From positions 1,736,001 to 1,800,000 of the forward strand of contig NZ_SDMK01000001.1 of NCBI RefSeq assembly GCF_004123295.1: DNA of 64,000 nucleotides, in the 5' to 3' direction. Source of the stretch: Silvibacterium dinghuense (lineage in GTDB: Bacteria; Acidobacteriota; Terriglobia; Terriglobales; Acidobacteriaceae). The translations under genes and the position numbers were made by a program. Numbering within the stretch: position 1 is the first letter of the stretch; the number at the start of each line of letters is the position of its first letter. Of this stretch, positions 1 to 64,000 are shown piece after piece. Under the pieces are notes generated by a model. The model was not told the DNA's origin. It was given only the letters and a program-made list of their open reading frames with translations, and did not search any database.

Positions 1-1728
1 CATGATCGCCTGCTCATTGCAACCGGCTATCTCGCGCTTGGCCCCAAGGATGTGAATCAGCGCTTCAAAGCCCGCTTCAAGATGGACATCGTCGATGACC
101 AGATCGACACCGTAACACGCTCCACCATGGCGCTGACCGTCTCCTGCGCGCGCTGCCACGATCACAAGTTCGATCCTATCCCCACCACGGACTACTATGC
201 GCTTGCCGGCATCTTCACCAGCACGGAAGACGATGCCGGGCTCACCAGCAAGATGGGCGGCAGCAGCCTCGAATACTACGATCCGAAGCATCTCGGCTAT
301 CTCAGCGACGCTGCCCATGCACCGGTCATTGCCAGCGATATACGCGATAAAGCAAAAGCCGAGCGCGATGCCGCGAAAAAGCAGCTGGACGAAGCTCAGG
401 CTGCGATCGATAAAGAGAAGAAAGAAGGCACGCACGCCACGCCAACTCCCGAGCAGAAGCAGAGGCTGGCCGATCTGCAAAGAAACTTCGTACGCCTGAG
501 AGAGAACTATGCATTGCTGGGCGACCTGGGAGAGTTAGGTTACGGCATCCACAGCGTGCGCGACGGAGAAGTCGCAGATACTTCGGTGCGCATTCGTGGC
601 GTCGAAGAACGTCACGGCCCTACCGTTCCGCGCGGCTTCCTCACCGTCCTTCCAATTCCTGGAACAACACAGATTCCCGCTGGCCACAGCGGCCGTCTCG
701 AGCTGGCAGAGTGGATCACGAATCCAGCCAATCCCCTCACCACGCGCGTTTATGTAAACCGTGCATGGGAGCATCTGTTCGGCACCGGTCTTGTCAGCAC
801 GGTCGATAACTTCGGATCTTCCGGAGACAAGCCTGCGAACCCCGCGCTGCTGGACTATCTCTCCCAGGATTTCATGGCCAATGGATGGTCGACGAAAAAG
901 CTCGTGCGCGAGATCGTTCTAAGCCATGCCTACCGTCTTGGATCGGCGGTCCCACCTGGCTATCAGGATGTCGACCCGGCAGATCGTTTTATCTGGCGCC
1001 ATAACCCCCGCAGGCTCGAGACAGAAGAGATTCGCGACAGCATCCTCGCCTCGGCCGGAGATCTCAATCTCGCTCATCCCTCGGGATCATCCTCGATGGC
1101 ACTGCGCATGATCGAGATTCGCGACGATGGCCCGGTGGTCAGCTCGGTGCTCGATGCTGCCGATCGCAACCGCTATCGCAGCGTCTATCTTCCCCTGTTG
1201 CGCGACGAAACACCGCGCACCCTTTCTGCCTTTGATCCCGTCTCCCAGACGCTCGTATCAGGCAAACGCGAGGTCACGACCGTCCCAAGCCAGGCACTCT
1301 TCATGCTCAACTCACCCTTCGTACGGGAGCAGTCCCTTCTCCTCGCAGAGGAACTTCTACGCGCGCACGGCAGCGATGCAAAGCGAATCCGTATCGCATA
1401 CCAGCGCGTGTTGAGCACAAGTCCATCTGAGGAGGATGTCCGCAGGGTACAAGACTTCCTTGCCGCATATGAGCGGAACGCCGCTCCTGCGATCGGCAGA
1501 CAAACAGTGCAGGCGCACCTGCAAACAGTGGCAGGATCATCGGCTCCACACTCGCTGACCGAAGGTATCGTCCGTGAAGACGGACTCACACAGGACGACG
1601 CAATCGATAACGAGCAGGCAGATACTGCAAAACCGGATACTGCAAAGCCCGGCTCCGCAAAAGAAGCGGCATGGGCCGCATTCATTCAGGCCCTTTATGG
1701 ATCGGCAGCATTCCAGTTTGTGCGTTAA
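1..1728 (+). CDS. DUF1549/DUF1553 domain protein, 5' end missing
   Basis: The reading frame is open from base 1, so the gene begins upstream of the window and only its C-terminal part is present. A cytochrome-c-like CARCH motif followed by DHKFDPI lies near the visible N-terminus, as is typical of DUF1549/DUF1553 proteins found in Planctomycetes and Acidobacteria. A charged, Lys/Glu/Ala-rich coiled-coil-like stretch follows (around bases 330-500), then the DUF1553 region with the NRAWEHLFG, NPRRLE and SQALFMLNSPF blocks. Members of this family usually sit next to a DUF1501 gene, as here, and are thought to act outside the cytoplasm; the biochemical role is not established. A Thr/Lys/Pro/Asp repeat stretch sits just before the C-terminus. 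Family call is firm, function open. Confidence 0.85.
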   Translation, partial: HDRLLIATGYLALGPKDVNQRFKARFKMDIVDDQIDTVTRSTMALTVSCARCHDHKFDPIPTTDYYALAGIFTSTEDDAGLTSKMGGSSLEYYDPKHLGYLSDAAHAPVIASDIRDKAKAERDAAKKQLDEAQAAIDKEKKEGTHATPTPEQKQRLADLQRNFVRLRENYALLGDLGELGYGIHSVRDGEVADTSVRIRGVEERHGPTVPRGFLTVLPIPGTTQIPAGHSGRLELAEWITNPANPLTTRVYVNRAWEHLFGTGLVSTVDNFGSSGDKPANPALLDYLSQDFMANGWSTKKLVREIVLSHAYRLGSAVPPGYQDVDPADRFIWRHNPRRLETEEIRDSILASAGDLNLAHPSGSSSMALRMIEIRDDGPVVSSVLDAADRNRYRSVYLPLLRDETPRTLSAFDPVSQTLVSGKREVTTVPSQALFMLNSPFVREQSLLLAEELLRAHGSDAKRIRIAYQRVLSTSPSEEDVRRVQDFLAAYERNAAPAIGRQTVQAHLQTVAGSSAPHSLTEGIVREDGLTQDDAIDNEQADTAKPDTAKPGSAKEAAWAAFIQALYGSAAFQFVR

Positions 1729-1746
1729 CCCCGGCAGATTTATACC

Positions 1747-1779
1747 TTTTCCGCGCACTCGCCCACGATGCGCGGAAAA
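1747..1779. other. Intercistronic hairpin between DUF1553 and DUF1501 genes
   Basis: Perfect 11-bp arms (TTTTCCGCGCA and its complement) enclose an 11-base loop, 18 bases after the stop of the DUF1553 gene. There is no T-run downstream, so it may be a processing or partial termination site rather than a full terminator. Confidence 0.4.
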
Positions 1780-1848
1780 GCAGCATAGAGCATAGAGCCT
1801 GTTAGGTTCTACACGTCGATCGAATTCATAGCGGAGGCAGGACTCACC

Positions 1849-3225
1849 ATGCACTCGAATTTTTCCTATCCATCCCGCAGAGGTTTTCTGCGCATGTCCG
1901 GCGCGGGCTTCGGCCACCTTGCGCTAACCGGCCTGCTGGGTTCATTGGCGAAGACCGCCGCCGCAGCCGACCTCAACACGAATAACCCGCTCGCGCCCAA
2001 GCGGCCGCCGCTTCCTGCCAAGGCAAAGCGCATCATCTTCCTCTTCATGGAAGGCGCAATGTCGACAGTAGACACCTTCGAGTATAAGCCGGAACTGCAA
2101 CGCCGCGATGGCAAGCCAGGCCCGGGAGGCGGCACCATCACCGCATCCAAATTCCAGTTCAAGCAATACGGACAGTCGGGCGCATGGTTCTCCGAGCTTC
2201 TGCCTCATATCGCCGGGCACGCCGATGAATACTGCTTCCTGCGCGGTCTCTACACCGACACGCCGGCGCATCCGCAAGCAGTTGTGCAGCTCCATACGGG
2301 CAGCGCGAATGCCTCGCTCACGCGCCCCAGCATGGGCTCATGGCTGCTTTACGGTCTGGGCACGGAGAACCAGAATCTGCCCGGCTACATCGTCATCAAC
2401 CCGCCGGTTTCTTTTGGTGGCGCAGCGAACTACGGCAGCGCATTTCTGCCTGCGTACTACCAGGGAACAGCCATTACCGACAAAGGCGTGATGCCGAACA
2501 TCCAGGCATCCACGTCGCGTGGGCTGGAACGCCAGCAGATCGACCTGATTCAGGATCTCAATCGCGAAGTAGCCGCAGCGCCAGGCGCGCCGGAAGCAGT
2601 GGAAGGCATCATCAAATCCTACGAGCTGGGCTTTCGCATGCAGGACAGCGTGCCCGAACTTCTGGATATCTCAAAGGAGCCGCAGCATGTCCTCGATGCG
2701 TATGGCGTGAAGCCCGGCATCGAAGGCTCATTCGCCCGCCAGTGCCTGATGGCGCGCCGGCTCAGCGAAGCCGGCGTGCGTTTTGTCGAGATACGCCAGC
2801 CAGGCTGGGATCATCACACGAATCTGCATAACGGCCTCATCGAAGAGACCCGCCGCGTCGATCAGCCGACCGCCGCGCTGCTTGCCGATCTCAAACAGCG
2901 CGGACTGCTCGATGAAACACTCGTGCTCTTCGGCTCGGAGTTCGGTCGCCTGCCCACCTCGCAGGGCGCGGACGGGCGCGATCACAATATCACTGGATAC
3001 GCCATGTTCCTGGCCGGTGCCGGCGTCAAAAAGGGCTACAGCCATGGCAATACAGACGAACTCGGCATGGCCGCAGTCGATGGCCGCATGCACATCAACG
3101 ATCTGCATGCCACGCTGCTGGGCCTGATGGGAATCGACCACGAGCGCTTGACCTATCGCTACGCCGGACGCGATTTCCGGCTCACCGATGTCGCAGGAGT
3201 TGTCCAGCGCGATGTCTTCGCCTGA
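1849..3225 (+). CDS. DUF1501 domain-containing protein (Tat-exported)
   Basis: A 458-residue protein opening with a twin-arginine-like signal (SRRGFLRMSGAGF) and an Ala-rich export segment ending near residue 40. The body shows the DUF1501 pattern related to the sulfatase/alkaline phosphatase fold: IIFLFMEGAMSTVDTF near the start, GSWLLYGLG and NLPGYIVI in the middle, and SEFGRLPTSQG with GRDHN near the C-terminus. The family is usually paired with DUF1549/DUF1553 proteins, and the preceding gene is one. GGAGG occurs 15-19 bases before the ATG. Its enzymatic role is unproven; a secreted hydrolase role is inferred from fold similarity only. Confidence 0.9.
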   Translation: MHSNFSYPSRRGFLRMSGAGFGHLALTGLLGSLAKTAAAADLNTNNPLAPKRPPLPAKAKRIIFLFMEGAMSTVDTFEYKPELQRRDGKPGPGGGTITASKFQFKQYGQSGAWFSELLPHIAGHADEYCFLRGLYTDTPAHPQAVVQLHTGSANASLTRPSMGSWLLYGLGTENQNLPGYIVINPPVSFGGAANYGSAFLPAYYQGTAITDKGVMPNIQASTSRGLERQQIDLIQDLNREVAAAPGAPEAVEGIIKSYELGFRMQDSVPELLDISKEPQHVLDAYGVKPGIEGSFARQCLMARRLSEAGVRFVEIRQPGWDHHTNLHNGLIEETRRVDQPTAALLADLKQRGLLDETLVLFGSEFGRLPTSQGADGRDHNITGYAMFLAGAGVKKGYSHGNTDELGMAAVDGRMHINDLHATLLGLMGIDHERLTYRYAGRDFRLTDVAGVVQRDVFA

Positions 3226-3289
3226 TCCCGGAAGGAAGTTTTTCTGTCTCCATTCCGGAGATGGGCGAAAGAAGATGAACGAAAAAACA

Positions 3290-3334
3290 GAAGAAGCCTG
3301 AAGAGAATGACCGGCCAGAACGGCTTCTTCGTTT
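3290..3334 (+). terminator. Probable terminator of the DUF1501 gene
   Basis: Inverted repeat GAAGAAGCC ... GGCTTCTTC with a 23-base loop, followed by GTTT, 65 bases after the DUF1501 stop and before the convergent tRNA-Leu. The long loop and short T-run make it a moderate candidate. Confidence 0.4.
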
Positions 3335-3351
3335 CAACGTTTGCTTCTCAA

Positions 3352-3438
3352 TGGTGCCCGGAGGGGGACTTGAACCCCCACACCCTTGCGGGTCGCGGAT
3401 TTTAAGTCCGCTGCGTCTGCCGATTTCGCCATCCGGGC
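3352..3438 (-). tRNA. tRNA-Leu (anticodon TAA)
   Basis: The 87-nt gene reads on the minus strand from GCCCGGATGG. The 7-bp acceptor stem (GCCCGGA/TCCGGGC) closes perfectly, the T arm contains GGTTCAAGTCC, the long variable arm is typical of a class II tRNA, and the anticodon loop reads CTTAAAA, giving anticodon TAA. The CCA end is encoded in the DNA. The 331 bases between this gene and the pirin gene hold no credible ORF, only the palindrome described next. Confidence 0.95.
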
Positions 3439-3680
3439 TTTGAGATTACGGCTGGACTTCGCGGACCTGATGGCTTTTCAGCACGCGAAGCGTTCCGCGC
3501 GCGGAAAACGCGCGGAGATACTTTTATTCTACGCTGACTGCATTTCCATCTTCTTTTCGCCGCTCTAGGAGATGGAAACCTCACCGGCTCGCGGCCGAAT
3601 CAAGGATCGGCGAAGCCGCCTGCGATGCTCTGCAAAGTGGTTTCTTGTTCCTTTACCCAATGCGCTCACCTTGCTGCGCC

Positions 3681-3708
3681 GAAATTATCTTGACATCAAG
3701 ATAATTTC
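3681..3708. promoter_or_regulatory. Perfect palindrome upstream of pirin gene (probable MarR operator)
   Basis: Two perfect 13-bp arms (GAAATTATCTTGA and complement) flank a 2-base centre, giving a 28-bp palindrome about 60 bases before the pirin start. Its core, TCTTGAYATCAAGA, is shared with the palindrome before the neighbouring marR gene. MarR-family regulators commonly bind such AT-rich palindromes, so co-regulation of both genes by this MarR protein is inferred. Confidence 0.7.
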
Positions 3709-3769
3709 GATGTGAAATCGGAAAGACAAGCCGGGACTTCTGATCGCATCCGGCACAGGAGGAAATTCC

Positions 3770-4672
3770 ATGTCGGTTCGTCCAGTCAAGAGACTCGTAC
3801 AGTCACAGGAGACCATGGAGGGTGCGGGCGTCCGCCTGCGGCGCGCATTTGGGTTCGGAAACACGAACGAGGTCGATCCATTCCTGCTGCTCGATGACTT
3901 CCGCGGCGACGCCGAGCGCGATTACATTGCAGGCTTCCCATGGCATCCGCACCGCGGCATCGAGACGATCACGTATGTGCTGGCAGGGGAAGTGGAGCAC
4001 GGAGACTCGCTCGGCAACCGCGGCGTCATCGGCACAGGCGACGTCCAGTGGATGACGGCGGGCAGCGGCATCATTCACCAGGAGATGCCGAAGGGCAACG
4101 CTATCGGCCAGATGCACGGCTTTCAACTCTGGGGCAATCTGCCTTCGCACATGAAAATGACTGCTCCGCGCTACCAGGAGATCAAGGCCGAAGAGATCCC
4201 CGAAGTGGTCGACAACGATGGGACGCGCGTGAAGGTCGTGTCCGGCGAGTTCTGGGGCAAAAAGGGACCGGTCGAGGGTGTTGCCGCCGAACCTATCTAC
4301 CTCGATATCTCGCTCGCTCCGGGGCGTGAGCGCAGCATTCCCGTGGAGACACTGCGCAATGCCTTCGCCTATGTCTTCGCCGGCAAAGCGCAGTTCCGAG
4401 GCGCATCCGATCCCCAGGCAGTGCTCACCGAATATGTAGGCCGCGAAGACGAAGGCCCTGTAGCCGGCAACCGCTCACTGGTGATCTTCGACCGTGGTGA
4501 CGAAATCCGCGTCCGGGCCGGCGAAGAAGGCGCACGCTTCCTGCTCGTCTCGGGCAAGCCGCTTGAGGAGCCGGTGGCATGGCGCGGACCGATCGTGATG
4601 AACACGCAGGAGGAACTGCGGCAGGCCTTCCACGAACTGCACACGGGCGAGTTCCTGAAGACCGGGAAGTAA
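3770..4672 (+). CDS. Pirin family protein (cupin metal protein)
   Basis: A 300-residue bicupin of the pirin family. The metal-binding set of the N-terminal cupin is intact: His59 and His61 in FPWHPHRG, and His103 and Glu105 in GSGIIHQEMP. Family members bind Fe or similar metals, and some bacterial pirins degrade quercetin or respond to quinone/oxidative stress. The start at the ATG is supported by AGGAGGAAAT just upstream. The gene is flanked by two similar palindromes and followed by a marR gene on the same strand, a pairing that suggests induction by a small phenolic or electrophilic ligand (inference). No terminator with a T-run separates it from marR. Confidence 0.93.
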   Translation: MSVRPVKRLVQSQETMEGAGVRLRRAFGFGNTNEVDPFLLLDDFRGDAERDYIAGFPWHPHRGIETITYVLAGEVEHGDSLGNRGVIGTGDVQWMTAGSGIIHQEMPKGNAIGQMHGFQLWGNLPSHMKMTAPRYQEIKAEEIPEVVDNDGTRVKVVSGEFWGKKGPVEGVAAEPIYLDISLAPGRERSIPVETLRNAFAYVFAGKAQFRGASDPQAVLTEYVGREDEGPVAGNRSLVIFDRGDEIRVRAGEEGARFLLVSGKPLEEPVAWRGPIVMNTQEELRQAFHELHTGEFLKTGK

Positions 4673-4675
4673 TTG

Positions 4676-4719
4676 CGGTTCGATCTATTCTCTTGATATC
4701 AAGAGAATAGATCGAACCG
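4676..4719. promoter_or_regulatory. 44-bp perfect palindrome upstream of marR
   Basis: Two uninterrupted 22-bp arms meet at GAT|ATC with no mismatch. It lies 3 bases after the pirin stop and 11 bases before the marR start, so it probably overlaps the marR promoter and the site of autorepression. The central TCTTGATATCAAGA matches the core of the palindrome at 3681-3708. It could also form a transcript hairpin. Confidence 0.75.
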
Positions 4720-4730
4720 GCTGGAGGCTC

Positions 4731-5177
4731 ATGGCTACAAAAAAGATCGAAGGAACACACGTCTTCCTCGTCCTGTGGAAGAGCTATCGCGCACTGTCGC
4801 GCGTAGCAGAAGAAAGCATGGAGCGTGTAGGCCTGTGCAGCTCGGACTTCCGCGTTCTTGAGGCCCTGCTGCACAAAGGGCCACTGCCGGTCAATGTAAT
4901 CGGAGAAAAGGTCGAGCTGACAACAGGATCGATCACCACGGCGGTGGACCGCATGGAATCCAAAGGCCTGGTGATGCGGCGTCTGCACGAAGAAGATAAG
5001 CGCGTGCGGCTGGTAGAACTCACAGCAAAGGGCCGGAAGCTCATCGAGAAGGCGTTTGCCGAGCATGCCGCGGATATGGAACAGGCGGCCGGCATACTTT
5101 CCCGCGAAGAAAGGACAACCTTGGTGAGCTTGTTGAAGAAGCTGGGACTGAGCGCGGGAACGCATGATGCGAAGTAG
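4731..5177 (+). CDS. MarR family transcriptional regulator
   Basis: A 148-residue winged-helix regulator of the MarR family. The DNA-binding region runs roughly over residues 30-100, with the recognition helix in LTTGSITTAVDRMESKGLV and the wing in RRLHEEDKRVRLVELTAKG; flanking helices form the dimer interface. GGAGG precedes the ATG. Residue Cys31 (GLCSSDF) near the N-terminal part of the ligand pocket could be a redox sensor as in OhrR/MhqR-like members, but this is only a possibility. The perfect palindrome just upstream is a likely autoregulatory operator, and the similar site before the pirin gene is its likely second target. Confidence 0.93.
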   Translation: MATKKIEGTHVFLVLWKSYRALSRVAEESMERVGLCSSDFRVLEALLHKGPLPVNVIGEKVELTTGSITTAVDRMESKGLVMRRLHEEDKRVRLVELTAKGRKLIEKAFAEHAADMEQAAGILSREERTTLVSLLKKLGLSAGTHDAK

Positions 5178-5210
5178 CGCATCGCCTGCCAGGGATGGCT
5201 ATAGACACAG

Positions 5211-5239
5211 GAAGAGCCGGGCAATCTGCCCGGCTCTTC
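5211..5239 (+). terminator. Strong hairpin downstream of marR
   Basis: Perfect 13-bp GC-rich arms (GAAGAGCCGGGCA and complement) with a 3-base loop lie 33 bases after the marR stop and 38 bases before the end of the convergent small zinc-protein gene. No long T-run follows. It probably terminates the pirin-marR transcript and may act in both directions. Confidence 0.6.
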
Positions 5240-5277
5240 GTCTTGCACACCCTGTATGCGCCGGATCACGCCTGCGA

Positions 5278-5541
5278 TCAGTGCGGCCTGCGGTACTCGA
5301 CGTGGTCTTCGCGAAGATAGTACTCAGCCGAGCAATGGTCGCCGCCGCAAATCATGGACTCACGGCCGTGGAACTGGGAACGGGTAATGAGGCCGAGCGT
5401 GCCGCAGACCGGGCAGGAGAGCACAGCCCAGTAAGGATTGCGCGCGTCACCGAGCGAGCCTGCATTCTCGAGCACGAAGAGTGTACCCGGCTCCATCTGT
5501 TCAGGGATCCATTGATCGAGCCATTGCGTTTCCGATGCCAT
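5278..5541 (-). CDS. Small zinc-ribbon-like protein of unknown function
   Basis: An 87-residue protein starting at the ATG at 5541, with GGAGG seven bases upstream on the coding strand; longer upstream extensions lack this support and composition. It contains a CPVC pair (LSCPVCGTLG) and a second cysteine/histidine cluster (MICGGDHCSAEYY), consistent with one structural zinc site. The N-terminal WLDQWIPEQM stretch is aromatic and acidic. No family is recognised. Similar short single-zinc proteins occur widely in Acidobacteria, but its role cannot be inferred from neighbours, which are not co-directional within an obvious operon. Confidence 0.7.
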   Translation of the reverse strand: MASETQWLDQWIPEQMEPGTLFVLENAGSLGDARNPYWAVLSCPVCGTLGLITRSQFHGRESMICGGDHCSAEYYLREDHVEYRRPH

Positions 5542-5950
5542 CTCGTTCCTCCGCTGGCTTGTCTGGCGCTGATGTCTGGCAGGCCGCTTCACCGCTGAGA
5601 GCGGGCTGCGATGGGTTGTCATGATGCATCCGGCCGAAAACCGGCGCAGGAATCTCTCCTCCTGAGAAAGAATGCAGTGCTGAAACCCGGGACGGTCCAG
5701 TTGCCTGCGCTGGCCGGACTCCGGCGCGCGCAGCGCTGAAAGAGCGCTGGAGAAGCAGGCAAGCTGTATGAGGAAACAGAAAACGCGAGTGGGTAGCGGA
5801 CAAAACAAGTGGCGGGTCTACAACCGCCGTCGGTGCTGGAGAATGCTGTCCGCAAGGCTGAGCTGTCCAGTTCCCTGCGCCTGGCCTCAAAAGCCCGGCG
5901 CTTGAGGCCATTTTTGCCGCAGGCGGCCGGACTGTCAACGGCTCTTTGGT
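5542..5950. other. Intergenic region without recognised genes
   Basis: About 400 bases upstream of the small zinc protein gene. Open frames on both strands lack start context and family similarity. It presumably holds the promoter of the zinc protein gene; no clear -35/-10 pair or repeat was identified. Confidence 0.4.
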
Positions 5951-6004
5951 AAAAAGGCCGGGGATAATCGGTACTTCCAAGGTTCGCCCTGGCTTATTCC
6001 CGGC
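5951..6004 (-). terminator. Candidate terminator of the DegT-type gene
   Basis: On the minus strand GCCGGGAATAA pairs with TTATCCCCGGC (one mismatch) across a long loop and is followed by CTTTTT. It starts 24 bases beyond the aminotransferase stop. The loop of about 26 bases lowers confidence. Confidence 0.45.
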
Positions 6005-6027
6005 TTTGCTGGAGGTTTCTCCGGTCT

Positions 6028-7146
6028 TTACCGGCTTTTTGCAGACTTGAGTGCGTACTCGAGCGCCTGCGTCACGCGGCCTGCGTCTTCGGGCGACTGG
6101 TAGGGATGCATGGGCAGGCTCAGCACGCGAGCCGCGGCACGCTCGGAGACCGGGAAGCTGCCCGCGGCATAGCCACGCTCGCGGCTCAGGTCGGCGAAGA
6201 CCGGCTGCAGATGCAATGCTTCGGGATAGTGAACCGCGGTGGGAATGCCTGCCTCGCGCAAAGCCGCCTCAATCGCAGGGCGATCGTCCACTTCGACCGT
6301 ATACTGCGCCCACGCGCTGGTCGAGTGCGATACGACCTCCGGAGTCGGCAGCACGTCGCGCAGCAGCGCCGTATAGCGGTCAGCCACCTCGTTGCGGGCA
6401 ATCAACTCATCGTCGAAAATCTCCAGCTTGGCGAGCAGGATCGCAGCCTGCAGCGTATCCATGCGTCCATTAATGCCGATGCGCGTGTGATGATAACGGC
6501 TCTGCTGGCCATGATTACGCAGCTCGAGCATGGCCGTGGCCAATGCGTCATCGTTGGTGAAGCAGGCTCCTCCATCCCCATAGGCGCCGAGCGGCTTGGA
6601 AGGGAAAAAGCTGGTACAGCCGATGGTGGAGAGATTGCAGGAGTGGCGTCCCTTATAGAGCGCTCCGAAGCTCTGCGCTGCATCTTCGATCACCGGCAGA
6701 TGGTGCGCATCGGCTATCGCATTGATCGCATCCATATCTGCGGGCTGGCCGTAGAGGCTTACCGGCATGATGGCGCGAGTGCGCGGCGAGAGCGCAGCCT
6801 CCATCTTCGCGGGGTCGAGGTTATATGTCACCGGGTCGATGTCCACAAAAACAGGTACGGCACCGAGCAGCGCGATCATTTCACCGGTAGCAAAAAAGGT
6901 GAAGGGTGCAGTGATGACTTCATCGCCCGGGCCGATACCGAGCGCCATCAAGGCCAGCAGCAGCGCATCCGTGCCGCTCGAGCAGGAGATAGCATGCTTT
7001 ACACCGAGGCGTGCGGCGAGGCGCTCTTCCAGCTCACGCACTTCTGGGCCGAGAATATATTGGCCGTGATCGAGAACAGCCTGGATACGGGCATCGACAG
7101 CAGGCTTGAGACGGCGGTACTGCGTCTTGAGATCGATGAAGTCCAT
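6028..7146 (-). CDS. DegT/DnrJ/EryC1/StrS family aminotransferase
   Basis: A 372-residue PLP enzyme of the sugar-aminotransferase family, which transaminates nucleotide-linked keto-sugars for surface polysaccharides or antibiotics. Hallmarks are the family N-terminus MDFIDLKTQYRRL, the cofactor-binding SSGTDAL, Asp155 in IEDAAQSFGA, and the Schiff-base lysine Lys184 in FFPSKPLGAYGDGG. The start was placed at 7146 because the family N-terminus begins exactly there; a 25-residue upstream extension looks non-coding. It stands alone with no sugar-biosynthesis neighbours, so its exact substrate is unknown. WecE- or Per-like specificity is possible. Confidence 0.92.
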   Translation of the reverse strand: MDFIDLKTQYRRLKPAVDARIQAVLDHGQYILGPEVRELEERLAARLGVKHAISCSSGTDALLLALMALGIGPGDEVITAPFTFFATGEMIALLGAVPVFVDIDPVTYNLDPAKMEAALSPRTRAIMPVSLYGQPADMDAINAIADAHHLPVIEDAAQSFGALYKGRHSCNLSTIGCTSFFPSKPLGAYGDGGACFTNDDALATAMLELRNHGQQSRYHHTRIGINGRMDTLQAAILLAKLEIFDDELIARNEVADRYTALLRDVLPTPEVVSHSTSAWAQYTVEVDDRPAIEAALREAGIPTAVHYPEALHLQPVFADLSRERGYAAGSFPVSERAAARVLSLPMHPYQSPEDAGRVTQALEYALKSAKSR

Positions 7147-7260
7147 GCCTCTTATTCTCGCAGGTTCGAGGCGGCCTCCGCAGAAGGCAGGGATTGCGAA
7201 GACGCGAGGCAGATGGAACAATCGACTTTCCCCCCCGTAAGCCCCCGGAAAGGATGAAGG

Positions 7261-8739
7261 ATGAGAAAGAGGACGACGGCTGCACGCAGGTGGCTGCGCG
7301 CGACGCAGATGTCCATGCGCCTGTCATACATGTTCTGTCCGGCGCTCTGCCTGATGTTCTCTCTGGGCATGACTGTTCCGGAGGCGGCGGCGCAGGCGCC
7401 CATACCATCCCAGGCGCAACCCGCGACTCCGGCTCACCCTCTGGCCTTGACCGGCACGGTGCTGACACCAGAGGGCCCGCTCAAGGACGCGACCGTGTTG
7501 ATCGAGCACGGGCTCATCACCGCGGTCGGACAGAAGGTGGAGATTCCGGCCGGCACGCGGCGCATCGATACGCAGGGAATCATCGCGCCAGGATTCGTCG
7601 ACCTGCACAACCACCCGACATGGAATATCTTTCCGCGCTGGAAGCCGGCGCAGAGTTTCGGCAGCCGCTACGACTGGCAGGCGCTGCCCATGTATCGCAC
7701 GCTCATGGAGGCTCCGCACCGCGCACTGGTGGAAGAAGGGCTGGAGTGCGGCATGGAATGGTACGCGGAGGTAAAAGCCGCAGCCGAAGGCGAAACCAGC
7801 ATCGTAGGCGGAACGAAGGAAGACTGCGGTCAGCGGCTGCTGCGGAATCTCGATCAGCCAGGCGGAACAGACCTGACAGGCAGCACTGCTCCTGGAGCAG
7901 GCGTGATCTACAACGTCTTCCCTTTTCAGATGACAGAGGATGAACTGGGTGCGGCAAAAAGCACGCTCGATCACGGCGGCGCGCTGCTGATCCATGTCTC
8001 CGAAGGCGCGCCGGGAGATGCCTCCGCAGCGCGGGAGTTTGCCATGCTAAAGGGGCGCGGCCTGTTGCGCAAAGGCGTTGCGGTCATTCACGGGGTAGCG
8101 CTGGAGCCGGATAATTTTCGCGAAATGGCCGAAGCCGGCGTGGGACTGGTATGGTCGCCGCGCAGCAATCTCGAGCTCTATGGCGGAACCGCGCAGGTCT
8201 CGGCGGCCAAGGCCGCAGGCGTACGTCTGGCCATCGCTCCGGACTGGAGCCCGACCGGCAGCGACGGCACACTGGCCGAGCTGAACTTCGCCGCCGCATG
8301 GAATAGAACGCAGACGCCGCCCGTCTTTACCGATCGCGAGCTGGTGGAGATGGCGACCAGCGATGCGGCAGCGCTGATCGGCATGGGCGACAGGCTCGGC
8401 ATACTGGCCCCGGGAGCCGAAGGCGACGTAGTGGTGTTGCGGCCACACGAAGAATATCCAGGCAAGGATGCATACTGGAGCGTCGTGCATTCCGACGCGC
8501 GCGACGTGGAGCTGGTCATCACCCACGGAGAAATCATCTACGGCAGCCGGCAGCTAGCCGCTCCCGCAAGGCACAGCTCCGCCATGGATGCCGCCGCCGT
8601 GTGCGGAGAGATCATGGAAGTTGAGCCCCCACCCGTACGCACAGAAGCCCGCTCCTTCAGCGAACTCGAGAACAGGCTAAGCTTCGCACTCGCCGAATGG
8701 GGACGCAAACTGGCACCGCTGGCCGAGTGCGGCCAGTAA
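7261..8739 (+). CDS. Secreted amidohydrolase family protein
   Basis: A 492-residue amidohydrolase-superfamily enzyme with an N-terminal signal peptide (hydrophobic stretch to about residue 42, cleavage near PEAAAQA). The metal site begins with APGFVDLHNHPTWN; later ligands are likely in LLIHVSEG and VIHGVALEPDN, and the catalytic aspartate in LAIAPDWSPTGSDG. The organisation matches imidazolonepropionase-like or chlorohydrolase-like amidohydrolases with a beta-sandwich formed by both ends. The substrate cannot be told from sequence. The gene is divergent from the DegT gene (114 bases between their starts) and convergent with the VapC gene (18 bases between stops). Confidence 0.88.
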   Translation: MRKRTTAARRWLRATQMSMRLSYMFCPALCLMFSLGMTVPEAAAQAPIPSQAQPATPAHPLALTGTVLTPEGPLKDATVLIEHGLITAVGQKVEIPAGTRRIDTQGIIAPGFVDLHNHPTWNIFPRWKPAQSFGSRYDWQALPMYRTLMEAPHRALVEEGLECGMEWYAEVKAAAEGETSIVGGTKEDCGQRLLRNLDQPGGTDLTGSTAPGAGVIYNVFPFQMTEDELGAAKSTLDHGGALLIHVSEGAPGDASAAREFAMLKGRGLLRKGVAVIHGVALEPDNFREMAEAGVGLVWSPRSNLELYGGTAQVSAAKAAGVRLAIAPDWSPTGSDGTLAELNFAAAWNRTQTPPVFTDRELVEMATSDAAALIGMGDRLGILAPGAEGDVVVLRPHEEYPGKDAYWSVVHSDARDVELVITHGEIIYGSRQLAAPARHSSAMDAAAVCGEIMEVEPPPVRTEARSFSELENRLSFALAEWGRKLAPLAECGQ

Positions 8740-8757
8740 GGATCTGTTGCGCGGTTC

Positions 8758-9150
8758 TCAGGCTTCGATAACAGAAATACCTGTGCGGATGAAGTCCGTG
8801 CCCTTGGCAAGCAGCGGCTCACCGCTGAGCTCGGCCAGAGCATAGGAGAAACAGTCGCCCAGGTTCAGTGACGCCGGATGGCGGCCCTTGCCATAACTGC
8901 GCCAGGCGGCGCGAGCGGCGGCGGCCTGCGAGGCATCTACAGGAACGATTTTCAGCTGCGCGTGGTGCAGGAAGAGTTCAAACTCGCGAGCTCCCGCATC
9001 GCCAAGGCGTGCCTCGATCACAATACCCGCCTCCACGACTGTGGCGGCAGAGATCAACCGTGTTGCGGCTGCTGCGATCAGCTCAGCGAATCGAGCACAC
9101 TCCGGCTCGTTCAGGAATAGAGCGGCAATGGCCGAGGTATCGATGACCAT
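8758..9150 (-). CDS. vapC: PIN-domain toxin, VapC family
   Basis: A 130-residue PIN-domain ribonuclease toxin. The first acidic residue of the site is in MVIDTSAIAAL, and later acidic residues lie in LNLGDCFSYALA and GTDF. The start at 9150 was chosen because it begins exactly at the family N-terminus and leaves a single base after the antitoxin stop, the usual coupled arrangement; a start 18 bases earlier would overlap the antitoxin gene. VapC toxins cleave tRNA or rRNA when free of antitoxin. The gene is convergent with the amidohydrolase gene. Confidence 0.9.
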   Translation of the reverse strand: MVIDTSAIAALFLNEPECARFAELIAAAATRLISAATVVEAGIVIEARLGDAGAREFELFLHHAQLKIVPVDASQAAAARAAWRSYGKGRHPASLNLGDCFSYALAELSGEPLLAKGTDFIRTGISVIEA

Positions 9151-9151
9151 G

Positions 9152-9415
9152 CTACTCAGGCAGCCCATGCTCGCCGTAGCCGAGAATGTCTTCTTCGGGG
9201 CGAGTATCGAGGATAGGTAGCCTGCTTACCCTGCGAATAATCTCACCAAGGCGAACAGCGCGCTCGTGAGCCGGGTTCCCGGTGCGCTGCGGAGCGACCC
9301 GGGCCAACCGCTCCTCCAGAGCGATACGGATCGTCGCAGTGATGGACTCGCCCGTGACCTCACTGAGCTGACGCGCCAGGCTTTCCGTTTGCTCGTTCTT
9401 GATGCTCATGGCCAT
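9152..9415 (-). CDS. vapB: VapB-type antitoxin (PSK/Rv0623-like)
   Basis: An 87-residue antitoxin. The N-terminal MSIKNEQTESLARQLSEVTG segment and TATIRIALEERLAR fit the ribbon-helix-helix antitoxins of the PSK/Rv0623 type; the C-terminal part (ILDTRPEEDILGYGEHGLPE) is the typical acidic, toxin-neutralising tail. It is the first gene of the pair and probably represses its own promoter. The start is either the ATG at 9415 or the second ATG at 9409. Confidence 0.87.
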   Translation of the reverse strand: MAMSIKNEQTESLARQLSEVTGESITATIRIALEERLARVAPQRTGNPAHERAVRLGEIIRRVSRLPILDTRPEEDILGYGEHGLPE

Positions 9416-9420
9416 GGTGG

Positions 9421-9460
9421 TATTCTATATTTATTCAATAATTATATAAATATGCAATTC
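9421..9460 (-). promoter_or_regulatory. AT-rich promoter region of vapBC
   Basis: A 40-base AT-rich block (TATATTTATTCAATAATTAT and surroundings) in an otherwise GC-rich neighbourhood, directly upstream of vapB. It contains several overlapping inverted AT motifs suitable for a promoter and RHH-type operator. Exact -35/-10 boxes are ambiguous. Confidence 0.5.
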
Positions 9461-9494
9461 GTCTTTTGATTTCAAACTGCGGTTCAGACGAATC

Positions 9495-10001
9495 TCACTC
9501 GGCAAAACGCCGGCGTTTTCGAAACCAGGGGAAATGATGGCTACGCCAGGTAGTAGGCATCGGATCAGAGATCACATCAAGGATAAGAGGCTCAGCCTCA
9601 ACAGAGAATCGCAGGATGTTCCCGATGGGCAGCTGTGATTTCCATGCCTCGGTGATCGAGTTTGGGCCAATCTGAAAGCTGGCAATCGCCAAGAACTGGC
9701 ACGGATGGCCTGCTGCGTCGGCTCGAAACTGCCAATGCTGCAGCTGCTTCGCGTAGAAGGTCAACAGCATGGGAGGGCCGCTGATCTTGGCCACATCAGC
9801 GACTTTTCCTTCAGCATCCAGAGTCAGCCGAATGGTGGCGACGCCCGACACTCTCGCGGCACGGGCAATCGGCGGATAGAAGAGCGGATCGCCACTCACC
9901 TTAGTGACGCGATTGCACCACTGGGCTTCCGCGTTGCAGAGCGGGACGAAGAGGCCGCATAGCAAAACTACCAGGAACGCTGTTGCCATCGCTCTGTTCA
10001 T
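9495..10001 (-). CDS. TonB C-terminal-domain-like secreted protein
   Basis: A 168-residue protein starting at MNRAMATAFL, with a signal peptide (hydrophobic core ATAFLVVLLCGLFV, cleavage near CNAEA). Residues about 40-105 carry the TonB_C-like pattern: YPPIARAARVSGVATIRLT, DAEGKVADV, and a conserved LQHWQF block. Proteins of this type are common in Acidobacteria and are annotated as energy-transducer-TonB-like, although without a transmembrane anchor and Pro-rich linker they cannot energise a receptor alone. The basic, aromatic C-terminus (WFRKRRRFAE) is unusual. The start was chosen for the signal peptide; no strong Shine-Dalgarno is seen. Confidence 0.72.
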   Translation of the reverse strand: MNRAMATAFLVVLLCGLFVPLCNAEAQWCNRVTKVSGDPLFYPPIARAARVSGVATIRLTLDAEGKVADVAKISGPPMLLTFYAKQLQHWQFRADAAGHPCQFLAIASFQIGPNSITEAWKSQLPIGNILRFSVEAEPLILDVISDPMPTTWRSHHFPWFRKRRRFAE

Positions 10002-10205
10002 ACAGCGAGAGGATACAGTGAGGTCCGCTTCTCCCAAATAAGCAATAAGCGGAGCTTGGAGGGGGCGCCCGGATTCTCGCTTGTGCAGAGAAACGCAGGT
10101 TCTTCGCGTCGGCCGGAATGGCAACTTTGGAGATATTCGCTCCCACACAAGCCAGCAGAGGACTTGTATGGGCCACCGGCTCTTATCCTAGCTAATCGAG
10201 AGAAA
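10002..10205. other. Repeat-rich intergenic region, left part
   Basis: Non-coding stretch between the TonB-C-like gene and purF. It includes a degenerate piece (from about 10096) of the CGCAGGTTC-type repeat that appears in fuller form at 10206-10258 and a fragment resembling the AAGCTCCGCTT module seen at 53581-53615. No gene supported. Confidence 0.5.
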
Positions 10206-10258
10206 CGCAGGTTCCTCCGCTGCGCAGGCCTTTCGGCCTGCTTCGGTCGGAACGACAA
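10206..10258. repeat. Intergenic palindromic repeat, type B copy 1
   Basis: Begins CGCAGGTTCCTCCGCTGCGC, contains a perfect 7-bp hairpin with 4-base loop (GCAGGCC TTTC GGCCTGC, 10224-10241), and ends CTTCGGTCGGAACGACA. A second copy lies at 57771-57821 with a different but still self-complementary hairpin arm, and a degenerate piece starts near 10096. Confidence 0.75.
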
Positions 10259-10320
10259 ACTGTGGGTGGGAAAGTATAGGTTCGCGACCAGCGGGAGCGG
10301 AGGGTCGGGTTCGTGCTCTC

Positions 10321-10352
10321 CCACATCTCAGAATCGAGATGTGGGGCACCCG
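10321..10352 (-). repeat. Intergenic hairpin repeat, type A copy 1
   Basis: In minus orientation it reads CCCGGGTGCCC followed by the stem CCACATCTC, loop GATTCT, stem GAGATGTGG. It lies 11 bases beyond the end of purF. It belongs to a five-copy family whose stems vary with compensating changes (other copies at 48567, 53464, 54993 and 57716). Confidence 0.8.
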
Positions 10353-10362
10353 GGATCGTGCT

Positions 10363-11889
10363 TTAGAGCGAGGCCGTGGCGGGGAGGATCTGGTCTACGT
10401 CTACCCACTCGGTGGGATAGTTGCCGGTGAAGCAGGCCACGCAGAACTTGTTATCCGTATCGCCGGCACAGGCGTGTTGCATCCCCTCGAGCGAGAGGTA
10501 GGCGAGCGAGTCAGCTTCAATGAAGCGCTCGATCTCGGCGATGGAATTATTGGCTGCGATCAGCTCCGACTTGCGGGGCGTGTCGATGCCGTAGTGGCAG
10601 GGCGAGATGGTCGGCGGGCAGCTGATGCGGAGATGCACTTCCTTCGCACCCGCAGCACGGACCATGCGCACGATCTTGCGGCTGGTGGTGCCGCGGATGA
10701 TCGAGTCATCGACCAGGATGATGCGCTTGCCCTGCAGCAGATTGCGCACCGGGTTGAGCTTGAGCTTCACGCCGAAGTCGCGGACGCGCTGCTCGGGCTC
10801 GATGAAGGTGCGGCCCACGTAGTGGTTGCGAATCAAACCAAATCGAAACGGGATGCCACTCTCCGCGGCATAGCCAATCGCAGCCGTCACGCCGGAGTCG
10901 GGCACGGGCACGACGAGATCGGCTTCGACGCCGGACTCACGCGCAAGCTGGCGGCCCATCTCCTCACGGCTTTCCTGCACCCAGCGATTGAAGATCTTGC
11001 TATCGGGTCGCGCGAAGTAGACGTGCTCGAAAACGCAGCTCGACTGCTTGACACCGGTCGAGTAGCGGCGCGAAGTGACGCCATCCGCCGAGACCATGAC
11101 CAGCTCGCCGGGCTCGACGTCGCGCACGAACTTCGCACGCAGCAGATCGAAGGCGCAGGTTTCGGAGGCGAAAACAACGGTGTCCGGTCCATCAGGATTC
11201 TCGATGACGCCCATCGACAGCGGACGGAAGCCGCGCGGATCGCGTGCAGCGAAGATGCGGTCGCGCGTCATCATCACAATCGAAAACGCGCCATCGACCT
11301 GCGAGAGCGAATCGGCGATGGCGTCGACCAGCGTGCTCGCCTTCGAGTGCGCGATGAGCTGCACGATGATCTCGGAGTCGCTGGTGGTCTGGAAGTAGGC
11401 GCCGTCGCGCTCGAGGCGCGCGCGGACGTTGCCGAGGTTCACCAGGTTGCCGTTGTGAGCGATGGCGATGAGGCCTTTGGTCGACTCCACGCGAATGGGC
11501 TGCGCGTTGAGCAGCGCCGAGTCGCCGGTGGTCGAGTAGCGGGTGTGGCCGATGGCCATGTCGCCGTGGAGCTTGGCCAGCACATCTTCGGTGAAGATGT
11601 CGGCGACCAGGCCCATGCCCTTGATGTTCGAAAGATTCTTGCCGTCGGCGGTAGCGATGCCGGCCGACTCCTGTCCGCGATGCTGCAGCGCGTAGAGGCT
11701 GAGATAGACCTGGCGCGCGGCCTCGGGATGGTTATAGACGGCGGCGACACCGCACTCCTCGCGGAGCTTGGGGTCTTCTTCCGTATCGAGGCCGCGTGCC
11801 CGGAAATATTCCGCCTCACTCATACCGAGAATCTGCGTGGACTCGTTCGGGAAGCCTTCCGTCAATAGCGGATTCTGGAGCGGGTTCAC
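10363..11889 (-). CDS. purF: Amidophosphoribosyltransferase
   Basis: A 508-residue PurF, catalysing the first committed step of purine synthesis (PRPP + glutamine to phosphoribosylamine). The N-terminal propeptide ends at EE before the nucleophile Cys46 (CGVAAVYNH), followed by [11 protein letters not shown] and HTRYSTTG of the glutaminase domain. The PRTase loop is [15 protein letters not shown]. Cysteines in [12 protein letters not shown] and NKFCVACF fit the iron-sulfur-containing Bacillus-type enzyme. Its start overlaps the purL stop by 4 bases (ATGA), showing a translationally coupled operon. Confidence 0.97.
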
Positions 11890-14231
11890 GCGAGCACCTC
11901 GTTGGCAGAGTGATCGTGCAGGGTCGCTTCGAGCGAATCGGCCCAGGGAGCGCGGAGGTCGGCAACAGTCGAGTCGATGACGGTCTTCAGATTTGCGGAT
12001 AGCACGATGCGATCATCGACAGTCTTTCCGATTTGCTGGACGAGGCTCTGATAGTGAAGCGCCATTTGCATAATCTCTGCGTGATTCGCCTGGTCATAAG
12101 AAATCAGCACCCACGATGGCCGCTCCGCAAAAATGCTATCCGGACCATGTGAGGCTGTTTCAGGCAGAATCGCAGCCTTCACACCAATGCCATGAGCAAA
12201 GCACGCCTCCGCAAGCGCCACCGGGAGACCACCTTCCGAAAGATCGCTTGCCGAGTGGATCAATTGCTTCTCTGCAAGCGCAGCGAGACACTGGTTAAGC
12301 TTGGCTTCACTCTCAAGCTCAATCGCTGGCGGTTCGCCCCAGAGTTGGCCAAGTACCACCTTGGCATATTCAGAAGAGCCGAACTCTTTCTGTGATGTCT
12401 TCCACAGGTTCGTATCCGCCGGAAACGGCGCAAGAACGGCAACAGAATCGCCTTCACGCTGAAATCCTGAAGGAACGGCCTTGGTCACATCATCGATCAC
12501 GCCGACGATGCCGAGGACCGGCGTCGGGTAGATACCTTCACCCTTAGTCTCGTTGTAGAGCGAGACATTGCCGCCAGTGACCGGGGTGCCAAGGGCCTTG
12601 CAGGCGGCGGCGATGCCGTCAATGGCGCTCGAGAGCTGCGCCATGATCTCGGGCTTCTCGGGGTTGCCGAAGTTGAGGCAGTTGGTCGTCGCGACGGGCG
12701 TTGCGCCGGTGCAGGCGACCTTGCGGGCGGCTTCGGCGACGGCGTGCTGCGCACCGAGCTCAGGATTCAGATAACACCAGCGGCCGTTGCCGGCGAGCGC
12801 CATCGACAAGCCACGCTCGTGGCCTGGCGTTCCAGTACCCTTGATGCGCATGACACCGGCTTCTGCACCGGGGCCCTGCACGGTGTTGGTCTGCACCATC
12901 GAGTCGTACTGCTCGAAGACCCAGCGCTTGTCGCAGACATTCGACGACGCGAGCAGCTGCTTGAGGTCGGCGGTGTAGTCGCGGGTTTTATTTAACTCGG
13001 CAAGTACTTCGGGCGAAGGTTCCGCAGGAACCGGAGCCTTCCACACACCAACGGGCCGGTGGTAGCGCGGCGCGTCGTCGGTGAGCGAAGTGTTTGGAAT
13101 ATCCGCCATCAGCTCGCCCTTGTGGACGATGCGCATGCGCGGGTCGGCGATGACGGTGCCGACGATGGTGGCGTCGAGCCCCCACTTGTAGAAGACGTCG
13201 AGCACTTCCTGCTCGCGGCCCTTCTCGGCGACGAGGAGCATGCGCTCCTGCGACTCGGAGAGCATCATCTCGTAGGCGGTCATGTTGGTTTCGCGCTGGG
13301 GGATCTGGTCGAGGTTCATCTCGACGCCGACGCCGCCGCGCGCGCCCATTTCGCAGCTGGATGAGGTGAGGCCGGCTGCACCCATGTCCTGAATGCCGAC
13401 GACCGCGCCGGTCTTCATGGCTTCGATGCAGGCCTCGAGGAGCAGCTTCTCCATGAAGGGATCGCCCACCTGCACGTTGGGGCGCTTCTGCTCGGAGCCT
13501 TCCTTGAACTCTTCCGACGCCATGGTGGCGCCGTGGATGCCGTCGCGGCCAGTCTTCGCTCCCGCGTAGATCACCGGATTGCCGACGCCGGTGGCCTTGG
13601 CGTAGAAGATCTCATCGCGGCGGACGAGGCCGAGCGCAAACGCGTTCACCAGCGGATTGCCGGAGTAGCACGGCTCGAAGCGGGTTTCGCCACCAAGGTT
13701 GGGCACGCCGAAGCAGTTGCCGTAGGCGGCAATGCCGTGGACCACGCCCTCGAGCACGGAGTGATTCTTGTTCACCAGCGCCGCATCCGCCGAGCCCGGC
13801 TCGATGGGGCCGAAGCGCAGCGAATCCATCACCGCCAGCGGACGGGCGTTCATGGTGAAGATGTCGCGCAGAATGCCGCCCACGCCCGTGGCCGCGCCCT
13901 GGAAAGGCTCGATGTACGAGGGGTGGTTGTGCGACTCGATCTTGAAGGCGCAGGCCCAGCCGTCGCCCACGTCGATGATGCCGGCGTTCTCACCCGGCCC
14001 CTGCACGACTCGATCGCTTTCGGTCGGCAGCCGCTTAAGGTGCACGCGTGACGACTTATAGGAGCAGTGCTCGCTCCACATCACGGAGTAGATACCAAGT
14101 TCAGTAAGGGAAGGGGTGCGGCCAAGCGCGGCGAGGATGCGTTCGTACTCCTCGGCCGTGATGCTGTGCTGAGCCAGAAGCTCGGGCGTGACAGTGACCG
14201 GTTTGGGGGTCACGGCATTCTCTGATTTCAT
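11886..14231 (-). CDS. purL: Phosphoribosylformylglycinamidine synthase subunit PurL
   Basis: A 781-residue small-type PurL, the ATP-dependent FGAM synthase subunit that works with separate PurQ and PurS. Recognisable blocks: [13 protein letters not shown] near residue 50, [32 protein letters not shown], and the second half with [14 protein letters not shown] and [10 protein letters not shown]. The start was placed at MKSENAV (14231); an in-frame ATG 24 bases upstream is also possible, and neither has a strong ribosome site. Upstream lies the homocysteine methyltransferase gene in the same direction; downstream purF overlaps by 4 bases. purQ and purS are not in the window. Confidence 0.96.
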
Positions 14232-14339
14232 GGCGTTGAAACACCATTGTCGCATGGGTGTGCGGCACGCCGCTTGTGGCAGCGCTGGATTCCGGGGGAT
14301 TCCTGGAGAAACCGGCGGGACAAGATGGTTACTTCTGAG

Positions 14340-15305
14340 TTAATGCACCGGAAGTAGGGCAGATTCACCAGCTTCTTCGTTCCGCAAGTGGTGAAGCGCA
14401 CGGATATGGGCCGGGGTGGTACGGCAGCATCCGCCAATGGCCTGCGCTCCGGCGGTGTACCACTGGCGGGCGAGAGCGGTGTAGGGTGCAACCTCTGCCG
14501 CCCCATACCAGGAACGGGACTCGGCATTCCAGAGCTCGCCGGAATTCGGATAGGCGATGAGCGCCTTGGCGGTGACAGCGCGAGCAGCCTTCAACAACGG
14601 CAGCACGAAGCGAGGCTGGGTGCAGTTGATGCCTACGGCTGCCACCTGCTCAAAATCGTCCTCCTCTTTGCTGCCCAGGAGCGCGGCGCAGTCCGCCAGC
14701 GGCTCGCCATGGGCGACGTGGGCCTCGTCGCGGCAGGTGAAGGAAACCCAGGCGGAGACATGCGGAAAGTCGACGAGGGCGACGGCAATGGCGCGGGCCT
14801 CTTCGAACGAGGGCACTGTCTCAAAAGCAACGAGATCCGCCTCGGTGTCAGCGAGAACGTCGAGCCGGCGAGCGTGAAAATCAACCAGCTCCGTAAAGGG
14901 GATTTCGTAATTGCCGTGGAACTCGGCTCCATTATGAAGCGCGGCGCCGTAGGGCCCGAGCGAGGCGGCGATGAAGACCGGGCGAGGGCTTTCGGCCGCA
15001 TAGAGGACCCGGGCTTCCTCGGCGATAGCCACCGACCGGCGCAGAGCATCGTGCGCGTGATGCGCCGGACGGCCCAGCTCGGTATAACCAAAGTCGGAGA
15101 CCTGGTAGCTGGCAGTGGAGATGCAGTCGGCGCCGGCATGCAGGTAGTCAAGATGCACAGCGCGAATGCGCTCGGGGGCGGTATCCAGAATGTGCGCGGA
15201 CCAGAGCGGCCCGGAGATATCGAGACCGTGGCGCTCAAGCTCGGTGGCCATGCCGCCGTCGAGGACACGGACGGGAGCGAACTGCGCGAAGGTAAGCGGC
15301 CTCAT
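14340..15305 (-). CDS. mmuM: Homocysteine S-methyltransferase
   Basis: A 321-residue cobalamin-independent methyltransferase of the MmuM type, transferring a methyl group from S-methylmethionine (or SAM) to homocysteine. The N-terminus LDGGMATELERHGLD is characteristic, and the zinc ligands are Cys in VGINCTQPRF and the CC pair in IGGCCRTTPAHI. Length agrees with the E. coli enzyme (about 310). It lies about 110 bases upstream of purL on the same strand. A 274-bp inverted-repeat element starts only 10 bases upstream of its start codon, so its native promoter may have been altered by that insertion. Confidence 0.93.
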   Translation of the reverse strand: MRPLTFAQFAPVRVLDGGMATELERHGLDISGPLWSAHILDTAPERIRAVHLDYLHAGADCISTASYQVSDFGYTELGRPAHHAHDALRRSVAIAEEARVLYAAESPRPVFIAASLGPYGAALHNGAEFHGNYEIPFTELVDFHARRLDVLADTEADLVAFETVPSFEEARAIAVALVDFPHVSAWVSFTCRDEAHVAHGEPLADCAALLGSKEEDDFEQVAAVGINCTQPRFVLPLLKAARAVTAKALIAYPNSGELWNAESRSWYGAAEVAPYTALARQWYTAGAQAIGGCCRTTPAHIRALHHLRNEEAGESALLPVH

Positions 15306-15314
15306 GCGGAAGTC

Positions 15315-15588
15315 CTAGAGCCTGTTATGGACTTTCGCGCGAGCGGCGTTGCGCGGGAAAATCGGCCGAGACGAGACGGAGGACGAAGACTTAGGCTATT
15401 CCTAGGTGAGGACGACAACGAAGTATGGGCCGATTTTCCCCGCAACCCTTCAGGGCTGGGGCCAATTTTCCCGATCTCTTCGTCGCTCGCTGCTCGGAGA
15501 TAACCCGATATCCGTCGCAACTCGCTCCTCGACCTCAGAAAAATTGGCGCCCAGCGTCCGCCGCGGGAAAGTTCATAACAGGCTCTAG
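15315..15588. mobile_element. MITE-like element with 22-bp terminal inverted repeats
   Basis: Terminal arms CTAGAGCCTGTTATGRACTTTC at 15315-15336 and, inverted, at 15567-15588 match in 21 of 22 positions. Inside is a second inverted pair around GGGAAAATCGGCC (15353-15367 and 15428-15443, one extra base) plus two diverged copies of the same motif (near 15457 and 15539). No transposase or credible ORF is present. Size, nested palindromes and lack of coding suggest a non-autonomous mobile element or large REP-like structure. Target-site duplication is not obvious; the ends form CTAG, which is itself palindromic. Confidence 0.65.
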
Positions 15589-15751
15589 CGCAGGGCACAA
15601 TTGATAAGCAGGAGCAAGCGCCAGGAAATTCCGGCAGCGGCGGGGCGGGTTTCGTCCGAAAGCGCATCTTTCTGTTACACTTGATTCTAGCTCGCAACCA
15701 AGGCCGGGACCACCAGGACCCACTGCCCGCGAGCTCCTAGCAACAGCAGTT

Positions 15752-15828
15752 CGGGGAGTGGCTCAGCCTGGTAGAGCACCTGCTTCGGGAGCAGGGGGTC
15801 GGAGGTTCGAATCCTCTCTCCCCGACCA
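15752..15828 (+). tRNA. tRNA-Pro (anticodon CGG)
   Basis: A 77-nt gene with acceptor stem CGGGGAG/CTCCCCG, D arm containing AGCCTGGTAGAGC, anticodon stem CCTGC/GCAGG with loop TTCGGGA (anticodon CGG, reading CCG codons), and T arm GGAGGTTCGAATCCTC. CCA is encoded. The remaining bases to the next gene (15829-15946) hold nothing recognisable. Confidence 0.96.
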
Positions 15829-15946
15829 TCTGAACTACCAATCAATCTATCCCAGATGCGGGTTCTCACCGTGCCGATACGCTTGGCGCGGTAGTCGTAT
15901 TTCCTCTCTTCCATCCGCGCATCAGCCCTGAACCATCCCGCCGCTT

Positions 15947-17206
15947 CTACCAGAACTGACTGGCGACCACGGTGGCGGAGCCGGTATTGCCGTCTACCAT
16001 TTCCACCTTGAGTACGGCCTCGAAGTTCTTCTTCAGATCGGCCTGCGCTCCCGATGCTTCCAGCTGCGCCAGCTCCTGCGGAGAGACGATGAATTCTCCG
16101 GCCGCTTCCGTCCCATTCGAGCTGATACCCGCGACCACCATCACCGGACCGCCCGTGGTTGCGCTGGTAAAGCGCGCCACGATGGCATAATCCGCGGTCT
16201 GCTGATGGAACAGCCTGGTGAAGTCGACATTCCAGCCGCGAAAATCCGGACGCTTCGCATCCTCTATATAGGAGAAGTTGCCCTGCTGGACGAAATGGAA
16301 ACGCAGCGGCTGCAACAGCACCTGCGTCCACTTGTTGTCATTGCCGGTCACGAGAATGACGGGGCGATGATGCAGATCGGCAAGCGTATTGGAATACGCC
16401 TCGTGAATGCGAAAAGGCTCTCTTTGACTCTGGAGAAAGGCGACGATATTGGTGATCGCGCTGAGAGTGGGGATCGTTACCCGGAATTCGGGGCTCAGAA
16501 TATGATCCTGAATCGTGATGTTGGACTTTTCCGGGACCTCCTCATCCGAAGGATGCGGCCGCCCCGCGCTGATCAGAATGGGCTCCGAGTGATCGAGCAT
16601 CGGAGCCCAGACATCGAGAATCGGATCTGCCGCCGCCCGCGCCCTGTATAGAAAAGCCCCTGCAATCACCACAAGGCACAACGCCGCCAATGCATAGTAA
16701 GGCCAGAGAACCTTCCTGCCCCTTTCCGAGATGTGGCCCAGTTGCTCCGCTGGCATGGAAGCCAGGAAGGAAAGAGCCTGCGGCTGCGGAGAAATTTCAG
16801 GAGCTGCTTCCATCGCTGCGCTCGCAGGAGTCACACGGCGGTAGAACCGCGGAATATAGGACCCCAGAGGCAGCTCCATCTCGATGGAACAGTCCCTTTC
16901 TGACTCTTTATAGAACTGGGCGATCCGCTTCCGAACCTCGCCCGCACTGAACCGGACCACCGGATCGGCATTCGTGTCATAGCCAGGATCGCGTCCAAAG
17001 ACTTCGACACCGATCAGGCGCTCTTTCAGCGTGCCCTGCTCGTTCGACAGCGTCTTTTCCACGATGTAGCGGAGCATGGCCGGATAGCGGCGGCTATTCC
17101 GGAAAGGCGCGCTCGCGAGGATCGCCTCGAGCTCTGCGGTAATCACAGCCCGGTCTTCCGCGCTGGAGGGCAGCACCGTTTCCCGGCTGGACGTAACCGC
17201 GCTCAT
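15947..17206 (-). CDS. Membrane-anchored protein with N-terminal regulator-like domain
   Basis: A 419-residue protein starting at MSAVTSSRETV, with AGGA eight bases upstream. Residues about 20-110 form a domain frequent in Acidobacteria (RYPAMLRYIVEKTL, GVEVFGRDPGYD, VVRFSAGEVRKRIAQFY), often annotated as winged-helix or adenylate-cyclase-associated. One transmembrane helix follows (VLWPYYALAALCLVVIAGAFLY, about 150-172). The extracytoplasmic remainder contains a possible ligand-binding domain (YAIVARFTSATTGGPVMVVAGI). The topology resembles ToxR/CadC regulators, with the effector inside and the sensor outside. It faces the large TonB-dependent receptor gene divergently and may regulate it. 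Function is inferred from architecture only. Confidence 0.65.
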   Translation of the reverse strand: MSAVTSSRETVLPSSAEDRAVITAELEAILASAPFRNSRRYPAMLRYIVEKTLSNEQGTLKERLIGVEVFGRDPGYDTNADPVVRFSAGEVRKRIAQFYKESERDCSIEMELPLGSYIPRFYRRVTPASAAMEAAPEISPQPQALSFLASMPAEQLGHISERGRKVLWPYYALAALCLVVIAGAFLYRARAAADPILDVWAPMLDHSEPILISAGRPHPSDEEVPEKSNITIQDHILSPEFRVTIPTLSAITNIVAFLQSQREPFRIHEAYSNTLADLHHRPVILVTGNDNKWTQVLLQPLRFHFVQQGNFSYIEDAKRPDFRGWNVDFTRLFHQQTADYAIVARFTSATTGGPVMVVAGISSNGTEAAGEFIVSPQELAQLEASGAQADLKKNFEAVLKVEMVDGNTGSATVVASQFW

Positions 17207-17623
17207 GCGTTTTCCTGCCTGGGCTCTCTCTCTGCCGATCTCATGAGAGGACAGACCGGCACCGAAGGCCGGATCGGGAAATCGAACCCTGCCTGCCCCT
17301 GGAGGCACCTGGCTCTGCCATTCCAACCGCGTCTCTTCAGTCCCCGGCAACCTGACTCGTTCCGCACGTTCCGCCCAGCCATACTTCCCAATGATGGGGA
17401 AGTATAAACCCTGCATGAAGGACTGGCATCCCGCCTGTCCCGTTGAAATGCCCTTGTTACGTCCCTGGAAGGCCTTGTTACCCCTCTACCAAGAAGCTGA
17501 TAACAAATAACTTGATAATTTTCTTGCTGGAAATACGGTAGGGTACCTTGTCAGCCCCGCTGTCTATACAGATGCTTCGTCCATTGCAATCGGAGCCTTG
17601 GAAAGGGCCATGAGGGGGCATCT
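17207..17623. promoter_or_regulatory. Divergent intergenic region before the first Oar-like receptor
   Basis: About 400 bases between two divergent genes. It contains AT-rich segments near 17497-17545 (AACAAATAACTTGATAATTT and following) that contrast with the GC-rich surroundings and probably hold the receptor promoter. No clean palindromic operator was identified. Confidence 0.4.
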
Positions 17624-20600
17624 GTGACTGAAGTATCTGGAATCATTGGGGGCCATACCACCGGAGGCGGTCGTCGCCTCTCTCTCTGTTGTCTGATGTT
17701 TGTTCTCGCCATTCTTATGGCAAGCGTCAACAGCCTGGCACAAAGCGGTGCCGGAAGCATTCAGGGCACACTCACGGACAGCACCGGGGCCGTTCTGCCG
17801 AATGCCGCCGTGCACGTGGTCAACGATGCAACCGCGCAGTTCGCCGACACCGCGACCAACAGTGCCGGCTTCTACTCGGTGCCGGGCCTCTTCGCCGGCC
17901 ACTACACCATCACGTTTTCCTCTCCCGGGATGAAGACCTACGAAACCCGCCTGGATCTGCAGGTAGCTCAGACCGCAGTCGTGAGCGCGGCTCTTTCGGT
18001 AGGCGCAGTCTCGGAGAAAGTGACGGTAACCGGACAGACGCAGCAGCTCGCCACCTACGACAACGGCACGGTGAGCACCGACCTGGACAACGCAAGAATC
18101 AACCAGCTCCCCATGAACGGCCGCAGCCTCCTTACCCTGACGGGCATGGCCACACCGGGCCTGGAAGCCAGCGGCACCCGCGTAAACGGTCTTGAGGCCT
18201 CGGGCCTCGAGTACGTGCAGGATGGCACTCCGATGATCAACCGCGACAACGGAGGCCAGGCCAGCCAGGCCGATCCCGATGCGGTGCAGGAAGTGAAGAT
18301 CGAAACCAGCTCGTCGAATGCCATGTACGCGACGCCGGGCACCGCGGTCATCACCACCAAATCCGGGACCAACCAGTTGCACGGCTCCTTCTTCGAAACT
18401 GCCCGCAACAACGCGATCGGCATTGCCCGTTCCCGCTCGAATCCGTCCGACTACGTCGCGCCGCAATATGTCCGCAACGAATTCGGCGCCTCGGGAGGCG
18501 GTCCAATCATCATTCCCCATCTCTACGACGGCAAGAACAGATCCTTCTTCTTCTTCGCCTATGAGCGCTACTCCCTGCGTTCAGGCTCGTACACGCTGGG
18601 GACCGTGCCGACCACCGCGGAACGGCAGGGCGACTTCAGCGGCATGGTGAACAGCGACGGCATTCTGCAGCAGCTCTACGATCCGGAAACCACGAACGCA
18701 TCCACCTACCAGCGCCAGCCCTTCGCCAACAACCAGATCCCTGTCGCCCGGCTAAGTCCTCTGGCGAAAGCGCTCTTTTCCATCACCCCGGCTCCCACCA
18801 ACAACAGCAATCCGCTTATCCAGGACAACATCGCCTATCCGGCAGTCAACAATGCCACCGCGCCGACGATCTCGACGCGCCTGGATCACACCTTCGACGA
18901 AAGAAACAACGCCTACCTGCGCTACACCTACTACAACTCGGTCACAACCACGCCGTACTCCACGATTCCGGAGGCGGCAACCGTCGCAGGCTCAGGCATC
19001 CCAGCGGGCGCAGCCAATGTGATTACCAGCACCATCCTGCAGCACAGCGCGGCCGTGGGCTACACCCACATCTTTTCTCCTACCTTTGTCTCCCAGACGG
19101 TCCTCGGCAACATCTGGATCACCACATGGGCGAACGTGCCCGCAGGCAACGCCAACCTCAACTATGAAAGCAAACTGGGCCTGCCGAATAACTTCGGAGA
19201 AACAGGGTTTCCCGAAATCCTCGGGCCCACGTATGAGTTCGGAGGCGGCCAGGTAGAGTGGGGCGGCCCGATGATCATTACCAATCTCGACGAAAACCTT
19301 ACCAAGACGCTGGGTCGTCATCAGCTGTTCTTCGGCGGACGCTACCGCCATGAGCGTCTCGGCATCCTGCCTGACAGGACCGCCGATCAATTCGACTTTG
19401 AAAGCCAGACCACCGGCCTGTACAACCCGGCCTCCGGTACCAGCTACAGCGCCTATGCCAACACCGGCAATGTCGATGCCGACCTCTTCCTTGGTTCTCC
19501 TTATTACTATGCCGTCCGCCTGAACCCGCCCTATGAACACTGGCGCGACCAGGAGTTCGACAGCTACATCCAGGACGACTATCACCTGCGCAGCAATCTC
19601 ACCTTCAACCTCGGCCTGCGCTGGGAAGCTCATCCCGTGGCGACGGAGAAATCCAACCTCATCAACGGCTTTGACATGGCAACGAAGGCTGTCGTTCTGG
19701 GCACGCCGATCTCTACGCTGATTCAGAAGGGATACACGACCCAGGCCATCATCACGAACCTGGAAAACCTGGGTGTCAATTTTGAAACACCTGCGCAGGC
19801 CGGACTTCCGCAGCACATGATCTATGGCAACAATGCCGTCTTCAGTCCGCGCCTCGGAGTGGCCTACTCTCCCTTCGGCAGCGGCCGCGGCACCGTGCTG
19901 CGCGCCGGCTATGGACGCTACGCCTATCCCATCCCGCTGCGTAACTTCTACGCCACGGCCAAGACCAATGAGCCCTTCGCCGGCGTCTACTACCAGAACT
20001 ACAACTCCGGCGCCGACACTCCGGATGGCCTGAATAACTACCTATTGCGCGCGCAGCAGCCGGTCATCGCGGGCGAGAACAGCTCCGATGTCGTCAACTC
20101 TTCCAGCACGAATGCAATCCAGCCGGGCGTGACAGAGTTTTCCCTCAATCCGCACTACCCACCCAACATGGTGTCCGAAGCGAATGCAACCGTCGAACAG
20201 CCGCTGAAACCAAGCTCGGTGCTGCGCGTGAGCTATGTCTACGAGCACGGCACCCACCTGGATCAGGAATACGAATACAACAACGCCATGTCGACCTACG
20301 TGTGGGAGACGAAGACAGGAACCGCGCCTCCCAGCGGCACTTACTCCTCGGTTGCGCTCAATCCCTATGACGCCCACACCTATGGCACGCTCATCCGCGA
20401 CGATCGCAACGGCTACTCCAACTATCACGCGCTGCAGGCGAACTATCAGCGCCTCTATAAGAACGGCTATGCCTACCAGCTGTCCTATGTCTATGCCCGG
20501 GCCATGCGCGTAGGCGGCAATGCCTTCCGCGACAGCATCATTTATCCGGCCGGAGACTACGCCGCAGGCACACTCTCTTCGACCGACTACAACTATCTGA

Positions 20601-21385
20601 ACCGCATGCAGAACTACGGCATCGATTCGGCAATCCCGGAGCATCACATCAACTTCAACGGCATCCTCGATCTGCCGGTCGGGCACGGCAAGCGCATCTT
20701 CGGCAATGCGAATCGCTTTGTAGACGAGCTCATCGGCGGCTACCAGATCGCCTACGATGGCAGCATCACGTCTCAGTATTTCGAACCCTCGGCCAGCAAC
20801 TGGGGTGGAGTCAACCCCGCGGGCACCGGCTCCATCGGCCCCATCCACGTCTACAAGAAGAGATATAAAGTCACCGATTGCAGCAGCGGAACCTGCTACC
20901 CGGGCCATCTCTGGTACAACGGTTTCATCTCTCCGCTGCTCATCAATAGCCCCTGCGGCTCAAACCTGATCGGTGGACTGCCGGCCGACTACCAGGCTTA
21001 TCAGACGCCCATCGTCGTTGATCCTGGAAGCATCACCTGCTCGGGAACAACCGCCAAAGCGAGCAATGCGGAGTACCTGACCAACACTGTTCCGGTAAAA
21101 CTCAACAATGGAGCCACGCAAACCATCACTTATTCTCCAGGACCCGCAGGCGTGAACCCTTTCTCTCACACCTTCCTGCATGGCCCATTCGACTGGAGCT
21201 CCGACATCTCGCTCTTCAAAGTCTTCCCCATCAAGGACTCCATGAATCTGCGCGTGAATGTGGATGCGTTCAACGCATTCAACGTGCAGGGCGATGTCAA
21301 CCCAAACAGCAACGGCATCCAGTATGCACGGTCGTCTTACAACACACCGCGTCAGATACAGATCACCGCACGCCTGACGTTCTAA
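17624..21385 (+). CDS. Oar-like TonB-dependent receptor
   Basis: A 1253-residue outer-membrane protein starting at GTG with a GAGGGGG ribosome site. After a signal peptide (core LMFVLAILMASVNSLAQ) comes a carboxypeptidase-regulatory-like Ig fold (GSIQGTLTDSTGAVLPNA to about residue 110), a plug domain (INQLPMNGRSLLTL, VQEVKIETS, GTAVITTKSGTNQLHG), and a long beta-barrel ending in aromatic Phe (ITARLTF). The family is abundant in Acidobacteria and is thought to import oligosaccharides or other large substrates with TonB energy. A terminator follows directly, and a GH79-like enzyme and a beta-helix protein follow on the same strand, supporting a carbohydrate role. Confidence 0.92.
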   Translation: MTEVSGIIGGHTTGGGRRLSLCCLMFVLAILMASVNSLAQSGAGSIQGTLTDSTGAVLPNAAVHVVNDATAQFADTATNSAGFYSVPGLFAGHYTITFSSPGMKTYETRLDLQVAQTAVVSAALSVGAVSEKVTVTGQTQQLATYDNGTVSTDLDNARINQLPMNGRSLLTLTGMATPGLEASGTRVNGLEASGLEYVQDGTPMINRDNGGQASQADPDAVQEVKIETSSSNAMYATPGTAVITTKSGTNQLHGSFFETARNNAIGIARSRSNPSDYVAPQYVRNEFGASGGGPIIIPHLYDGKNRSFFFFAYERYSLRSGSYTLGTVPTTAERQGDFSGMVNSDGILQQLYDPETTNASTYQRQPFANNQIPVARLSPLAKALFSITPAPTNNSNPLIQDNIAYPAVNNATAPTISTRLDHTFDERNNAYLRYTYYNSVTTTPYSTIPEAATVAGSGIPAGAANVITSTILQHSAAVGYTHIFSPTFVSQTVLGNIWITTWANVPAGNANLNYESKLGLPNNFGETGFPEILGPTYEFGGGQVEWGGPMIITNLDENLTKTLGRHQLFFGGRYRHERLGILPDRTADQFDFESQTTGLYNPASGTSYSAYANTGNVDADLFLGSPYYYAVRLNPPYEHWRDQEFDSYIQDDYHLRSNLTFNLGLRWEAHPVATEKSNLINGFDMATKAVVLGTPISTLIQKGYTTQAIITNLENLGVNFETPAQAGLPQHMIYGNNAVFSPRLGVAYSPFGSGRGTVLRAGYGRYAYPIPLRNFYATAKTNEPFAGVYYQNYNSGADTPDGLNNYLLRAQQPVIAGENSSDVVNSSSTNAIQPGVTEFSLNPHYPPNMVSEANATVEQPLKPSSVLRVSYVYEHGTHLDQEYEYNNAMSTYVWETKTGTAPPSGTYSSVALNPYDAHTYGTLIRDDRNGYSNYHALQANYQRLYKNGYAYQLSYVYARAMRVGGNAFRDSIIYPAGDYAAGTLSSTDYNYLNRMQNYGIDSAIPEHHINFNGILDLPVGHGKRIFGNANRFVDELIGGYQIAYDGSITSQYFEPSASNWGGVNPAGTGSIGPIHVYKKRYKVTDCSSGTCYPGHLWYNGFISPLLINSPCGSNLIGGLPADYQAYQTPIVVDPGSITCSGTTAKASNAEYLTNTVPVKLNNGATQTITYSPGPAGVNPFSHTFLHGPFDWSSDISLFKVFPIKDSMNLRVNVDAFNAFNVQGDVNPNSNGIQYARSSYNTPRQIQITARLTF

Positions 21386-21403
21386 ACTCCTGTCGCTTCT
21401 CTC

Positions 21404-21454
21404 TCCGCGGCCACATCAAACCAATGATCCTCCCACGTGGCCGCGGACCTTTTT
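21404..21454 (+). terminator. Intrinsic terminator of the first Oar-like receptor
   Basis: TCCGCGGCCAC and its perfect complement GTGGCCGCGGA flank a 22-base loop, followed by CCTTTTT, beginning 19 bases after the receptor stop. It overlaps the longer possible 5' extension of the next gene, arguing for that gene's start near 21491. Confidence 0.7.
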
Positions 21455-21490
21455 GCAAAAAAATCTTCCTCTTCAAGCACCAGGAGCACG

Positions 21491-22927
21491 ATGATGCAGT
21501 CTCGCAGCCGGCGCGCGTTTCTCGCGCAGCTCACAAGGGTTGCAGCCACCTATCCCCTGCTTCGCACGTCCCCTCTACGCGCAGAGATGCGACAGCCCCC
21601 CCGGGGCGCGACACAGAAGGATGCGCAGCATCTTTCGATATCCGTCGACTGGGACCGGGTGATCTCCCGCATCCCCGCGAACATGCTCGGCCTTAGCTAT
21701 GAGGCTTCGCAATTGAGCGCGCCGGATTTCTTTTCTCCCGCGAACAGGGACCTGATCCACCTGTTTCGCCGGCTTTCACCGCAGGGAGTTCTCCGCCTCG
21801 GCGGCAATCTCAGCGAATACACCACATGGTCGCCAGACCTCTTCCGCGCACCCGCTGCATCCTTTCACTCCATCGGAGCCGATCCAAGCTCTGGAGCTGA
21901 AATCGCGCGCGCGCCGATCTCCAGGCAATCCATCCGGAATCTCCGCGCATTTCTCGATCAAACACAATGGAAGGCTATCTATGGAATCAATCTCGCCCAG
22001 ATGAGTCCCGAGAATGCGGCCAAAGAAGCGCAGTTTGCCGCACGCACACTCGGCCCAAGATTGATCGCCTTCCAGATCGGCAACGAGCCGGATCACTATG
22101 TCATGAACCATCTGCGCAAGCCCGGCTATCGCTTTGAAGATTACTTCTCCGAATGGAAAAAAGTTCACGACGCGATTCTCGACGTGGTCCCCACCGCACG
22201 CTTTGCCGGGCCGGATATCGCGCAGGATACAAGCTGGATTCGCGACTTTGCGCAGGCGGCGCCGAAGTCGGTCATCCTGCTTACTGGTCATCACTACGCA
22301 GTCGGTCCGCCCACCGATCCCTCGGTAAACATCGGCAAGCTGCTTGCACCGGATAAAGTTCTCACCCAGGACATGGCAGCCATCGAAGCCATCTGCCGGG
22401 AAAGGAATCTGCCTTACGTCATGGCCGAAACAAACTCCTGCTATAACGCAGGCAAGGCAGGCGTCAGCGATGTCTTCGCAGCCTCTCTCTGGGCCGTCGA
22501 TTACTTTCTCCAACTGGCCGCCTCCGGACAGCAGGGCGTGTACTTCCATGGCGGAGCCAATGGGCGGTACACACCCATCGCAGGCGGATCGGGAAAGCCC
22601 TTTGCACCACGGCCGATTTATCACGGACTGCAAATGGCCGGCACACTGCAAAACGCCGAGATCGTCGCGGTGCATCGCGAGACCGAGTTATCCGAGATAT
22701 CCACCTATGCGCTACGCAGCCCACACCGCTTAGCGGTTATCAATAAAGGCGCGACTCATGCGGTCATTCATCTCGCGCAGGAACAGAACCCTCCGCGGCA
22801 CGTGCAACGTCTGCAGGCACCATCTCCAGAGTCGCAGCGGGATATCACCCTCATCACACAGCCCATCTCTGCCGGCGCGCCCTTGTCTGTGCCCGCTTAC
22901 AGCGCCGCCGTCTTTACGTTGCAATAA
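21491..22927 (+). CDS. GH79-like glycoside hydrolase (beta-glucuronidase/heparanase type)
   Basis: A 478-residue exported enzyme; the twin-arginine-like start RSRRAFLAQLTRV is followed by a processed Ala-rich segment. AGGAG precedes tandem ATGs (21491 and 21494). The TIM-barrel features fit clan A family GH79: proton donor Glu199 in QIGNEPDHY and nucleophile Glu313 in VMAETNSC, with a C-terminal beta-sandwich (residues about 400-478). GH79 enzymes release glucuronic acid or 4-O-methylglucuronic acid from polysaccharides and proteoglycans. The gene lies between a TonB-dependent receptor and a beta-helix protein. Assignment to GH79 rather than another clan A family is by motif and architecture, so it is moderately sure. 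Confidence 0.78.
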   Translation: MMQSRSRRAFLAQLTRVAATYPLLRTSPLRAEMRQPPRGATQKDAQHLSISVDWDRVISRIPANMLGLSYEASQLSAPDFFSPANRDLIHLFRRLSPQGVLRLGGNLSEYTTWSPDLFRAPAASFHSIGADPSSGAEIARAPISRQSIRNLRAFLDQTQWKAIYGINLAQMSPENAAKEAQFAARTLGPRLIAFQIGNEPDHYVMNHLRKPGYRFEDYFSEWKKVHDAILDVVPTARFAGPDIAQDTSWIRDFAQAAPKSVILLTGHHYAVGPPTDPSVNIGKLLAPDKVLTQDMAAIEAICRERNLPYVMAETNSCYNAGKAGVSDVFAASLWAVDYFLQLAASGQQGVYFHGGANGRYTPIAGGSGKPFAPRPIYHGLQMAGTLQNAEIVAVHRETELSEISTYALRSPHRLAVINKGATHAVIHLAQEQNPPRHVQRLQAPSPESQRDITLITQPISAGAPLSVPAYSAAVFTLQ

Positions 22928-22991
22928 ATCCGAGAAGTGGAGCATAACTTCTGCTCCGTCTCCAACTCTCAGGGAAGAATACAATCGCGCC

Positions 22992-24506
22992 ATGTCCAGG
23001 CTTCCGCTCCATATCATCCGTCCTACGCTCTTATGCAGTGCGCTCCTGTGCGGCGCGGGAGCGGCCCATGCTGCGACCTATTACATATCCTCCAGCGGGA
23101 GCGACACCAACTCGGGCCTGCGCAAAAATGATGCCTGGAAGACACTGGACCAGGTCAATCGTCATGTCTTCGCGCCGGGCGATCGCATCCTCTTCCATCG
23201 GGGAGATGCATGGTCCGGCCAGCTCACGCCGCAGGGCTCAGGCGCAGAAGGCCATCCCGTCATCCTCGACACCTACGGCTCTGGGCCTGAACCCATCATT
23301 CACGGCCCTGGAACCGATCACTCCTCCGCCGTGGACCTCAAAGACCTTTCATACTGGGAGATCCATCACCTCGAGCTGACCAACTCTCAGCCTGCCGGAG
23401 GCACGCATGTGTTGCGCGGCATCCTTGTCGAATCAAGCTCGCAGAAAAACCTCGAGCATCACATTTATATCCGTGACTGTTACGTACATGATGTCAACTC
23501 CGTCGGCTACGGAGATCCGCACTACACAAAGATCAGCGGCGGCATCCTGTATGACGTAAATATCGACGATGCAAGAGTAGAAAACTGCCATGTCGCAAGA
23601 GTTACAGTAGAAGGCATTCGCAATAACAGCCCTTTGACGACATCGAGGGTGATCTTCCGCAACAACGAGATTGAAGATGTGTACGGCGACGGCATCGTGC
23701 TGCATGGATCAAGCGGCGGCTCGATCATCGAGCACAACCGCGTGCGCAATGCCTGCATGAGCGACGCGGCGAACTACGCCGCTGTCTGGACCTACGCCAG
23801 CCGCCACACCCTGATCCAATTCAATGAAGTCTACGGAACTACGGCGGGAGGCCCGAACGACGGAGAAGCCTTCGACGCCGATATCGACACCGACGGCGAC
23901 ATCTTCCAATACAACTACACCCACGACAACGCGCGCGGCTTCATGCTCTTCATGAGCTCGGCGAAAAATATTGTGGTGCGGTATAACATCAGCCAGAACG
24001 ATGCCATGATGGCGGCGCGACAGGGCGGCCACCGCCTCTTCTATCAGGATGGGAAAACAGGCAGCCTCAGCAATCGAATTTACAACAACACGTTCTATAC
24101 CGGCAGCCTGGATACCGTCTTCTTTCAAAGCCGGAACATCGATTTCCGCAATAACATCCTCTACTCCACCGGCGAGGTGAAGCAGCTTTCAACCCTGCCG
24201 GTCAATGCAGACAGCCAGATCGAGCGCAATCTGTTCTTTCCTGCTATCACCCCGGCGAAAAGCGATCAGGAGAGCATAGCCGGCCATAACCTTGCTGCCG
24301 ATCCTCGCTTTCGCGCAGGCGGCGCGGGGAAAGCCAATGCGCATTCCGGAAAAGCGGGCTTCTTCCGCGATCCGAAGGAATACCGACTGAAGCGCGGGTC
24401 GCCGGCTCTGCGTGCAGGCCAGGTGATAGAACAGAATGGCGGCTTCGACTACTTCGGCAAATCATTGCCAGCGCAGCAAGCTCCAAACCTGGGCGCCGCC
24501 AATTGA
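22992..24506 (+). CDS. Secreted right-handed parallel beta-helix protein
   Basis: A 504-residue protein with signal peptide (core TLLCSALLCGAGAAHA). It then shows the pattern of Pel-like parallel beta-helix proteins: TYYISSSGSDTNSGL at the mature N-terminus, W-K-TL-DQV, and rung repeats such as VIFRNNEIEDVYGDGIVL, LIQFNEVYGT, IFQYNYTHDNARGFML, and IDFRNNILYS. Such proteins include polysaccharide lyases, mannuronan epimerase-like enzymes and GH-type glycosidases. The exact catalytic class cannot be read from sequence. It begins 64 bases after the GH79-like gene and is probably co-transcribed with it. Confidence 0.82.
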   Translation: MSRLPLHIIRPTLLCSALLCGAGAAHAATYYISSSGSDTNSGLRKNDAWKTLDQVNRHVFAPGDRILFHRGDAWSGQLTPQGSGAEGHPVILDTYGSGPEPIIHGPGTDHSSAVDLKDLSYWEIHHLELTNSQPAGGTHVLRGILVESSSQKNLEHHIYIRDCYVHDVNSVGYGDPHYTKISGGILYDVNIDDARVENCHVARVTVEGIRNNSPLTTSRVIFRNNEIEDVYGDGIVLHGSSGGSIIEHNRVRNACMSDAANYAAVWTYASRHTLIQFNEVYGTTAGGPNDGEAFDADIDTDGDIFQYNYTHDNARGFMLFMSSAKNIVVRYNISQNDAMMAARQGGHRLFYQDGKTGSLSNRIYNNTFYTGSLDTVFFQSRNIDFRNNILYSTGEVKQLSTLPVNADSQIERNLFFPAITPAKSDQESIAGHNLAADPRFRAGGAGKANAHSGKAGFFRDPKEYRLKRGSPALRAGQVIEQNGGFDYFGKSLPAQQAPNLGAAN

Positions 24507-24521
24507 GCCGGAATATCACCA

Positions 24522-24562
24522 CAAAGCGATCCGGCGCGCACATGGCGCGCCGGATCGCTTTG
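24522..24562. terminator. Bidirectional hairpin terminator between convergent genes
   Basis: Perfect 18-bp arms (CAAAGCGATCCGGCGCGC and complement) with a 5-base loop, 15 bases after the beta-helix gene and 19 bases beyond the end of the convergent gene. It has only short T-runs, but its stability and position suit termination in both directions. Confidence 0.75.
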
Positions 24563-24581
24563 GAGATGCCATACAACTGCG

Positions 24582-25439
24582 CTACTGAACGTCGCTGACC
24601 TTCCCATCCACAAAGACGACCTTCATGTCGGGATATTTGTATATCTTCTTTGAGCCGAGGTCGACGATCTGCTGCGGCTGCCCCATCACTCCAGTGACCT
24701 GATCGATGCTCTGCCCCAGGCTGATCGTAGGTGTGCCGTTGCTGCCGGCAGGCGCGCCGCCGGGCTCTGCAGAGGGTGTTCCAACCGGCGCACCTGTCGT
24801 GGCCGAGATCGCGCAATGCGGTTCGCACGAGCGCGTAACCACGCCTGCATCATGCACGCGAACCTGGTCCGCTGCGTTGATCGAAAGAATAGCTTCGATC
24901 ATCTTGGACGCATCATCCAAAGACATCTGAGTCAACGCACCCTTGGGAAGCTTGAACGCCAGAGTCGTGGAATATCTCTTGGCCGCCTGATACTGGCCGC
25001 CATACGCACCATTCGAATACGTAGCCAGCACGGCATCGCTGGTGATGATGGTCACCTTGAGCTCGTCATCGTTCCCCGAGCTGCTGTTGATCTTGGTGAT
25101 ATAGACCTTCTGGCCCGGCTGCAGAATCTGCAGATTCGAGCTCTTGAGAAAACCGAGGCCTTTCGACCGCTGCTTTACCTGCCCATCGACGACAGGATTT
25201 TCAAAGGTAATCATCGTCGGGTAGGGTTCGGCATTGATCCCGTCTGCTTCGACGGTGAACACGGTTCCGGGATTCACGACGACTCCCTGCATATTGATCT
25301 CTGAGAGCCGATATTTCTGCTTGAGTGCCGTGACAATATCGCCTTGAGCCATGGCCGACGGCAGCAGACTGACTGCGAGCGCGAGGGCGACAACGCTTCC
25401 AAACACAACCTTACGGACACACGATCTGAGAACCTGCAT
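24582..25439 (-). CDS. Secreted protein of unknown function
   Basis: A 285-residue protein with a signal peptide (core VVFGSVVALALAVSLLPSAMAQG). The mature part begins with LKQKYRLSEI, includes a beta-rich middle region around PGQKVYITKIN and KVTIITSDAVLATYSN, a Gly/Ala/Pro/Thr-rich low-complexity linker, and a C-terminal segment (LGQSIDQVTGVMGQPQQIVDLG) similar to the BamE/SmpA-type small domain that reads out a parameter of the form 'kYpdmkVvFvdGkVsdV'. This type is common in Acidobacteria but its role is unknown. Probably periplasmic. It stands alone on the minus strand, sharing the bidirectional terminator. Confidence 0.7.
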   Translation of the reverse strand: MQVLRSCVRKVVFGSVVALALAVSLLPSAMAQGDIVTALKQKYRLSEINMQGVVVNPGTVFTVEADGINAEPYPTMITFENPVVDGQVKQRSKGLGFLKSSNLQILQPGQKVYITKINSSSGNDDELKVTIITSDAVLATYSNGAYGGQYQAAKRYSTTLAFKLPKGALTQMSLDDASKMIEAILSINAADQVRVHDAGVVTRSCEPHCAISATTGAPVGTPSAEPGGAPAGSNGTPTISLGQSIDQVTGVMGQPQQIVDLGSKKIYKYPDMKVVFVDGKVSDVQ

Positions 25440-25790
25440 AGGGGAAAATCAACTCCTGCGTGGGATTTTTAAGGATAGAAGTTGGATAGCGAGGCCACAA
25501 CTTGCAGGCCTGCTAGATAGAAGCAGATGGGAGCACTAGTTAGTTCCGGAGCAGAACTACCGTCAGCAGGCTACCATCGTAAATCACATTCATGGTTATC
25601 GCATCAATAACTCTATGGAGATAAGGAGTGTTCAAAAACGAACATTCCGGACACTGCGATCAAGGCCATCTTCCTGTTCCGCATATGAATATCGAGTATC
25701 GCTAATGATAGAGTGTTTAGCCGTGCCGGTTCTCCGGAGATAACAGCGCGGAGCGATACGGCAAGCACTTCCGAGGGAGAGGGCGATTTC
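25440..25790. promoter_or_regulatory. Divergent intergenic region before the fucosidase gene
   Basis: About 350 bases between divergent genes. It contains an imperfect 24-bp palindrome at 25625-25648 (GGAGTGTTC, six-base spacer, GAACATTCC; one mismatch) and an AT-rich block around 25590-25720. The palindrome could be an operator for the fucosidase gene. No ORF with convincing start signals. Confidence 0.45.
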
Positions 25791-27254
25791 ATGAGGGTAT
25801 CGAGGCGGACGTTTTCGAAAGGCTTTGCGCTGGCCGCATCCGGTCTGGCGATCGGAGAGAAATCCACGCAGCTCTGGGCACAGATTCAAGGCGAGCACAT
25901 TCAAACCACCCAGGCGCATCCGGTTCCACCGATTCAGGACACGGAAACAGCCGCGCAGAAAGAGGAGCGCCTGGGATGGTTTCGCCAGGCGAGATTCGGC
26001 ATGTTCATCCACTGGGGCCTCTACGCGATTCCAGCAGGACGATGGGATGGAAAAGAGATTCCCGGCATCGGCGAATGGATTATGAACCGCGCATCCATTC
26101 CCGTCGCCGACTACAAAGCGCTGGCGCCGCAGTTCAATCCGACACAGTTCAGCGCCGCAACCATTGTCGGCCTCGCCAAGTCGGCAGGGATGAAGTACAT
26201 CGTCATCACCTCGAAACATCATGACGGCTTTGCGATGTTCGACTCCAAGGCCGATCCATTCAACATCGTGCAGGCGACTCCCTTCAAGCGCGATCCGCTG
26301 AAGGAAATCGCAGAAGAGTGCCGGAAGCAGGACATCCGCCTGGGCTTCTATTACTCGCAGGATCAGGATTGGACAGCGCCCGGCGGCGCGGCATACAAAA
26401 CCGGCGATCACCAGCCTCCCACCTTCCACTGGGACCCGGCGCAGAATGGCAGCTTCTCCGAGTATCTCCACAAAAAAGCGATCCCGCAGATCAAAGAACT
26501 GCTCACGAATTACGGAGAATATCCCGCCATCGTCTGGTTCGACACGCCCACCAAGGACATGACCCCGGAGCTGGCCGGCGATATCGTCAAGGTGCTCAAT
26601 CAGCATCCCAGGCTGATCTGGAATAACCGCCTCGGCGGCGGCTATGAAGGAGATACCGAGACGCCCGAGCAATACATCCCCGCGCGCGGCTATCCCGGAC
26701 GAGATTGGGAATCGTGCATGACGATGAATGACACCTGGGGTTTCAAGCAGGACGATACGAACTTCAAGAGCACGGAAACACTGATCCGCAACCTGATCGA
26801 CATTGCGAGCAAGGGCGGCAACTACCTGCTGAATATCGGCCCCATGGCGACGGGTGAAGTTCCCGCGCCGGAGGTCGAACGGCTGCAGGCTGTAGGCAAG
26901 TGGCTGTCCGTGAATGGCGCATCCATTTATGCGACGCAGCCCACCCTGTTTGGTGCGGAAGCCGGTTCTTTCTCGCCGACAGAAAAGGACAAGGAAGGGA
27001 AGCCGAAGTTCATTCCCGCATGGCAGTGGCGCTCCACCACAAAAGCGAACGAGATCTATATCCACCTCTTCGAGTGGCCAAACGGATCATTCCATCTGGA
27101 TGCAGTCCCGCGGCATGTGACCGGGGCCTATCTGCTGGCGGACGAACAGCAGAAGCCTTTGAAGGTAACGCAGTCAGAAAAAGGTCTTGAGGTTGCTCTG
27201 CCCGAACAGGCTCCAGACCCGATCGCAAGCGTACTGGTACTGAAGACGGCATAA
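25791..27254 (+). CDS. Alpha-L-fucosidase, GH29 family
   Basis: A 487-residue exported enzyme with a twin-arginine-like signal (SRRTFSKGFALAASGLA). The start at 25791 is preceded by GAGGGAGAGGG; longer extensions lack support. The GH29 barrel is shown by RQARFGMFIHWGLYAIPAGRW, YIVITSKHHDGFAMFDS and LGFYYSQDQDW, with the nucleophile Asp251 in PAIVWFDTP. The C-terminal half holds the family block GNYLLNIGPMATGEVP and a beta-sandwich. GH29 enzymes release L-fucose from glycans. With the GH79-like enzyme and sulfatase nearby it points to a fucose- or uronate-containing substrate. A large hairpin follows the stop. Confidence 0.92.
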   Translation: MRVSRRTFSKGFALAASGLAIGEKSTQLWAQIQGEHIQTTQAHPVPPIQDTETAAQKEERLGWFRQARFGMFIHWGLYAIPAGRWDGKEIPGIGEWIMNRASIPVADYKALAPQFNPTQFSAATIVGLAKSAGMKYIVITSKHHDGFAMFDSKADPFNIVQATPFKRDPLKEIAEECRKQDIRLGFYYSQDQDWTAPGGAAYKTGDHQPPTFHWDPAQNGSFSEYLHKKAIPQIKELLTNYGEYPAIVWFDTPTKDMTPELAGDIVKVLNQHPRLIWNNRLGGGYEGDTETPEQYIPARGYPGRDWESCMTMNDTWGFKQDDTNFKSTETLIRNLIDIASKGGNYLLNIGPMATGEVPAPEVERLQAVGKWLSVNGASIYATQPTLFGAEAGSFSPTEKDKEGKPKFIPAWQWRSTTKANEIYIHLFEWPNGSFHLDAVPRHVTGAYLLADEQQKPLKVTQSEKGLEVALPEQAPDPIASVLVLKTA

Positions 27255-27270
27255 AACGCAACGAACATCG

Positions 27271-27340
27271 TGCCACAGCATGTGCGCTCTTACTCCCTGC
27301 CCGTACTCCATGATGGAGCGAGGGCGCGCATGCTGTGGCA
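27271..27340. other. Large hairpin after the fucosidase gene
   Basis: Arms TGCCACAGCATG (27271-27282) and its exact complement (27329-27340) enclose 46 bases that include a smaller CTCCATGATGGAG hairpin. It starts 17 bases after the fucosidase stop. It may be a terminator or cruciform-forming element; no T-run follows. Confidence 0.5.
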
Positions 27341-27436
27341 TGGAATCATGTCACAGCAGAATTTGGCTCTACACAATTTCCGTGCGACTGGCGCAAAGAT
27401 TCCAGTAGTCTTCGAGGCGACAGATCGGGACAAAGA

Positions 27437-29227
27437 ATGCCGCCTGCAGAACCCACACAACGATCGCAAAGCCACAGGACGCAGCGCAAAACGTATGGGG
27501 CGATATGCGCGGTAATCCTGTTATGGGCCGCATGCCTGCTGCTGCACAAGCCGCGTGCCGCGGCTCAACCTGGCAGCACGGGAAACGCATACGTCGGCTC
27601 GAAGGCGTGTGCAGACTGCCACCAGCAGATCTATGACGAATACCAGCACACGAGCATGGGGCGCTCGATGGCAGAGATCACGCCTGCGCTCATCCGGACG
27701 CTGCATCTCCCCGCAAGCTACGACGATCCGGCAAAAAATCGGCACTTTACCGTCTACGCAAACAATGGCGCGCTGCTTCAAGGCGAGTTTGAAACCGATG
27801 CATCGGGCAACGAGGTCTTTCGCGACACGCATGCGCTGGCATGGATGATCGGTGCGGGAGAAAACGGATTAGGATTTCTGGCAAGCCGCGATCGCTATCT
27901 CTTTCAGGCGCCTTTGTCGTTTTACGCAAAGACCCAGGCGTGGAGCTATTCGCCCGGATATGAATTCGCCGACTACGGCTTCAGTCGTCCGATTCTCACC
28001 GGATGCATCACCTGCCACAGCGGATTTCCTCGCCCCGTTGCCTCCACAAACGGACAATACGAAGAACCTGCATTCTCGGAAGCCGCCATCGGGTGCGAGA
28101 AGTGTCATGGCCCAGGGCAACAGCATATCCGCGCCATGACGATGCGCGCGGCAAAAGGCGCGAAAGACGATCTGATCGTCAATCCCGCGCGCCTCAGCAG
28201 CACGCTGTCCGATAACCTCTGCATGTCCTGTCATCAGGGCGACGATGTGCGCGTGCTGCAGCCGGGCAAGCGGTATTCCGATTTCCATCCGGGCATGCCG
28301 CTCAACGATGTGCTGGCAATCTTCAAAATCCCACCTACGCGGGAGGCTCCTCCCGATGACGACCACGTGGATCACTACTATGCGATGACACTGAGCAAGT
28401 GCTATCGCGCCAGCGCCGGACGCATGCGCTGCATCACCTGTCACGACCCGCACGTCGAGCCATCAAAAGAGCAGGCGCCTGCATACTTCAATCAAAAATG
28501 CCTGACCTGCCACACCAGCCACAGCTGCCGTCTTCCGCTCGAGGCGCGCCAGCGCAGCACACCCGCCGATAACTGCATCGGCTGCCACATGCCGAAGCGG
28601 GCGATTCAGACCATCGCGCACACGAACGCCACCAATCACCGCATCGTCCGCACTCCGGGAGAACCGTTTCCCGATCTTGCGTTTCAGCAGACGAGCGCCT
28701 CGCTGCCGGATCTGATTCTTCTCGATCCGTCGCCAGGCAAACAGGCGGACTCGCCTCCGCTGCTTACCCTGCTGCAGGCATATGGCGAGCTCTCGGCAAG
28801 CAAGCCTGAGTATGTAGAGCCGTACCTGAAAATCCTGGACCTGCTGAGCCGGAGCCAACCGGAAAATGCGCTTGTACAAGCGGCGCTGGGACGCAGAGCC
28901 TTGAAGAGCGGAGATATGACACAGGCGGAGAAATATCTTCGCCACTCGCTGCAGCTTGACTCCACGCAACCCGCCGTTGCCGGCGACCTGGCAGAAGCAC
29001 TCGAGAAGCTCGGACAAGCACAGGAAGCGGCGGACCTGCTTCGCAACGCCGTAGAGCAGGACCCATTCAACCCGGTTCTACGCAAGAAACTCATCGTCAG
29101 CTATATCGGTCTCCGCCAATATGCAGAAGCCAAGAGCGCGCTGGAAGCCTATCTCAGCGTCTTCCCTCAGGACTCCTTCATGCGACAGATGCTCGCGCGC
29201 GTGCAGGCATCCTCCACAAGCCCGTAG
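27437..29227 (+). CDS. Multihaem cytochrome c with C-terminal TPR repeats
   Basis: A 596-residue protein starting at MPPAEPTQRSQ. A single membrane or signal helix (AICAVILLWAACLLL) anchors or exports it. Seven CXXCH haem motifs follow: CADCH, CITCH, CEKCH, CMSCH, a second CITCH, CLTCH and CIGCH, spread over the first two thirds. The C-terminal third contains TPR-like helical pairs (ENALVQAALGRRALKSGDMTQAEKYLRHSL and following). Periplasmic electron transfer is inferred from the haem sites. Close relatives in Acidobacteria and Planctomycetes have unknown partners. It is followed by a TPR protein, presumably in one operon. Confidence 0.85.
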   Translation: MPPAEPTQRSQSHRTQRKTYGAICAVILLWAACLLLHKPRAAAQPGSTGNAYVGSKACADCHQQIYDEYQHTSMGRSMAEITPALIRTLHLPASYDDPAKNRHFTVYANNGALLQGEFETDASGNEVFRDTHALAWMIGAGENGLGFLASRDRYLFQAPLSFYAKTQAWSYSPGYEFADYGFSRPILTGCITCHSGFPRPVASTNGQYEEPAFSEAAIGCEKCHGPGQQHIRAMTMRAAKGAKDDLIVNPARLSSTLSDNLCMSCHQGDDVRVLQPGKRYSDFHPGMPLNDVLAIFKIPPTREAPPDDDHVDHYYAMTLSKCYRASAGRMRCITCHDPHVEPSKEQAPAYFNQKCLTCHTSHSCRLPLEARQRSTPADNCIGCHMPKRAIQTIAHTNATNHRIVRTPGEPFPDLAFQQTSASLPDLILLDPSPGKQADSPPLLTLLQAYGELSASKPEYVEPYLKILDLLSRSQPENALVQAALGRRALKSGDMTQAEKYLRHSLQLDSTQPAVAGDLAEALEKLGQAQEAADLLRNAVEQDPFNPVLRKKLIVSYIGLRQYAEAKSALEAYLSVFPQDSFMRQMLARVQASSTSP

Positions 29228-29298
29228 TGCAAAGCAAGGCGTTGTCGCGCGCGTTGCGAGGCTGCTAGGGTGTGCCGACATATGGATACGACCTCAAC

Positions 29299-30957
29299 AT
29301 GAATCTGCCTGAACAGAAGAAGACACGCTCCGAAGTGCGCCGCAGCAAAGCTCCTGCAGCCGCAACCATGGCGCTGCTGCTCTTCTTCATGACAGTTCTC
29401 CGCACGTCCTGGGCAGAGCCGCTGCCCGGATGCCACGGGCCTCAGGATCTCGAGCAGGCCGTCTCCTCGCATCCCTCCGCTCCTGCCTGGACGGCACTCG
29501 GAGAGTGGTTCGGAGGCCAGCACCAACTCCCCTGCGCGACGAGCGCCTTTGAGGTAGCACTGAAGCTGGCTCCGGACTCCTGGCAGAGCCGCTACGACCT
29601 CGGCCTCACGCTGTTGAACGCGGGCGATGACACCCGTGCCGAGCAGGAGCTTCGCAAGGTGCTGCGGCTGCGTCCCGGCATACTGCAGGCCCACGCGGCG
29701 CTGGGTGTCGCGCTCAGCCGTCTGCACCAGACCGACGCCGCCATCGCAGAATTTCGAATCGTGCTCAGGAGCGATCCGAAATCGCTGGCTGCGCTCGATG
29801 GCATTTCAAAAGCCTGGATCGAACAGAAAAAATACACCGAAGCGATTGCCATCCTGAAAGGCGCACCGGCCAGTGAGCCGCTAGAACTCGACCTTGCGGC
29901 AGCCTACTCCGGAACAGGAAATACCGAGGAAGCCGTGCACATCCTTTCCGGCCTGCTGAGCGGCGATCCATCCGATCTACAGGCCAGAGTGAATCTCGGC
30001 CTGGTATTTGCGGAGGCATCCCGTTACAGCGAAGCGGAGGCGGAGCTGCGCAAAGCCGATGCTCTCAGTCCCAACGATCCCTCCGTGCTCACGCCGCTGG
30101 CCATGGTTCTTTCCCGCCTCGACCGCAAGGACGAAGCGATCGCAACCCTTCGCAAACTCTGCGCCATCGAGCCCGACTCATCGGATGCTCACCTGAATCT
30201 CGGCATCGCACTGGCCGACGAGGTGCAGCTCAACAACGCGCTCCAGGAATTCTCCACAGCGATCCGTCTCGCACCCCGGAGCGCCATCGCCCACTACAAC
30301 AAAGGGCGTCTGCTGCTGGATATGCAGCGCAATGACGAAGCGCAGCCGGAGCTCGAAACCAGCCTGCGCATCACCCCCCGGTTTGCTCAATCCTGGTATC
30401 TGCTCAGCCTGATCGCCAGGCAAAAAGGGAAAGACAGCGAGGCCGTCGACGATCTGCGCAAGGTGATTGCCATCGAACCCGGCAACGCAGAGGCTCATTA
30501 CATGCTGGGACGGGAGCTGCTCAACGCTGGAGACCGTCCCGCCGCCATTACCGAATGGCGCAAGACCATCGAGATTCAGCCGAATTACGGCGAAGCGCTC
30601 TATAACCTCTCGCGTATTCTCGCCCAAACCGATCCGGCAGAGGCGAAACAGTTACAGGATCGATTTATCAGGTTGCAGGCCGAACAGCACGTGATGGATC
30701 GTGCCAGCATGCTGGGGAATTTCGCACTGGCCTCAGCGGACGCCCATGACTGGCCGCAGGCGATCGCCCATATGAAAGAGGCGCTTGCCGCCTGCCAGAG
30801 CTGCTCTGCCCTCCCTCAGCTGCACAAGGATCTCGGACTGATCTACTGCCGCTCCGGCGCCTACAACGATTGCCGGGAAGAGCTTCTTCTCGCGCAAAAG
30901 CTCTCCCCGGGCGATGCGGATATCGAAAAGTCACTCCGCATTCTGGCCGTGCAATAG
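29299..30957 (+). CDS. Secreted tetratricopeptide repeat protein
   Basis: A 552-residue protein with an N-terminal hydrophobic segment (MALLLFFMTVLRTSWAE), then a nearly continuous array of tetratricopeptide repeats from about residue 60 to the C-terminus, with typical positions such as QARVNLGLVFAEASRYSEAEAELRK and DAHLNLGIALADE. A few Cys residues occur at the C-terminus (ACQSCSAL, YCRSGAYNDC), which may form disulfides. TPR arrays bind other proteins; a periplasmic scaffold for the preceding multihaem protein is plausible. The start at 29299 is the first ATG; a GTG 27 bases upstream is possible. Confidence 0.85.
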   Translation: MNLPEQKKTRSEVRRSKAPAAATMALLLFFMTVLRTSWAEPLPGCHGPQDLEQAVSSHPSAPAWTALGEWFGGQHQLPCATSAFEVALKLAPDSWQSRYDLGLTLLNAGDDTRAEQELRKVLRLRPGILQAHAALGVALSRLHQTDAAIAEFRIVLRSDPKSLAALDGISKAWIEQKKYTEAIAILKGAPASEPLELDLAAAYSGTGNTEEAVHILSGLLSGDPSDLQARVNLGLVFAEASRYSEAEAELRKADALSPNDPSVLTPLAMVLSRLDRKDEAIATLRKLCAIEPDSSDAHLNLGIALADEVQLNNALQEFSTAIRLAPRSAIAHYNKGRLLLDMQRNDEAQPELETSLRITPRFAQSWYLLSLIARQKGKDSEAVDDLRKVIAIEPGNAEAHYMLGRELLNAGDRPAAITEWRKTIEIQPNYGEALYNLSRILAQTDPAEAKQLQDRFIRLQAEQHVMDRASMLGNFALASADAHDWPQAIAHMKEALAACQSCSALPQLHKDLGLIYCRSGAYNDCREELLLAQKLSPGDADIEKSLRILAVQ

Positions 30958-31022
30958 TCCCTTCCCGCACGCCTCACATCCCCTTCTTTCCTGCTCCACG
31001 GCTCTCTTTCCGAGAATCCCAT

Positions 31023-31073
31023 TGACAAATTTTTCCGCGTTCGCGTAGCTTGCTTTGCGTTTGACAAGCAAAC
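31023..31073 (+). promoter_or_regulatory. Candidate promoter and operator of the second Oar-like receptor
   Basis: A TTGACA box at 31023-31028 and a second TTGACA within GTTTGACAAGCAAAC (31059-31073), a palindrome with 5-bp arms and a 5-base centre, itself nested in TTGCTT...AAGCAA. Such half-sites occur in LacI- and GntR-type operators. About 150-200 bases upstream of the receptor start. Confidence 0.4.
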
Positions 31074-31222
31074 CAATCATTTGACGTGTAAAAACAGGTA
31101 GCATCTGCATCCGCGGAATTTCGTCGTGTAATCGCCCATGGATTTCCGGCTGATCGACAAAGATCGGGAATCATCCGCTGATAGGAAAAGAGCCGCCTGG
31201 CGTTTTTCGGGAGGGAATACGC

Positions 31223-34200
31223 ATGAAGGTTTCTTTGCGCTGGCTCAGTTTCGTCTTCGGACTCTGTCTCCTCACTTTGAATGGCTTTTCCCAGGTATCC
31301 ACCGCATCGCTGAACGGAGTGGTGAAAGACCCGCAGGGAGCGGCAATTCCCAATGCAGCGGTAAAGCTGCGCAATCTGGATACGAACGTCGAGCGCACCA
31401 CGACGACCAACAGCGACGGCGTGTATGCCATCGTGAGCATCCTTCCCGGCCACTACACGCTGGAAGCAACAGCCAATGGCTTCGGCACGCAGCAGATTCC
31501 CAGCTTCACGCTTGTGGTCGACCAGATTGCCACCTACGACTTTTCGCTCGCCATAGGCGTGCAGAACACGGTGGTGACCGTCCAGGGCGCGGCAGCTCGC
31601 CTGGATGTGACCAGCTCGAACCTGGGCACGGTGATGGAGACCAAGCAGGTCAACGATCTGCCCTTGAATGGCCGCAACTTCACGCAGCTGCTGCAGCTCA
31701 CGCCGGGCGTTGTGCCCATCAACGTAAGCCAGAGCAGCGGCGGCGGCTTTGCCGGGCCGGCCACGGCCGAGGGCTCGTCGTTTACCTTCCCCGCCATCAA
31801 CGGCCAGACGAATCGCAGCAACTTCTACTACACCGATGGCCTGGATAACTACGGCAGCCTGCTCAGCACCTACGCAGTCCCTCCGATCATCGACGCCATC
31901 CAGGAATTCAAGATCGTGTCGCACACCGATGATGCTTCGTCGGGCTCGGTGCTCGGTGGCGTGGTGAACGTCGTCACGAAATCCGGCACAAACGCGCTGC
32001 ATGGCACGATGTGGGAATACATTCGCAACAACGCCTTCGATGCCCAGGAGTATTTCTCCGAGGTTCCAGCCTTCCGCCAGAATCAGTTCGGTGTCTCAGC
32101 CGGTGGTCCGGTGATCTTCCCCAGGCTCTACAACGGAAAGAACAAGACTTTCTTCTTTGGCGCCTACCAGGGATTCCGCTACACGAGACAGAACGATTCC
32201 CTGCTGAAGGTTCCGACCGCGGCTGAGCTTGCAGGCGACGAAAGCGACTGGCCCACACAGATCTACAATCCCTTTTCCACCACGCTCAGCACCGACGCGG
32301 CGGGGAACCCGGTTTATACCAGGCAGCCCTTTACGAACAACCAAATTCCTTCGAGCCTGATCAGCCCCCAGATGGTCGCCTTTGCACAGTTTGTATTTCC
32401 GGCAGCCGGCGCGGAAATCGGCTCAACCGGGGACAACGCGATCGATCCCACGCCGATCGTGCAGAGTCAGAATGAGTGGACCGCGCGCGTCGATCAGACC
32501 ATCGGCGAAAAGAGCTCTGCGTGGTTCCGTTACAGCGCCATCAACTCCACACTTACCCAGTCCGGAGGCGTACCGGATCTCGCCAATACGACTACGGAGC
32601 CGGGCCGCAACTGGGGCGGCAGCTTTGTCCATACCTTCAACCCCAGCCTGATCGTGCAGGTCGACGCAGCACACACCCTGGTCCAGCACAACGGGCAAAC
32701 ACGCTGGACCAAATCCATCACCAGCGTCTTCGGCGATGTCGGCTTCTCGACCGACTTCGCCGGCAGCTTCAACGCCGACAATGACGGCAATCTGCTGCCT
32801 GACCCAGGCATCTCCGGCTTTGCCGACGGCGGCGAGAGCATTCAGAATCAGCCCAAGGTCACCGACAGCACGCAGGTCGACGGCACAGTCACGAAGATCA
32901 TCGGCGACCATGAGCTGCACATCGGCGGCGGCTATACCAGCAACTCCTTCGCCAGCCCGATCGGTTACGCCAACCTGGGCTTCGCGGCGCAGCAGACCGG
33001 CAACCCGCAGAACTCCGCCGAGCCGGGCGACTCCATTGCCTCCTTCATCCTCAACGTTCCCAACAGCGCCAATCGCCGCAATGTGAACGAGACCACGCGG
33101 CCCGGCGGCGTGATGAGCGCATACATTCAGGACACCTGGAAGGCACTCCCCAAGCTCACCCTGAACTTCGGACTGCGCTACGACATCACCTTCATTCCGC
33201 CTTACGGCAAGGAATCCACGGTCGGTCAAAACGGTGGTATCGAGACCGGCGACATGGATCTCGATAACGGGACCTACATCCTGCAGAAAGTGCCGCCGGC
33301 ATGCAGTGTGCGCGGCCATGCGCCCTGCATTCCCGGAGACGGCACGTTGCCCGAGCACGTCGTAGTCGACCCGCGCGGCAAGATCGCACACAACGATTAC
33401 GACAACTTCGGCCCTCGCCTGGGCTTCGCCTACCGCTATGACGAGAAGACAGCCATTCGCGGCGGCTTCGGCATCGTCTATGACAACTGGGCCGCGGTCA
33501 GCCAGATGGCGCAGAACATCGAAGGCTCCTGGCCGGACGTAGGCCAGCTGATCAACAACAGCCTGAACATACCCAGCACCACAGCCGTCACACCTAACGC
33601 AACGGCGCAGAATCCCTTCGCCGGCAGTACGGCAGGACTCTTTCCTGCCGCGACTCCCTTCCAGCAGGTGCAGTGGTTCTACGATCCGCACATCAAGAAT
33701 GCTTACTCCGAGCAGTGGACACTCGGAGTCGAGCGCCAGGTCAGCAGCTCGACCACTGTCGGCCTGAACTATGTGGGCTCCGTGGGACGCAGAAACGATG
33801 TGGGCGGCTATTACAACACCGCGCTCAAGCCCGGCCCTGCCGACCCGCAATCCCAGGCTCTCTTCCCCTACATCGCTCCCACCTACTACGACCGCAGCAT
33901 CGGATCGTCCTCTTACCATGCTGCGCAATTCATGCTGAACCGGCGCCTGAACAACGGCTTCTCCTATCAGGTCGCCTACACCTGGTCGAAGTCGATGAAT
34001 GTCGGCGGCGATGGCTGGTTCGGCGTAGAAGGCACCGTGCCGCAGGATCCCTATAACCCCTCCGGCTATGGAAGCTACTCGGTATCGGGCACCGATCTTA
34101 GAAACGTTCTCTCGGTTAACACGCTTTATGAAATCCCCGTCGGCAGAGGACGAACCTTCTCCACCGGGAAGCCCTTCCTCGACTACATCCTGGGCAACTG

Positions 34201-34636
34201 GCAGTTGAACAACATCTTCACCGCCCGCTCCGGCCAGGTCTACACTCCGGATACAAGCAGCGACGTCGCACACACCGGCAATGGCGCAACCTATGAAACG
34301 CTCGATATCGTCGGCGACCCCAACGGCATCAAGCGATCCCCGAAGGAGTGGTTCAACACGGCCGCATATGCCACACCGCCGCTCTACACCTATGGCACCG
34401 CGGGACGAAATTCCTTACGCACGCAGGGATTCTGGGATCTCGATACCTCGGTCTTCCGAAAGTTCCCCATCCACGACGATCTGAGCTTCGAGTTCCGGGC
34501 CGAAAGCTTCAACCTGGCCAATCACCCGGTCATGGGAACCCCGGACGCGAACATCAACGACTCCACATTCGGCGTCGTCAGCAGTACTGCCAGCACAGCA
34601 CGCGAACTCCAGTTTGCCGGCAGAATCATCTTCTGA
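31223..34636 (+). CDS. Oar-like TonB-dependent receptor
   Basis: An 1137-residue receptor with a signal peptide (LSFVFGLCLLTLNGFSQ), N-terminal carboxypeptidase-regulatory-like Ig fold (ASLNGVVKDPQGAAIPNA), a plug domain (VNDLPLNGRNFTQLL, IQEFKIVSHTDDASSG, GGVVNVVTKSGTNALHG) and a beta-barrel ending in RIIF. A GGGAGGGAATACGC stretch precedes the ATG. The region beyond the stop forms a terminator. It follows the cytochrome/TPR and TPR genes after a 265-base promoter region, suggesting separate regulation. The substrate is unknown. Confidence 0.92.
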   Translation: MKVSLRWLSFVFGLCLLTLNGFSQVSTASLNGVVKDPQGAAIPNAAVKLRNLDTNVERTTTTNSDGVYAIVSILPGHYTLEATANGFGTQQIPSFTLVVDQIATYDFSLAIGVQNTVVTVQGAAARLDVTSSNLGTVMETKQVNDLPLNGRNFTQLLQLTPGVVPINVSQSSGGGFAGPATAEGSSFTFPAINGQTNRSNFYYTDGLDNYGSLLSTYAVPPIIDAIQEFKIVSHTDDASSGSVLGGVVNVVTKSGTNALHGTMWEYIRNNAFDAQEYFSEVPAFRQNQFGVSAGGPVIFPRLYNGKNKTFFFGAYQGFRYTRQNDSLLKVPTAAELAGDESDWPTQIYNPFSTTLSTDAAGNPVYTRQPFTNNQIPSSLISPQMVAFAQFVFPAAGAEIGSTGDNAIDPTPIVQSQNEWTARVDQTIGEKSSAWFRYSAINSTLTQSGGVPDLANTTTEPGRNWGGSFVHTFNPSLIVQVDAAHTLVQHNGQTRWTKSITSVFGDVGFSTDFAGSFNADNDGNLLPDPGISGFADGGESIQNQPKVTDSTQVDGTVTKIIGDHELHIGGGYTSNSFASPIGYANLGFAAQQTGNPQNSAEPGDSIASFILNVPNSANRRNVNETTRPGGVMSAYIQDTWKALPKLTLNFGLRYDITFIPPYGKESTVGQNGGIETGDMDLDNGTYILQKVPPACSVRGHAPCIPGDGTLPEHVVVDPRGKIAHNDYDNFGPRLGFAYRYDEKTAIRGGFGIVYDNWAAVSQMAQNIEGSWPDVGQLINNSLNIPSTTAVTPNATAQNPFAGSTAGLFPAATPFQQVQWFYDPHIKNAYSEQWTLGVERQVSSSTTVGLNYVGSVGRRNDVGGYYNTALKPGPADPQSQALFPYIAPTYYDRSIGSSSYHAAQFMLNRRLNNGFSYQVAYTWSKSMNVGGDGWFGVEGTVPQDPYNPSGYGSYSVSGTDLRNVLSVNTLYEIPVGRGRTFSTGKPFLDYILGNWQLNNIFTARSGQVYTPDTSSDVAHTGNGATYETLDIVGDPNGIKRSPKEWFNTAAYATPPLYTYGTAGRNSLRTQGFWDLDTSVFRKFPIHDDLSFEFRAESFNLANHPVMGTPDANINDSTFGVVSSTASTARELQFAGRIIF

Positions 34637-34647
34637 GAGCCCCAGGT

Positions 34648-34692
34648 AAACAACGCGGCGCCCGCGATGCAAGAGCTGACGCCGCGTTGTTT
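34648..34692 (+). terminator. Terminator of the second Oar-like receptor
   Basis: Perfect 13-bp arms (AAACAACGCGGCG and CGCCGCGTTGTTT) with a 19-base loop starting 12 bases after the stop; the descending arm ends in GTTTATTG. Confidence 0.7.
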
Positions 34693-35051
34693 ATTGCCTT
34701 CCAGATTTGTCATCTTGCCCGTGGCGCAGCAAATCGATATAGGTCATGCTCCTGCCAGTTTTCGGGCGCCGTGCCACTGGCTTCAGGCGTGATTTCCAGA
34801 AGGACTCCAGAAAAAGCTGGTTGACAGGCATCGGTCGAAGTGTAAAGATGCCGCCACGGTGGAATCGTTTCCATCCTGCATTTCACCGGAATATAGATTG
34901 CTACAGTTCCGTTACCCGCCCTGCGGCCAGCAGACTTCGATCGCCGGTCGAACGCTCCCGCATGGCCTGAATTCCGCTCCCTCTGTTGTCAGTTCCCCGC
35001 TTTGCCTGCAGTAACAACATCGACTGTGTTTGTGAAACGGAGATACAAGTT
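34693..35051. other. Intergenic region before the S53 peptidase
   Basis: About 360 bases without a supported gene. It presumably carries the promoter for the peptidase gene; no clear repeat or operator was seen. Confidence 0.4.
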
Positions 35052-38000
35052 ATGCGCGGTTTCCCCCGAAGAGGCCTCTGGCTGCAGTTCGCCCTTTCCT
35101 CTCTTACGATGATTGCGATCCCACTCTGCAGCAGCGCAGATGCAGCAGCCCAGCGCGTGCATCTGCCAAGACACATTGCCGCACCGTCCAACGCTGCATC
35201 GTCCGGCCAGACCATGGCGGCGAGCCAGACGATGGGGCTCACCATTTCCCTCCCCATACGCAACAAGCAGGAGCTGCAGACACTGCTCCAGCAGCAGCAG
35301 AATCCCTCCAGCCCGCAGTATCACAAGTACCTCACCCCGGCGGAGTTCACCGCGCGCTTCGGCCCCACGCAGGCGGACTACGACAAACTCATCGCCTACG
35401 TGAAGGCGCAGGGCATGACGGTAACGCGCACGCACACCACGCGCATGGTGCTGAATGTGACCGCGCCCGTCTCCTCGGTAAACAAGACCTTCGCAGTGAC
35501 CATGCGGCAGTATCAGCATCCGACGGAGAACCGGACCTTCTTCGCTCCGAACATAGAGCCGACGGTCGATGCCAGCGAGCCGATCGTGGATGTGCACGGA
35601 CTGACGAACTATGAGCTTCCCCATAACTACCTGGTGAAAGCCAGCCATGCCGCGCAGTCTTACACCACAGGCTCCGGCACAGGCGGCTCCTTCCTGGGCA
35701 GCGACATGCGCGCCGCCTATGCCTCCGGCGTGACGCTGGATGGCACCGGCCAGTCCGTCGGACTGGTCGAGCTTGGGCCCTACAACATCAGCGATGTGCA
35801 GAACTACTTCAGCACCATCGGCCAGCCTCTCGATGTGCCGATCTTCAACGTTCTGCTGGGCGTGGACGGCATCTGCTCAGGGCTGCCCTCCACCGGCGGC
35901 TGCGACGACGGCGAAGAGGTCATCGACATGGAGCAGGCGATCTCCATGGCGCCGCATCTCTCCGCGCTGATCGTCTATGTGACGAACGGACCGGACACCG
36001 ATGCGCAGACGGCCTTCGCGCAGGCCGCAGAGGATGACGCGGCCAAGCAGATCAGCCTTTCCTTCGGCTGGGGCGGCACACCGGAGACGGAACCGGGCTA
36101 CGAGCAGGTGTTCATGGAGCTGCTCGCACAGGGACAGAATGTCTTTGTCTCCTCGGGCGACAGCGGCGCTGCGGTCGGTACGGTCGGCTATCCCGGCAAC
36201 AGCACCTACATCACCGCAGTAGGCGGCACGGACCTCACCACAACCGGGCCCGGCGGCGCATGGTCATCGGAGTCCGGCTGGGTGGGCAGCGGCGGCGGAT
36301 GGAATCCGGCCTCGGCAATCCCCAGCTACCAGACCCCGGTGATCAATGCGCAGAACCAGGGCTCAACGCAGTACCGGAATATTCCTGACGTGTCGATGGA
36401 AGCCAACACCGACAACTACTACTGCGCGAATGGCAGCTGCCAGACGGGCATCGGTGGCACCAGCCTTTCGGCTCCGCGCTGGGCGGGCTTTCTGGCCCTG
36501 GCCAATGAGCAGTCGAACGGAATCCCCATCGGCTCTCTGAATCCGCAGGTCTACGCGATCGGACAGACCTCGAACTACACCAACCTCTTCCACGACATCA
36601 CAACCGGCAACGACTTCAACTCGAGCAGCCCGGACATGTTCTCGGCGGTAGCAGGCTATGACCTGGTGACTGGCTGGGGCACGCCAAACGGACAGGCGAC
36701 TCTGAACGTGATTGGGCCGGCTTCGACAAGCAGCCCGAACTTCACCCTGACCGCCTCGGCAAACTCCATTCCGCTGACTGCAGGAGAAAGCGGTTCGACG
36801 ACGATTACCGTGACTCCGACAAACGGCTTCACCGGCGCAGTCACGCTCACTGCGAAGGTCATCGGCGGATCGTACGGACCTGCCGGCGTAACCGCGACGC
36901 TGGGTCAGTCCTCCATCACCACTTCCGGCTCCACAACGCTCGACGTGGCGACCACCAGCGCCACGCCCGGCGGCAATCTGCTGGTCGTCGTAACCGGCAG
37001 CGCCCAGGGAATCACGCAGACGGCATACATCACGCTGGCCCTGCCGGACTTCGGGCTGACGATGACACCGACCACTCTCTACCTGAACCAGAAGGACTAC
37101 ACGACGGCCACGGTAACCGCTGCACCGGAGAACGGCTTCACCGGAAAGGTGAAGTTCGCCTACAACGGCTCATTGCCGACGGGCGTGGATGCTGGATTCC
37201 TTCCGAACACGAAGTCGGACACCGCAACGCTGGCGCTGCTGGCCGGGCCAATGGCGCTGACAGGCGTCAACAATCCGGTCGCGATCAGCGCAACCTCGGG
37301 CAGCCTCACCCAGCAGTACTCCTCCGCAGCACTGGAGGTAAGTGCGGCGCTGGGCAAGTGGGGCGCGGGTACCCCTGTGGACCTGACGAGCGCGTACAAC
37401 GCCTATGCCGCATTCAGCGACGGCACCACATTCACAACGCAGGGCGGACTGGGCGGCTATGCCTATTCGGCCAACCAGCTCTCCACGGCGCGCGTGCTGA
37501 ATGGCGTGCAGTTCAACTTCGGCAAGGCGAACACCGAGAATGGCGTAGCCGGCGCAGGACAGACCATCGCACTGCCCAAGGGCAAGTTCTCGACCCTGCA
37601 ACTGCTGGCCACCGGCATCGACGGCAACCAGACCAACCAGGCACTGACCGTGACCTACACGGACGGCACGACGCAGAGCTTCACGCAGAGCTTCAGCGAC
37701 TGGTACTCGCCGTCGAGCAATCTCGGCGAAGGCGAAGCCATCGCCTCGCAGCATCGCAACGAGGAGAACGGAACCGAAGACACAAGGCAGTTCAACCTTT
37801 ACGGCTATGCCTTCCTGCTCAACAGCTCCAAGGAAGTGCAGAGCGTGACCCTGCCGAATAACAGCGACGTGATCGTGCTGGCAGCAACCCTGGTGAGCCC
37901 GGATCTCGGGACGCAGGTGAACCTCGCCAGCGCCTTCAACGCCACCGGCATCTACACGGACGGTTCGACGTTCTCCGCCTCGGGTGGTATCGATGGTGGT

Positions 38001-38525
38001 GGCGCGGCCTATTCGGCAAACCTGCTGGGCGACCAGACCGGCTCGCGCAGCTTCATCGCCAACGGCATCGCGTACACCATCGCAGCGGCCAACCAGCCGA
38101 ACGTGGTCTACGGTGCAGGCTCGGCGATTGCACTGCCGAGCGGGAAGTACGATCAGATCCGCATCCTCGGCACCGGCGTGCAGGGAGACCAGACCGCGCA
38201 GACCGTGACCATCACCTACACCGACGGAACCCAGTCAAAGAAAACTCTGAGCCGTACTCTGACGCAGAGCTTCAGCGACTGGTACACACCCGCCCACTAC
38301 CAGAACGAGTCCGAGGTGTACGCGATGGCCTATCGTGATTACAACGATGGCTCGCAGGACGACGACACCTTCAACCTCTACCAGTACATCCTGCCGCTCG
38401 ACGGCTCGAAGACCGTGCAGTCGATCGAGCTGCCGAATAACCGGGATGTCATCGCGTTGGCCATGACGCTCGTAAAGAGCGGCTTCCGCCCATGGCAGAA
38501 CGGAGCAGGACAAGGAGGCTGGTAA
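35052..38525 (+). CDS. S53 family peptidase (sedolisin/kumamolisin type) with C-terminal modules
   Basis: A 1157-residue exported acid peptidase. A signal peptide (ALSSLTMIAIPLCSSADAA) precedes a pro-kumamolisin activation domain (about 45-190, with NPSSPQYHKYLTPAEFTARF). The catalytic domain carries Glu288 and Asp292 (GEEVIDMEQAISM), the oxyanion Asp370 (SSGDSGAAVG) and the nucleophile Ser471 (GGTSLSAPRWAG), the complete S53 set. After it come Ig-like beta-sandwich regions and two tandem copies of a roughly 180-residue module, each with 'QSFSDWY' and 'LPNNxDVIxLAxTLV' marks. S53 enzymes work best at low pH, in keeping with an acidophilic soil bacterium. The extra modules may bind carbohydrates or proteins. 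Confidence 0.9.
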   Translation: MRGFPRRGLWLQFALSSLTMIAIPLCSSADAAAQRVHLPRHIAAPSNAASSGQTMAASQTMGLTISLPIRNKQELQTLLQQQQNPSSPQYHKYLTPAEFTARFGPTQADYDKLIAYVKAQGMTVTRTHTTRMVLNVTAPVSSVNKTFAVTMRQYQHPTENRTFFAPNIEPTVDASEPIVDVHGLTNYELPHNYLVKASHAAQSYTTGSGTGGSFLGSDMRAAYASGVTLDGTGQSVGLVELGPYNISDVQNYFSTIGQPLDVPIFNVLLGVDGICSGLPSTGGCDDGEEVIDMEQAISMAPHLSALIVYVTNGPDTDAQTAFAQAAEDDAAKQISLSFGWGGTPETEPGYEQVFMELLAQGQNVFVSSGDSGAAVGTVGYPGNSTYITAVGGTDLTTTGPGGAWSSESGWVGSGGGWNPASAIPSYQTPVINAQNQGSTQYRNIPDVSMEANTDNYYCANGSCQTGIGGTSLSAPRWAGFLALANEQSNGIPIGSLNPQVYAIGQTSNYTNLFHDITTGNDFNSSSPDMFSAVAGYDLVTGWGTPNGQATLNVIGPASTSSPNFTLTASANSIPLTAGESGSTTITVTPTNGFTGAVTLTAKVIGGSYGPAGVTATLGQSSITTSGSTTLDVATTSATPGGNLLVVVTGSAQGITQTAYITLALPDFGLTMTPTTLYLNQKDYTTATVTAAPENGFTGKVKFAYNGSLPTGVDAGFLPNTKSDTATLALLAGPMALTGVNNPVAISATSGSLTQQYSSAALEVSAALGKWGAGTPVDLTSAYNAYAAFSDGTTFTTQGGLGGYAYSANQLSTARVLNGVQFNFGKANTENGVAGAGQTIALPKGKFSTLQLLATGIDGNQTNQALTVTYTDGTTQSFTQSFSDWYSPSSNLGEGEAIASQHRNEENGTEDTRQFNLYGYAFLLNSSKEVQSVTLPNNSDVIVLAATLVSPDLGTQVNLASAFNATGIYTDGSTFSASGGIDGGGAAYSANLLGDQTGSRSFIANGIAYTIAAANQPNVVYGAGSAIALPSGKYDQIRILGTGVQGDQTAQTVTITYTDGTQSKKTLSRTLTQSFSDWYTPAHYQNESEVYAMAYRDYNDGSQDDDTFNLYQYILPLDGSKTVQSIELPNNRDVIALAMTLVKSGFRPWQNGAGQGGW

Positions 38526-38545
38526 AGCTCGCATCCCAAGCAACA

Positions 38546-38581
38546 AAAATCCCGCGAAGGCGAAGGCCTTCGCGGGATTTT
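38546..38581. terminator. Bidirectional intrinsic terminator
   Basis: A perfect 16-bp stem (AAAATCCCGCGAAGGC and complement) with GAAG loop, followed by TCTTT on the plus strand and by TTGTTG on the minus strand. It serves both the S53 gene and the convergent sulfatase gene. Confidence 0.85.
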
Positions 38582-38600
38582 CTTTACCGGCACAACGGCT

Positions 38601-40082
38601 TCAAGCACCGGGCGGATGCGTAGCAGCCGGCACCTTCTGCTGCAGCTCATCGAGACGGGCGAGCAGATGCTGCTGCAGAGCTGAGGTCTCCGGGCGACCG
38701 TACAGGTTCGTAGTCTCGCCGGGATCGGCCTGCAGATCGTAGAGCTCGAACTCCTGCGGTTCCATCCCATAGTGAATAAGCTTGTATCGCTCGGTGCGAA
38801 TGCCGCGATGCGGGCGCACAGCCTCGGGGTTGGGCCACTCGAAGTACTCGTAATACCACTCGCGGCGGAACTCCGGATCTGCGGCCTTAGCCAGCGGCAG
38901 CACGCTCTTGCCCTGCATATGCGCCGGGACAGGCAGCCCGGCAAGATCGAGGAGCGTCGGCGCAAGGTCAATGTCGAGAACCTGTTCCTTGCGTACGGTA
39001 CCCGCCGGAATGCGCTCAGGATAGCGGATCATCAGTGGCACGCGAATGGACGGCTCATGCATGAGCCGCTTGTCGAAGAGACGAAATTCCCCCAGGAAGT
39101 AACCATGATCTGAGGTCTGCACAATGGCGGTCTCATCGAGAATGTTCTTCTTCTCGAGCCATGCGACGATGCGTCCGATGTTCTCATCCACAGCAACCAG
39201 GCCAGAGTAGTAGTCCTTCACGATGCCTTCATGCGAACCGCAGGCAACGTGCGTCATCGTGGTGCCGATTTTGTTCTCCGCGGCAACAAAACCCTTCGGC
39301 TTGCCGGGATACCCCTTCAGGTCATCGTCGAAGGTGGCAGGCTTTTCGACCGGCGTGTCGCGATAAAGATCGAAGTGCCTCCGCGCGCGGAAGTAAGGCT
39401 CATGCGGAGCGACAAACCAGACAAGCAGACAGAAGGGCTTGTCGCCGCGGTCTTCTTCTAACCATGCAAGGGCGCGGTCAACGGTAAGATCGTCGGGATA
39501 AACGCCGGGGTACTGCTTCTCCTCGCCGACCTTGCCCTTGCGGCCTTCCTTGAAGAACGGATTGACATAATTATTCGAAGGATCGTTGTGTCCGAAGTAG
39601 TAGTCCCAGTAGCGCTCTTCCACGCCATTGCGCACATGCACCTTGCCCAGGATGGCGACCTCGTAGCCAGCTTCGTGGAGCAGATCGGTAAACAGCGGAA
39701 TATCGCTCGGCAGCGGCACATGCGAACCGTTGTTATCGAGCGCGGAATTCGTGCGCGAGTAGAGACCGGTCAACGCCGTGGCGCGAGCCGGGGCACAAAG
39801 CGCATTGGTGCAAAAGGCATTCTCAAAACGCATGCCTTCGCGGCCAATGCGGTCATGATGCGGCGTCTTGAGAATGGGATTGCCGGCAATCGAGAGCGCA
39901 TCCGCGCGCTGGCCTTCCCCAAGAAAGAAGACAAGGTTAGGGCGCTTCTGCCTGGGCGAGAGCGCGGAAAGCCTGCCGCTGGCGGCAAGCGTGGCGCCGA
40001 CCGCGGCAAGCGAGCCCTGCAAAAATTCACGGCGGGTAGCGGAAGAAGCAGACGACGGAGCGGTTTCATGCGATTGCGGCAC
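38601..40082 (-). CDS. Sulfatase-like hydrolase (Tat-exported)
   Basis: A 493-residue protein starting at GTG (40082) with GGAG eight bases upstream; a longer frame upstream lacks this. The twin-arginine signal ATRREFLQGSLAAVGATLAASG precedes the sulfatase fold. The formylglycine motif is CAPAR (Cys96), with Ala replacing the usual Ser of CxPSR. The usual metal-binding DD near residue 55 is GE here (FFLGEGQRAD). The C-terminal half has TSDHGYFLGEF and KRLMHEPSIRVPLMIRYP. The enzyme probably removes sulfate from a polysaccharide, unless these changes mark another phosphoryl-type activity. It lies 105 bases downstream of a TonB-dependent receptor gene, probably in one operon. Confidence 0.88.
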   Translation of the reverse strand: MPQSHETAPSSASSATRREFLQGSLAAVGATLAASGRLSALSPRQKRPNLVFFLGEGQRADALSIAGNPILKTPHHDRIGREGMRFENAFCTNALCAPARATALTGLYSRTNSALDNNGSHVPLPSDIPLFTDLLHEAGYEVAILGKVHVRNGVEERYWDYYFGHNDPSNNYVNPFFKEGRKGKVGEEKQYPGVYPDDLTVDRALAWLEEDRGDKPFCLLVWFVAPHEPYFRARRHFDLYRDTPVEKPATFDDDLKGYPGKPKGFVAAENKIGTTMTHVACGSHEGIVKDYYSGLVAVDENIGRIVAWLEKKNILDETAIVQTSDHGYFLGEFRLFDKRLMHEPSIRVPLMIRYPERIPAGTVRKEQVLDIDLAPTLLDLAGLPVPAHMQGKSVLPLAKAADPEFRREWYYEYFEWPNPEAVRPHRGIRTERYKLIHYGMEPQEFELYDLQADPGETTNLYGRPETSALQQHLLARLDELQQKVPAATHPPGA

Positions 40083-40186
40083 AGTTCGATCTCCCGCAAG
40101 AACGAGTAACAGATCGTGCGCCGAATTGCGAATGCGTAAAAAATGGCCGGACACGTTGCATGTCCGGCCTCGGAGGGCAATCACGC

Positions 40187-43100
40187 TCAGAAGTAATACT
40201 TCAGAGCCAACTGGAGAAAGCGCGGATCGGGCGAATAATTGCCCAGGAATGCCGTGCCTGTAATCTGACCGCCGATGTTCGACGTCGACGTATTCGACGG
40301 CGTTCCCCAGGCGGGCGTGTTGAAGAGGTTATAAACATCGGCGCGGAACTGCAGATACTGTTCGCGGAACGTGGTGAAGTTCTTGGTCAGGGTCATATCC
40401 ACGCGCTGCCATCCTGGGCCTGAAATCTGCGAGCGCGGGCTGCCGAGATAGGGAAGGATATTCGCCGCTCCGGTAATCTCCTGCGTGACCGAGCTGGCCA
40501 GCGGAGGATCTGCGAAGGCGCACGGGTTGTACCAGTTCGCGCGGGTTCTTACCTTTGCCGGGCAGGTGATCGTCGGGTTGCTGGCCGGTGCCGTACCGCC
40601 GCCTTTGAAGGGGTCGCTGATCAGGTAGGGATAGGCACCCGCGCCATTCACCGTCGAGGTATTCGACGACACCGTGAACGGGAAGCCATCCTGCGTGCGG
40701 AAGAGCGCTGTCGCATCCCATCCGCCCGCGAGGGTGTCTGCCCAGCCGCGATGGTTCAGATATTTGCGTCCTACACCGAAGGGCAGCTCATAGGTGCCGG
40801 AGAGGTTGAATTTCTCCCGAACATCGAAGGGCGAGTTGCCGTAGTCGATGCGCACGCCAAAAACCGGATACATGCGGTCGCCGCCGTCGTTGTTGCTGGG
40901 CAGCGGCTCGCGCGCATCGTCCAGGCTGTGCGCCCAGGTGTAGGAGGTGAGGAAGCTCAGGCCATTCGAGAAGCGCCGCTCGAGCTTGGCCTGCAGCGAG
41001 TTGTAGTTGCCGATCGCACCGAAGATGAGCTGGTGGATATTGCCGTTGAAGGTCGGATAAGGCTCGGTCGCCTGTCCGCTGACGCCGGGCGGCTCGAGCG
41101 CCGTCCATCCATCCGGCCACACCACGTCGGCCAGGTGACGCGATTCCGCGCCCACATAGCTGATGGTTGCCGTGGTGTTGTGCGTGATGCCGTACTGCAC
41201 GCTCAGGTTCTGGTTCATGGTGTAGCTGGTCTTCACTTTGCGATCCCAGCCTGTCAGCGTCGGAGCAGTCAGAGCCGATGCTCCTGCCGCGGGGCCGGTC
41301 GCCAGCTTGATCGTGTCATCCGGGCAGCTCGCCACGGTGCAGCTGGTGATGTACCACTCCTGCTCGATGTCATAGGGATAGTTCGCGCCAAGGTTCACAT
41401 AGTTGCCCAGGTTCTCCGCACCGCCGTAGTAGATACCGAAGCCCGAACGGAAGACGATGCGGTCGGACGGCGAGTAGGAGATGCCGATGCGCGGAGCAAA
41501 GTTCATGTGTTGCGGCGTCACCAGGCCACGATCGCCGGTATAGCCGAGGGTGATGTTATCGGCCGCGAGCGCCGAGGTATAACTCGAGCTGAGCGCGATG
41601 CCCTCCTGCGATTTCGGGAAGATATACATGCCCGAAGCTCCGGGAGCATTCGTTGCACTCGTCGGATAGAACTCCGCCTGCTTGTCGTTGCGCTCCACAG
41701 GCGAGGAGAAGAAGTCATAGCGCAGGCCCAGTCCGACCGTGAGTTTCTGGCTCACCTTCCAGTCATCCTGCAGATAGGCCGCACGGTACCAGTGGCCATT
41801 GTTGGTTGGCGTGGGATCGGAGGTATAGGTGTAGCTCATCGTATCGGCAAAGAAGTCCGCCGGACCAAAGCCTGAAGCCGTAGCGCTGCCGGAGAGCGCC
41901 GTCATCGTTCCGCCATAGTTATAGGCGCCGGTTCCGAAGGTCGGCTGATAGACCGAATAACGGATGTTCTGGAATTCCACGCCGAACTTGAGCGAGTGAT
42001 TGCCCAGCACGCGCGTGGCATCGTCGATGATCTGGTAGACATTCTGCCCTTCCGGAGAAGGCTGGAAGTTCGGAGGCCCGATCTCGTTGAACTCCGAGGT
42101 ATAAATCTGCGCCAGGCCGCCGTTCCCCTTCGACGCATCATACGGCGCAAGACCACCGAGACCGTATTCCGCATCGAGCGAACCGTTGTTATAGCTCTGC
42201 TGATACCAGGAGAAGAGTCCCCAGTTATAGGAGAAACGAGCCTGGTTCACAAAGTTTGGCGAGAACACATGGTTCCAGCTGAAGACCGCATTCTTGTCGT
42301 AGTTCTTGAAGTATCCGTCGTTGTCCGTGCCGCCGCCATCGAAGACCGGCCCGAGCGGAGCGGCAACATAGCGATCCTCATGGGACCAGCTCACGCGCCC
42401 AAAGATCTGATCCTTGGCGCTGAGGTTATAATCGACGCGAACATCGAACTGGTTCGTGTTATCGGTAGTCGCCTGGCTCCACGCGTAGTTATTGTAGGTC
42501 TGCCCCGCCGGGCCGGTGTTCGGCGCAGGATAAGCCGCGAGGAAGATCTTCTCGGCGATCGGGCTGATCTCCGAAGCGCACATCACGTTGATCGCATTGC
42601 CGCAGGCGCTGCCGAGATAGTCCGTTCCGGTGGCACCGCCGTCGCTGTGCGGCTCATAGATATACCGCGGCGTCGAGAGGCCATTGAGATTCGGCGTTAG
42701 CTCCTCGGAGAAGTTACCCGGATCGCTGCGCATCAGAGCCGTGGGCACGCTGGTGATCGAAGGCGAGTCTTCAATGATGCGATTGCCTTCATAATCGCCA
42801 AAGAAGAACAGCTTATTCCGGATAAACGGACCGCCGAAGGTAAAGCCGAACTGGTTCTGGTGATAGGGCTGCACAGTGGTCGGCGAGGTCACGCCCGAGG
42901 CCCATTCCGTCGGCGAAGCCTGGCCCAGATCGTTGTTGCGGATGTATTCCCACACGTCGCCGTGGAACTGGTTGGTGCCCGACTTGATGCTGGCATTCAC
43001 CACCGCGCCGGCCGAGTGGCCGAACTGCGCGCTCGAGTCCGAGGTCACGACGCTGAACTCCTGCAGCGCATCCGGAGGAGGCTTCACGTTGTAGCTCGCG

Positions 43101-43744
43101 CCGTTGAGGAAGTCGATCGAGTTGGCGTTGTTATCCACGCCGTCGAGGATGAAGTTGTTCTGTGTGGCGCGCTGACCGTTGGCGATGAAGTCGCCATTGC
43201 CCTGCCCGCGCGAACCGTTCGAGTTCGTCACGCCGCTCGAGAGTTGTGCGAGGAAAACATAGTTGCGCTGGTTGAGCGGGATGGCATTGATCTGCTGTTG
43301 CGTCATGGTCTGCCCGGTGGAGGCATCCTGCGTCTGCATCAGCGGCGTGTCGTCGGCATTCACGGATACAGACTCCGTGGTGCTGCCGACCTTCAGGTGA
43401 ATATTCGCCTGAAGGCGTCCGCCCACCTGCACTTCGAGACCAGTCTTGGTCTCGGTGGCAAAGCCCTGCGCGGTCACCGTCACGGCATAGTGGCCGACCT
43501 TGATCGGCTGAAACACGTACACGCCGCTGTCATCGGTTGCGGCCTGGACCGTGAAGTTGGTATCGAGATTGCGCAGCTGCACCGCGGCATGAGGAACCAC
43601 TGCCCCCTGCGGATCGGTGACGGTGCCGACAAGAGCACCCTGGTCAAGCTGCGCGGAGAGCAGATGAGGAAGGAACAGCACGAGGAGCGCGAGCAGCCAG
43701 CGCATCCAGCGGATAGAGGAAGAAGCACAGCATCTTGCAGTCAT
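40187..43744 (-). CDS. Oar-like TonB-dependent receptor
   Basis: An 1185-residue receptor with a signal peptide (core LLALLVLFLPHLLSAQ), carboxypeptidase-regulatory-like Ig fold (GALVGTVTDPQGAVVPHA), plug (INAIPLNQRNYVFLAQL, LQEFSVVTSDSSAQFGHS, VNASIKSGTNQFHG) and a barrel ending LALKYYF. GGAGAGG precedes the ATG. The sulfatase gene follows in the same direction, so the pair likely imports and desulfates a glycan. This sequence is clearly related to, but diverged from, the other two receptors in the window. No terminator separates it from the sulfatase gene. Confidence 0.92.
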   Translation of the reverse strand: MTARCCASSSIRWMRWLLALLVLFLPHLLSAQLDQGALVGTVTDPQGAVVPHAAVQLRNLDTNFTVQAATDDSGVYVFQPIKVGHYAVTVTAQGFATETKTGLEVQVGGRLQANIHLKVGSTTESVSVNADDTPLMQTQDASTGQTMTQQQINAIPLNQRNYVFLAQLSSGVTNSNGSRGQGNGDFIANGQRATQNNFILDGVDNNANSIDFLNGASYNVKPPPDALQEFSVVTSDSSAQFGHSAGAVVNASIKSGTNQFHGDVWEYIRNNDLGQASPTEWASGVTSPTTVQPYHQNQFGFTFGGPFIRNKLFFFGDYEGNRIIEDSPSITSVPTALMRSDPGNFSEELTPNLNGLSTPRYIYEPHSDGGATGTDYLGSACGNAINVMCASEISPIAEKIFLAAYPAPNTGPAGQTYNNYAWSQATTDNTNQFDVRVDYNLSAKDQIFGRVSWSHEDRYVAAPLGPVFDGGGTDNDGYFKNYDKNAVFSWNHVFSPNFVNQARFSYNWGLFSWYQQSYNNGSLDAEYGLGGLAPYDASKGNGGLAQIYTSEFNEIGPPNFQPSPEGQNVYQIIDDATRVLGNHSLKFGVEFQNIRYSVYQPTFGTGAYNYGGTMTALSGSATASGFGPADFFADTMSYTYTSDPTPTNNGHWYRAAYLQDDWKVSQKLTVGLGLRYDFFSSPVERNDKQAEFYPTSATNAPGASGMYIFPKSQEGIALSSSYTSALAADNITLGYTGDRGLVTPQHMNFAPRIGISYSPSDRIVFRSGFGIYYGGAENLGNYVNLGANYPYDIEQEWYITSCTVASCPDDTIKLATGPAAGASALTAPTLTGWDRKVKTSYTMNQNLSVQYGITHNTTATISYVGAESRHLADVVWPDGWTALEPPGVSGQATEPYPTFNGNIHQLIFGAIGNYNSLQAKLERRFSNGLSFLTSYTWAHSLDDAREPLPSNNDGGDRMYPVFGVRIDYGNSPFDVREKFNLSGTYELPFGVGRKYLNHRGWADTLAGGWDATALFRTQDGFPFTVSSNTSTVNGAGAYPYLISDPFKGGGTAPASNPTITCPAKVRTRANWYNPCAFADPPLASSVTQEITGAANILPYLGSPRSQISGPGWQRVDMTLTKNFTTFREQYLQFRADVYNLFNTPAWGTPSNTSTSNIGGQITGTAFLGNYSPDPRFLQLALKYYF

Positions 43745-44055
43745 TGGACCTCTCCGAAAGTCCGCGGACTCCCTTCCGGGAAAAGGTTTCCCTTAATACC
43801 GGCTTGGGGGCCCAGCGGATTAAGCCTCATGGATGTAAACGTTATCTTGCGCGCCCAACATACTCTGCCTGCCCCCATAACCCTGTCAACCCCCTTGCAG
43901 CCATTTTTCGTAACCGCTTCCAGAAGCTCTTCTCCGGGCGTTACGCAGAAGGTACCCGCACCCAGCGGCTGCGCAACCCTGCACGCGGAGCAGGCTTCCC
44001 ACTGCTGAGGTCCGCTGTGGCAACGGCGATACAGGACCGACAAGGGAGAATGCAC
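43745..44055. promoter_or_regulatory. Divergent region between receptor and histone-like genes
   Basis: About 310 bases. TGTAAACGTTATCT at 43834-43847 centres on AACGTT, the half-site pattern of LacI-family operators, but the match is partial. A promoter for each divergent gene is expected; none is clear-cut. Confidence 0.3.
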
Positions 44056-44454
44056 ATGGCAATCAAGAAAAAGGCAGCGAAGAAGGCTCCGGCGAAGAAA
44101 TCCGCGGTAAAGAAGAGAGCCGTCAAGAAGAGTGTGGTGAAAAAAGCAGCAGGCAAGAAGACCGCAGGGAAAAAGACGGCAGCCAAAAAGAGTGCCGTGA
44201 AGAAATCCCCCGCCAGAAAGAGCGCAGCGAAGAAAACCGCACGCCGGAAGACAGCGGCAAAAAAGAGCGGAACCCGGAAATACAGTGCCGGCGCATCGAA
44301 ATCAGTCGAGCGCGAGATCAAGGCAATGAAGAAGGGTCAGCTGAAGTCGGGCCGTAGCGGCAAGAAGGTCACCAGCCGCAAACAGGCTATCGCCATTGGG
44401 CTTTCCGAGGCACGAAAGAGAGGGGCCAGGGTCCCCGCACTCCGGTCACGCTGA
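44056..44454 (+). CDS. Lysine-rich histone-H1-like protein with DUF6496-type C-terminus
   Basis: A 132-residue protein. The first 80 residues are a low-complexity Lys/Ala tract built on repeats such as KKSAVKK, KKTAGKK and KKTAAKK, as in eukaryotic H1 tails and bacterial HU/AlgP-type nucleoid proteins. The C-terminal 50 residues (EIKAMKKGQLKSGRSGKKVT, then SRKQAIAIGLSEARKRG) match the DUF6496 signature. GGGAG sits at a good distance before the ATG at 44056; an ATG six bases upstream would be too close. A DNA-binding, chromatin-compacting or DNA-protecting role is inferred. A short hairpin follows. Confidence 0.85.
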   Translation: MAIKKKAAKKAPAKKSAVKKRAVKKSVVKKAAGKKTAGKKTAAKKSAVKKSPARKSAAKKTARRKTAAKKSGTRKYSAGASKSVEREIKAMKKGQLKSGRSGKKVTSRKQAIAIGLSEARKRGARVPALRSR

Positions 44455-44500
44455 AAAAAACTGTAAAAGGATCATTGGAATACGGCAAAAAGGAGTCGAG

Positions 44501-44529
44501 CAAGAGCGAGTGACGATCACTCGCTCTTG
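44501..44529. terminator. Terminator hairpin shared by convergent genes
   Basis: Arms CAAGAGCGAGTGA and TCACTCGCTCTTG are perfect, with a 3-base loop. The right arm includes the stop codon and the last codons of the convergent zinc-ribbon gene, so the hairpin is partly coding on the minus strand. Confidence 0.6.
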
Positions 44530-44837
44530 TTCGAAGAACCGGAGCTGCCGGTGGACGTGCTCGGCGCAGGAGCCGGGGCTTTGCTTTCCGATGTGGAAGC
44601 GGAGGACTCGGACGATCCCGCAGAAGTAGACGACGGTCCGGGCTTCGCCGAAGCACTCTTGCCGGCGTAGTCGGTGACATACCATCCCGACCCTTTGAAC
44701 TGCACGGCGGGCGCGGAAATGAGGCGCTCGACCAAGCCCTTGCAGACCGGGCATTCGGTCAGCGGGTCGGCGCTGAAGCTTTGAATTTTTTCAAACTGGT
44801 GGCCGCACTGGGTGCAGCGGTATTCATAGAGAGGCAC
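44517..44837 (-). CDS. FmdB family zinc-ribbon protein
   Basis: A 106-residue protein with N-terminal MPLYEYRCTQCGHQFEKIQ and a second pair CPVC, the four zinc ligands of the FmdB/CxxC_CXXC_SSSS family. The second half is a Ser/Ala/Pro/Thr-rich disordered tail. FmdB-type proteins are implicated as regulators of amidase and formamidase operons in a few species, but no such partner is present here. The convergent histone-like gene ends 62 bases away. The gene is probably monocistronic. Confidence 0.9.
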   Translation of the reverse strand: MPLYEYRCTQCGHQFEKIQSFSADPLTECPVCKGLVERLISAPAVQFKGSGWYVTDYAGKSASAKPGPSSTSAGSSESSASTSESKAPAPAPSTSTGSSGSSNKSE

Positions 44838-44892
44838 GTGCAGAACTCCGGGTTAGATGCGCTTGCTGGCTCTATTCTACCGGCTGGCCTCA

Positions 44893-44932
44893 GTTGCCAG
44901 TCCCCCGTACCTGAGAACTGGGGACTGGCAAC
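44893..44932 (-). terminator. Terminator-like hairpin after serA
   Basis: Arms GTTGCCAGTCCCC and complement with a 14-base loop, 11 bases beyond the serA stop and just upstream of the fmdB-like gene. There is no T-run, but stem stability and position fit. Confidence 0.55.
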
Positions 44933-44943
44933 GTGGCAGGCTA

Positions 44944-46563
44944 TTAGTCGGCCAGGGCCAGCAGCGGCTTTTCGCCGAGTGCGGCGACACGGACCTCGGC
45001 AATCGCCTCGACCTTGCGCAGAGCGCGCAGGGCAGTCTCGTCGAGATCGCCATCGACCTGGATAACAGCGAGAGCGGTGCCTTCCGGCACGGCGCTTCCC
45101 CGCACGGCACGGCCGAGTGCAAAGTTGGCGATGTTGGTCTGGAAGTCGCCGAGGATGGTGCCGATGCGCCCGATCACTCCGGGAACATCCTGGTTGCGCA
45201 GCACCAGCAGGTTGCCTTCCAGCGGCGCCTCGACGTCAATGCCGTTGAGGTTGAGCAGGCGCGCTGAAGTGCCATGCAGCACAGTCCCGCTGGCGAAGAC
45301 TTCGCCGGACTGGGTATGCGCGGTGAGCTTGAGCACGTTGCCGGCGCCACCCGAGGCGGTTGGCTTCTTCTCTTCCGAGACGCGGATGCCGCGCTCTTCG
45401 GCAACTGCGGTCGCGTTGATGCGGTTCACGCCTTCGCTATGGCCGAGCAGACCTTCGATCGCGCTGTTGCGGATGAGGTCGGTCTTCCCTTCGCTGATGC
45501 GGCCGTTATAAGAGATGCGCAGGCTCTCGAGGTTGCCTTCGGCGAAGTGCGAAAGGAAGGAGCCCAGCCGATCGGCAAGCGTGATGTAGGGCGCCAGCTC
45601 CACGTACTCCTCGTGCGAGAGCGAAGGCAGGTTCACCGCATTCTGCACTACGCCGAGCTTGAGGTACTCGCGGACCTGCAGCGCGATCTGCACGCCGACA
45701 GCCTCCTGCGCCTCATTCGTCGAGCCAGCGATGTGCGGCGTGAGGATGACATTCTCGAGGTTGAAGAACGGCGAATCCTTCAGCGGCTCCTTGTGAAACA
45801 CATCGAGAGCCGCGCCGCCGACATGACCGCTCTTGAGGGCCTCGGCCAGATCGGCTTCCACAATCAGCTCGCCGCGGGCGCAGTTCACAATGCGCACGCC
45901 CTTCTTCATCGTGGCAAGCGTCTTCGCATTGATGATGCCGGAGGTCTGCGGCGTAAGACCGACGTGCAGCGAGAGGTAGTCCGCGTCGCGGAAGAGCTCT
46001 TCGACCGAAACGAGCTGGATCGCGTTCTCGCGCGCAACAGCGGCGGAGACGAAGGGATCGTGCCCAATGATCTCCATGCCGAAGCTGCGGGCGCGGCGTG
46101 CGACCTCAAGACCGATGCGGCCGAGACCGAGGATGCCGAGCTTCTTGTTGCGCAGTTCCACACCCTGCAGCGACTTCTTCTCCCACTTGCCGGCGTGCAT
46201 GGTGGCATTCGCCTTGGGCAGCTGGCGGGCAAGCGCAAGCATCAGACCGATGGTCAGCTCGGCGACAGCGATAGCATTCGCGCCAGGAGTGTTCATCACC
46301 ACGATGCCGCGGCGGGTAGCGGCGTCGGCATCGATGTTGTCCACGCCGACACCGGCACGGCCGATCACGCGCAGCCTGGGCGCAGAGGCGAGCAGCGCGT
46401 CATCCACCTGCACAGCGGAGCGCACAACAAGGCCGTCGGCATCGGCAAGCTCAGCGGGGAGACCGTCTTTGATCTGGTCGTGGGTAACGATTTTCCAATC
46501 CGGCTCACTCTGGAAGACAGCAAGGGTAGCCGGGGAAACTTTCTCGGCGAGAACGATCTTCAT
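44944..46563 (-). CDS. serA: D-3-phosphoglycerate dehydrogenase
   Basis: A 539-residue type-1 SerA that oxidises 3-phosphoglycerate in the first step of serine synthesis. AGGAG five bases before the ATG at 46563 sets the start; upstream extensions lack support. The Rossmann dinucleotide motif is GLGRIGLEVA (146-155), and catalytic residues lie in NCARGELI, FHKEPL and TPHIAGST. Beyond residue 310 follow the intervening ASB domain and a C-terminal ACT domain (VPGVIGRIGTILGDFQTNIA), typical of feedback-regulated enzymes. It follows the aminotransferase gene after 77 bases, which contain a terminator-like hairpin. Confidence 0.95.
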   Translation of the reverse strand: MKIVLAEKVSPATLAVFQSEPDWKIVTHDQIKDGLPAELADADGLVVRSAVQVDDALLASAPRLRVIGRAGVGVDNIDADAATRRGIVVMNTPGANAIAVAELTIGLMLALARQLPKANATMHAGKWEKKSLQGVELRNKKLGILGLGRIGLEVARRARSFGMEIIGHDPFVSAAVARENAIQLVSVEELFRDADYLSLHVGLTPQTSGIINAKTLATMKKGVRIVNCARGELIVEADLAEALKSGHVGGAALDVFHKEPLKDSPFFNLENVILTPHIAGSTNEAQEAVGVQIALQVREYLKLGVVQNAVNLPSLSHEEYVELAPYITLADRLGSFLSHFAEGNLESLRISYNGRISEGKTDLIRNSAIEGLLGHSEGVNRINATAVAEERGIRVSEEKKPTASGGAGNVLKLTAHTQSGEVFASGTVLHGTSARLLNLNGIDVEAPLEGNLLVLRNQDVPGVIGRIGTILGDFQTNIANFALGRAVRGSAVPEGTALAVIQVDGDLDETALRALRKVEAIAEVRVAALGEKPLLALAD

Positions 46564-46624
46564 TTCTGCTCCTGTGATTCTGAAAGACAAAGCGCCCACC
46601 AGCCATCAGCCGGAAGGGCGCTGC

Positions 46625-46652
46625 TAAAAAAGCAGGCGCCCTATCGGGCGCC
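46625..46652 (-). terminator. Intercistronic terminator/attenuator candidate
   Basis: On the minus strand an 8-bp stem (AGGCGCCC, loop GATA, GGGCGCCT) includes the stop codon of the aminotransferase gene and is followed by GC and six T residues, a textbook terminator. Its descending arm can alternatively pair with the AGCAGCGCCC just downstream, and a third hairpin (AGCGCCC/GGGCGCT) follows before serA. This may allow regulated read-through into serA. Confidence 0.7.
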
Positions 46653-47852
46653 TACCGGTTCTGCTTCCTGCTTCTTGGCTGTTGTCGCTTCCACGTATGC
46701 CTTCTGCGCAGCAGCGACAGCCTGCCCGAACTGGAAGTTCGGAATCTTCAATGTCGAGACGGCCACCTGCTCAAGCGCAGCGATGATGGCGATGGTATCC
46801 ATGTAGTCGAAGAAGCCGATGTGCGCGATGCGGAAGATCTGGCCCTTCATCTCGCCCTGGCCGTTGGTCACGACCGCGGCGAAGCGGCTCTTGAGCTCCT
46901 TGACAATCACGCCGGAATCGACGCTCTCCGGCGGAAGAATCGCGGTAGCCGCGGCAGCCGGAGCCGTAGGCCCGAAGAGCTTGAGGCCCAGGGCTTCGAC
47001 AGCGGCGCGGGTCATCGCGGCGCAGGTCTCGGCGTTATCCACCAGCGCCTTGCGGCCGGCGGCGAGATCGCCTCCGCCCTGCGCGGCGATGTAGTCGAGC
47101 GCGGCGCCCAGCGCGGCGATCAGCGCGACAGCCGGCGTGTAGGACGACTCGCCCTTGAGGGCGTTCTTGCGCTCCTTGCGCAGATCGAAGTAATAGCGCG
47201 GATTCTTCGAGGTCTCGGTCGCGGCCCAGGCCTTGTCGCTCAGCGCGAGGTAGGCGAGGCCCGGAGGAATCATGACCGCCTTCTGCGAGCCGCCGATGAT
47301 GACGTCGATGCCAGAGCCGTCCACATCGAAGTGCGTGGTGCCGAGGCCGGTGATCGCGTCGACGACCAGCAGCGCGTTGCTGCCGATCTCCTGGATGAGC
47401 TTCGCAATGCCTTCAACATCGTGGCGGACGCCGGTCGAGGACTCGGTGGCCTGCACGAAGACGGCCTTGGTCTCGGGCTTGATATGAGCCTTCACCTCCG
47501 CGAGCGAGAAGGTCTCACCGTTGGGCGCGGTCAGCGTGTCGACCACGCAGCCGAAGGCCTTGGTGATCGCCGTCCAGCGCTCGCCGAACTTGCCGGCCGA
47601 GAGCACCAGGACATGATCGCCGGGCGAGGTGAGGTTCGAGACCGAGGCTTCCATCGCACCGGTACCGGAAGAGGCAAGCAAAAGAACGTCATTCTTCGTG
47701 CCGACGAAGGCTTTCAACTGCTCGAGCACCCGCTGGTAGAGCGCGCGGAACTCGGGGGTCCGATGGTGGATGTCGGCGGCCGCCATGGCAAACTGTGCAG
47801 CGGGAAGAAGAGGAGTCGGACCAGGAGTAAAGAGGCGCGTTTTGCGAATCAT
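46641..47852 (-). CDS. Serine/alanine-glyoxylate-type aminotransferase
   Basis: A 403-residue class V PLP aminotransferase. The N-terminus RKTRLFTPGPTPLLP is the family hallmark, and the PLP lysine lies in IIGGSQKAVMIPPG. Related enzymes include serine-pyruvate, alanine-glyoxylate and archaeal/bacterial phosphoserine aminotransferases. Immediate proximity to serA suggests it serves as the phosphoserine aminotransferase of the pathway, but this is inferred from gene order. The start is at the family N-terminus; much longer frames upstream do not resemble coding sequence. The gene is divergent from the YqeY gene (85 bases apart). Confidence 0.92.
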   Translation of the reverse strand: MIRKTRLFTPGPTPLLPAAQFAMAAADIHHRTPEFRALYQRVLEQLKAFVGTKNDVLLLASSGTGAMEASVSNLTSPGDHVLVLSAGKFGERWTAITKAFGCVVDTLTAPNGETFSLAEVKAHIKPETKAVFVQATESSTGVRHDVEGIAKLIQEIGSNALLVVDAITGLGTTHFDVDGSGIDVIIGGSQKAVMIPPGLAYLALSDKAWAATETSKNPRYYFDLRKERKNALKGESSYTPAVALIAALGAALDYIAAQGGGDLAAGRKALVDNAETCAAMTRAAVEALGLKLFGPTAPAAAATAILPPESVDSGVIVKELKSRFAAVVTNGQGEMKGQIFRIAHIGFFDYMDTIAIIAALEQVAVSTLKIPNFQFGQAVAAAQKAYVEATTAKKQEAEPVGAR

Positions 47853-47937
47853 CTCGGGTTTTTCCTTTGCCCACGATTGTACTGAGCACACGCCGGGGCC
47901 GCTTTCTTCATATAATGGGGAGTTTGGACAAGAGAAC

Positions 47938-48414
47938 ATGAGTACTTCCGGCATAGCGCAGCAGATTGAAAAAGACGTAATTGCATCCATGAAGGCACGC
48001 GATAGCGAACGCGTATCGACGCTGCGCATGGTAAAGACCGCGATCAAGAACAAAGAGATCGAAAAACGGTCGCCGCTTGACGACAACGAAGTGCTGCAGG
48101 TGCTCACCACGCTGATCAAGCAGCGCAGGGAGTCCATCGACCAGTTCACCAAGGGCAACCGCCCGGAGCTGGCAGCGAAGGAAGCCGAAGAGATCACCGT
48201 CATCGAGGCATACATGCCCAAGGCCGCGGGCGAAGAAGAAATTCGCGCGCTGGTCACCGAGACGCTGGCCGAGCTGGCCGTCTCCGGCGACGATCTTGGA
48301 CCGAAACAGATGGGCCTCGCCATGAAGGCCGTACAGGCGCGTATCCAGGCAAAGGGTCTGCGTGCCGACGGCAAGCAGGTAAGCGAGATCGTCAAAAACG
48401 CGCTCTCTAAGTAG
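47938..48414 (+). CDS. GatB/YqeY domain-containing protein
   Basis: A 158-residue YqeY-family protein: N-terminal helical MSTSGIAQQIEKDVIASMKARD, the RVSTLRMVKTAIKNKEIE block, and the C-terminal DLGPKQMGLAMKAVQA and GLRADGKQVSEIVKNAL helices shared with the tail domain of the GatB amidotransferase subunit. The family may act in tRNA handling, although its biochemical role is unknown. The start codon is preceded by AAGAG and GGGGAG. Downstream intergenic DNA holds a type A hairpin repeat. Confidence 0.92.
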   Translation: MSTSGIAQQIEKDVIASMKARDSERVSTLRMVKTAIKNKEIEKRSPLDDNEVLQVLTTLIKQRRESIDQFTKGNRPELAAKEAEEITVIEAYMPKAAGEEEIRALVTETLAELAVSGDDLGPKQMGLAMKAVQARIQAKGLRADGKQVSEIVKNALSK

Positions 48415-48566
48415 GGACTGGCCGTCCAGGCCTTTCGCTTCGCGTGGCGCTCCCTTTGGTCGCGAGCCGTGGTTCTGCTCTCCATCCAACAAGAAGCTAC
48501 GGGCAGCCCACTCAAGCCTGTTGTTGGCGTGGGTGGGCTGCGGCTCCCCCGCACGGGCACGAAACA

Positions 48567-48597
48567 GGGTGCCCCATGTCTCGACTTTGAGACATGG
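48567..48597 (+). repeat. Intergenic hairpin repeat, type A copy 2
   Basis: GGGTGCCC followed by stem CCATGTCTC, loop GACTTT, stem GAGACATGG. It lies in the 252-base gap between the YqeY gene and a membrane-protein gene, amid other GC-rich inverted repeats (48455-48560). Confidence 0.8.
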
Positions 48598-48666
48598 AGG
48601 GGCACGAACCCCGACAGGCAGCCTCCGGACGCGCACAAGAAATCCGCTGACAGAGCGGCAATCCTC

Positions 48667-49344
48667 ATGGAGAATGGGGACCACGGAGACCTCCCTGTGC
48701 TCGATGTGCATCCGCCCCATGAGCCGGTTCTCAACTGGCGCGACTTCCTGATTCACCTGTTCACCATCACCATCGGATTGCTGATCGCAGTCGGCATCGA
48801 AGGCTGCGTGGAGTGGCGGGAACACCGGCATCTTGCCAATGAAGCCGCCGCCAGCATGACGGATGAGATTCGCAGCAATGCGAAGGATCTGCAGGGCGTC
48901 TCGTCCGACATCCACAAGCAACAGGCCACGCTGAAGGAAGACGTGGCAATGCTCAAGCAGGTGCTGCAGACAGGCAAGCTGCCCCATGGGACGCTGAGCG
49001 TCCATTTTTCGATCACGGACTTCGACGAGGTGAGCTGGAAAACGGCGCAGTCGACCGGCGCGCTGGCGTTTATGCCATACAGCCAGGCGCAGGAGTTCTC
49101 GAACATCTACAACACGCAGGAAGAGCTGCGCACAGCCGAGCACCAGGCGGCGCGGGATGCGATTGTGAGCCTGGGCACCATCGCGCCGATGGAAGATAAC
49201 AAGGACGATATGAGCCCGGCCGACGCCAAAACGATGATGACAAACATCGGCATACTGCAAGGGCAGTTGCTGCTGGTCGACGCGCTGGTGACGGACCTCG
49301 ACGGCGAATACAGGAAGTACCTGGCAGCGCATCCTCAGGATTGA
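48667..49344 (+). CDS. Membrane protein of unknown function
   Basis: A 225-residue protein starting at MENGDHGDLPV; the upstream frame runs through a repeat and is not credible coding. One transmembrane helix (FLIHLFTITIGLLIAVGIEGCVEW, about residues 26-50) leads to a long helical, Lys/Glu/Gln-rich extracytoplasmic or cytoplasmic part with coiled-coil-like heptads (KDLQGVSSDIHKQQATLKED). The C-terminal segment is also helical. No family with known function is recognised, although similar proteins of this build are frequent in Acidobacteria. It is alone in the region. Confidence 0.7.
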   Translation: MENGDHGDLPVLDVHPPHEPVLNWRDFLIHLFTITIGLLIAVGIEGCVEWREHRHLANEAAASMTDEIRSNAKDLQGVSSDIHKQQATLKEDVAMLKQVLQTGKLPHGTLSVHFSITDFDEVSWKTAQSTGALAFMPYSQAQEFSNIYNTQEELRTAEHQAARDAIVSLGTIAPMEDNKDDMSPADAKTMMTNIGILQGQLLLVDALVTDLDGEYRKYLAAHPQD

Positions 49345-49385
49345 TAAGGTACTCCTCCCAAGTCTGAATCGAGATAGGGGGCAGT

Positions 49386-49420
49386 GCCTCCCGCCCAGGC
49401 GGAGCCTGGACGGGCACCCT
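49386..49420 (-). repeat. Intergenic hairpin repeat, variant module
   Basis: On the minus strand GGGTGCCC is followed by GTCCAGGCTCCGCCTGGGC and GGGAGGC. It shares its first eight bases with the type A repeats but has a different hairpin stem, and is closely similar to 53581-53615. It sits between two convergent genes. Confidence 0.65.
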
Positions 49421-49498
49421 CATCCTCGCTGCTCTGGAGATGGGGTTCGTGCCGCCCCACACAAGCCAAATCCGGGCTTGTATGAGCCGCCGATAGCT

Positions 49499-50308
49499 TT
49501 ATCGCCGTTCCGGCGTGATGCGGACGAAGATGCCATCAGGAAGGTTGCCTTCGACCAGATGGATTACGCCGCCCTTCACCAGGCCACGATAGGTTTTGGG
49601 CGCTTCCGGCGCGGGCTGCGTAGTACTGCCGGCGCGAATCGGAGCAACCACGATCCCTCCGGCCTCGCCTGCGGTACGCGGACGGACTTCGGGCTCCGGC
49701 ATCACAGGATCGGCGGCGATCGGGCGCGGTGCAACAGGGCCGGAACTGGAAGGGCGGGGTGCGGCTGGAGCCGGCGCGGCAATGTTCACCGTCCGTCCCT
49801 GCCCGCGATCCATCGCCTCGTTGGCCAGCCGGTCCGCTTCCTTGTTCTTATTGCGAAGGACGTGACGGATCTCGAAGAAGTCGAGGCGGGCAATGCGGCG
49901 CTTGGCCTCCTCATAGAGCGGCTTGAGATCGGGGCTGTTGACGCGGTATTTGCCCTGAATCTGCTTGACCATCAGCTCGGAGTCGGCGACCACGCGCATG
50001 CGGCGATGGCCTTCGCGGACGGCAAAATCGAGGGCAGCCAGCAGACCCGAGTACTCGGCGAAGTTGTTGGTGCGCTTACCCAGGTATTCGCTCAGCTCCG
50101 CGACCGTCTCGCCGGCCTCGCCTTCGATAAAAACGCCATACCCCGAGGGGCCGGGGTTGCCGCGGGAGCCGCCGTCGCAATAGGCGGTGACGAGAGCGTT
50201 TGAGCCCACGCTCTTTTCTGCTGCATGCTCCTGCGCTGCCTCGCTGGCGGAGCTTTCGTCCGACGGCCACAACCGTCCGTTTCCGAATTCACCTTGACGG
50301 CTGTTCAT
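49499..50308 (-). CDS. rnhA: Ribonuclease HI with C-terminal extension
   Basis: A 269-residue protein. Residues 40-165 form the RNase H fold with the full DEDD set: Asp45 (YCDGGSRGNPG), Glu85 (NNFAEY), Asp109 (VVADS) and Asp159 (KEADRLANEAM). It lacks the basic handle helix in this part, like the Bacillus ypdQ/Halobacterium type. A Pro/Ala-rich linker (about 174-236) leads to a small module KGGVIHLVEGNLPDGIFVRI (about 243-262), similar to small beta-rich AF2212/DUF104-like domains. RNase HI removes RNA from RNA-DNA hybrids. The extra domain is not known for RnhA. It is divergent from the sigma-factor gene. Confidence 0.85.
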   Translation of the reverse strand: MNSRQGEFGNGRLWPSDESSASEAAQEHAAEKSVGSNALVTAYCDGGSRGNPGPSGYGVFIEGEAGETVAELSEYLGKRTNNFAEYSGLLAALDFAVREGHRRMRVVADSELMVKQIQGKYRVNSPDLKPLYEEAKRRIARLDFFEIRHVLRNKNKEADRLANEAMDRGQGRTVNIAAPAPAAPRPSSSGPVAPRPIAADPVMPEPEVRPRTAGEAGGIVVAPIRAGSTTQPAPEAPKTYRGLVKGGVIHLVEGNLPDGIFVRITPERR

Positions 50309-50489
50309 GATGGGAGTGTAGTCGATTGTTCACACCGGCTTTTCCACGGCGAGTGCCGGCGGCCGCGTTTGGAGCCGATAAAAACAATTTCAACGCCATC
50401 CGCTTACCATTCGGAATTGGATACGTCCTTTATGCGGAAGCTGTACGCCCAGACGGTTCCCGTTCCAGCCGTTCCTGCAAGGAGCTTTG

Positions 50490-51188
50490 ATGTCTGCTGA
50501 CGCCCTCCGTTTCGTTTCCCCCTTCGCCTCATCGGCCAACTCCGGACCGTCGGCAGCACCACAGCCGGCAAAGATACAATCTTCGCGAGGGATGCTGACC
50601 GATCCACAGGCCCGCGCAAGCGAGATGGAATTGATCCGCGAGGCGCAACAGGGTTCGCGCGCAGCGTTTGACGCTCTGGTGCGTCAATATGATCAGGCGG
50701 TGCTAAGGCTGGCACTTCACCTGACGGGATCCGAGCAGGACGCCGAAGATATCCACCAGGAGGCATTCCTCAAGGCCTATCGCTATCTGGGCAACTTCCG
50801 CTTCGAGTGCTCGTTCTACACCTGGATCTACCGGATCGTCACGAACCTGTGCCTCGACCTGCTGCGGCGGAGAAAATCGCGGCGCGAGGACCAGGCGGTC
50901 ATGGTGGACTCTTCAGGCGAAGAGATGGACCTGCTCAGCAATGTCTCCGATGACCGGGCGGGTGCGAATCCGGACCGCGAACTGCACCGCAAGATACTCG
51001 GATCGAAGATCCGCGAGGCACTGGATCAGCTCACACCGCGAGAGCGGATGGTCTTCGAGCTGAAGCACTACCAGGGATTGAAGCTGAGAACCATCGGCGA
51101 GATGTTGAACACCACGGAAGAGACGGCCAAGAACACGCTCTTCCGGGCAACACGGAAGCTGCGGGCGAACCTGGCGGAGATGCGGTAA
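50490..51188 (+). CDS. ECF RNA polymerase sigma factor (RpoE-like)
   Basis: A 232-residue sigma-70 family factor of the extracytoplasmic-function class. The start is ATG at 50490 with AAGGAG seven bases upstream. Region 2 spans about residues 45-130 (FDALVRQYDQAVLRLALHLTG, DAEDIHQEAFLKAYR, FYTWIYRIVTNLCLDLLRRR) and region 4 about 170-230 (LDQLTPRERMVFELKHYQG, TIGEMLNTTEETAKNTLFRA). The N-terminal 40 residues are a disordered Ser/Pro/Ala tail. It is followed 217 bases later by a zinc anti-sigma gene and then a PDZ protein gene, forming a likely stress-response module. Confidence 0.95.
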   Translation: MSADALRFVSPFASSANSGPSAAPQPAKIQSSRGMLTDPQARASEMELIREAQQGSRAAFDALVRQYDQAVLRLALHLTGSEQDAEDIHQEAFLKAYRYLGNFRFECSFYTWIYRIVTNLCLDLLRRRKSRREDQAVMVDSSGEEMDLLSNVSDDRAGANPDRELHRKILGSKIREALDQLTPRERMVFELKHYQGLKLRTIGEMLNTTEETAKNTLFRATRKLRANLAEMR

Positions 51189-51405
51189 GAGATTTCAAGC
51201 AGAAGCTGGAAGAAACGACACAAAGCGGAGACCTGAAACAGAGAAGCAAAGCCAAGACCTGTGGACGAACGCCCCCGGTTCCCTCCAGACAACAGGCTCA
51301 GGCTTCAGGACATGCAGCAGGATCAGCAGCAGGCAGTATCCCGACTACCGGACAAAAGATTCGGAGCGGGCGCAGCAAGACTTTCGAGGCAGTGAGGCGA
51401 AGACC

Positions 51406-52422
51406 ATGACCATGAAGTGCGACGCGGCACAAGAGCAAATCGCTTTGGCCGTCTACGGCGAGCTTGCCGACGACCAGAAGCACCAACTCGAGCAGCATCT
51501 CGGCGTGTGCGAAGCCTGCCGGGATGAGCTTGAGGGCGCGCAGGCCCTGATGCGGGCCATGGCGCTGTTGCCAGTAGAAGACCCCACCCCGAATTTCGTA
51601 GCGCGGACACGGATGCGCCTGGAAGAGGCACTGGACGCGATGCCGCAGGGCGGCTGGGTACTGCGGGTCTCGCAGCAGTTTTCACGCGGAGTCCACCGGC
51701 TGCGCTCCGCGCCGGTCGCAGCATCCCTGCTGCTGATCGCCGGTGTCGGCACAGGCGCCTATGGCGGATACCATGCCGGCTTGCGCGCCCACGTGACCAC
51801 GCCGGTGATGGCGGCGACGCAGGCTCCCGCCGCCGGTACGACAGTGGCTCCGGAAACCATCACCGCCGAGCCCGCCGGAGAGGAAAGCGCGGATAACGTC
51901 GCCAGCGTGAACGGCATTCTCGCAGAGCCGGGAACGGGCAACGTGGAAGTGCATTACAACCGGCTGGTGCCGGCCTCCGTGCATGGATCGCTGAACGACC
52001 CGGGAATCCGGCAGCTGCTGGTGATCGGCGCGAAGAACCGGGTAGATGCCGATGTGCGCAACAACTCGGTCGGGCTGCTGGCAAACGGCTGCCGCACAGG
52101 GCAGATGTGCAGCGACCGGCTGGTGCGCAACGAACTGATGGTCTCCCTTCTCTATGACGACAGCTCGCGCGTGCGCCTGGAGGCGCTGGACGGCCTGCAG
52201 TCCTTTGTGGCCGACGACATGAAGGTGCGCGACGCGGTGCTCGAAGCGCTGATGCGCGACCCCAGTGCCGAGGTGCGGGCTCGCGCCGTCGAACTGCTCG
52301 AGCCGGTAGGCGCAGACTCGAGCGTGCGCGAGGTACTGCATACGGTAGCGGTACGTGATGACAACCCCCAGATCCGGGGCGTCTCGCAACAGGTGCTGAG
52401 CCAGATCGAACAGGTGCAGTAA
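51406..52422 (+). CDS. Anti-sigma factor with zinc motif and HEAT-like extracytoplasmic domain
   Basis: A 338-residue membrane protein. The N-terminal zinc-binding ZAS motif is His31-x3-Cys35-x2-Cys38 (QLEQHLGVCEACRDEL). A single transmembrane helix lies at about 103-124 (PVAASLLLIAGVGTGAYGG). The extracytoplasmic part has a low-complexity Thr/Ala/Pro linker followed by HEAT-like helical repeats from about 175 to the end (SRVRLEALDGLQSF, VLEALMRDPSAEVRARAVELL). ZAS proteins bind ECF sigma factors and release them on signal. HEAT repeats as the sensing part are uncommon for this class. The 217-base gap after the sigma gene may hold an extra promoter. Confidence 0.85.
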   Translation: MTMKCDAAQEQIALAVYGELADDQKHQLEQHLGVCEACRDELEGAQALMRAMALLPVEDPTPNFVARTRMRLEEALDAMPQGGWVLRVSQQFSRGVHRLRSAPVAASLLLIAGVGTGAYGGYHAGLRAHVTTPVMAATQAPAAGTTVAPETITAEPAGEESADNVASVNGILAEPGTGNVEVHYNRLVPASVHGSLNDPGIRQLLVIGAKNRVDADVRNNSVGLLANGCRTGQMCSDRLVRNELMVSLLYDDSSRVRLEALDGLQSFVADDMKVRDAVLEALMRDPSAEVRARAVELLEPVGADSSVREVLHTVAVRDDNPQIRGVSQQVLSQIEQVQ

Positions 52423-52451
52423 GAAGATCCGGCCTTGCGCCGGATCTTCTT
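52421..52451 (+). terminator. Terminator after the anti-sigma gene
   Basis: A 13-bp perfect stem (AAGAAGATCCGGC and complement) with 5-base loop, directly overlapping the stop and followed by TCATTG. It separates the anti-sigma gene from the PDZ gene by a possible attenuator. Confidence 0.6.
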
Positions 52452-52573
52452 TCATTGCACGATCATCCTGGTCTGGCATCATGGTTCCCGCAACCTTTTG
52501 TCACCTCCACCGTCACACAAAAGACAGGCCGACTCCCCCGGCAGAGAGGGAGAGGCGAGAAGAAGGAAGAGCC

Positions 52574-53419
52574 ATGAAGCATCTTTCGAGGCTGGTGTCC
52601 GCAGCGACGGCGATGGCCGTTCTGTCCTCGTGGGGAAGCGCCTATGCCATAGGCACCGGCCATCCGGCCGCTGTTCCGCAGAGTTCCGCCGCGACCAGCA
52701 ATGTATCCGGTTACCTGGGGATCGGGGTGCGCGACGTCGCCGCCGACCGGGTAAAAGACCTGAAGCTCAAGGACACCACCGGGGCGGAAATCATTACCCT
52801 CGATCACGATGCGCCCGCCGCCTCGGCAGGCCTCAAGCTGCACGATGTGGTGCAGCAGATGAACGGGCAGGCCATCGCCAATGCCGAACAACTGCGCAAA
52901 CTGCTGCACGAGACCCCGGCGGGGCGGAATATCACGCTGCAGATCAGCCGTGACGGCCAGCAGCAGACCATCTCGGCAACGCTGGCCGATCAGACACAGC
53001 TCGAGCACAGCGTGCTGGACAACCTGACCGTCGTGCCCGACCCCAACTCGGATGGAGATATCGCGCTGAGCGCGCCCTCCTCCCATGGGTACGGATTCTT
53101 CGGCTCGCTGCTCTTCGGCGGCCCCTCGATCGGGCTGCAACTGGACCCTTTGAATGCACAGCTGGCGGAATACTTCGGCCTGCATGACGGCCGGGGCCTG
53201 CTGGTAAAGCGGGTCGCGGCAAACAGCGCGGGCTCGGCGGCCGGACTCAAGGCCGGCGATGTCGTGATCCGGGTGAACGGACGGAATATGGCTTCCGTGA
53301 GTGACTGGGACAAGGCACTGCACGCCAACCGCGGCAAGCAGGTGCAGGTGACCATCTTCCGCAACCACAGGGAGTTTACGATGAGCCTGCAGGACGGGGA
53401 ACCGAAGAAAAAGGGCTAA
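52574..53419 (+). CDS. Secreted double-PDZ protein without protease domain
   Basis: A 281-residue exported protein starting at MKHLSRLVSA with GAAGGAAGAG upstream. A signal peptide (to about residue 30) precedes two PDZ domains: the first around residues 45-145 (YLGIGVRDVAADRV, ASAGLKLHDVVQQMNGQAIA) and the second around 180-270 (GLLVKRVAANSAGSAAGLKAGDVVIRVNG). No HtrA-type catalytic triad is present. PDZ domains bind C-terminal peptides, typically of misfolded outer-membrane proteins; here the protein could deliver a signal to the neighbouring anti-sigma factor. It is separated from that gene by a hairpin but lies in the same direction. Confidence 0.85.
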   Translation: MKHLSRLVSAATAMAVLSSWGSAYAIGTGHPAAVPQSSAATSNVSGYLGIGVRDVAADRVKDLKLKDTTGAEIITLDHDAPAASAGLKLHDVVQQMNGQAIANAEQLRKLLHETPAGRNITLQISRDGQQQTISATLADQTQLEHSVLDNLTVVPDPNSDGDIALSAPSSHGYGFFGSLLFGGPSIGLQLDPLNAQLAEYFGLHDGRGLLVKRVAANSAGSAAGLKAGDVVIRVNGRNMASVSDWDKALHANRGKQVQVTIFRNHREFTMSLQDGEPKKKG

Positions 53420-53463
53420 CCAGCTTTTAGCTCCTGGCTTCTAGCTTTTAGCTTGTTCTCGCC

Positions 53464-53494
53464 GGGTGCCCCATGTCTCGAATGTGAGACATGG
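53464..53494 (+). repeat. Intergenic hairpin repeat, type A copy 3
   Basis: GGGTGCCC, stem CCATGTCTC, loop GAATGT, stem GAGACATGG. It lies 44 bases after the PDZ gene. Confidence 0.8.
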
Positions 53495-53580
53495 GCTGCT
53501 GCATGCAGGGCGATTCGCCTTCGGCCCCCGCTCCCGCTGGTCGCGATTCAGGCCTTACTTTCCCACGCGCGCAGAAACCC

Positions 53581-53615
53581 GGGTGCCCCGTCCAAGCTCC
53601 GCTTGGGCGGGAGGC
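53581..53615 (+). repeat. Intergenic hairpin repeat, variant module
   Basis: GGGTGCCCC followed by GTCCAAGCTCCGCTTGGGC and GGGAGGC. The stem differs from type A repeats, but the first bases are the same, and it closely resembles 49386-49420. Confidence 0.65.
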
Positions 53616-53815
53616 GACGAACCCCGATCTCCCCACTCAAGCCCAAACCAGGCTTGCATGGGCCACCCGCAGGGCTTAAGTGGGCCACCCGGGGTTTAGC
53701 TTTTAGCTGAAAGCCAAAAGCTAGGAGCGAAAAGCTGCATTTCAACCCTCCGGGAGCGCCGTTCAGCGGAGCAGGCTCGCAGTCGCCGGAGCGGCTGTGA
53801 TTCAATAAGAGGGTT

Positions 53816-54904
53816 ATGTCGACTGCCGTACAGCAGCCAGGAACGCAGAAGCCGGAAACCCCGAAGCCGGGTGCCGCAAAGGCTCTGCCGGTTAAGCGCC
53901 CATTTCTCCGCAAGATGCGGGCGGCTACGCGCAAGGCGCGCGAGCTGGCCATCGTAGGCCGGGCACTGGCCTCGACCGGGCATCCGGTCATGGCGCAGAT
54001 CGTACCGATGCGCTTCTGCAACCTCTCCTGCACCTACTGCAACGAATACGACAAGGTCTCCGAGCCGGTGCCGCTCGACGAGATGCTGCGCCGCATCGAC
54101 CACCTGGGGCGCCTGGGTACGAGCATCATCACCATCTCCGGCGGCGAGCCGACGACCCATCCCGACCTCGACGTAATCATCCGCCGCATCCGCAAGAACG
54201 GCGCGCTGGCCGGCATGATCACCAATGGCTACTACCTGGTGCCGGAGCGCATCGAGCGGCTGAACCGCGCCGGACTCGACCATCTGCAGATCTCGATCGA
54301 CAACATCAATCCGGACGAAGTCTCGAAGAAGAGCCTCAAAGTTCTGGACAAGAAGCTGGAATGGCTCTCGGAGTACGCCGAGTTCCACGTAAACATCAAC
54401 TCGGTGGTAGGCGGCGGCATTTCGAACCCCGAAGACGCGCTGACCATCGGGCGCCGCGCCTTGGAGCTGGGCTTTACCTCGACCATCGGTATCATCCACG
54501 ACGGCGACGGCCAGCTGAAGCCGCTGGGCGGCCGCGAGCGCGCCGTGTGGCAGGAAATGCGCGGCTGGAACAAGAAGAACTATTCTCGTTTCAACAAGTT
54601 CCAGGAAGCCATCGCCAACGCGCAGCCCAATGACTGGCGCTGCCGCGCCGGCTCACGCTACATCTACGTGTGCGAAAACGGCCTGGTGCACTACTGCTCC
54701 CAGCAGAGGGGCTTCCCCGGCGTGCCGCTGGCCGAGTACACCAAGGAGGATGTGAAGCGGGAGTTTCTCACCGAGAAGACCTGCGCGCCGCACTGCACCA
54801 TCAGCTGCGTCCATCAAATCTCCTACATCGACCACTGGCGCGCGCCGCAGACCTCGCGCATCTCGCCGGGCTCGGCCGACGGCCTGGTCAACATCCACAC
54901 GTAA
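53816..54904 (+). CDS. Radical SAM protein
   Basis: A 362-residue enzyme with the [4Fe-4S]-binding CNLSCTYC (near residue 69) and GGEPTTHPD of the SAM-binding barrel. The C-terminal part has more cysteines (RCRAGSRYIYVCENG, HYCSQQRG, KTCAPHCTISC), consistent with an additional Fe-S or SPASM-like domain. Related proteins modify peptides or lipids, but no precursor peptide or partner gene is adjacent, so the substrate is unknown. The N-terminus has a Pro/Lys-rich tail of about 35 residues before the conserved part. It is bounded by repeat-bearing intergenic regions on both sides. Confidence 0.87.
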   Translation: MSTAVQQPGTQKPETPKPGAAKALPVKRPFLRKMRAATRKARELAIVGRALASTGHPVMAQIVPMRFCNLSCTYCNEYDKVSEPVPLDEMLRRIDHLGRLGTSIITISGGEPTTHPDLDVIIRRIRKNGALAGMITNGYYLVPERIERLNRAGLDHLQISIDNINPDEVSKKSLKVLDKKLEWLSEYAEFHVNINSVVGGGISNPEDALTIGRRALELGFTSTIGIIHDGDGQLKPLGGRERAVWQEMRGWNKKNYSRFNKFQEAIANAQPNDWRCRAGSRYIYVCENGLVHYCSQQRGFPGVPLAEYTKEDVKREFLTEKTCAPHCTISCVHQISYIDHWRAPQTSRISPGSADGLVNIHT

Positions 54905-54992
54905 GCTGCTGCGCGCAGGGCGGTCCGCCTTCGGCCTCCGCTCCCGCTGGTCGCGAGCTGGAGTTTATCCCACTTAAAACAGAAGAGAATCC

Positions 54993-55023
54993 GGGTGCCC
55001 CATGTCTCGATTTTGAGACATGG
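54993..55023 (+). repeat. Intergenic hairpin repeat, type A copy 4
   Basis: GGGTGCCC, stem CCATGTCTC, loop GATTTT, stem GAGACATGG. It is followed by a CTGCTGCGCGCAGCAG palindrome, in the gap between the radical SAM and diguanylate cyclase genes. Confidence 0.8.
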
Positions 55024-55179
55024 ACTGCTGCGCGCAGCAGTCCGCACGAATCTTTCCTTTTTCGGTATGCTTTGGGGTACCGACGAATGGGTTTTCGCGT
55101 TCCAAAGCCGGCGGGCGACGTACTGCCCCCAAGGGTGCGGCACCCTGCGCCAGATCGTTAAGGGCGGTCCCCGAGCAAG

Positions 55180-56223
55180 ATGAAAACATACAACTCCGCA
55201 ATCCTTGATCGCAAAGCTCTGCGCGAGATCGTGCGCACCCAGACCGAGATCGCAAAGCTGGGCATGGATCTCGGAGCGGTCATGACGCTGGCCGCATCCC
55301 AGGTGCAGGATCTGACCGGCGCCGAGGGCGCGATCGTGGAGCTGTCCGAGGCGGGGGAGCTGGTCTGCCGCGCAGCCTCAGGCATCACCAGGGAGCACCT
55401 GGGCAGGCGCCAGGGACTGGAAAACACCCTCTCCGGACTGTGCCTGTCGCTCGACGAGGTTCTCTATTGCTCGGATGCGGAGACAGACCCGCGGCTCGAA
55501 AAGGACACATGCCGCCAGGAAGGCCTGCGCTCGCTGATCGTGGCCCCTCTCGCATACGACAGCATGACCGTGGGAGCGCTGAAGATCTTCTCCCGCACAC
55601 CCCACGCCTTCGGCGACCAGGATATCTCCGTACTCGCCATGATCTGCGAGGTGCTGGCGGCGGCCATGTTCCACGCAGCACGCAACCAGCAGAACGAGCT
55701 CTACCTGCGCGCAACCCACGATGCCCTGACCGACCTGCCCAACCGGGCGCTCTTTTATGACCGGATGCGGCAGCATCTCGAGATGGTCAAGCGCCATGGA
55801 CGCGGGCTGGGCGTACTGAGCATCGACATGGACTGCCTGAAGCAGATCAACGACAGGCACGGACACAGGGCCGGCGATGCCGCCATCTGCGAGATCGCCA
55901 ACCGGATGCGCAATAGCCTGCGGGAGTCCGACACCGTGGCCCGGCTGGGCGGCGACGAGTTCGGCGTCCTCCTCTGCGAGGCAGAGAGCCGTGCGAGCAC
56001 CCAGGAGACCGCACAGCGGCTCTCCGCATTCGTATGCAAGCCGTTCCGCTTTGAAGACCTGGAGTTGCCGCTCGGGGCCAGCATCGGGCTGGCGTTCTCC
56101 CCCGAAGACGGCGAAGAACCCGAACTGCTGCTGGATACCGCGGATCGCTCCATGTATGCCATGAAGCGGGAACGCAAGAACCAGAGCGAGAAGGGAAACG
56201 CGAATTTTGTCCCCAGCGTATGA
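55180..56223 (+). CDS. Diguanylate cyclase with GAF domain
   Basis: A 347-residue protein. An N-terminal GAF domain (about 20-165; HARRQGLENTLSGLC-type region, SLIVAPLAYDSMTVGALKIFS) precedes a GGDEF domain (about 185-340) with intact active site GGDEF at 257-261 and an inhibitory RxxD site (RESD, 248-251). It should make cyclic di-GMP and be subject to product inhibition. No membrane segment is present. The gene overlaps the following adenosine deaminase gene by 17 bases, suggesting translational coupling. No nearby EAL phosphodiesterase is seen. The GAF ligand is unknown. Confidence 0.92.
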   Translation: MKTYNSAILDRKALREIVRTQTEIAKLGMDLGAVMTLAASQVQDLTGAEGAIVELSEAGELVCRAASGITREHLGRRQGLENTLSGLCLSLDEVLYCSDAETDPRLEKDTCRQEGLRSLIVAPLAYDSMTVGALKIFSRTPHAFGDQDISVLAMICEVLAAAMFHAARNQQNELYLRATHDALTDLPNRALFYDRMRQHLEMVKRHGRGLGVLSIDMDCLKQINDRHGHRAGDAAICEIANRMRNSLRESDTVARLGGDEFGVLLCEAESRASTQETAQRLSAFVCKPFRFEDLELPLGASIGLAFSPEDGEEPELLLDTADRSMYAMKRERKNQSEKGNANFVPSV

Positions 56224-57217
56224 AAGCTTCATCCGCCGCCTCCCCAAGGCGGAACTGCATCTGCACCTGGAAGGCACGGTCGAGCCGGCAACGCTGGTCG
56301 AGCTGAGCCGGCGGCACGACGCCGAACCGCTGACACTCGAAGATGCGGCGGCGATCTACCAGTACAAGGACTTCACCGGCTTCCTGATGGCCTTCAAGGC
56401 TGTCACCGAGCGGCTGCGCACCGCCGACGACTACGAGCTGATCACCTACAAGATGCTCGAACGGCTGGCTGCACAGGGAGTGGTGCATGCCGAGGTCTAC
56501 GTGGCCGTGGGCGTGGTGTATTTCTGGGGACGCTCGGAGTTCGAGCCGCTGTTTGCGGGCATGGAGCGCGGACGCCTGCGGGCCGAGGCAGACTTTGGCA
56601 TGACTGCGTACTGGATCTTCGACGCCGTGCGGCAGTTCGGCGTGGAGGCGGCAGCGCGGGTCTTCAAAAAGGCCGCGGAGATGAAGCAGGAATACGCATC
56701 CATCGTCGGCATCGGCATCGGCGGCGACGAGCGGCAGGCGGGGCCGGAGCTGTTTCGCGAGCTTTATGGCGAAGCAAAACAAGCTGGCCTGCACCTGACG
56801 GCGCATGCGGGTGAGACGACCGGGCCGGAGAGCATCTGGGGCGCGCTGAATATCGGCGCCGAGCGCATCGGGCATGGGCTTTCCGCGATCCAGGACGCGG
56901 AGCTGATGGAAGTTCTTGCCGAGCGGCAGGTGCCGATCGAGGTGTGCATTTCGTCCAACGTGGCGACGGGCTGCTGTCCGCAGCTGAGCGATCACCCGGT
57001 ACGGCTCTGCTTCGATGCCGGGCTGATGGTGACGCTGAACTCGGACGACCCGGCCATGTTCCACTGCTCGCTCGAAGGCGAGTACCAGCTGGCAGAACGG
57101 GAATTCGACTTTCATGCCGAGCATCTGCGCGAGCTGGCAGCCAATTCCATCGAAGCCAGTTTTTTGCCCGCCGAACGGAAGATCGAGCTGCTGCATCGAA
57201 TCCACAGCACGAAGTAA
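56207..57217 (+). CDS. add: Adenosine deaminase family protein
   Basis: A 336-residue amidohydrolase of the adenosine/adenine deaminase family, converting adenosine to inosine (or a similar purine substrate). Metal and catalytic residues are in KAELHLHLEG near the N-terminus, HAGETTGP with Glu as proton relay, the GHG motif, and NSDDPAMF at the end. The start is a TTG (56207), needed because the overlap with the diguanylate cyclase gene leaves no suitable ATG; GAAGGGAAA precedes it. Coupling to a cyclic di-GMP enzyme by overlap is unusual. Adenine versus adenosine preference is not settled from sequence. Confidence 0.87.
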   Translation: MSPAYESFIRRLPKAELHLHLEGTVEPATLVELSRRHDAEPLTLEDAAAIYQYKDFTGFLMAFKAVTERLRTADDYELITYKMLERLAAQGVVHAEVYVAVGVVYFWGRSEFEPLFAGMERGRLRAEADFGMTAYWIFDAVRQFGVEAAARVFKKAAEMKQEYASIVGIGIGGDERQAGPELFRELYGEAKQAGLHLTAHAGETTGPESIWGALNIGAERIGHGLSAIQDAELMEVLAERQVPIEVCISSNVATGCCPQLSDHPVRLCFDAGLMVTLNSDDPAMFHCSLEGEYQLAEREFDFHAEHLRELAANSIEASFLPAERKIELLHRIHSTK

Positions 57218-57349
57218 ATATGGGACGCATCCCAGGGAATGGAACCTAAGTGGTAGCCGGGACGGCAGAAAGCAGCCGGCCGGGATGCGAAATTGGGCTA
57301 TCATGATGGCATCGCGGTGCGTCGGCGCCGCGGAAGGATGGGTTTCACT

Positions 57350-57571
57350 GTGAGTATGTTGCCTGCATTCTGCCGGAAGTCGGAGTCGGACGAGAGCCTT
57401 GCGCTGCGCGCCGTGGGCTGGGCCTCGGTAGCGGTCGGAGTGGCCGCGCTGGGACTGTATGTCGGCCGCGAGCTGCGGCTTCGCTACAAGTTCAAGCACC
57501 GCAAACCGGAAGACTTCTACGCGCACGCCGGCGATACCTACTCCGAAGCGGAGTATGGCGTCGGAACATAG
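57350..57571 (+). CDS. Small membrane protein of unknown function
   Basis: A short protein of about 73 residues with one predicted transmembrane helix (VGWASVAVGVAALGLYVGREL) followed by a basic segment (RLRYKFKHRKPED) and an acidic tail. The start is uncertain: ATG at 57338, GTG at 57350 and ATG at 57356 are all possible, with GGAAGGA lying 12-17 bases before the latter two. A terminator lies just downstream. No known family is recognised. Confidence 0.5.
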   Translation: MSMLPAFCRKSESDESLALRAVGWASVAVGVAALGLYVGRELRLRYKFKHRKPEDFYAHAGDTYSEAEYGVGT

Positions 57572-57591
57572 CTCCCGCGCTTCTGGATGTG

Positions 57592-57619
57592 AAAAGCCCC
57601 GGCATAAGCCGGGGCTTTT
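57592..57619 (+). terminator. Intrinsic terminator
   Basis: A 12-bp perfect stem (AAAAGCCCCGGC and complement) with ATAA loop, followed by CTGCG, 20 bases after the small membrane protein gene. Confidence 0.75.
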
Positions 57620-57715
57620 CTGCGTTCAAACATAAGAGTGACGGTGGCCCATTCAAGCCTTCTTTTGGCTTGAGTGGGGAAGGTACGTGCCGGAAAAGAT
57701 CAGGGATTGTACTTC

Positions 57716-57746
57716 CCACGTCTCAACATCGAGACGTGGGGCACCC
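57716..57746 (-). repeat. Intergenic hairpin repeat, type A copy 5
   Basis: On the minus strand GGGTGCCC, stem CCACGTCTC, loop GATGTT, stem GAGACGTGG. Compared with copies 2-4, the stem pair at one position has changed from A-T to G-C in both arms, a compensating change. Confidence 0.8.
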
Positions 57747-57770
57747 TTTTTCGTGCCGGTGCGAGCGAAC

Positions 57771-57821
57771 CGCAGGTTCCTCCGCTGCGCTCGCCTTTGG
57801 CGAGCTTCGGTCGGAATGACA
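57771..57821 (+). repeat. Intergenic palindromic repeat, type B copy 2
   Basis: Starts CGCAGGTTCCTCCGCTGCGC like the copy at 10206-10258, has a self-complementary GCTCGCC TTT GGCGAGC hairpin in place of the other copy's hairpin, and ends CTTCGGTCGGAATGACA. Confidence 0.75.
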
Positions 57822-57847
57822 GATGATTTTTGAGTTTTAGAGAATAG

Positions 57848-57879
57848 AAAAGCCCTCACGCTTTCGCGTGAGGGCTTTT
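57848..57879 (-). terminator. Intrinsic terminator of acnA
   Basis: Perfect 14-bp arms (AAAAGCCCTCACGC and complement) with a GAAA tetraloop on the minus strand, followed by CTATTC. It lies 36 bases downstream of the acnA stop. Confidence 0.8.
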
Positions 57880-57914
57880 GTAGTTGAGCTAGAGGCTAGC
57901 AGCTAGAAGCTGAG

Positions 57915-60710
<2,796 letters not shown>

Positions 60711-61036
60711 GGAGTCCTCGATTTCAAACGAAACTTTAACTGGGAGGGGGCGCTCCGCGTGGAGGCCAATGTGTGGGTCCCTGTACCGTTTACCGGGGAT
60801 TGGACCAGCATTCGCAGCGGGGCGCACAAGGGCGAGCCCGCAATGCGACGGGAAAAGAGTACCTACAGGGAGAGGAACCGTCCACGGTCCGGGCGACCGT
60901 GTCGAAAGCGCTTGAGAAGCGGCGGCATAAGCATGTTGCTCATCGTCCTGTCTTCTATTCTAGGACATTTCAAACGGGGATTCCGACCGCTCGGGTCCGA
61001 TATGGGGCGGTTCGATGGAGAGAGCCCCTTGGCACG
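60711..61036. other. Intergenic region between acnA and the toxin-antitoxin pair
   Basis: About 325 bases upstream of acnA. It likely contains the acnA promoter. No clear repeats, RNA genes or ORFs. Confidence 0.4.
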
Positions 61037-61064
61037 AGTAAACTAAGTCCAGTAAACTAAGTCC
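61037..61064 (+). promoter_or_regulatory. Tandem 14-bp repeats, candidate antitoxin operator
   Basis: AGTAAACTAAGTCC occurs twice in direct tandem (61037-61050 and 61051-61064), 21 bases before the Phd-like antitoxin gene. It is followed by CACTC...GAGTG inverted half-sites. Phd/YefM antitoxins bind such repeated operator sites for autoregulation. Confidence 0.6.
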
Positions 61065-61085
61065 ACTCACAAGGCGAGTGTAGCC

Positions 61086-61331
61086 ATGCGCGAGATCAAC
61101 ATTCATGAGGCGAAGACCCACCTATCCCGGTTGGTGGAAGAGGCGGTAAACGGCGAGCCTTTCATTATCGCCAAGGCCGGAAAACCCATGGTGAAGGTGG
61201 TGCCACTGACCATGGCCGAAGGCCCTGCGATAGAGCGCCTGGGGGCTCTTGAGGGCGAGTTCCATATCCCGGATGATTTCGACCGCATGGGGCAGGAAGA
61301 AATCGAGCGCATGTTTTACGGGGAAGAATGA
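61086..61331 (+). CDS. Phd/YefM-type antitoxin
   Basis: An 81-residue antitoxin. The N-terminal part (MREINIHEAKTHLSRLVEEA and FIIAKAGKPMVKVVPL) is the standard Phd/YefM DNA-binding/dimerisation domain, and the C-terminal part (FHIPDDFDRMGQEEIERMFYG) is the toxin-binding peptide. Its stop overlaps the toxin start by four bases (ATGA), so translation is coupled. Tandem repeats upstream are likely its operator. Confidence 0.92.
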   Translation: MREINIHEAKTHLSRLVEEAVNGEPFIIAKAGKPMVKVVPLTMAEGPAIERLGALEGEFHIPDDFDRMGQEEIERMFYGEE

Positions 61332-61714
61332 AGCTCCTGCTCGATACCCATCTCGTGCTGTGGGCCACCATAAGCCAATCCCGACTCCCGGCGTCAGCGC
61401 GCAGGCTGATACTTGATCCATCTCATCAGCCTTATTTCAGCGCTGTCAATCTCTGGGAAATCGCAATCAAGAACAGCCTGCTGCGCGAAGACTTCCATGT
61501 CGACACGCGGCGACTTCGCCAGAGCTTGCTCAAGAGCGGCTACAAGGAACTGTCGGTCACAAGTGAGCACGCCATCGCGGTGGAAGAACTGCCTCTGCTC
61601 CATCGTGATCCCTTCGACCGCATCCTCATCGCGCAGGCAATCGTCGAAGGACTTACCCTGTTGACGGCAGATTCGATCGTTGCAAAATACGAGGGGCCGG
61701 TAGAGAAGGTATGA
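61328..61714 (+). CDS. vapC: PIN-domain toxin, VapC family (Phd-linked)
   Basis: A 128-residue PIN-domain toxin. Acidic residues: Asp in LLLDTHLVLWA near the start, Glu in NLWEIAIK, Asp pair in HRDPFDRILIAQA, and Asp in LTADSIV. These match VapC-type nucleases associated with Phd/YefM antitoxins. Overlaps the antitoxin gene by 4 bases. Directly downstream is a partial second copy of the serB 5' end. Confidence 0.92.
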   Translation: MKLLLDTHLVLWATISQSRLPASARRLILDPSHQPYFSAVNLWEIAIKNSLLREDFHVDTRRLRQSLLKSGYKELSVTSEHAIAVEELPLLHRDPFDRILIAQAIVEGLTLLTADSIVAKYEGPVEKV

Positions 61715-61724
61715 ACCACGCCCG

Positions 61725-61797
61725 CCTGCTCGCCTGAAAGAGCCATGAGCCAGACTGTACTCTTGCACTTTTCTGGGCAGGATCATCCCGGGCTGAC
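61725..61797 (+). pseudogene. Remnant copy of the serB 5' end
   Basis: These 73 bases match 63856-63928 (the real serB start) in 68 positions. The match includes 20 bases before the ATG and codons 1 to 17 or so. All four differences inside the codons are silent (Leu, His, Ser, Leu). After base 61797 similarity ends and the sequence is the 3' end of the opposite-strand hydrolase gene, whose stop codon lies inside the remnant. Confidence 0.85.
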
Positions 61798-63702
61798 CCG
61801 CACGAATCGGTACGTCTGCTGGCCGCCGTCGAGCACGAGCTCGGAACCGTCTTCGGCTGGCTGGAAACGGAACTCCGCCTTCCACGGGGCGCTGGTGAGC
61901 ACGAGAAGGTTCTTGCCCGACGCATCCCTGCGCGAGCCGAGCGCGCTGGACCAGGATTCGCATTGCATCACGAAGCCGTCCTCTTCCTGCACGATGCGTG
62001 CAACGCCCAGCTCGTCGCTGCGATAGTCCCCGAGGAGAGATGCGATCCAGGCCGTGGCTTCAGGAGACGTCTGGACACGCTCCAGCCGCAGGGCCGTCGC
62101 TTCAGCGCGGGCCTTGCAGGCGGCTTCGACCATGGCATCGGCTTTGCGGGGAGCGCCGAAGAAGAGCTCCAACAGGCGCTGCTGCAACGCGCCGAGAAAG
62201 TCGTTCACCGCACGGGCATTGGTGAGCACGGCAACGCCGATACCGTGCCCTGCTTCGGGATCTTTTCCGAGACCGGGAAGGAAGAACATGCCCGAGGAGA
62301 AGCCCATGGTGTTGCCGTCGTGACCGATAAGCTGGAGACCGTATTGCTGCTGCAGAAAGAGGCCCAGACCGTAGCCGTGGCGGTCGCCAATGCGAATGGC
62401 CGGTGCGCGGCGCGCAGCGAGATTCTCCGGCGAGAGCAGGCGATCGCCGTTCGGCGCGAAACCACCGCTCAGCTCGAAGCGGAGATACTTCGCGATGTCG
62501 AGCACGGTGGACCAGGCCGCGCCTGCAGGCGCGGAGGAGTCGGGGAACTCCTCGATGACAGGATCGATGGGCACGACTTCGCCGCTGAGGTGATAGCCGT
62601 GCGGCGTGGCGTCTCCGGCTGCCGGCTTGTGCAGCAACAGGCTGCGCTCCATGTTGAGTGGCGCAAAGACGAGCTCATCGAAAGCCTTCACCGCAGCCGC
62701 CTGAAGATCGAGCCCAGGGGCATAGGCATGGGCTGCCGCATAGCCACCCGCGGCGACGAGGTAGTTCGAATACTGGAAGACCTCGCCGAAGCCGGTGGTA
62801 GGGCTCATCTGCCGCATCTCGGCAATGCGGTCCTCGGGGGTGACATCGCGATAGCGGAAGAGCATGTCGAAATCACGGCGAGGCATGCCGGTGGAGGCAC
62901 TGACGGTGTGCCGCATCTCCAGGCGCGCGGTGGTCTCTGCGTCGGCAAGCGCGAAACCGGGCAGGACCTCGGTGACCGGGGTGGACCACGCGAAGACGCC
63001 GCGGTCGACGAGCCGCGCCATGAGCAGCGAGGTGAGCGGCTTGGTGGTCGAGCCGATCATAAAGCGAGTCTCCGGCGTGACCGGCTCGCTGCCTCCCGCG
63101 CGACAGACACCGAAACCTTCGGCATAGACCGTCTCGCCATTCTGAACAATGACGATGGCTGCGCCGGGAACCTTGAAGCGCTCAAGCGCCAAGCGCAGAA
63201 AGGCTTCGAGCTCGGCGCGTTCCTGTTCCCCGAATGACTTTGCGGCAACGCCTGCCAGATCCACCTCAACGAGGTCGGCAGGCTTCCATGCCAGGAGAAT
63301 CTCCGAGATCTGCGCTCCGCGGCGGCTGAAGGCAGCCTTGGCCGCATCGATGAGCAGGATGTAGGCGAAGCCCGCGAGCATGTGTACGATGGCCATGGCC
63401 AGGCGCGATTCGGCAGCCGGACGCTCGTAGATGATCTGCACGACGCGCTCCCAGCCGTCCGAGGGATGAGCCTCGATCTGCTGGCGAACAGGGGCGGCGA
63501 AGGCAGGTTCATAGCTGCGCCACGCGGCCAACGCCTGCGCGGCGAGATCCTCCTGCAGCGGCTCGCGGACGAGCACGAGACTGAGGTCGCCCTCCGGACC
63601 GGCAAGCGTAAGCGGCGACTCGCTCGCAAGGGTCCATCCAGCAGGCAGAGCAAAAGACTGATCGCAACCGGGGAGCAGAACAGAGCAGGGCTGATCGGGC
63701 AT
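61783..63702 (-). CDS. Beta-lactamase class C-like serine hydrolase
   Basis: A 639-residue protein. Residues about 1-160 carry a region of unknown type beginning MPDQPCSVLLPGCDQ; residues about 165-500 form the class C beta-lactamase/esterase fold with the nucleophile in GSTTKPLTS (SxxK), YSN in the FQYSNYLVAAGG block, and HDGN near the end; a beta-rich C-terminal domain follows. No signal peptide is apparent, so it may be a cytoplasmic esterase or peptidase-like enzyme rather than an antibiotic-resistance protein. Its last codons (RVSPG) are read out of the serB remnant. Confidence 0.85.
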   Translation of the reverse strand: MPDQPCSVLLPGCDQSFALPAGWTLASESPLTLAGPEGDLSLVLVREPLQEDLAAQALAAWRSYEPAFAAPVRQQIEAHPSDGWERVVQIIYERPAAESRLAMAIVHMLAGFAYILLIDAAKAAFSRRGAQISEILLAWKPADLVEVDLAGVAAKSFGEQERAELEAFLRLALERFKVPGAAIVIVQNGETVYAEGFGVCRAGGSEPVTPETRFMIGSTTKPLTSLLMARLVDRGVFAWSTPVTEVLPGFALADAETTARLEMRHTVSASTGMPRRDFDMLFRYRDVTPEDRIAEMRQMSPTTGFGEVFQYSNYLVAAGGYAAAHAYAPGLDLQAAAVKAFDELVFAPLNMERSLLLHKPAAGDATPHGYHLSGEVVPIDPVIEEFPDSSAPAGAAWSTVLDIAKYLRFELSGGFAPNGDRLLSPENLAARRAPAIRIGDRHGYGLGLFLQQQYGLQLIGHDGNTMGFSSGMFFLPGLGKDPEAGHGIGVAVLTNARAVNDFLGALQQRLLELFFGAPRKADAMVEAACKARAEATALRLERVQTSPEATAWIASLLGDYRSDELGVARIVQEEDGFVMQCESWSSALGSRRDASGKNLLVLTSAPWKAEFRFQPAEDGSELVLDGGQQTYRFVRVSPG

Positions 63703-63875
63703 GTTGGCTTACATCCTTCCGGAGATAGCTTGAAAGCCTGTAGAGCTGCCAGAGTACCGCAGGAAAGAGGGGCAGAAATCACAGTAAAATAGAGGTAGGA
63801 CGCTGTGCGATAGGAGCGGTCTATCCGGCCGCTCTGAGCCTTGGATTCATCTGCTCCTGCTAGCCTGAAAGAGCC

Positions 63876-64000
63876 ATGAGCCAGACTGTACTGTTGCATT
63901 TTTCCGGGCAGGATCATCCCGGGTTGACGACCGCTTTGACCGGCATTCTCGCTGATTTCGATGCCTGCATCCTCGATGTGGGACAGGCCGTCGTGCACGA
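63876..64000 (+). CDS. serB: Phosphoserine phosphatase, start only (cut by window end)
   Basis: The first 41 codons of a gene that continues beyond the window. The visible MSQTVLLHFSGQDHPGLT and LADFDACILDVGQAVVH match the N-terminal ACT-like domain of SerB-type phosphoserine phosphatases. GAAAGAG precedes the ATG. With serA and the aminotransferase in this window it completes a serine-synthesis set, but its genomic context here is separated by 13 kb from those genes. Confidence 0.8.
   Translation, partial: MSQTVLLHFSGQDHPGLTTALTGILADFDACILDVGQAVVH

Follow-up and report, generated by a model that had tools for sequence, protein, structure and literature searches.

In Escherichia coli, sigmaE is encoded in the operon rpoE-rseA-rseB-rseC, and the proteases DegS and RseP are unlinked, being encoded outside this operon. 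Zinc anti-sigma (ZAS) domains carry the ligand set C...H-x3-C-x2-C, and HEAT domains serve as protein-binding surfaces; to our knowledge, RsiW, from the sigmaW-RsiW system of Bacillus subtilis, has no HEAT domain. An excerpt of PMC8103513 describes E. coli RseB as encoded in the operon and binding RseA. In excerpts of other published work, the Toastrack proteins of PSP/Lia envelope-stress systems are predicted to be intracellular. Soils are rich in acidobacteria, which are difficult to study; how they sense envelope damage is little described in the literature we searched. The titles and opening lines of abstracts in the open-licence literature yielded no paper on a HEAT-domain anti-sigma factor; the main ECF classification lies outside that literature, so the sigma factor discussed here may belong to an ECF group that has already been described.

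We analyzed a 64,000-nucleotide stretch of the Silvibacterium dinghuense genome (contig NZ_SDMK01000001.1, positions 1,736,001 to 1,800,000; hereafter the window). It encodes, all on the + strand, the trio proposed in an earlier note on this DNA: an ECF sigma factor, a zinc anti-sigma factor with a HEAT outer domain, and an exported tandem-PDZ protein. As in the E. coli sigmaE system, an ECF sigma gene and a membrane anti-sigma gene are followed by exported partner genes, a promoter motif ahead of the sigma gene suggests autoregulation, and RseP- and HtrA-type proteases are encoded elsewhere in the genome. Unlike in that system, the anti-sigma factor has a zinc-type anti-sigma domain and a HEAT outer domain, and RseB and RseC are replaced by a tandem-PDZ partner, joined in relatives by a Toastrack-like one. 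Pfam searches of the three proteins detected no RseB-type domain, and the outer domain is HEAT rather than that of RseA. Our verdict is that this is an RseA-type switch with a different sensor domain and a different accessory set, and acidobacteria look to be keeping these genes together as a membrane-linked stress switch.

The sigma factor (50490..51188, 232 aa) matches Pfam Sigma70_r2 (E = 2.5e-18) and Sigma70_r4_2 (E = 4.6e-13), both over cut-off, and TIGR02937 (121 bits); just regions 2 and 4 are present within one short protein, as in ECF sigma factors. Among the NCBIfam matches listed (25 of 121 families), it fell below the cut-offs of the specific equivalogs. The anti-sigma gene (51406..52422, 338 aa) follows after a 217-bp spacing, and its product matches zf-HC2 (E = 2e-6) and HEAT_2 (E = 1.1e-7), both above cut-off. 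The zinc domain match covers residues 5-39 (51418..51522) and contains C5, H31, C35 and C38, which we take to be the zinc ligands; all four, corresponding to the ZAS ligand set, are the same in each of the 62 aligned rows. A probable single transmembrane helix, read from the sequence, spans about residues 103-124 (51712..51777), with P103, G113 and G117 mostly conserved. Our profile of the family, A1, resembles RsiW over its first 70 positions, where it matches the solved chains 5wuq and 5wur (5wuq, E = 3e-4), and its C-terminal part matches solved alphaRep/HEAT chains. The profile also matches 3hug, a solved chain annotated as a probable conserved membrane protein and presumably the anti-sigma factor RslA. 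The sigma and anti-sigma genes adjoin in all 101 usable loci (L141, with no anti-sigma ORF above threshold, is excluded from every count), which lends support to the neighboring sigma factor as the putative partner bound and inhibited by the anti-sigma factor.

The suggestion that the outer part of the anti-sigma factor resembles HEAT repeats held up. AlphaFold2 models of the window protein and one relative show three strands followed by eight helices across residues 165-338 (51898..52419), with the helices in paired antiparallel repeats, and HEAT_2 is matched in 26 of 26 aligned relatives (A1 members). Ten-residue means of pLDDT in this part are 61-65 in two blocks near its start and 76-91 elsewhere; residues 1-163 are modeled with low confidence. 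VIA-align with the HEAT model gave Z scores of 12.3-14.2 to the listed chains, which are mostly generic helical repeats. From the strands and helices of the model, we conclude that the outer domain, which would lie in the periplasm, is HEAT-like.

The third gene (52574..53419) encodes a predicted exported protein of 281 aa from its likely start. Its frame is open from 52481 (312 aa), and the ATG at 52574 is preferred because the sequence there reads as a signal-like N-terminus with a purine-rich stretch ahead of it. Pfam detects two stretches, PDZ_2 on residues 77-168 (52709..52984) and PDZ on residues 228-292 (53162..53356) of the 312-aa ORF; the PDZ_2 match has E = 1.3e-24. Every Pfam match over cut-off is a PDZ model and the trypsin-like catalytic domain of HtrA proteins is absent, in agreement with the proposal of a PDZ protein without a protease. 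Its closest solved relatives in sequence are DegP-like proteases, the match lying within their PDZ part (best E = 2e-20); the protein is thus like the tandem PDZ regions of DegP, DegQ and HtrA, but lacks their protease domain. A simple script that looks for a long run of hydrophobic and small residues found a signal-like start in 76 of 79 PDZ ORFs. The structure model of the window's PDZ protein is poor (mean pLDDT 44.6).

Comparison across homologous loci revealed a further gene, X, encoding an exported, repeat-rich DUF4097/Toastrack-like protein, which lies between the anti-sigma and PDZ genes in 61 of 100 loci. This count omits L079, at a contig end, and scores L131 and L132 as X-bearing, over-long ORF starts being able to mask X there. 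Judged by these gene orders, the older set is one of four genes (sigma, anti-sigma, X and PDZ), and the window copy looks like a cut-down form of it without X. The same simple script found a signal-like start in 53 of 59 X ORFs. DUF4097 matches were obtained at E <= 0.01 for 9 of 17 X members (best E = 9.5e-8), X of L051 scored just below the DUF4097 cut-off (21.1 versus 22.9 bits), and a search of solved sequences for relatives of X at E 0.01 was negative. In those 9 of 17 members X shares DUF4097 matches with the Toastrack partners of PSP/Lia systems, but X differs from them in its mostly signal-like start and its place beside a HEAT anti-sigma gene, and the window locus lacks it. Its relatives would thus put Toastrack-like proteins outside the cytoplasm, next to an anti-sigma factor.

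The earlier note had proposed conserved gene order as a check, and this stood for most of the window's family, in which the PDZ gene follows the anti-sigma gene in 64 of 68 loci (L032, placed inside the family clade, is counted here); it did not stand in G004, G007 and G025, where the PDZ gene lies apart from the anti-sigma gene. Linkage at 64 of 68 loci rules out a PDZ gene that is unlinked as a rule. In relatives, with each ORF taken at its greatest possible length, many intergenic gaps are short or overlapping (L043 and L050, for example, each have a gap of -4 bp). In one family of another class (L129-L134), the PDZ gene follows in five of six loci, and anti-sigma identity to the window protein ranges from 61% down to 25% among 25 aligned relatives. 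The PDZ gene was found in 0 of 13 distant sets of sigma, anti-sigma and X (4 with less than 4 kb of downstream sequence), which places it outside the oldest core of the gene set. These distant sets and the three relatives with an unlinked PDZ gene are what a chance neighborhood of three functionally unrelated genes would predict, but the linkage in the window's family and in L129-L134, kept over that range of anti-sigma identity, makes such an explanation very improbable.

On the tree, a single loss of X falls on the window's branch, and the X-less clade of the family comprises 38 rows with support of 100/100. Relocation of X within X-less genomes is ruled out: searches gave at most 87 bits in 15 of them versus 424-576 bits in 13 X-bearing family genomes. 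The window genome contains four weak X matches (among the matches listed, C2:1024812, C1:1436223 and C1:2376382), and a search of the X-less genome G020 returned no X match whatever. These related lineages with and without a Toastrack-like partner constitute a natural experiment.

Building on the domains, gene order, loss of X, promoter motif and proteases seen in the sequences, we infer a switch of the general RseA type that responds to cell-envelope stress and regulates its own expression, with a zinc hold, a HEAT docking sensor and proteolytic release, a reading we consider about evenly balanced between right and wrong. At rest, the membrane anti-sigma factor would hold the ECF sigma factor through its zinc domain, and its HEAT domain, facing the periplasm, would act as a sensor that docks other proteins. 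In the older set, the proteins docked would be the exported Toastrack-like X and the DegP-like, protease-free tandem-PDZ protein, which may occupy or shield the sensor in the manner of E. coli RseB. Misfolded envelope proteins or envelope damage would draw these partners off, and the exposed anti-sigma factor would be cut by HtrA-type site-1 and RseP-type site-2 proteases encoded elsewhere. The freed sigma factor would then transcribe its own operon first, through GCTnAC-N16-CGTC. In the window's lineage, with its single loss of X, the HEAT domain would have gained a probable disulfide loop, and the PDZ protein would be the only linked partner left. The set would form a small conserved switch with its own predicted promoter and a testable sensor domain.

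The proteolytic step draws on proteases outside the set. Elsewhere in the window genome we identified an M50 (RseP-type) protease (C2:1019302, 216 bits) with two PDZ-like stretches in its frame, and three Trypsin_2 (HtrA-type) proteases whose frames also contain PDZ matches. The genome therefore supplies candidates for both the site-1 and the site-2 protease of regulated proteolysis, and the step that the earlier note took, from a protease-free set to a different signaling route, fails. A non-proteolytic switch, in which binding of PDZ or X to the HEAT domain, or a disulfide change, frees sigma through the membrane with no cleavage, has in its favor that a HEAT fold is a natural protein-binding surface, that the partners are gene-linked in most family loci, and that the set itself contains no protease. 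Under such a switch, the conserved C-terminus of the anti-sigma factor could also matter: the last residue is Q (36) or E (2) in the 38 X-less family loci versus D, N, E or Q in 29 of 30 X-bearing ones, mostly D. Q, E, D and N C-termini are poor and unusual PDZ ligands, however, which disfavors a classical PDZ grip on the anti-sigma C-terminus. Since the PDZ gene is also unlinked in three relatives and the genome encodes RseP- and HtrA-type proteases, we consider release with no cleavage unlikely; neither it nor the other alternatives weighed here are mutually exclusive with the RseA-type switch.

The HEAT domain of the window protein contains a loop with two cysteines, C229 and C235 (52090..52110), which probably form a disulfide. 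The pair is present in 38 of 38 X-less family loci versus 0 of 30 X-bearing ones; against our reading of the loop, L083, from another family of the same class, is an independent case of X loss and lacks the pair. Within the window's family, X loss and the loop are confined to one clade, so their co-occurrence counts as one event. More speculatively, X may be an exported Toastrack scaffold that sets the inhibitory state of the HEAT docking platform, and after its loss the disulfide loop and the changed C-terminus may have produced a partly redox-gated sensor. If this were true, a protein-gated envelope sensor would have become partly redox-gated, with a protease-free PDZ protein as its only linked partner; we regard this as quite improbable.

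For the RseA-type switch, autoregulation rests on an ECF-type promoter-like site, GCTTAC-N16-CGTC (50402..50427, + strand), 62 bp before the sigma ATG. The motif GCTnAC-N16-CGTC lies upstream of sigma in at least 55 of 100 homologous loci versus 0.78 expected from mononucleotide shuffles; L137, with short upstream sequence, is excluded, and the count is a lower bound because over-long ORF starts hide sites, further ones being present in L054, L071 and L149. This recurrence, with the window included, makes it likely that sigma is autoregulated through the 50402-50427 site. The motif is present in 16 of 38 X-less family loci and in none of 12 distant ones, and the strict form is not enriched across the window genome (27 matches versus 93 for the reversed control), so the motif does not establish a regulon. 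Placement covered the 15 GCTHAC matches of the 27, the other 12 being GCTGAC. Two lie outside ORFs longer than 120 aa, the sigma site and C1:1617929; no ORF start was found within 260 bp downstream of the latter, leaving the sigma site as the sole such match with one. In 49 genomes, a tighter form of the motif gave 30 loci for examination, of which 7 were sigma promoters and the remainder scattered genes.

Because X and PDZ sit downstream of this likely autoregulated promoter, they might be mere outputs of sigma, envelope-repair or chaperone-like proteins that sense nothing, the HEAT domain taking its signal from something encoded elsewhere. The loss of X and the moving or keeping of PDZ, both independent of sigma, point the same way, as does a 13-bp perfect hairpin (52421..52451, + strand), a possible attenuator or terminator located past the anti-sigma stop and ahead of the PDZ gene; it sets PDZ apart in the window. 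In the sigmaE operon, however, periplasmic RseB regulates the anti-sigma factor, as an excerpt of PMC8103513 describes, and the loss of X coincides with a changed anti-sigma outer domain and C-terminus, though on a single branch. We hold this outputs-only role to be possible but somewhat doubtful.

The hairpin, found by a script search and not among the hits of a terminator scan, occurs once in the window and has just a short T tail; its surroundings, 52410-52475, have a folding energy of -34.6 kcal/mol (z -6.8). In the window, the hairpin could make co-transcription of PDZ less efficient. Hairpins scoring at least 20 follow the anti-sigma gene in 13 of 39 X-less versus 5 of 61 X-bearing loci by a loose script with no shuffle control, so the window hairpin is no family trait.

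Some genomes show other states of the gene set. The PDZ gene was not found in G003, whose genome is 75% complete; G070 and G078 have it without sigma, anti-sigma or X in the stretches examined, and in G013 it is still there with a frameshift close to its start. Two loci stand outside all counts: in L208 (G057) X and PDZ lie at the end of a contig, and L209 (G061) has all four genes.

The three-gene set at 50490-53419 lies in a 5.1-Mb genome (9 contigs, 99.93% complete); its genes specify a sigma factor of the ECF type, a zinc anti-sigma factor and an exported tandem-PDZ protein. Pfam domain searches identified regions 2 and 4 in the sigma factor (50490-51188, forward strand like the others), both zf-HC2 and HEAT_2 in the anti-sigma factor (51406-52422), which probably has one transmembrane helix, and two PDZ stretches with no protease domain in the third protein (52574-53419), whose sequence makes a start at 52574 likely, rather than at 52481. 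Anti-sigma residues C5, H31, C35 and C38 are invariant in 62/62 aligned rows, and the N-terminal part of the family profile matches solved RsiW, the C-terminal part solved chains of the HEAT type. AlphaFold2 modelled residues 165-338 as three strands and eight helices, and structural comparison of this model gave Z scores of 12.3-14.2, mostly to generic helical-repeat chains. The Pfam and AlphaFold2 results bear out the earlier note's description of an ECF sigma factor together with a zinc anti-sigma factor that has a HEAT outer domain and a protease-free tandem-PDZ protein.

A protein search of 81 genomes matched the anti-sigma factor nearly full length in 47 of 49 genomes of the window's family, with weak or partial matches in G010 and G013. 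A profile search matched 141 of 297 genomes of the phylum, many in the zinc part alone, after which we fetched 20 regions from other classes and 20 further ones from the family. We examined 102 loci including the window, 101 of which have a usable anti-sigma ORF, and the sigma gene adjoins it in all 101. Beyond the family, the PDZ gene is found at 10/14 loci of the same class and at 5/6 loci that belong to a single family in another class (L129-L134). At 13 loci from still more distant families it is found at none; for four of these 13 the downstream sequence runs to under 4 kb.

Most relatives that fall outside the window's clade have a further gene of ~400 codons, here called X, between the anti-sigma and PDZ genes. 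Its product is glycine-rich and repetitive; a simple script found a signal-like start in 53/59 X ORFs, and 9/17 X members match the DUF4097 "Toastrack" domain at E 0.01 or better. X is present at 61 of 100 assessable loci, and the 39 loci lacking it comprise 38 family loci, the window included, and L083. In a tree of 100 anti-sigma factors the 38 form a single clade (support 100/100), and the distribution of X requires two changes, the second at L083. Because these loci form one clade, and a search of 15 X-less genomes found no equally good X copy elsewhere, the window's set is, judged from sequence, a derived, trimmed version. The spread of these genes across loci leads us to infer an older core of sigma factor, HEAT anti-sigma factor and X, which the PDZ gene joined in part of the phylum. 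The X proteins of family f7 at L082 (9017-10924, oriented coordinates) and L092 (9141-10961) exceed 600 residues, and the end of the former looks TonB-like by eye. The window genome also encodes a distant DUF4097-like protein (G000:C2:1024812; L098, L210) ~4 kb from its RseP-type (M50) protease gene.

Two cysteines occupy a lengthened HEAT-domain loop at 38/38 X-less family loci versus 0/30 X-bearing ones; at one of these 30 the position holds a lone cysteine. The pair may form a disulfide. The last anti-sigma residue is Q (36) or E (2) at the X-less family loci, and D (23), N (3), E (2), Q (1) or Y (1) at the X-bearing ones. The cysteine pair and the C-terminal changes fall on one branch, and L083, the separate X loss, has no cysteine pair.

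The PDZ gene is downstream at 30/30 X-bearing and 34/38 X-less family loci, the exceptions being L035, L038, L088 and L089. It is separate from the anti-sigma gene in G004 and ~316 kb from it in G025; in G007 the anti-sigma gene is absent from nearly 4 kb upstream of PDZ, and no PDZ gene was detected in G003, a 75% complete genome. Since the G004, G007 and G003 loci (L035, L088 and L089) form one clade of the anti-sigma tree, these three cases are perhaps a single event and G025 another. G013 keeps PDZ, frameshifted close to its start, in a region that lacks sigma, anti-sigma and X genes, and the regions retrieved from G070 and G078 likewise hold PDZ without these three. In the window, a 13-bp hairpin stands between the anti-sigma and PDZ genes. 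A radical-SAM protein gene (53816-54904) follows PDZ in many X-less relatives and is still beside it in G025 and G007 (L203, L205); the 25 of 64 NCBIfam matches listed for the window's protein all fall below cut-off.

The earlier note took the protease-free set to suggest a signalling route different from the classical system. That interpretation is partly supported. The PDZ gene is linked at 64/68 family loci, but the different route does not follow: elsewhere the window genome encodes an M50 protease with PDZ stretches (C2:1019302), as well as three proteases of the trypsin type that have PDZ matches. In E. coli, DegS and RseP are encoded outside the rpoE operon. An RseA-type switch with the HEAT domain as sensor is the economical reading, with proteolysis of the anti-sigma factor as a possible step. 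RseB is operon-encoded and binds RseA, according to PMC8103513. In the economical reading, X and PDZ proteins would be RseB-like partners of the HEAT anti-sigma factor; a live alternative is that both are outputs only, with no role as partners. Because the last anti-sigma residue is polar, PDZ contact with the C-terminus is disfavoured, polar last residues being poor PDZ ligands; other contacts between the two proteins are possible. The logic of an RseA-type switch is familiar, and the HEAT/Toastrack-like/PDZ combination is the variant part; together with the natural loss experiment, it would be of value to specialists.

Upstream of the sigma gene, 55/100 loci carry GCTnAC-N16-CGTC (50402-50427 in the window), against 0.78 expected from mononucleotide shuffles, and the 16-base spacer is almost constant among the sites listed. 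The motif occurs at 25/30 X-bearing and 16/38 X-less family loci, and outside the family at 9/14 loci of the same class, 5/6 of L129-L134 and 0/12 distant loci. These sequences suggest that the sigma factor is autoregulated through the motif; we limit the claim to autoregulation because the strict motif is not enriched across the window's own genome (27 matches versus 93 for the reversed control). In two X-bearing genomes (L218, L222), a stricter motif lies at the start of over-long ORFs of related exported proteins, which by reading we take to be DUF2911-like. Stricter-motif matches also lie 24 and 16 bp before the start of presumably PadR-like genes in two genomes (L212, L221), and the L221 match falls within a different ORF as well. 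Two genomes from the window's genus (L228, L229) have a motif match that is probably an operator rather than a sigma promoter, since it overlaps a palindrome 14-19 bp before a gene that we take to be BlaI-like.
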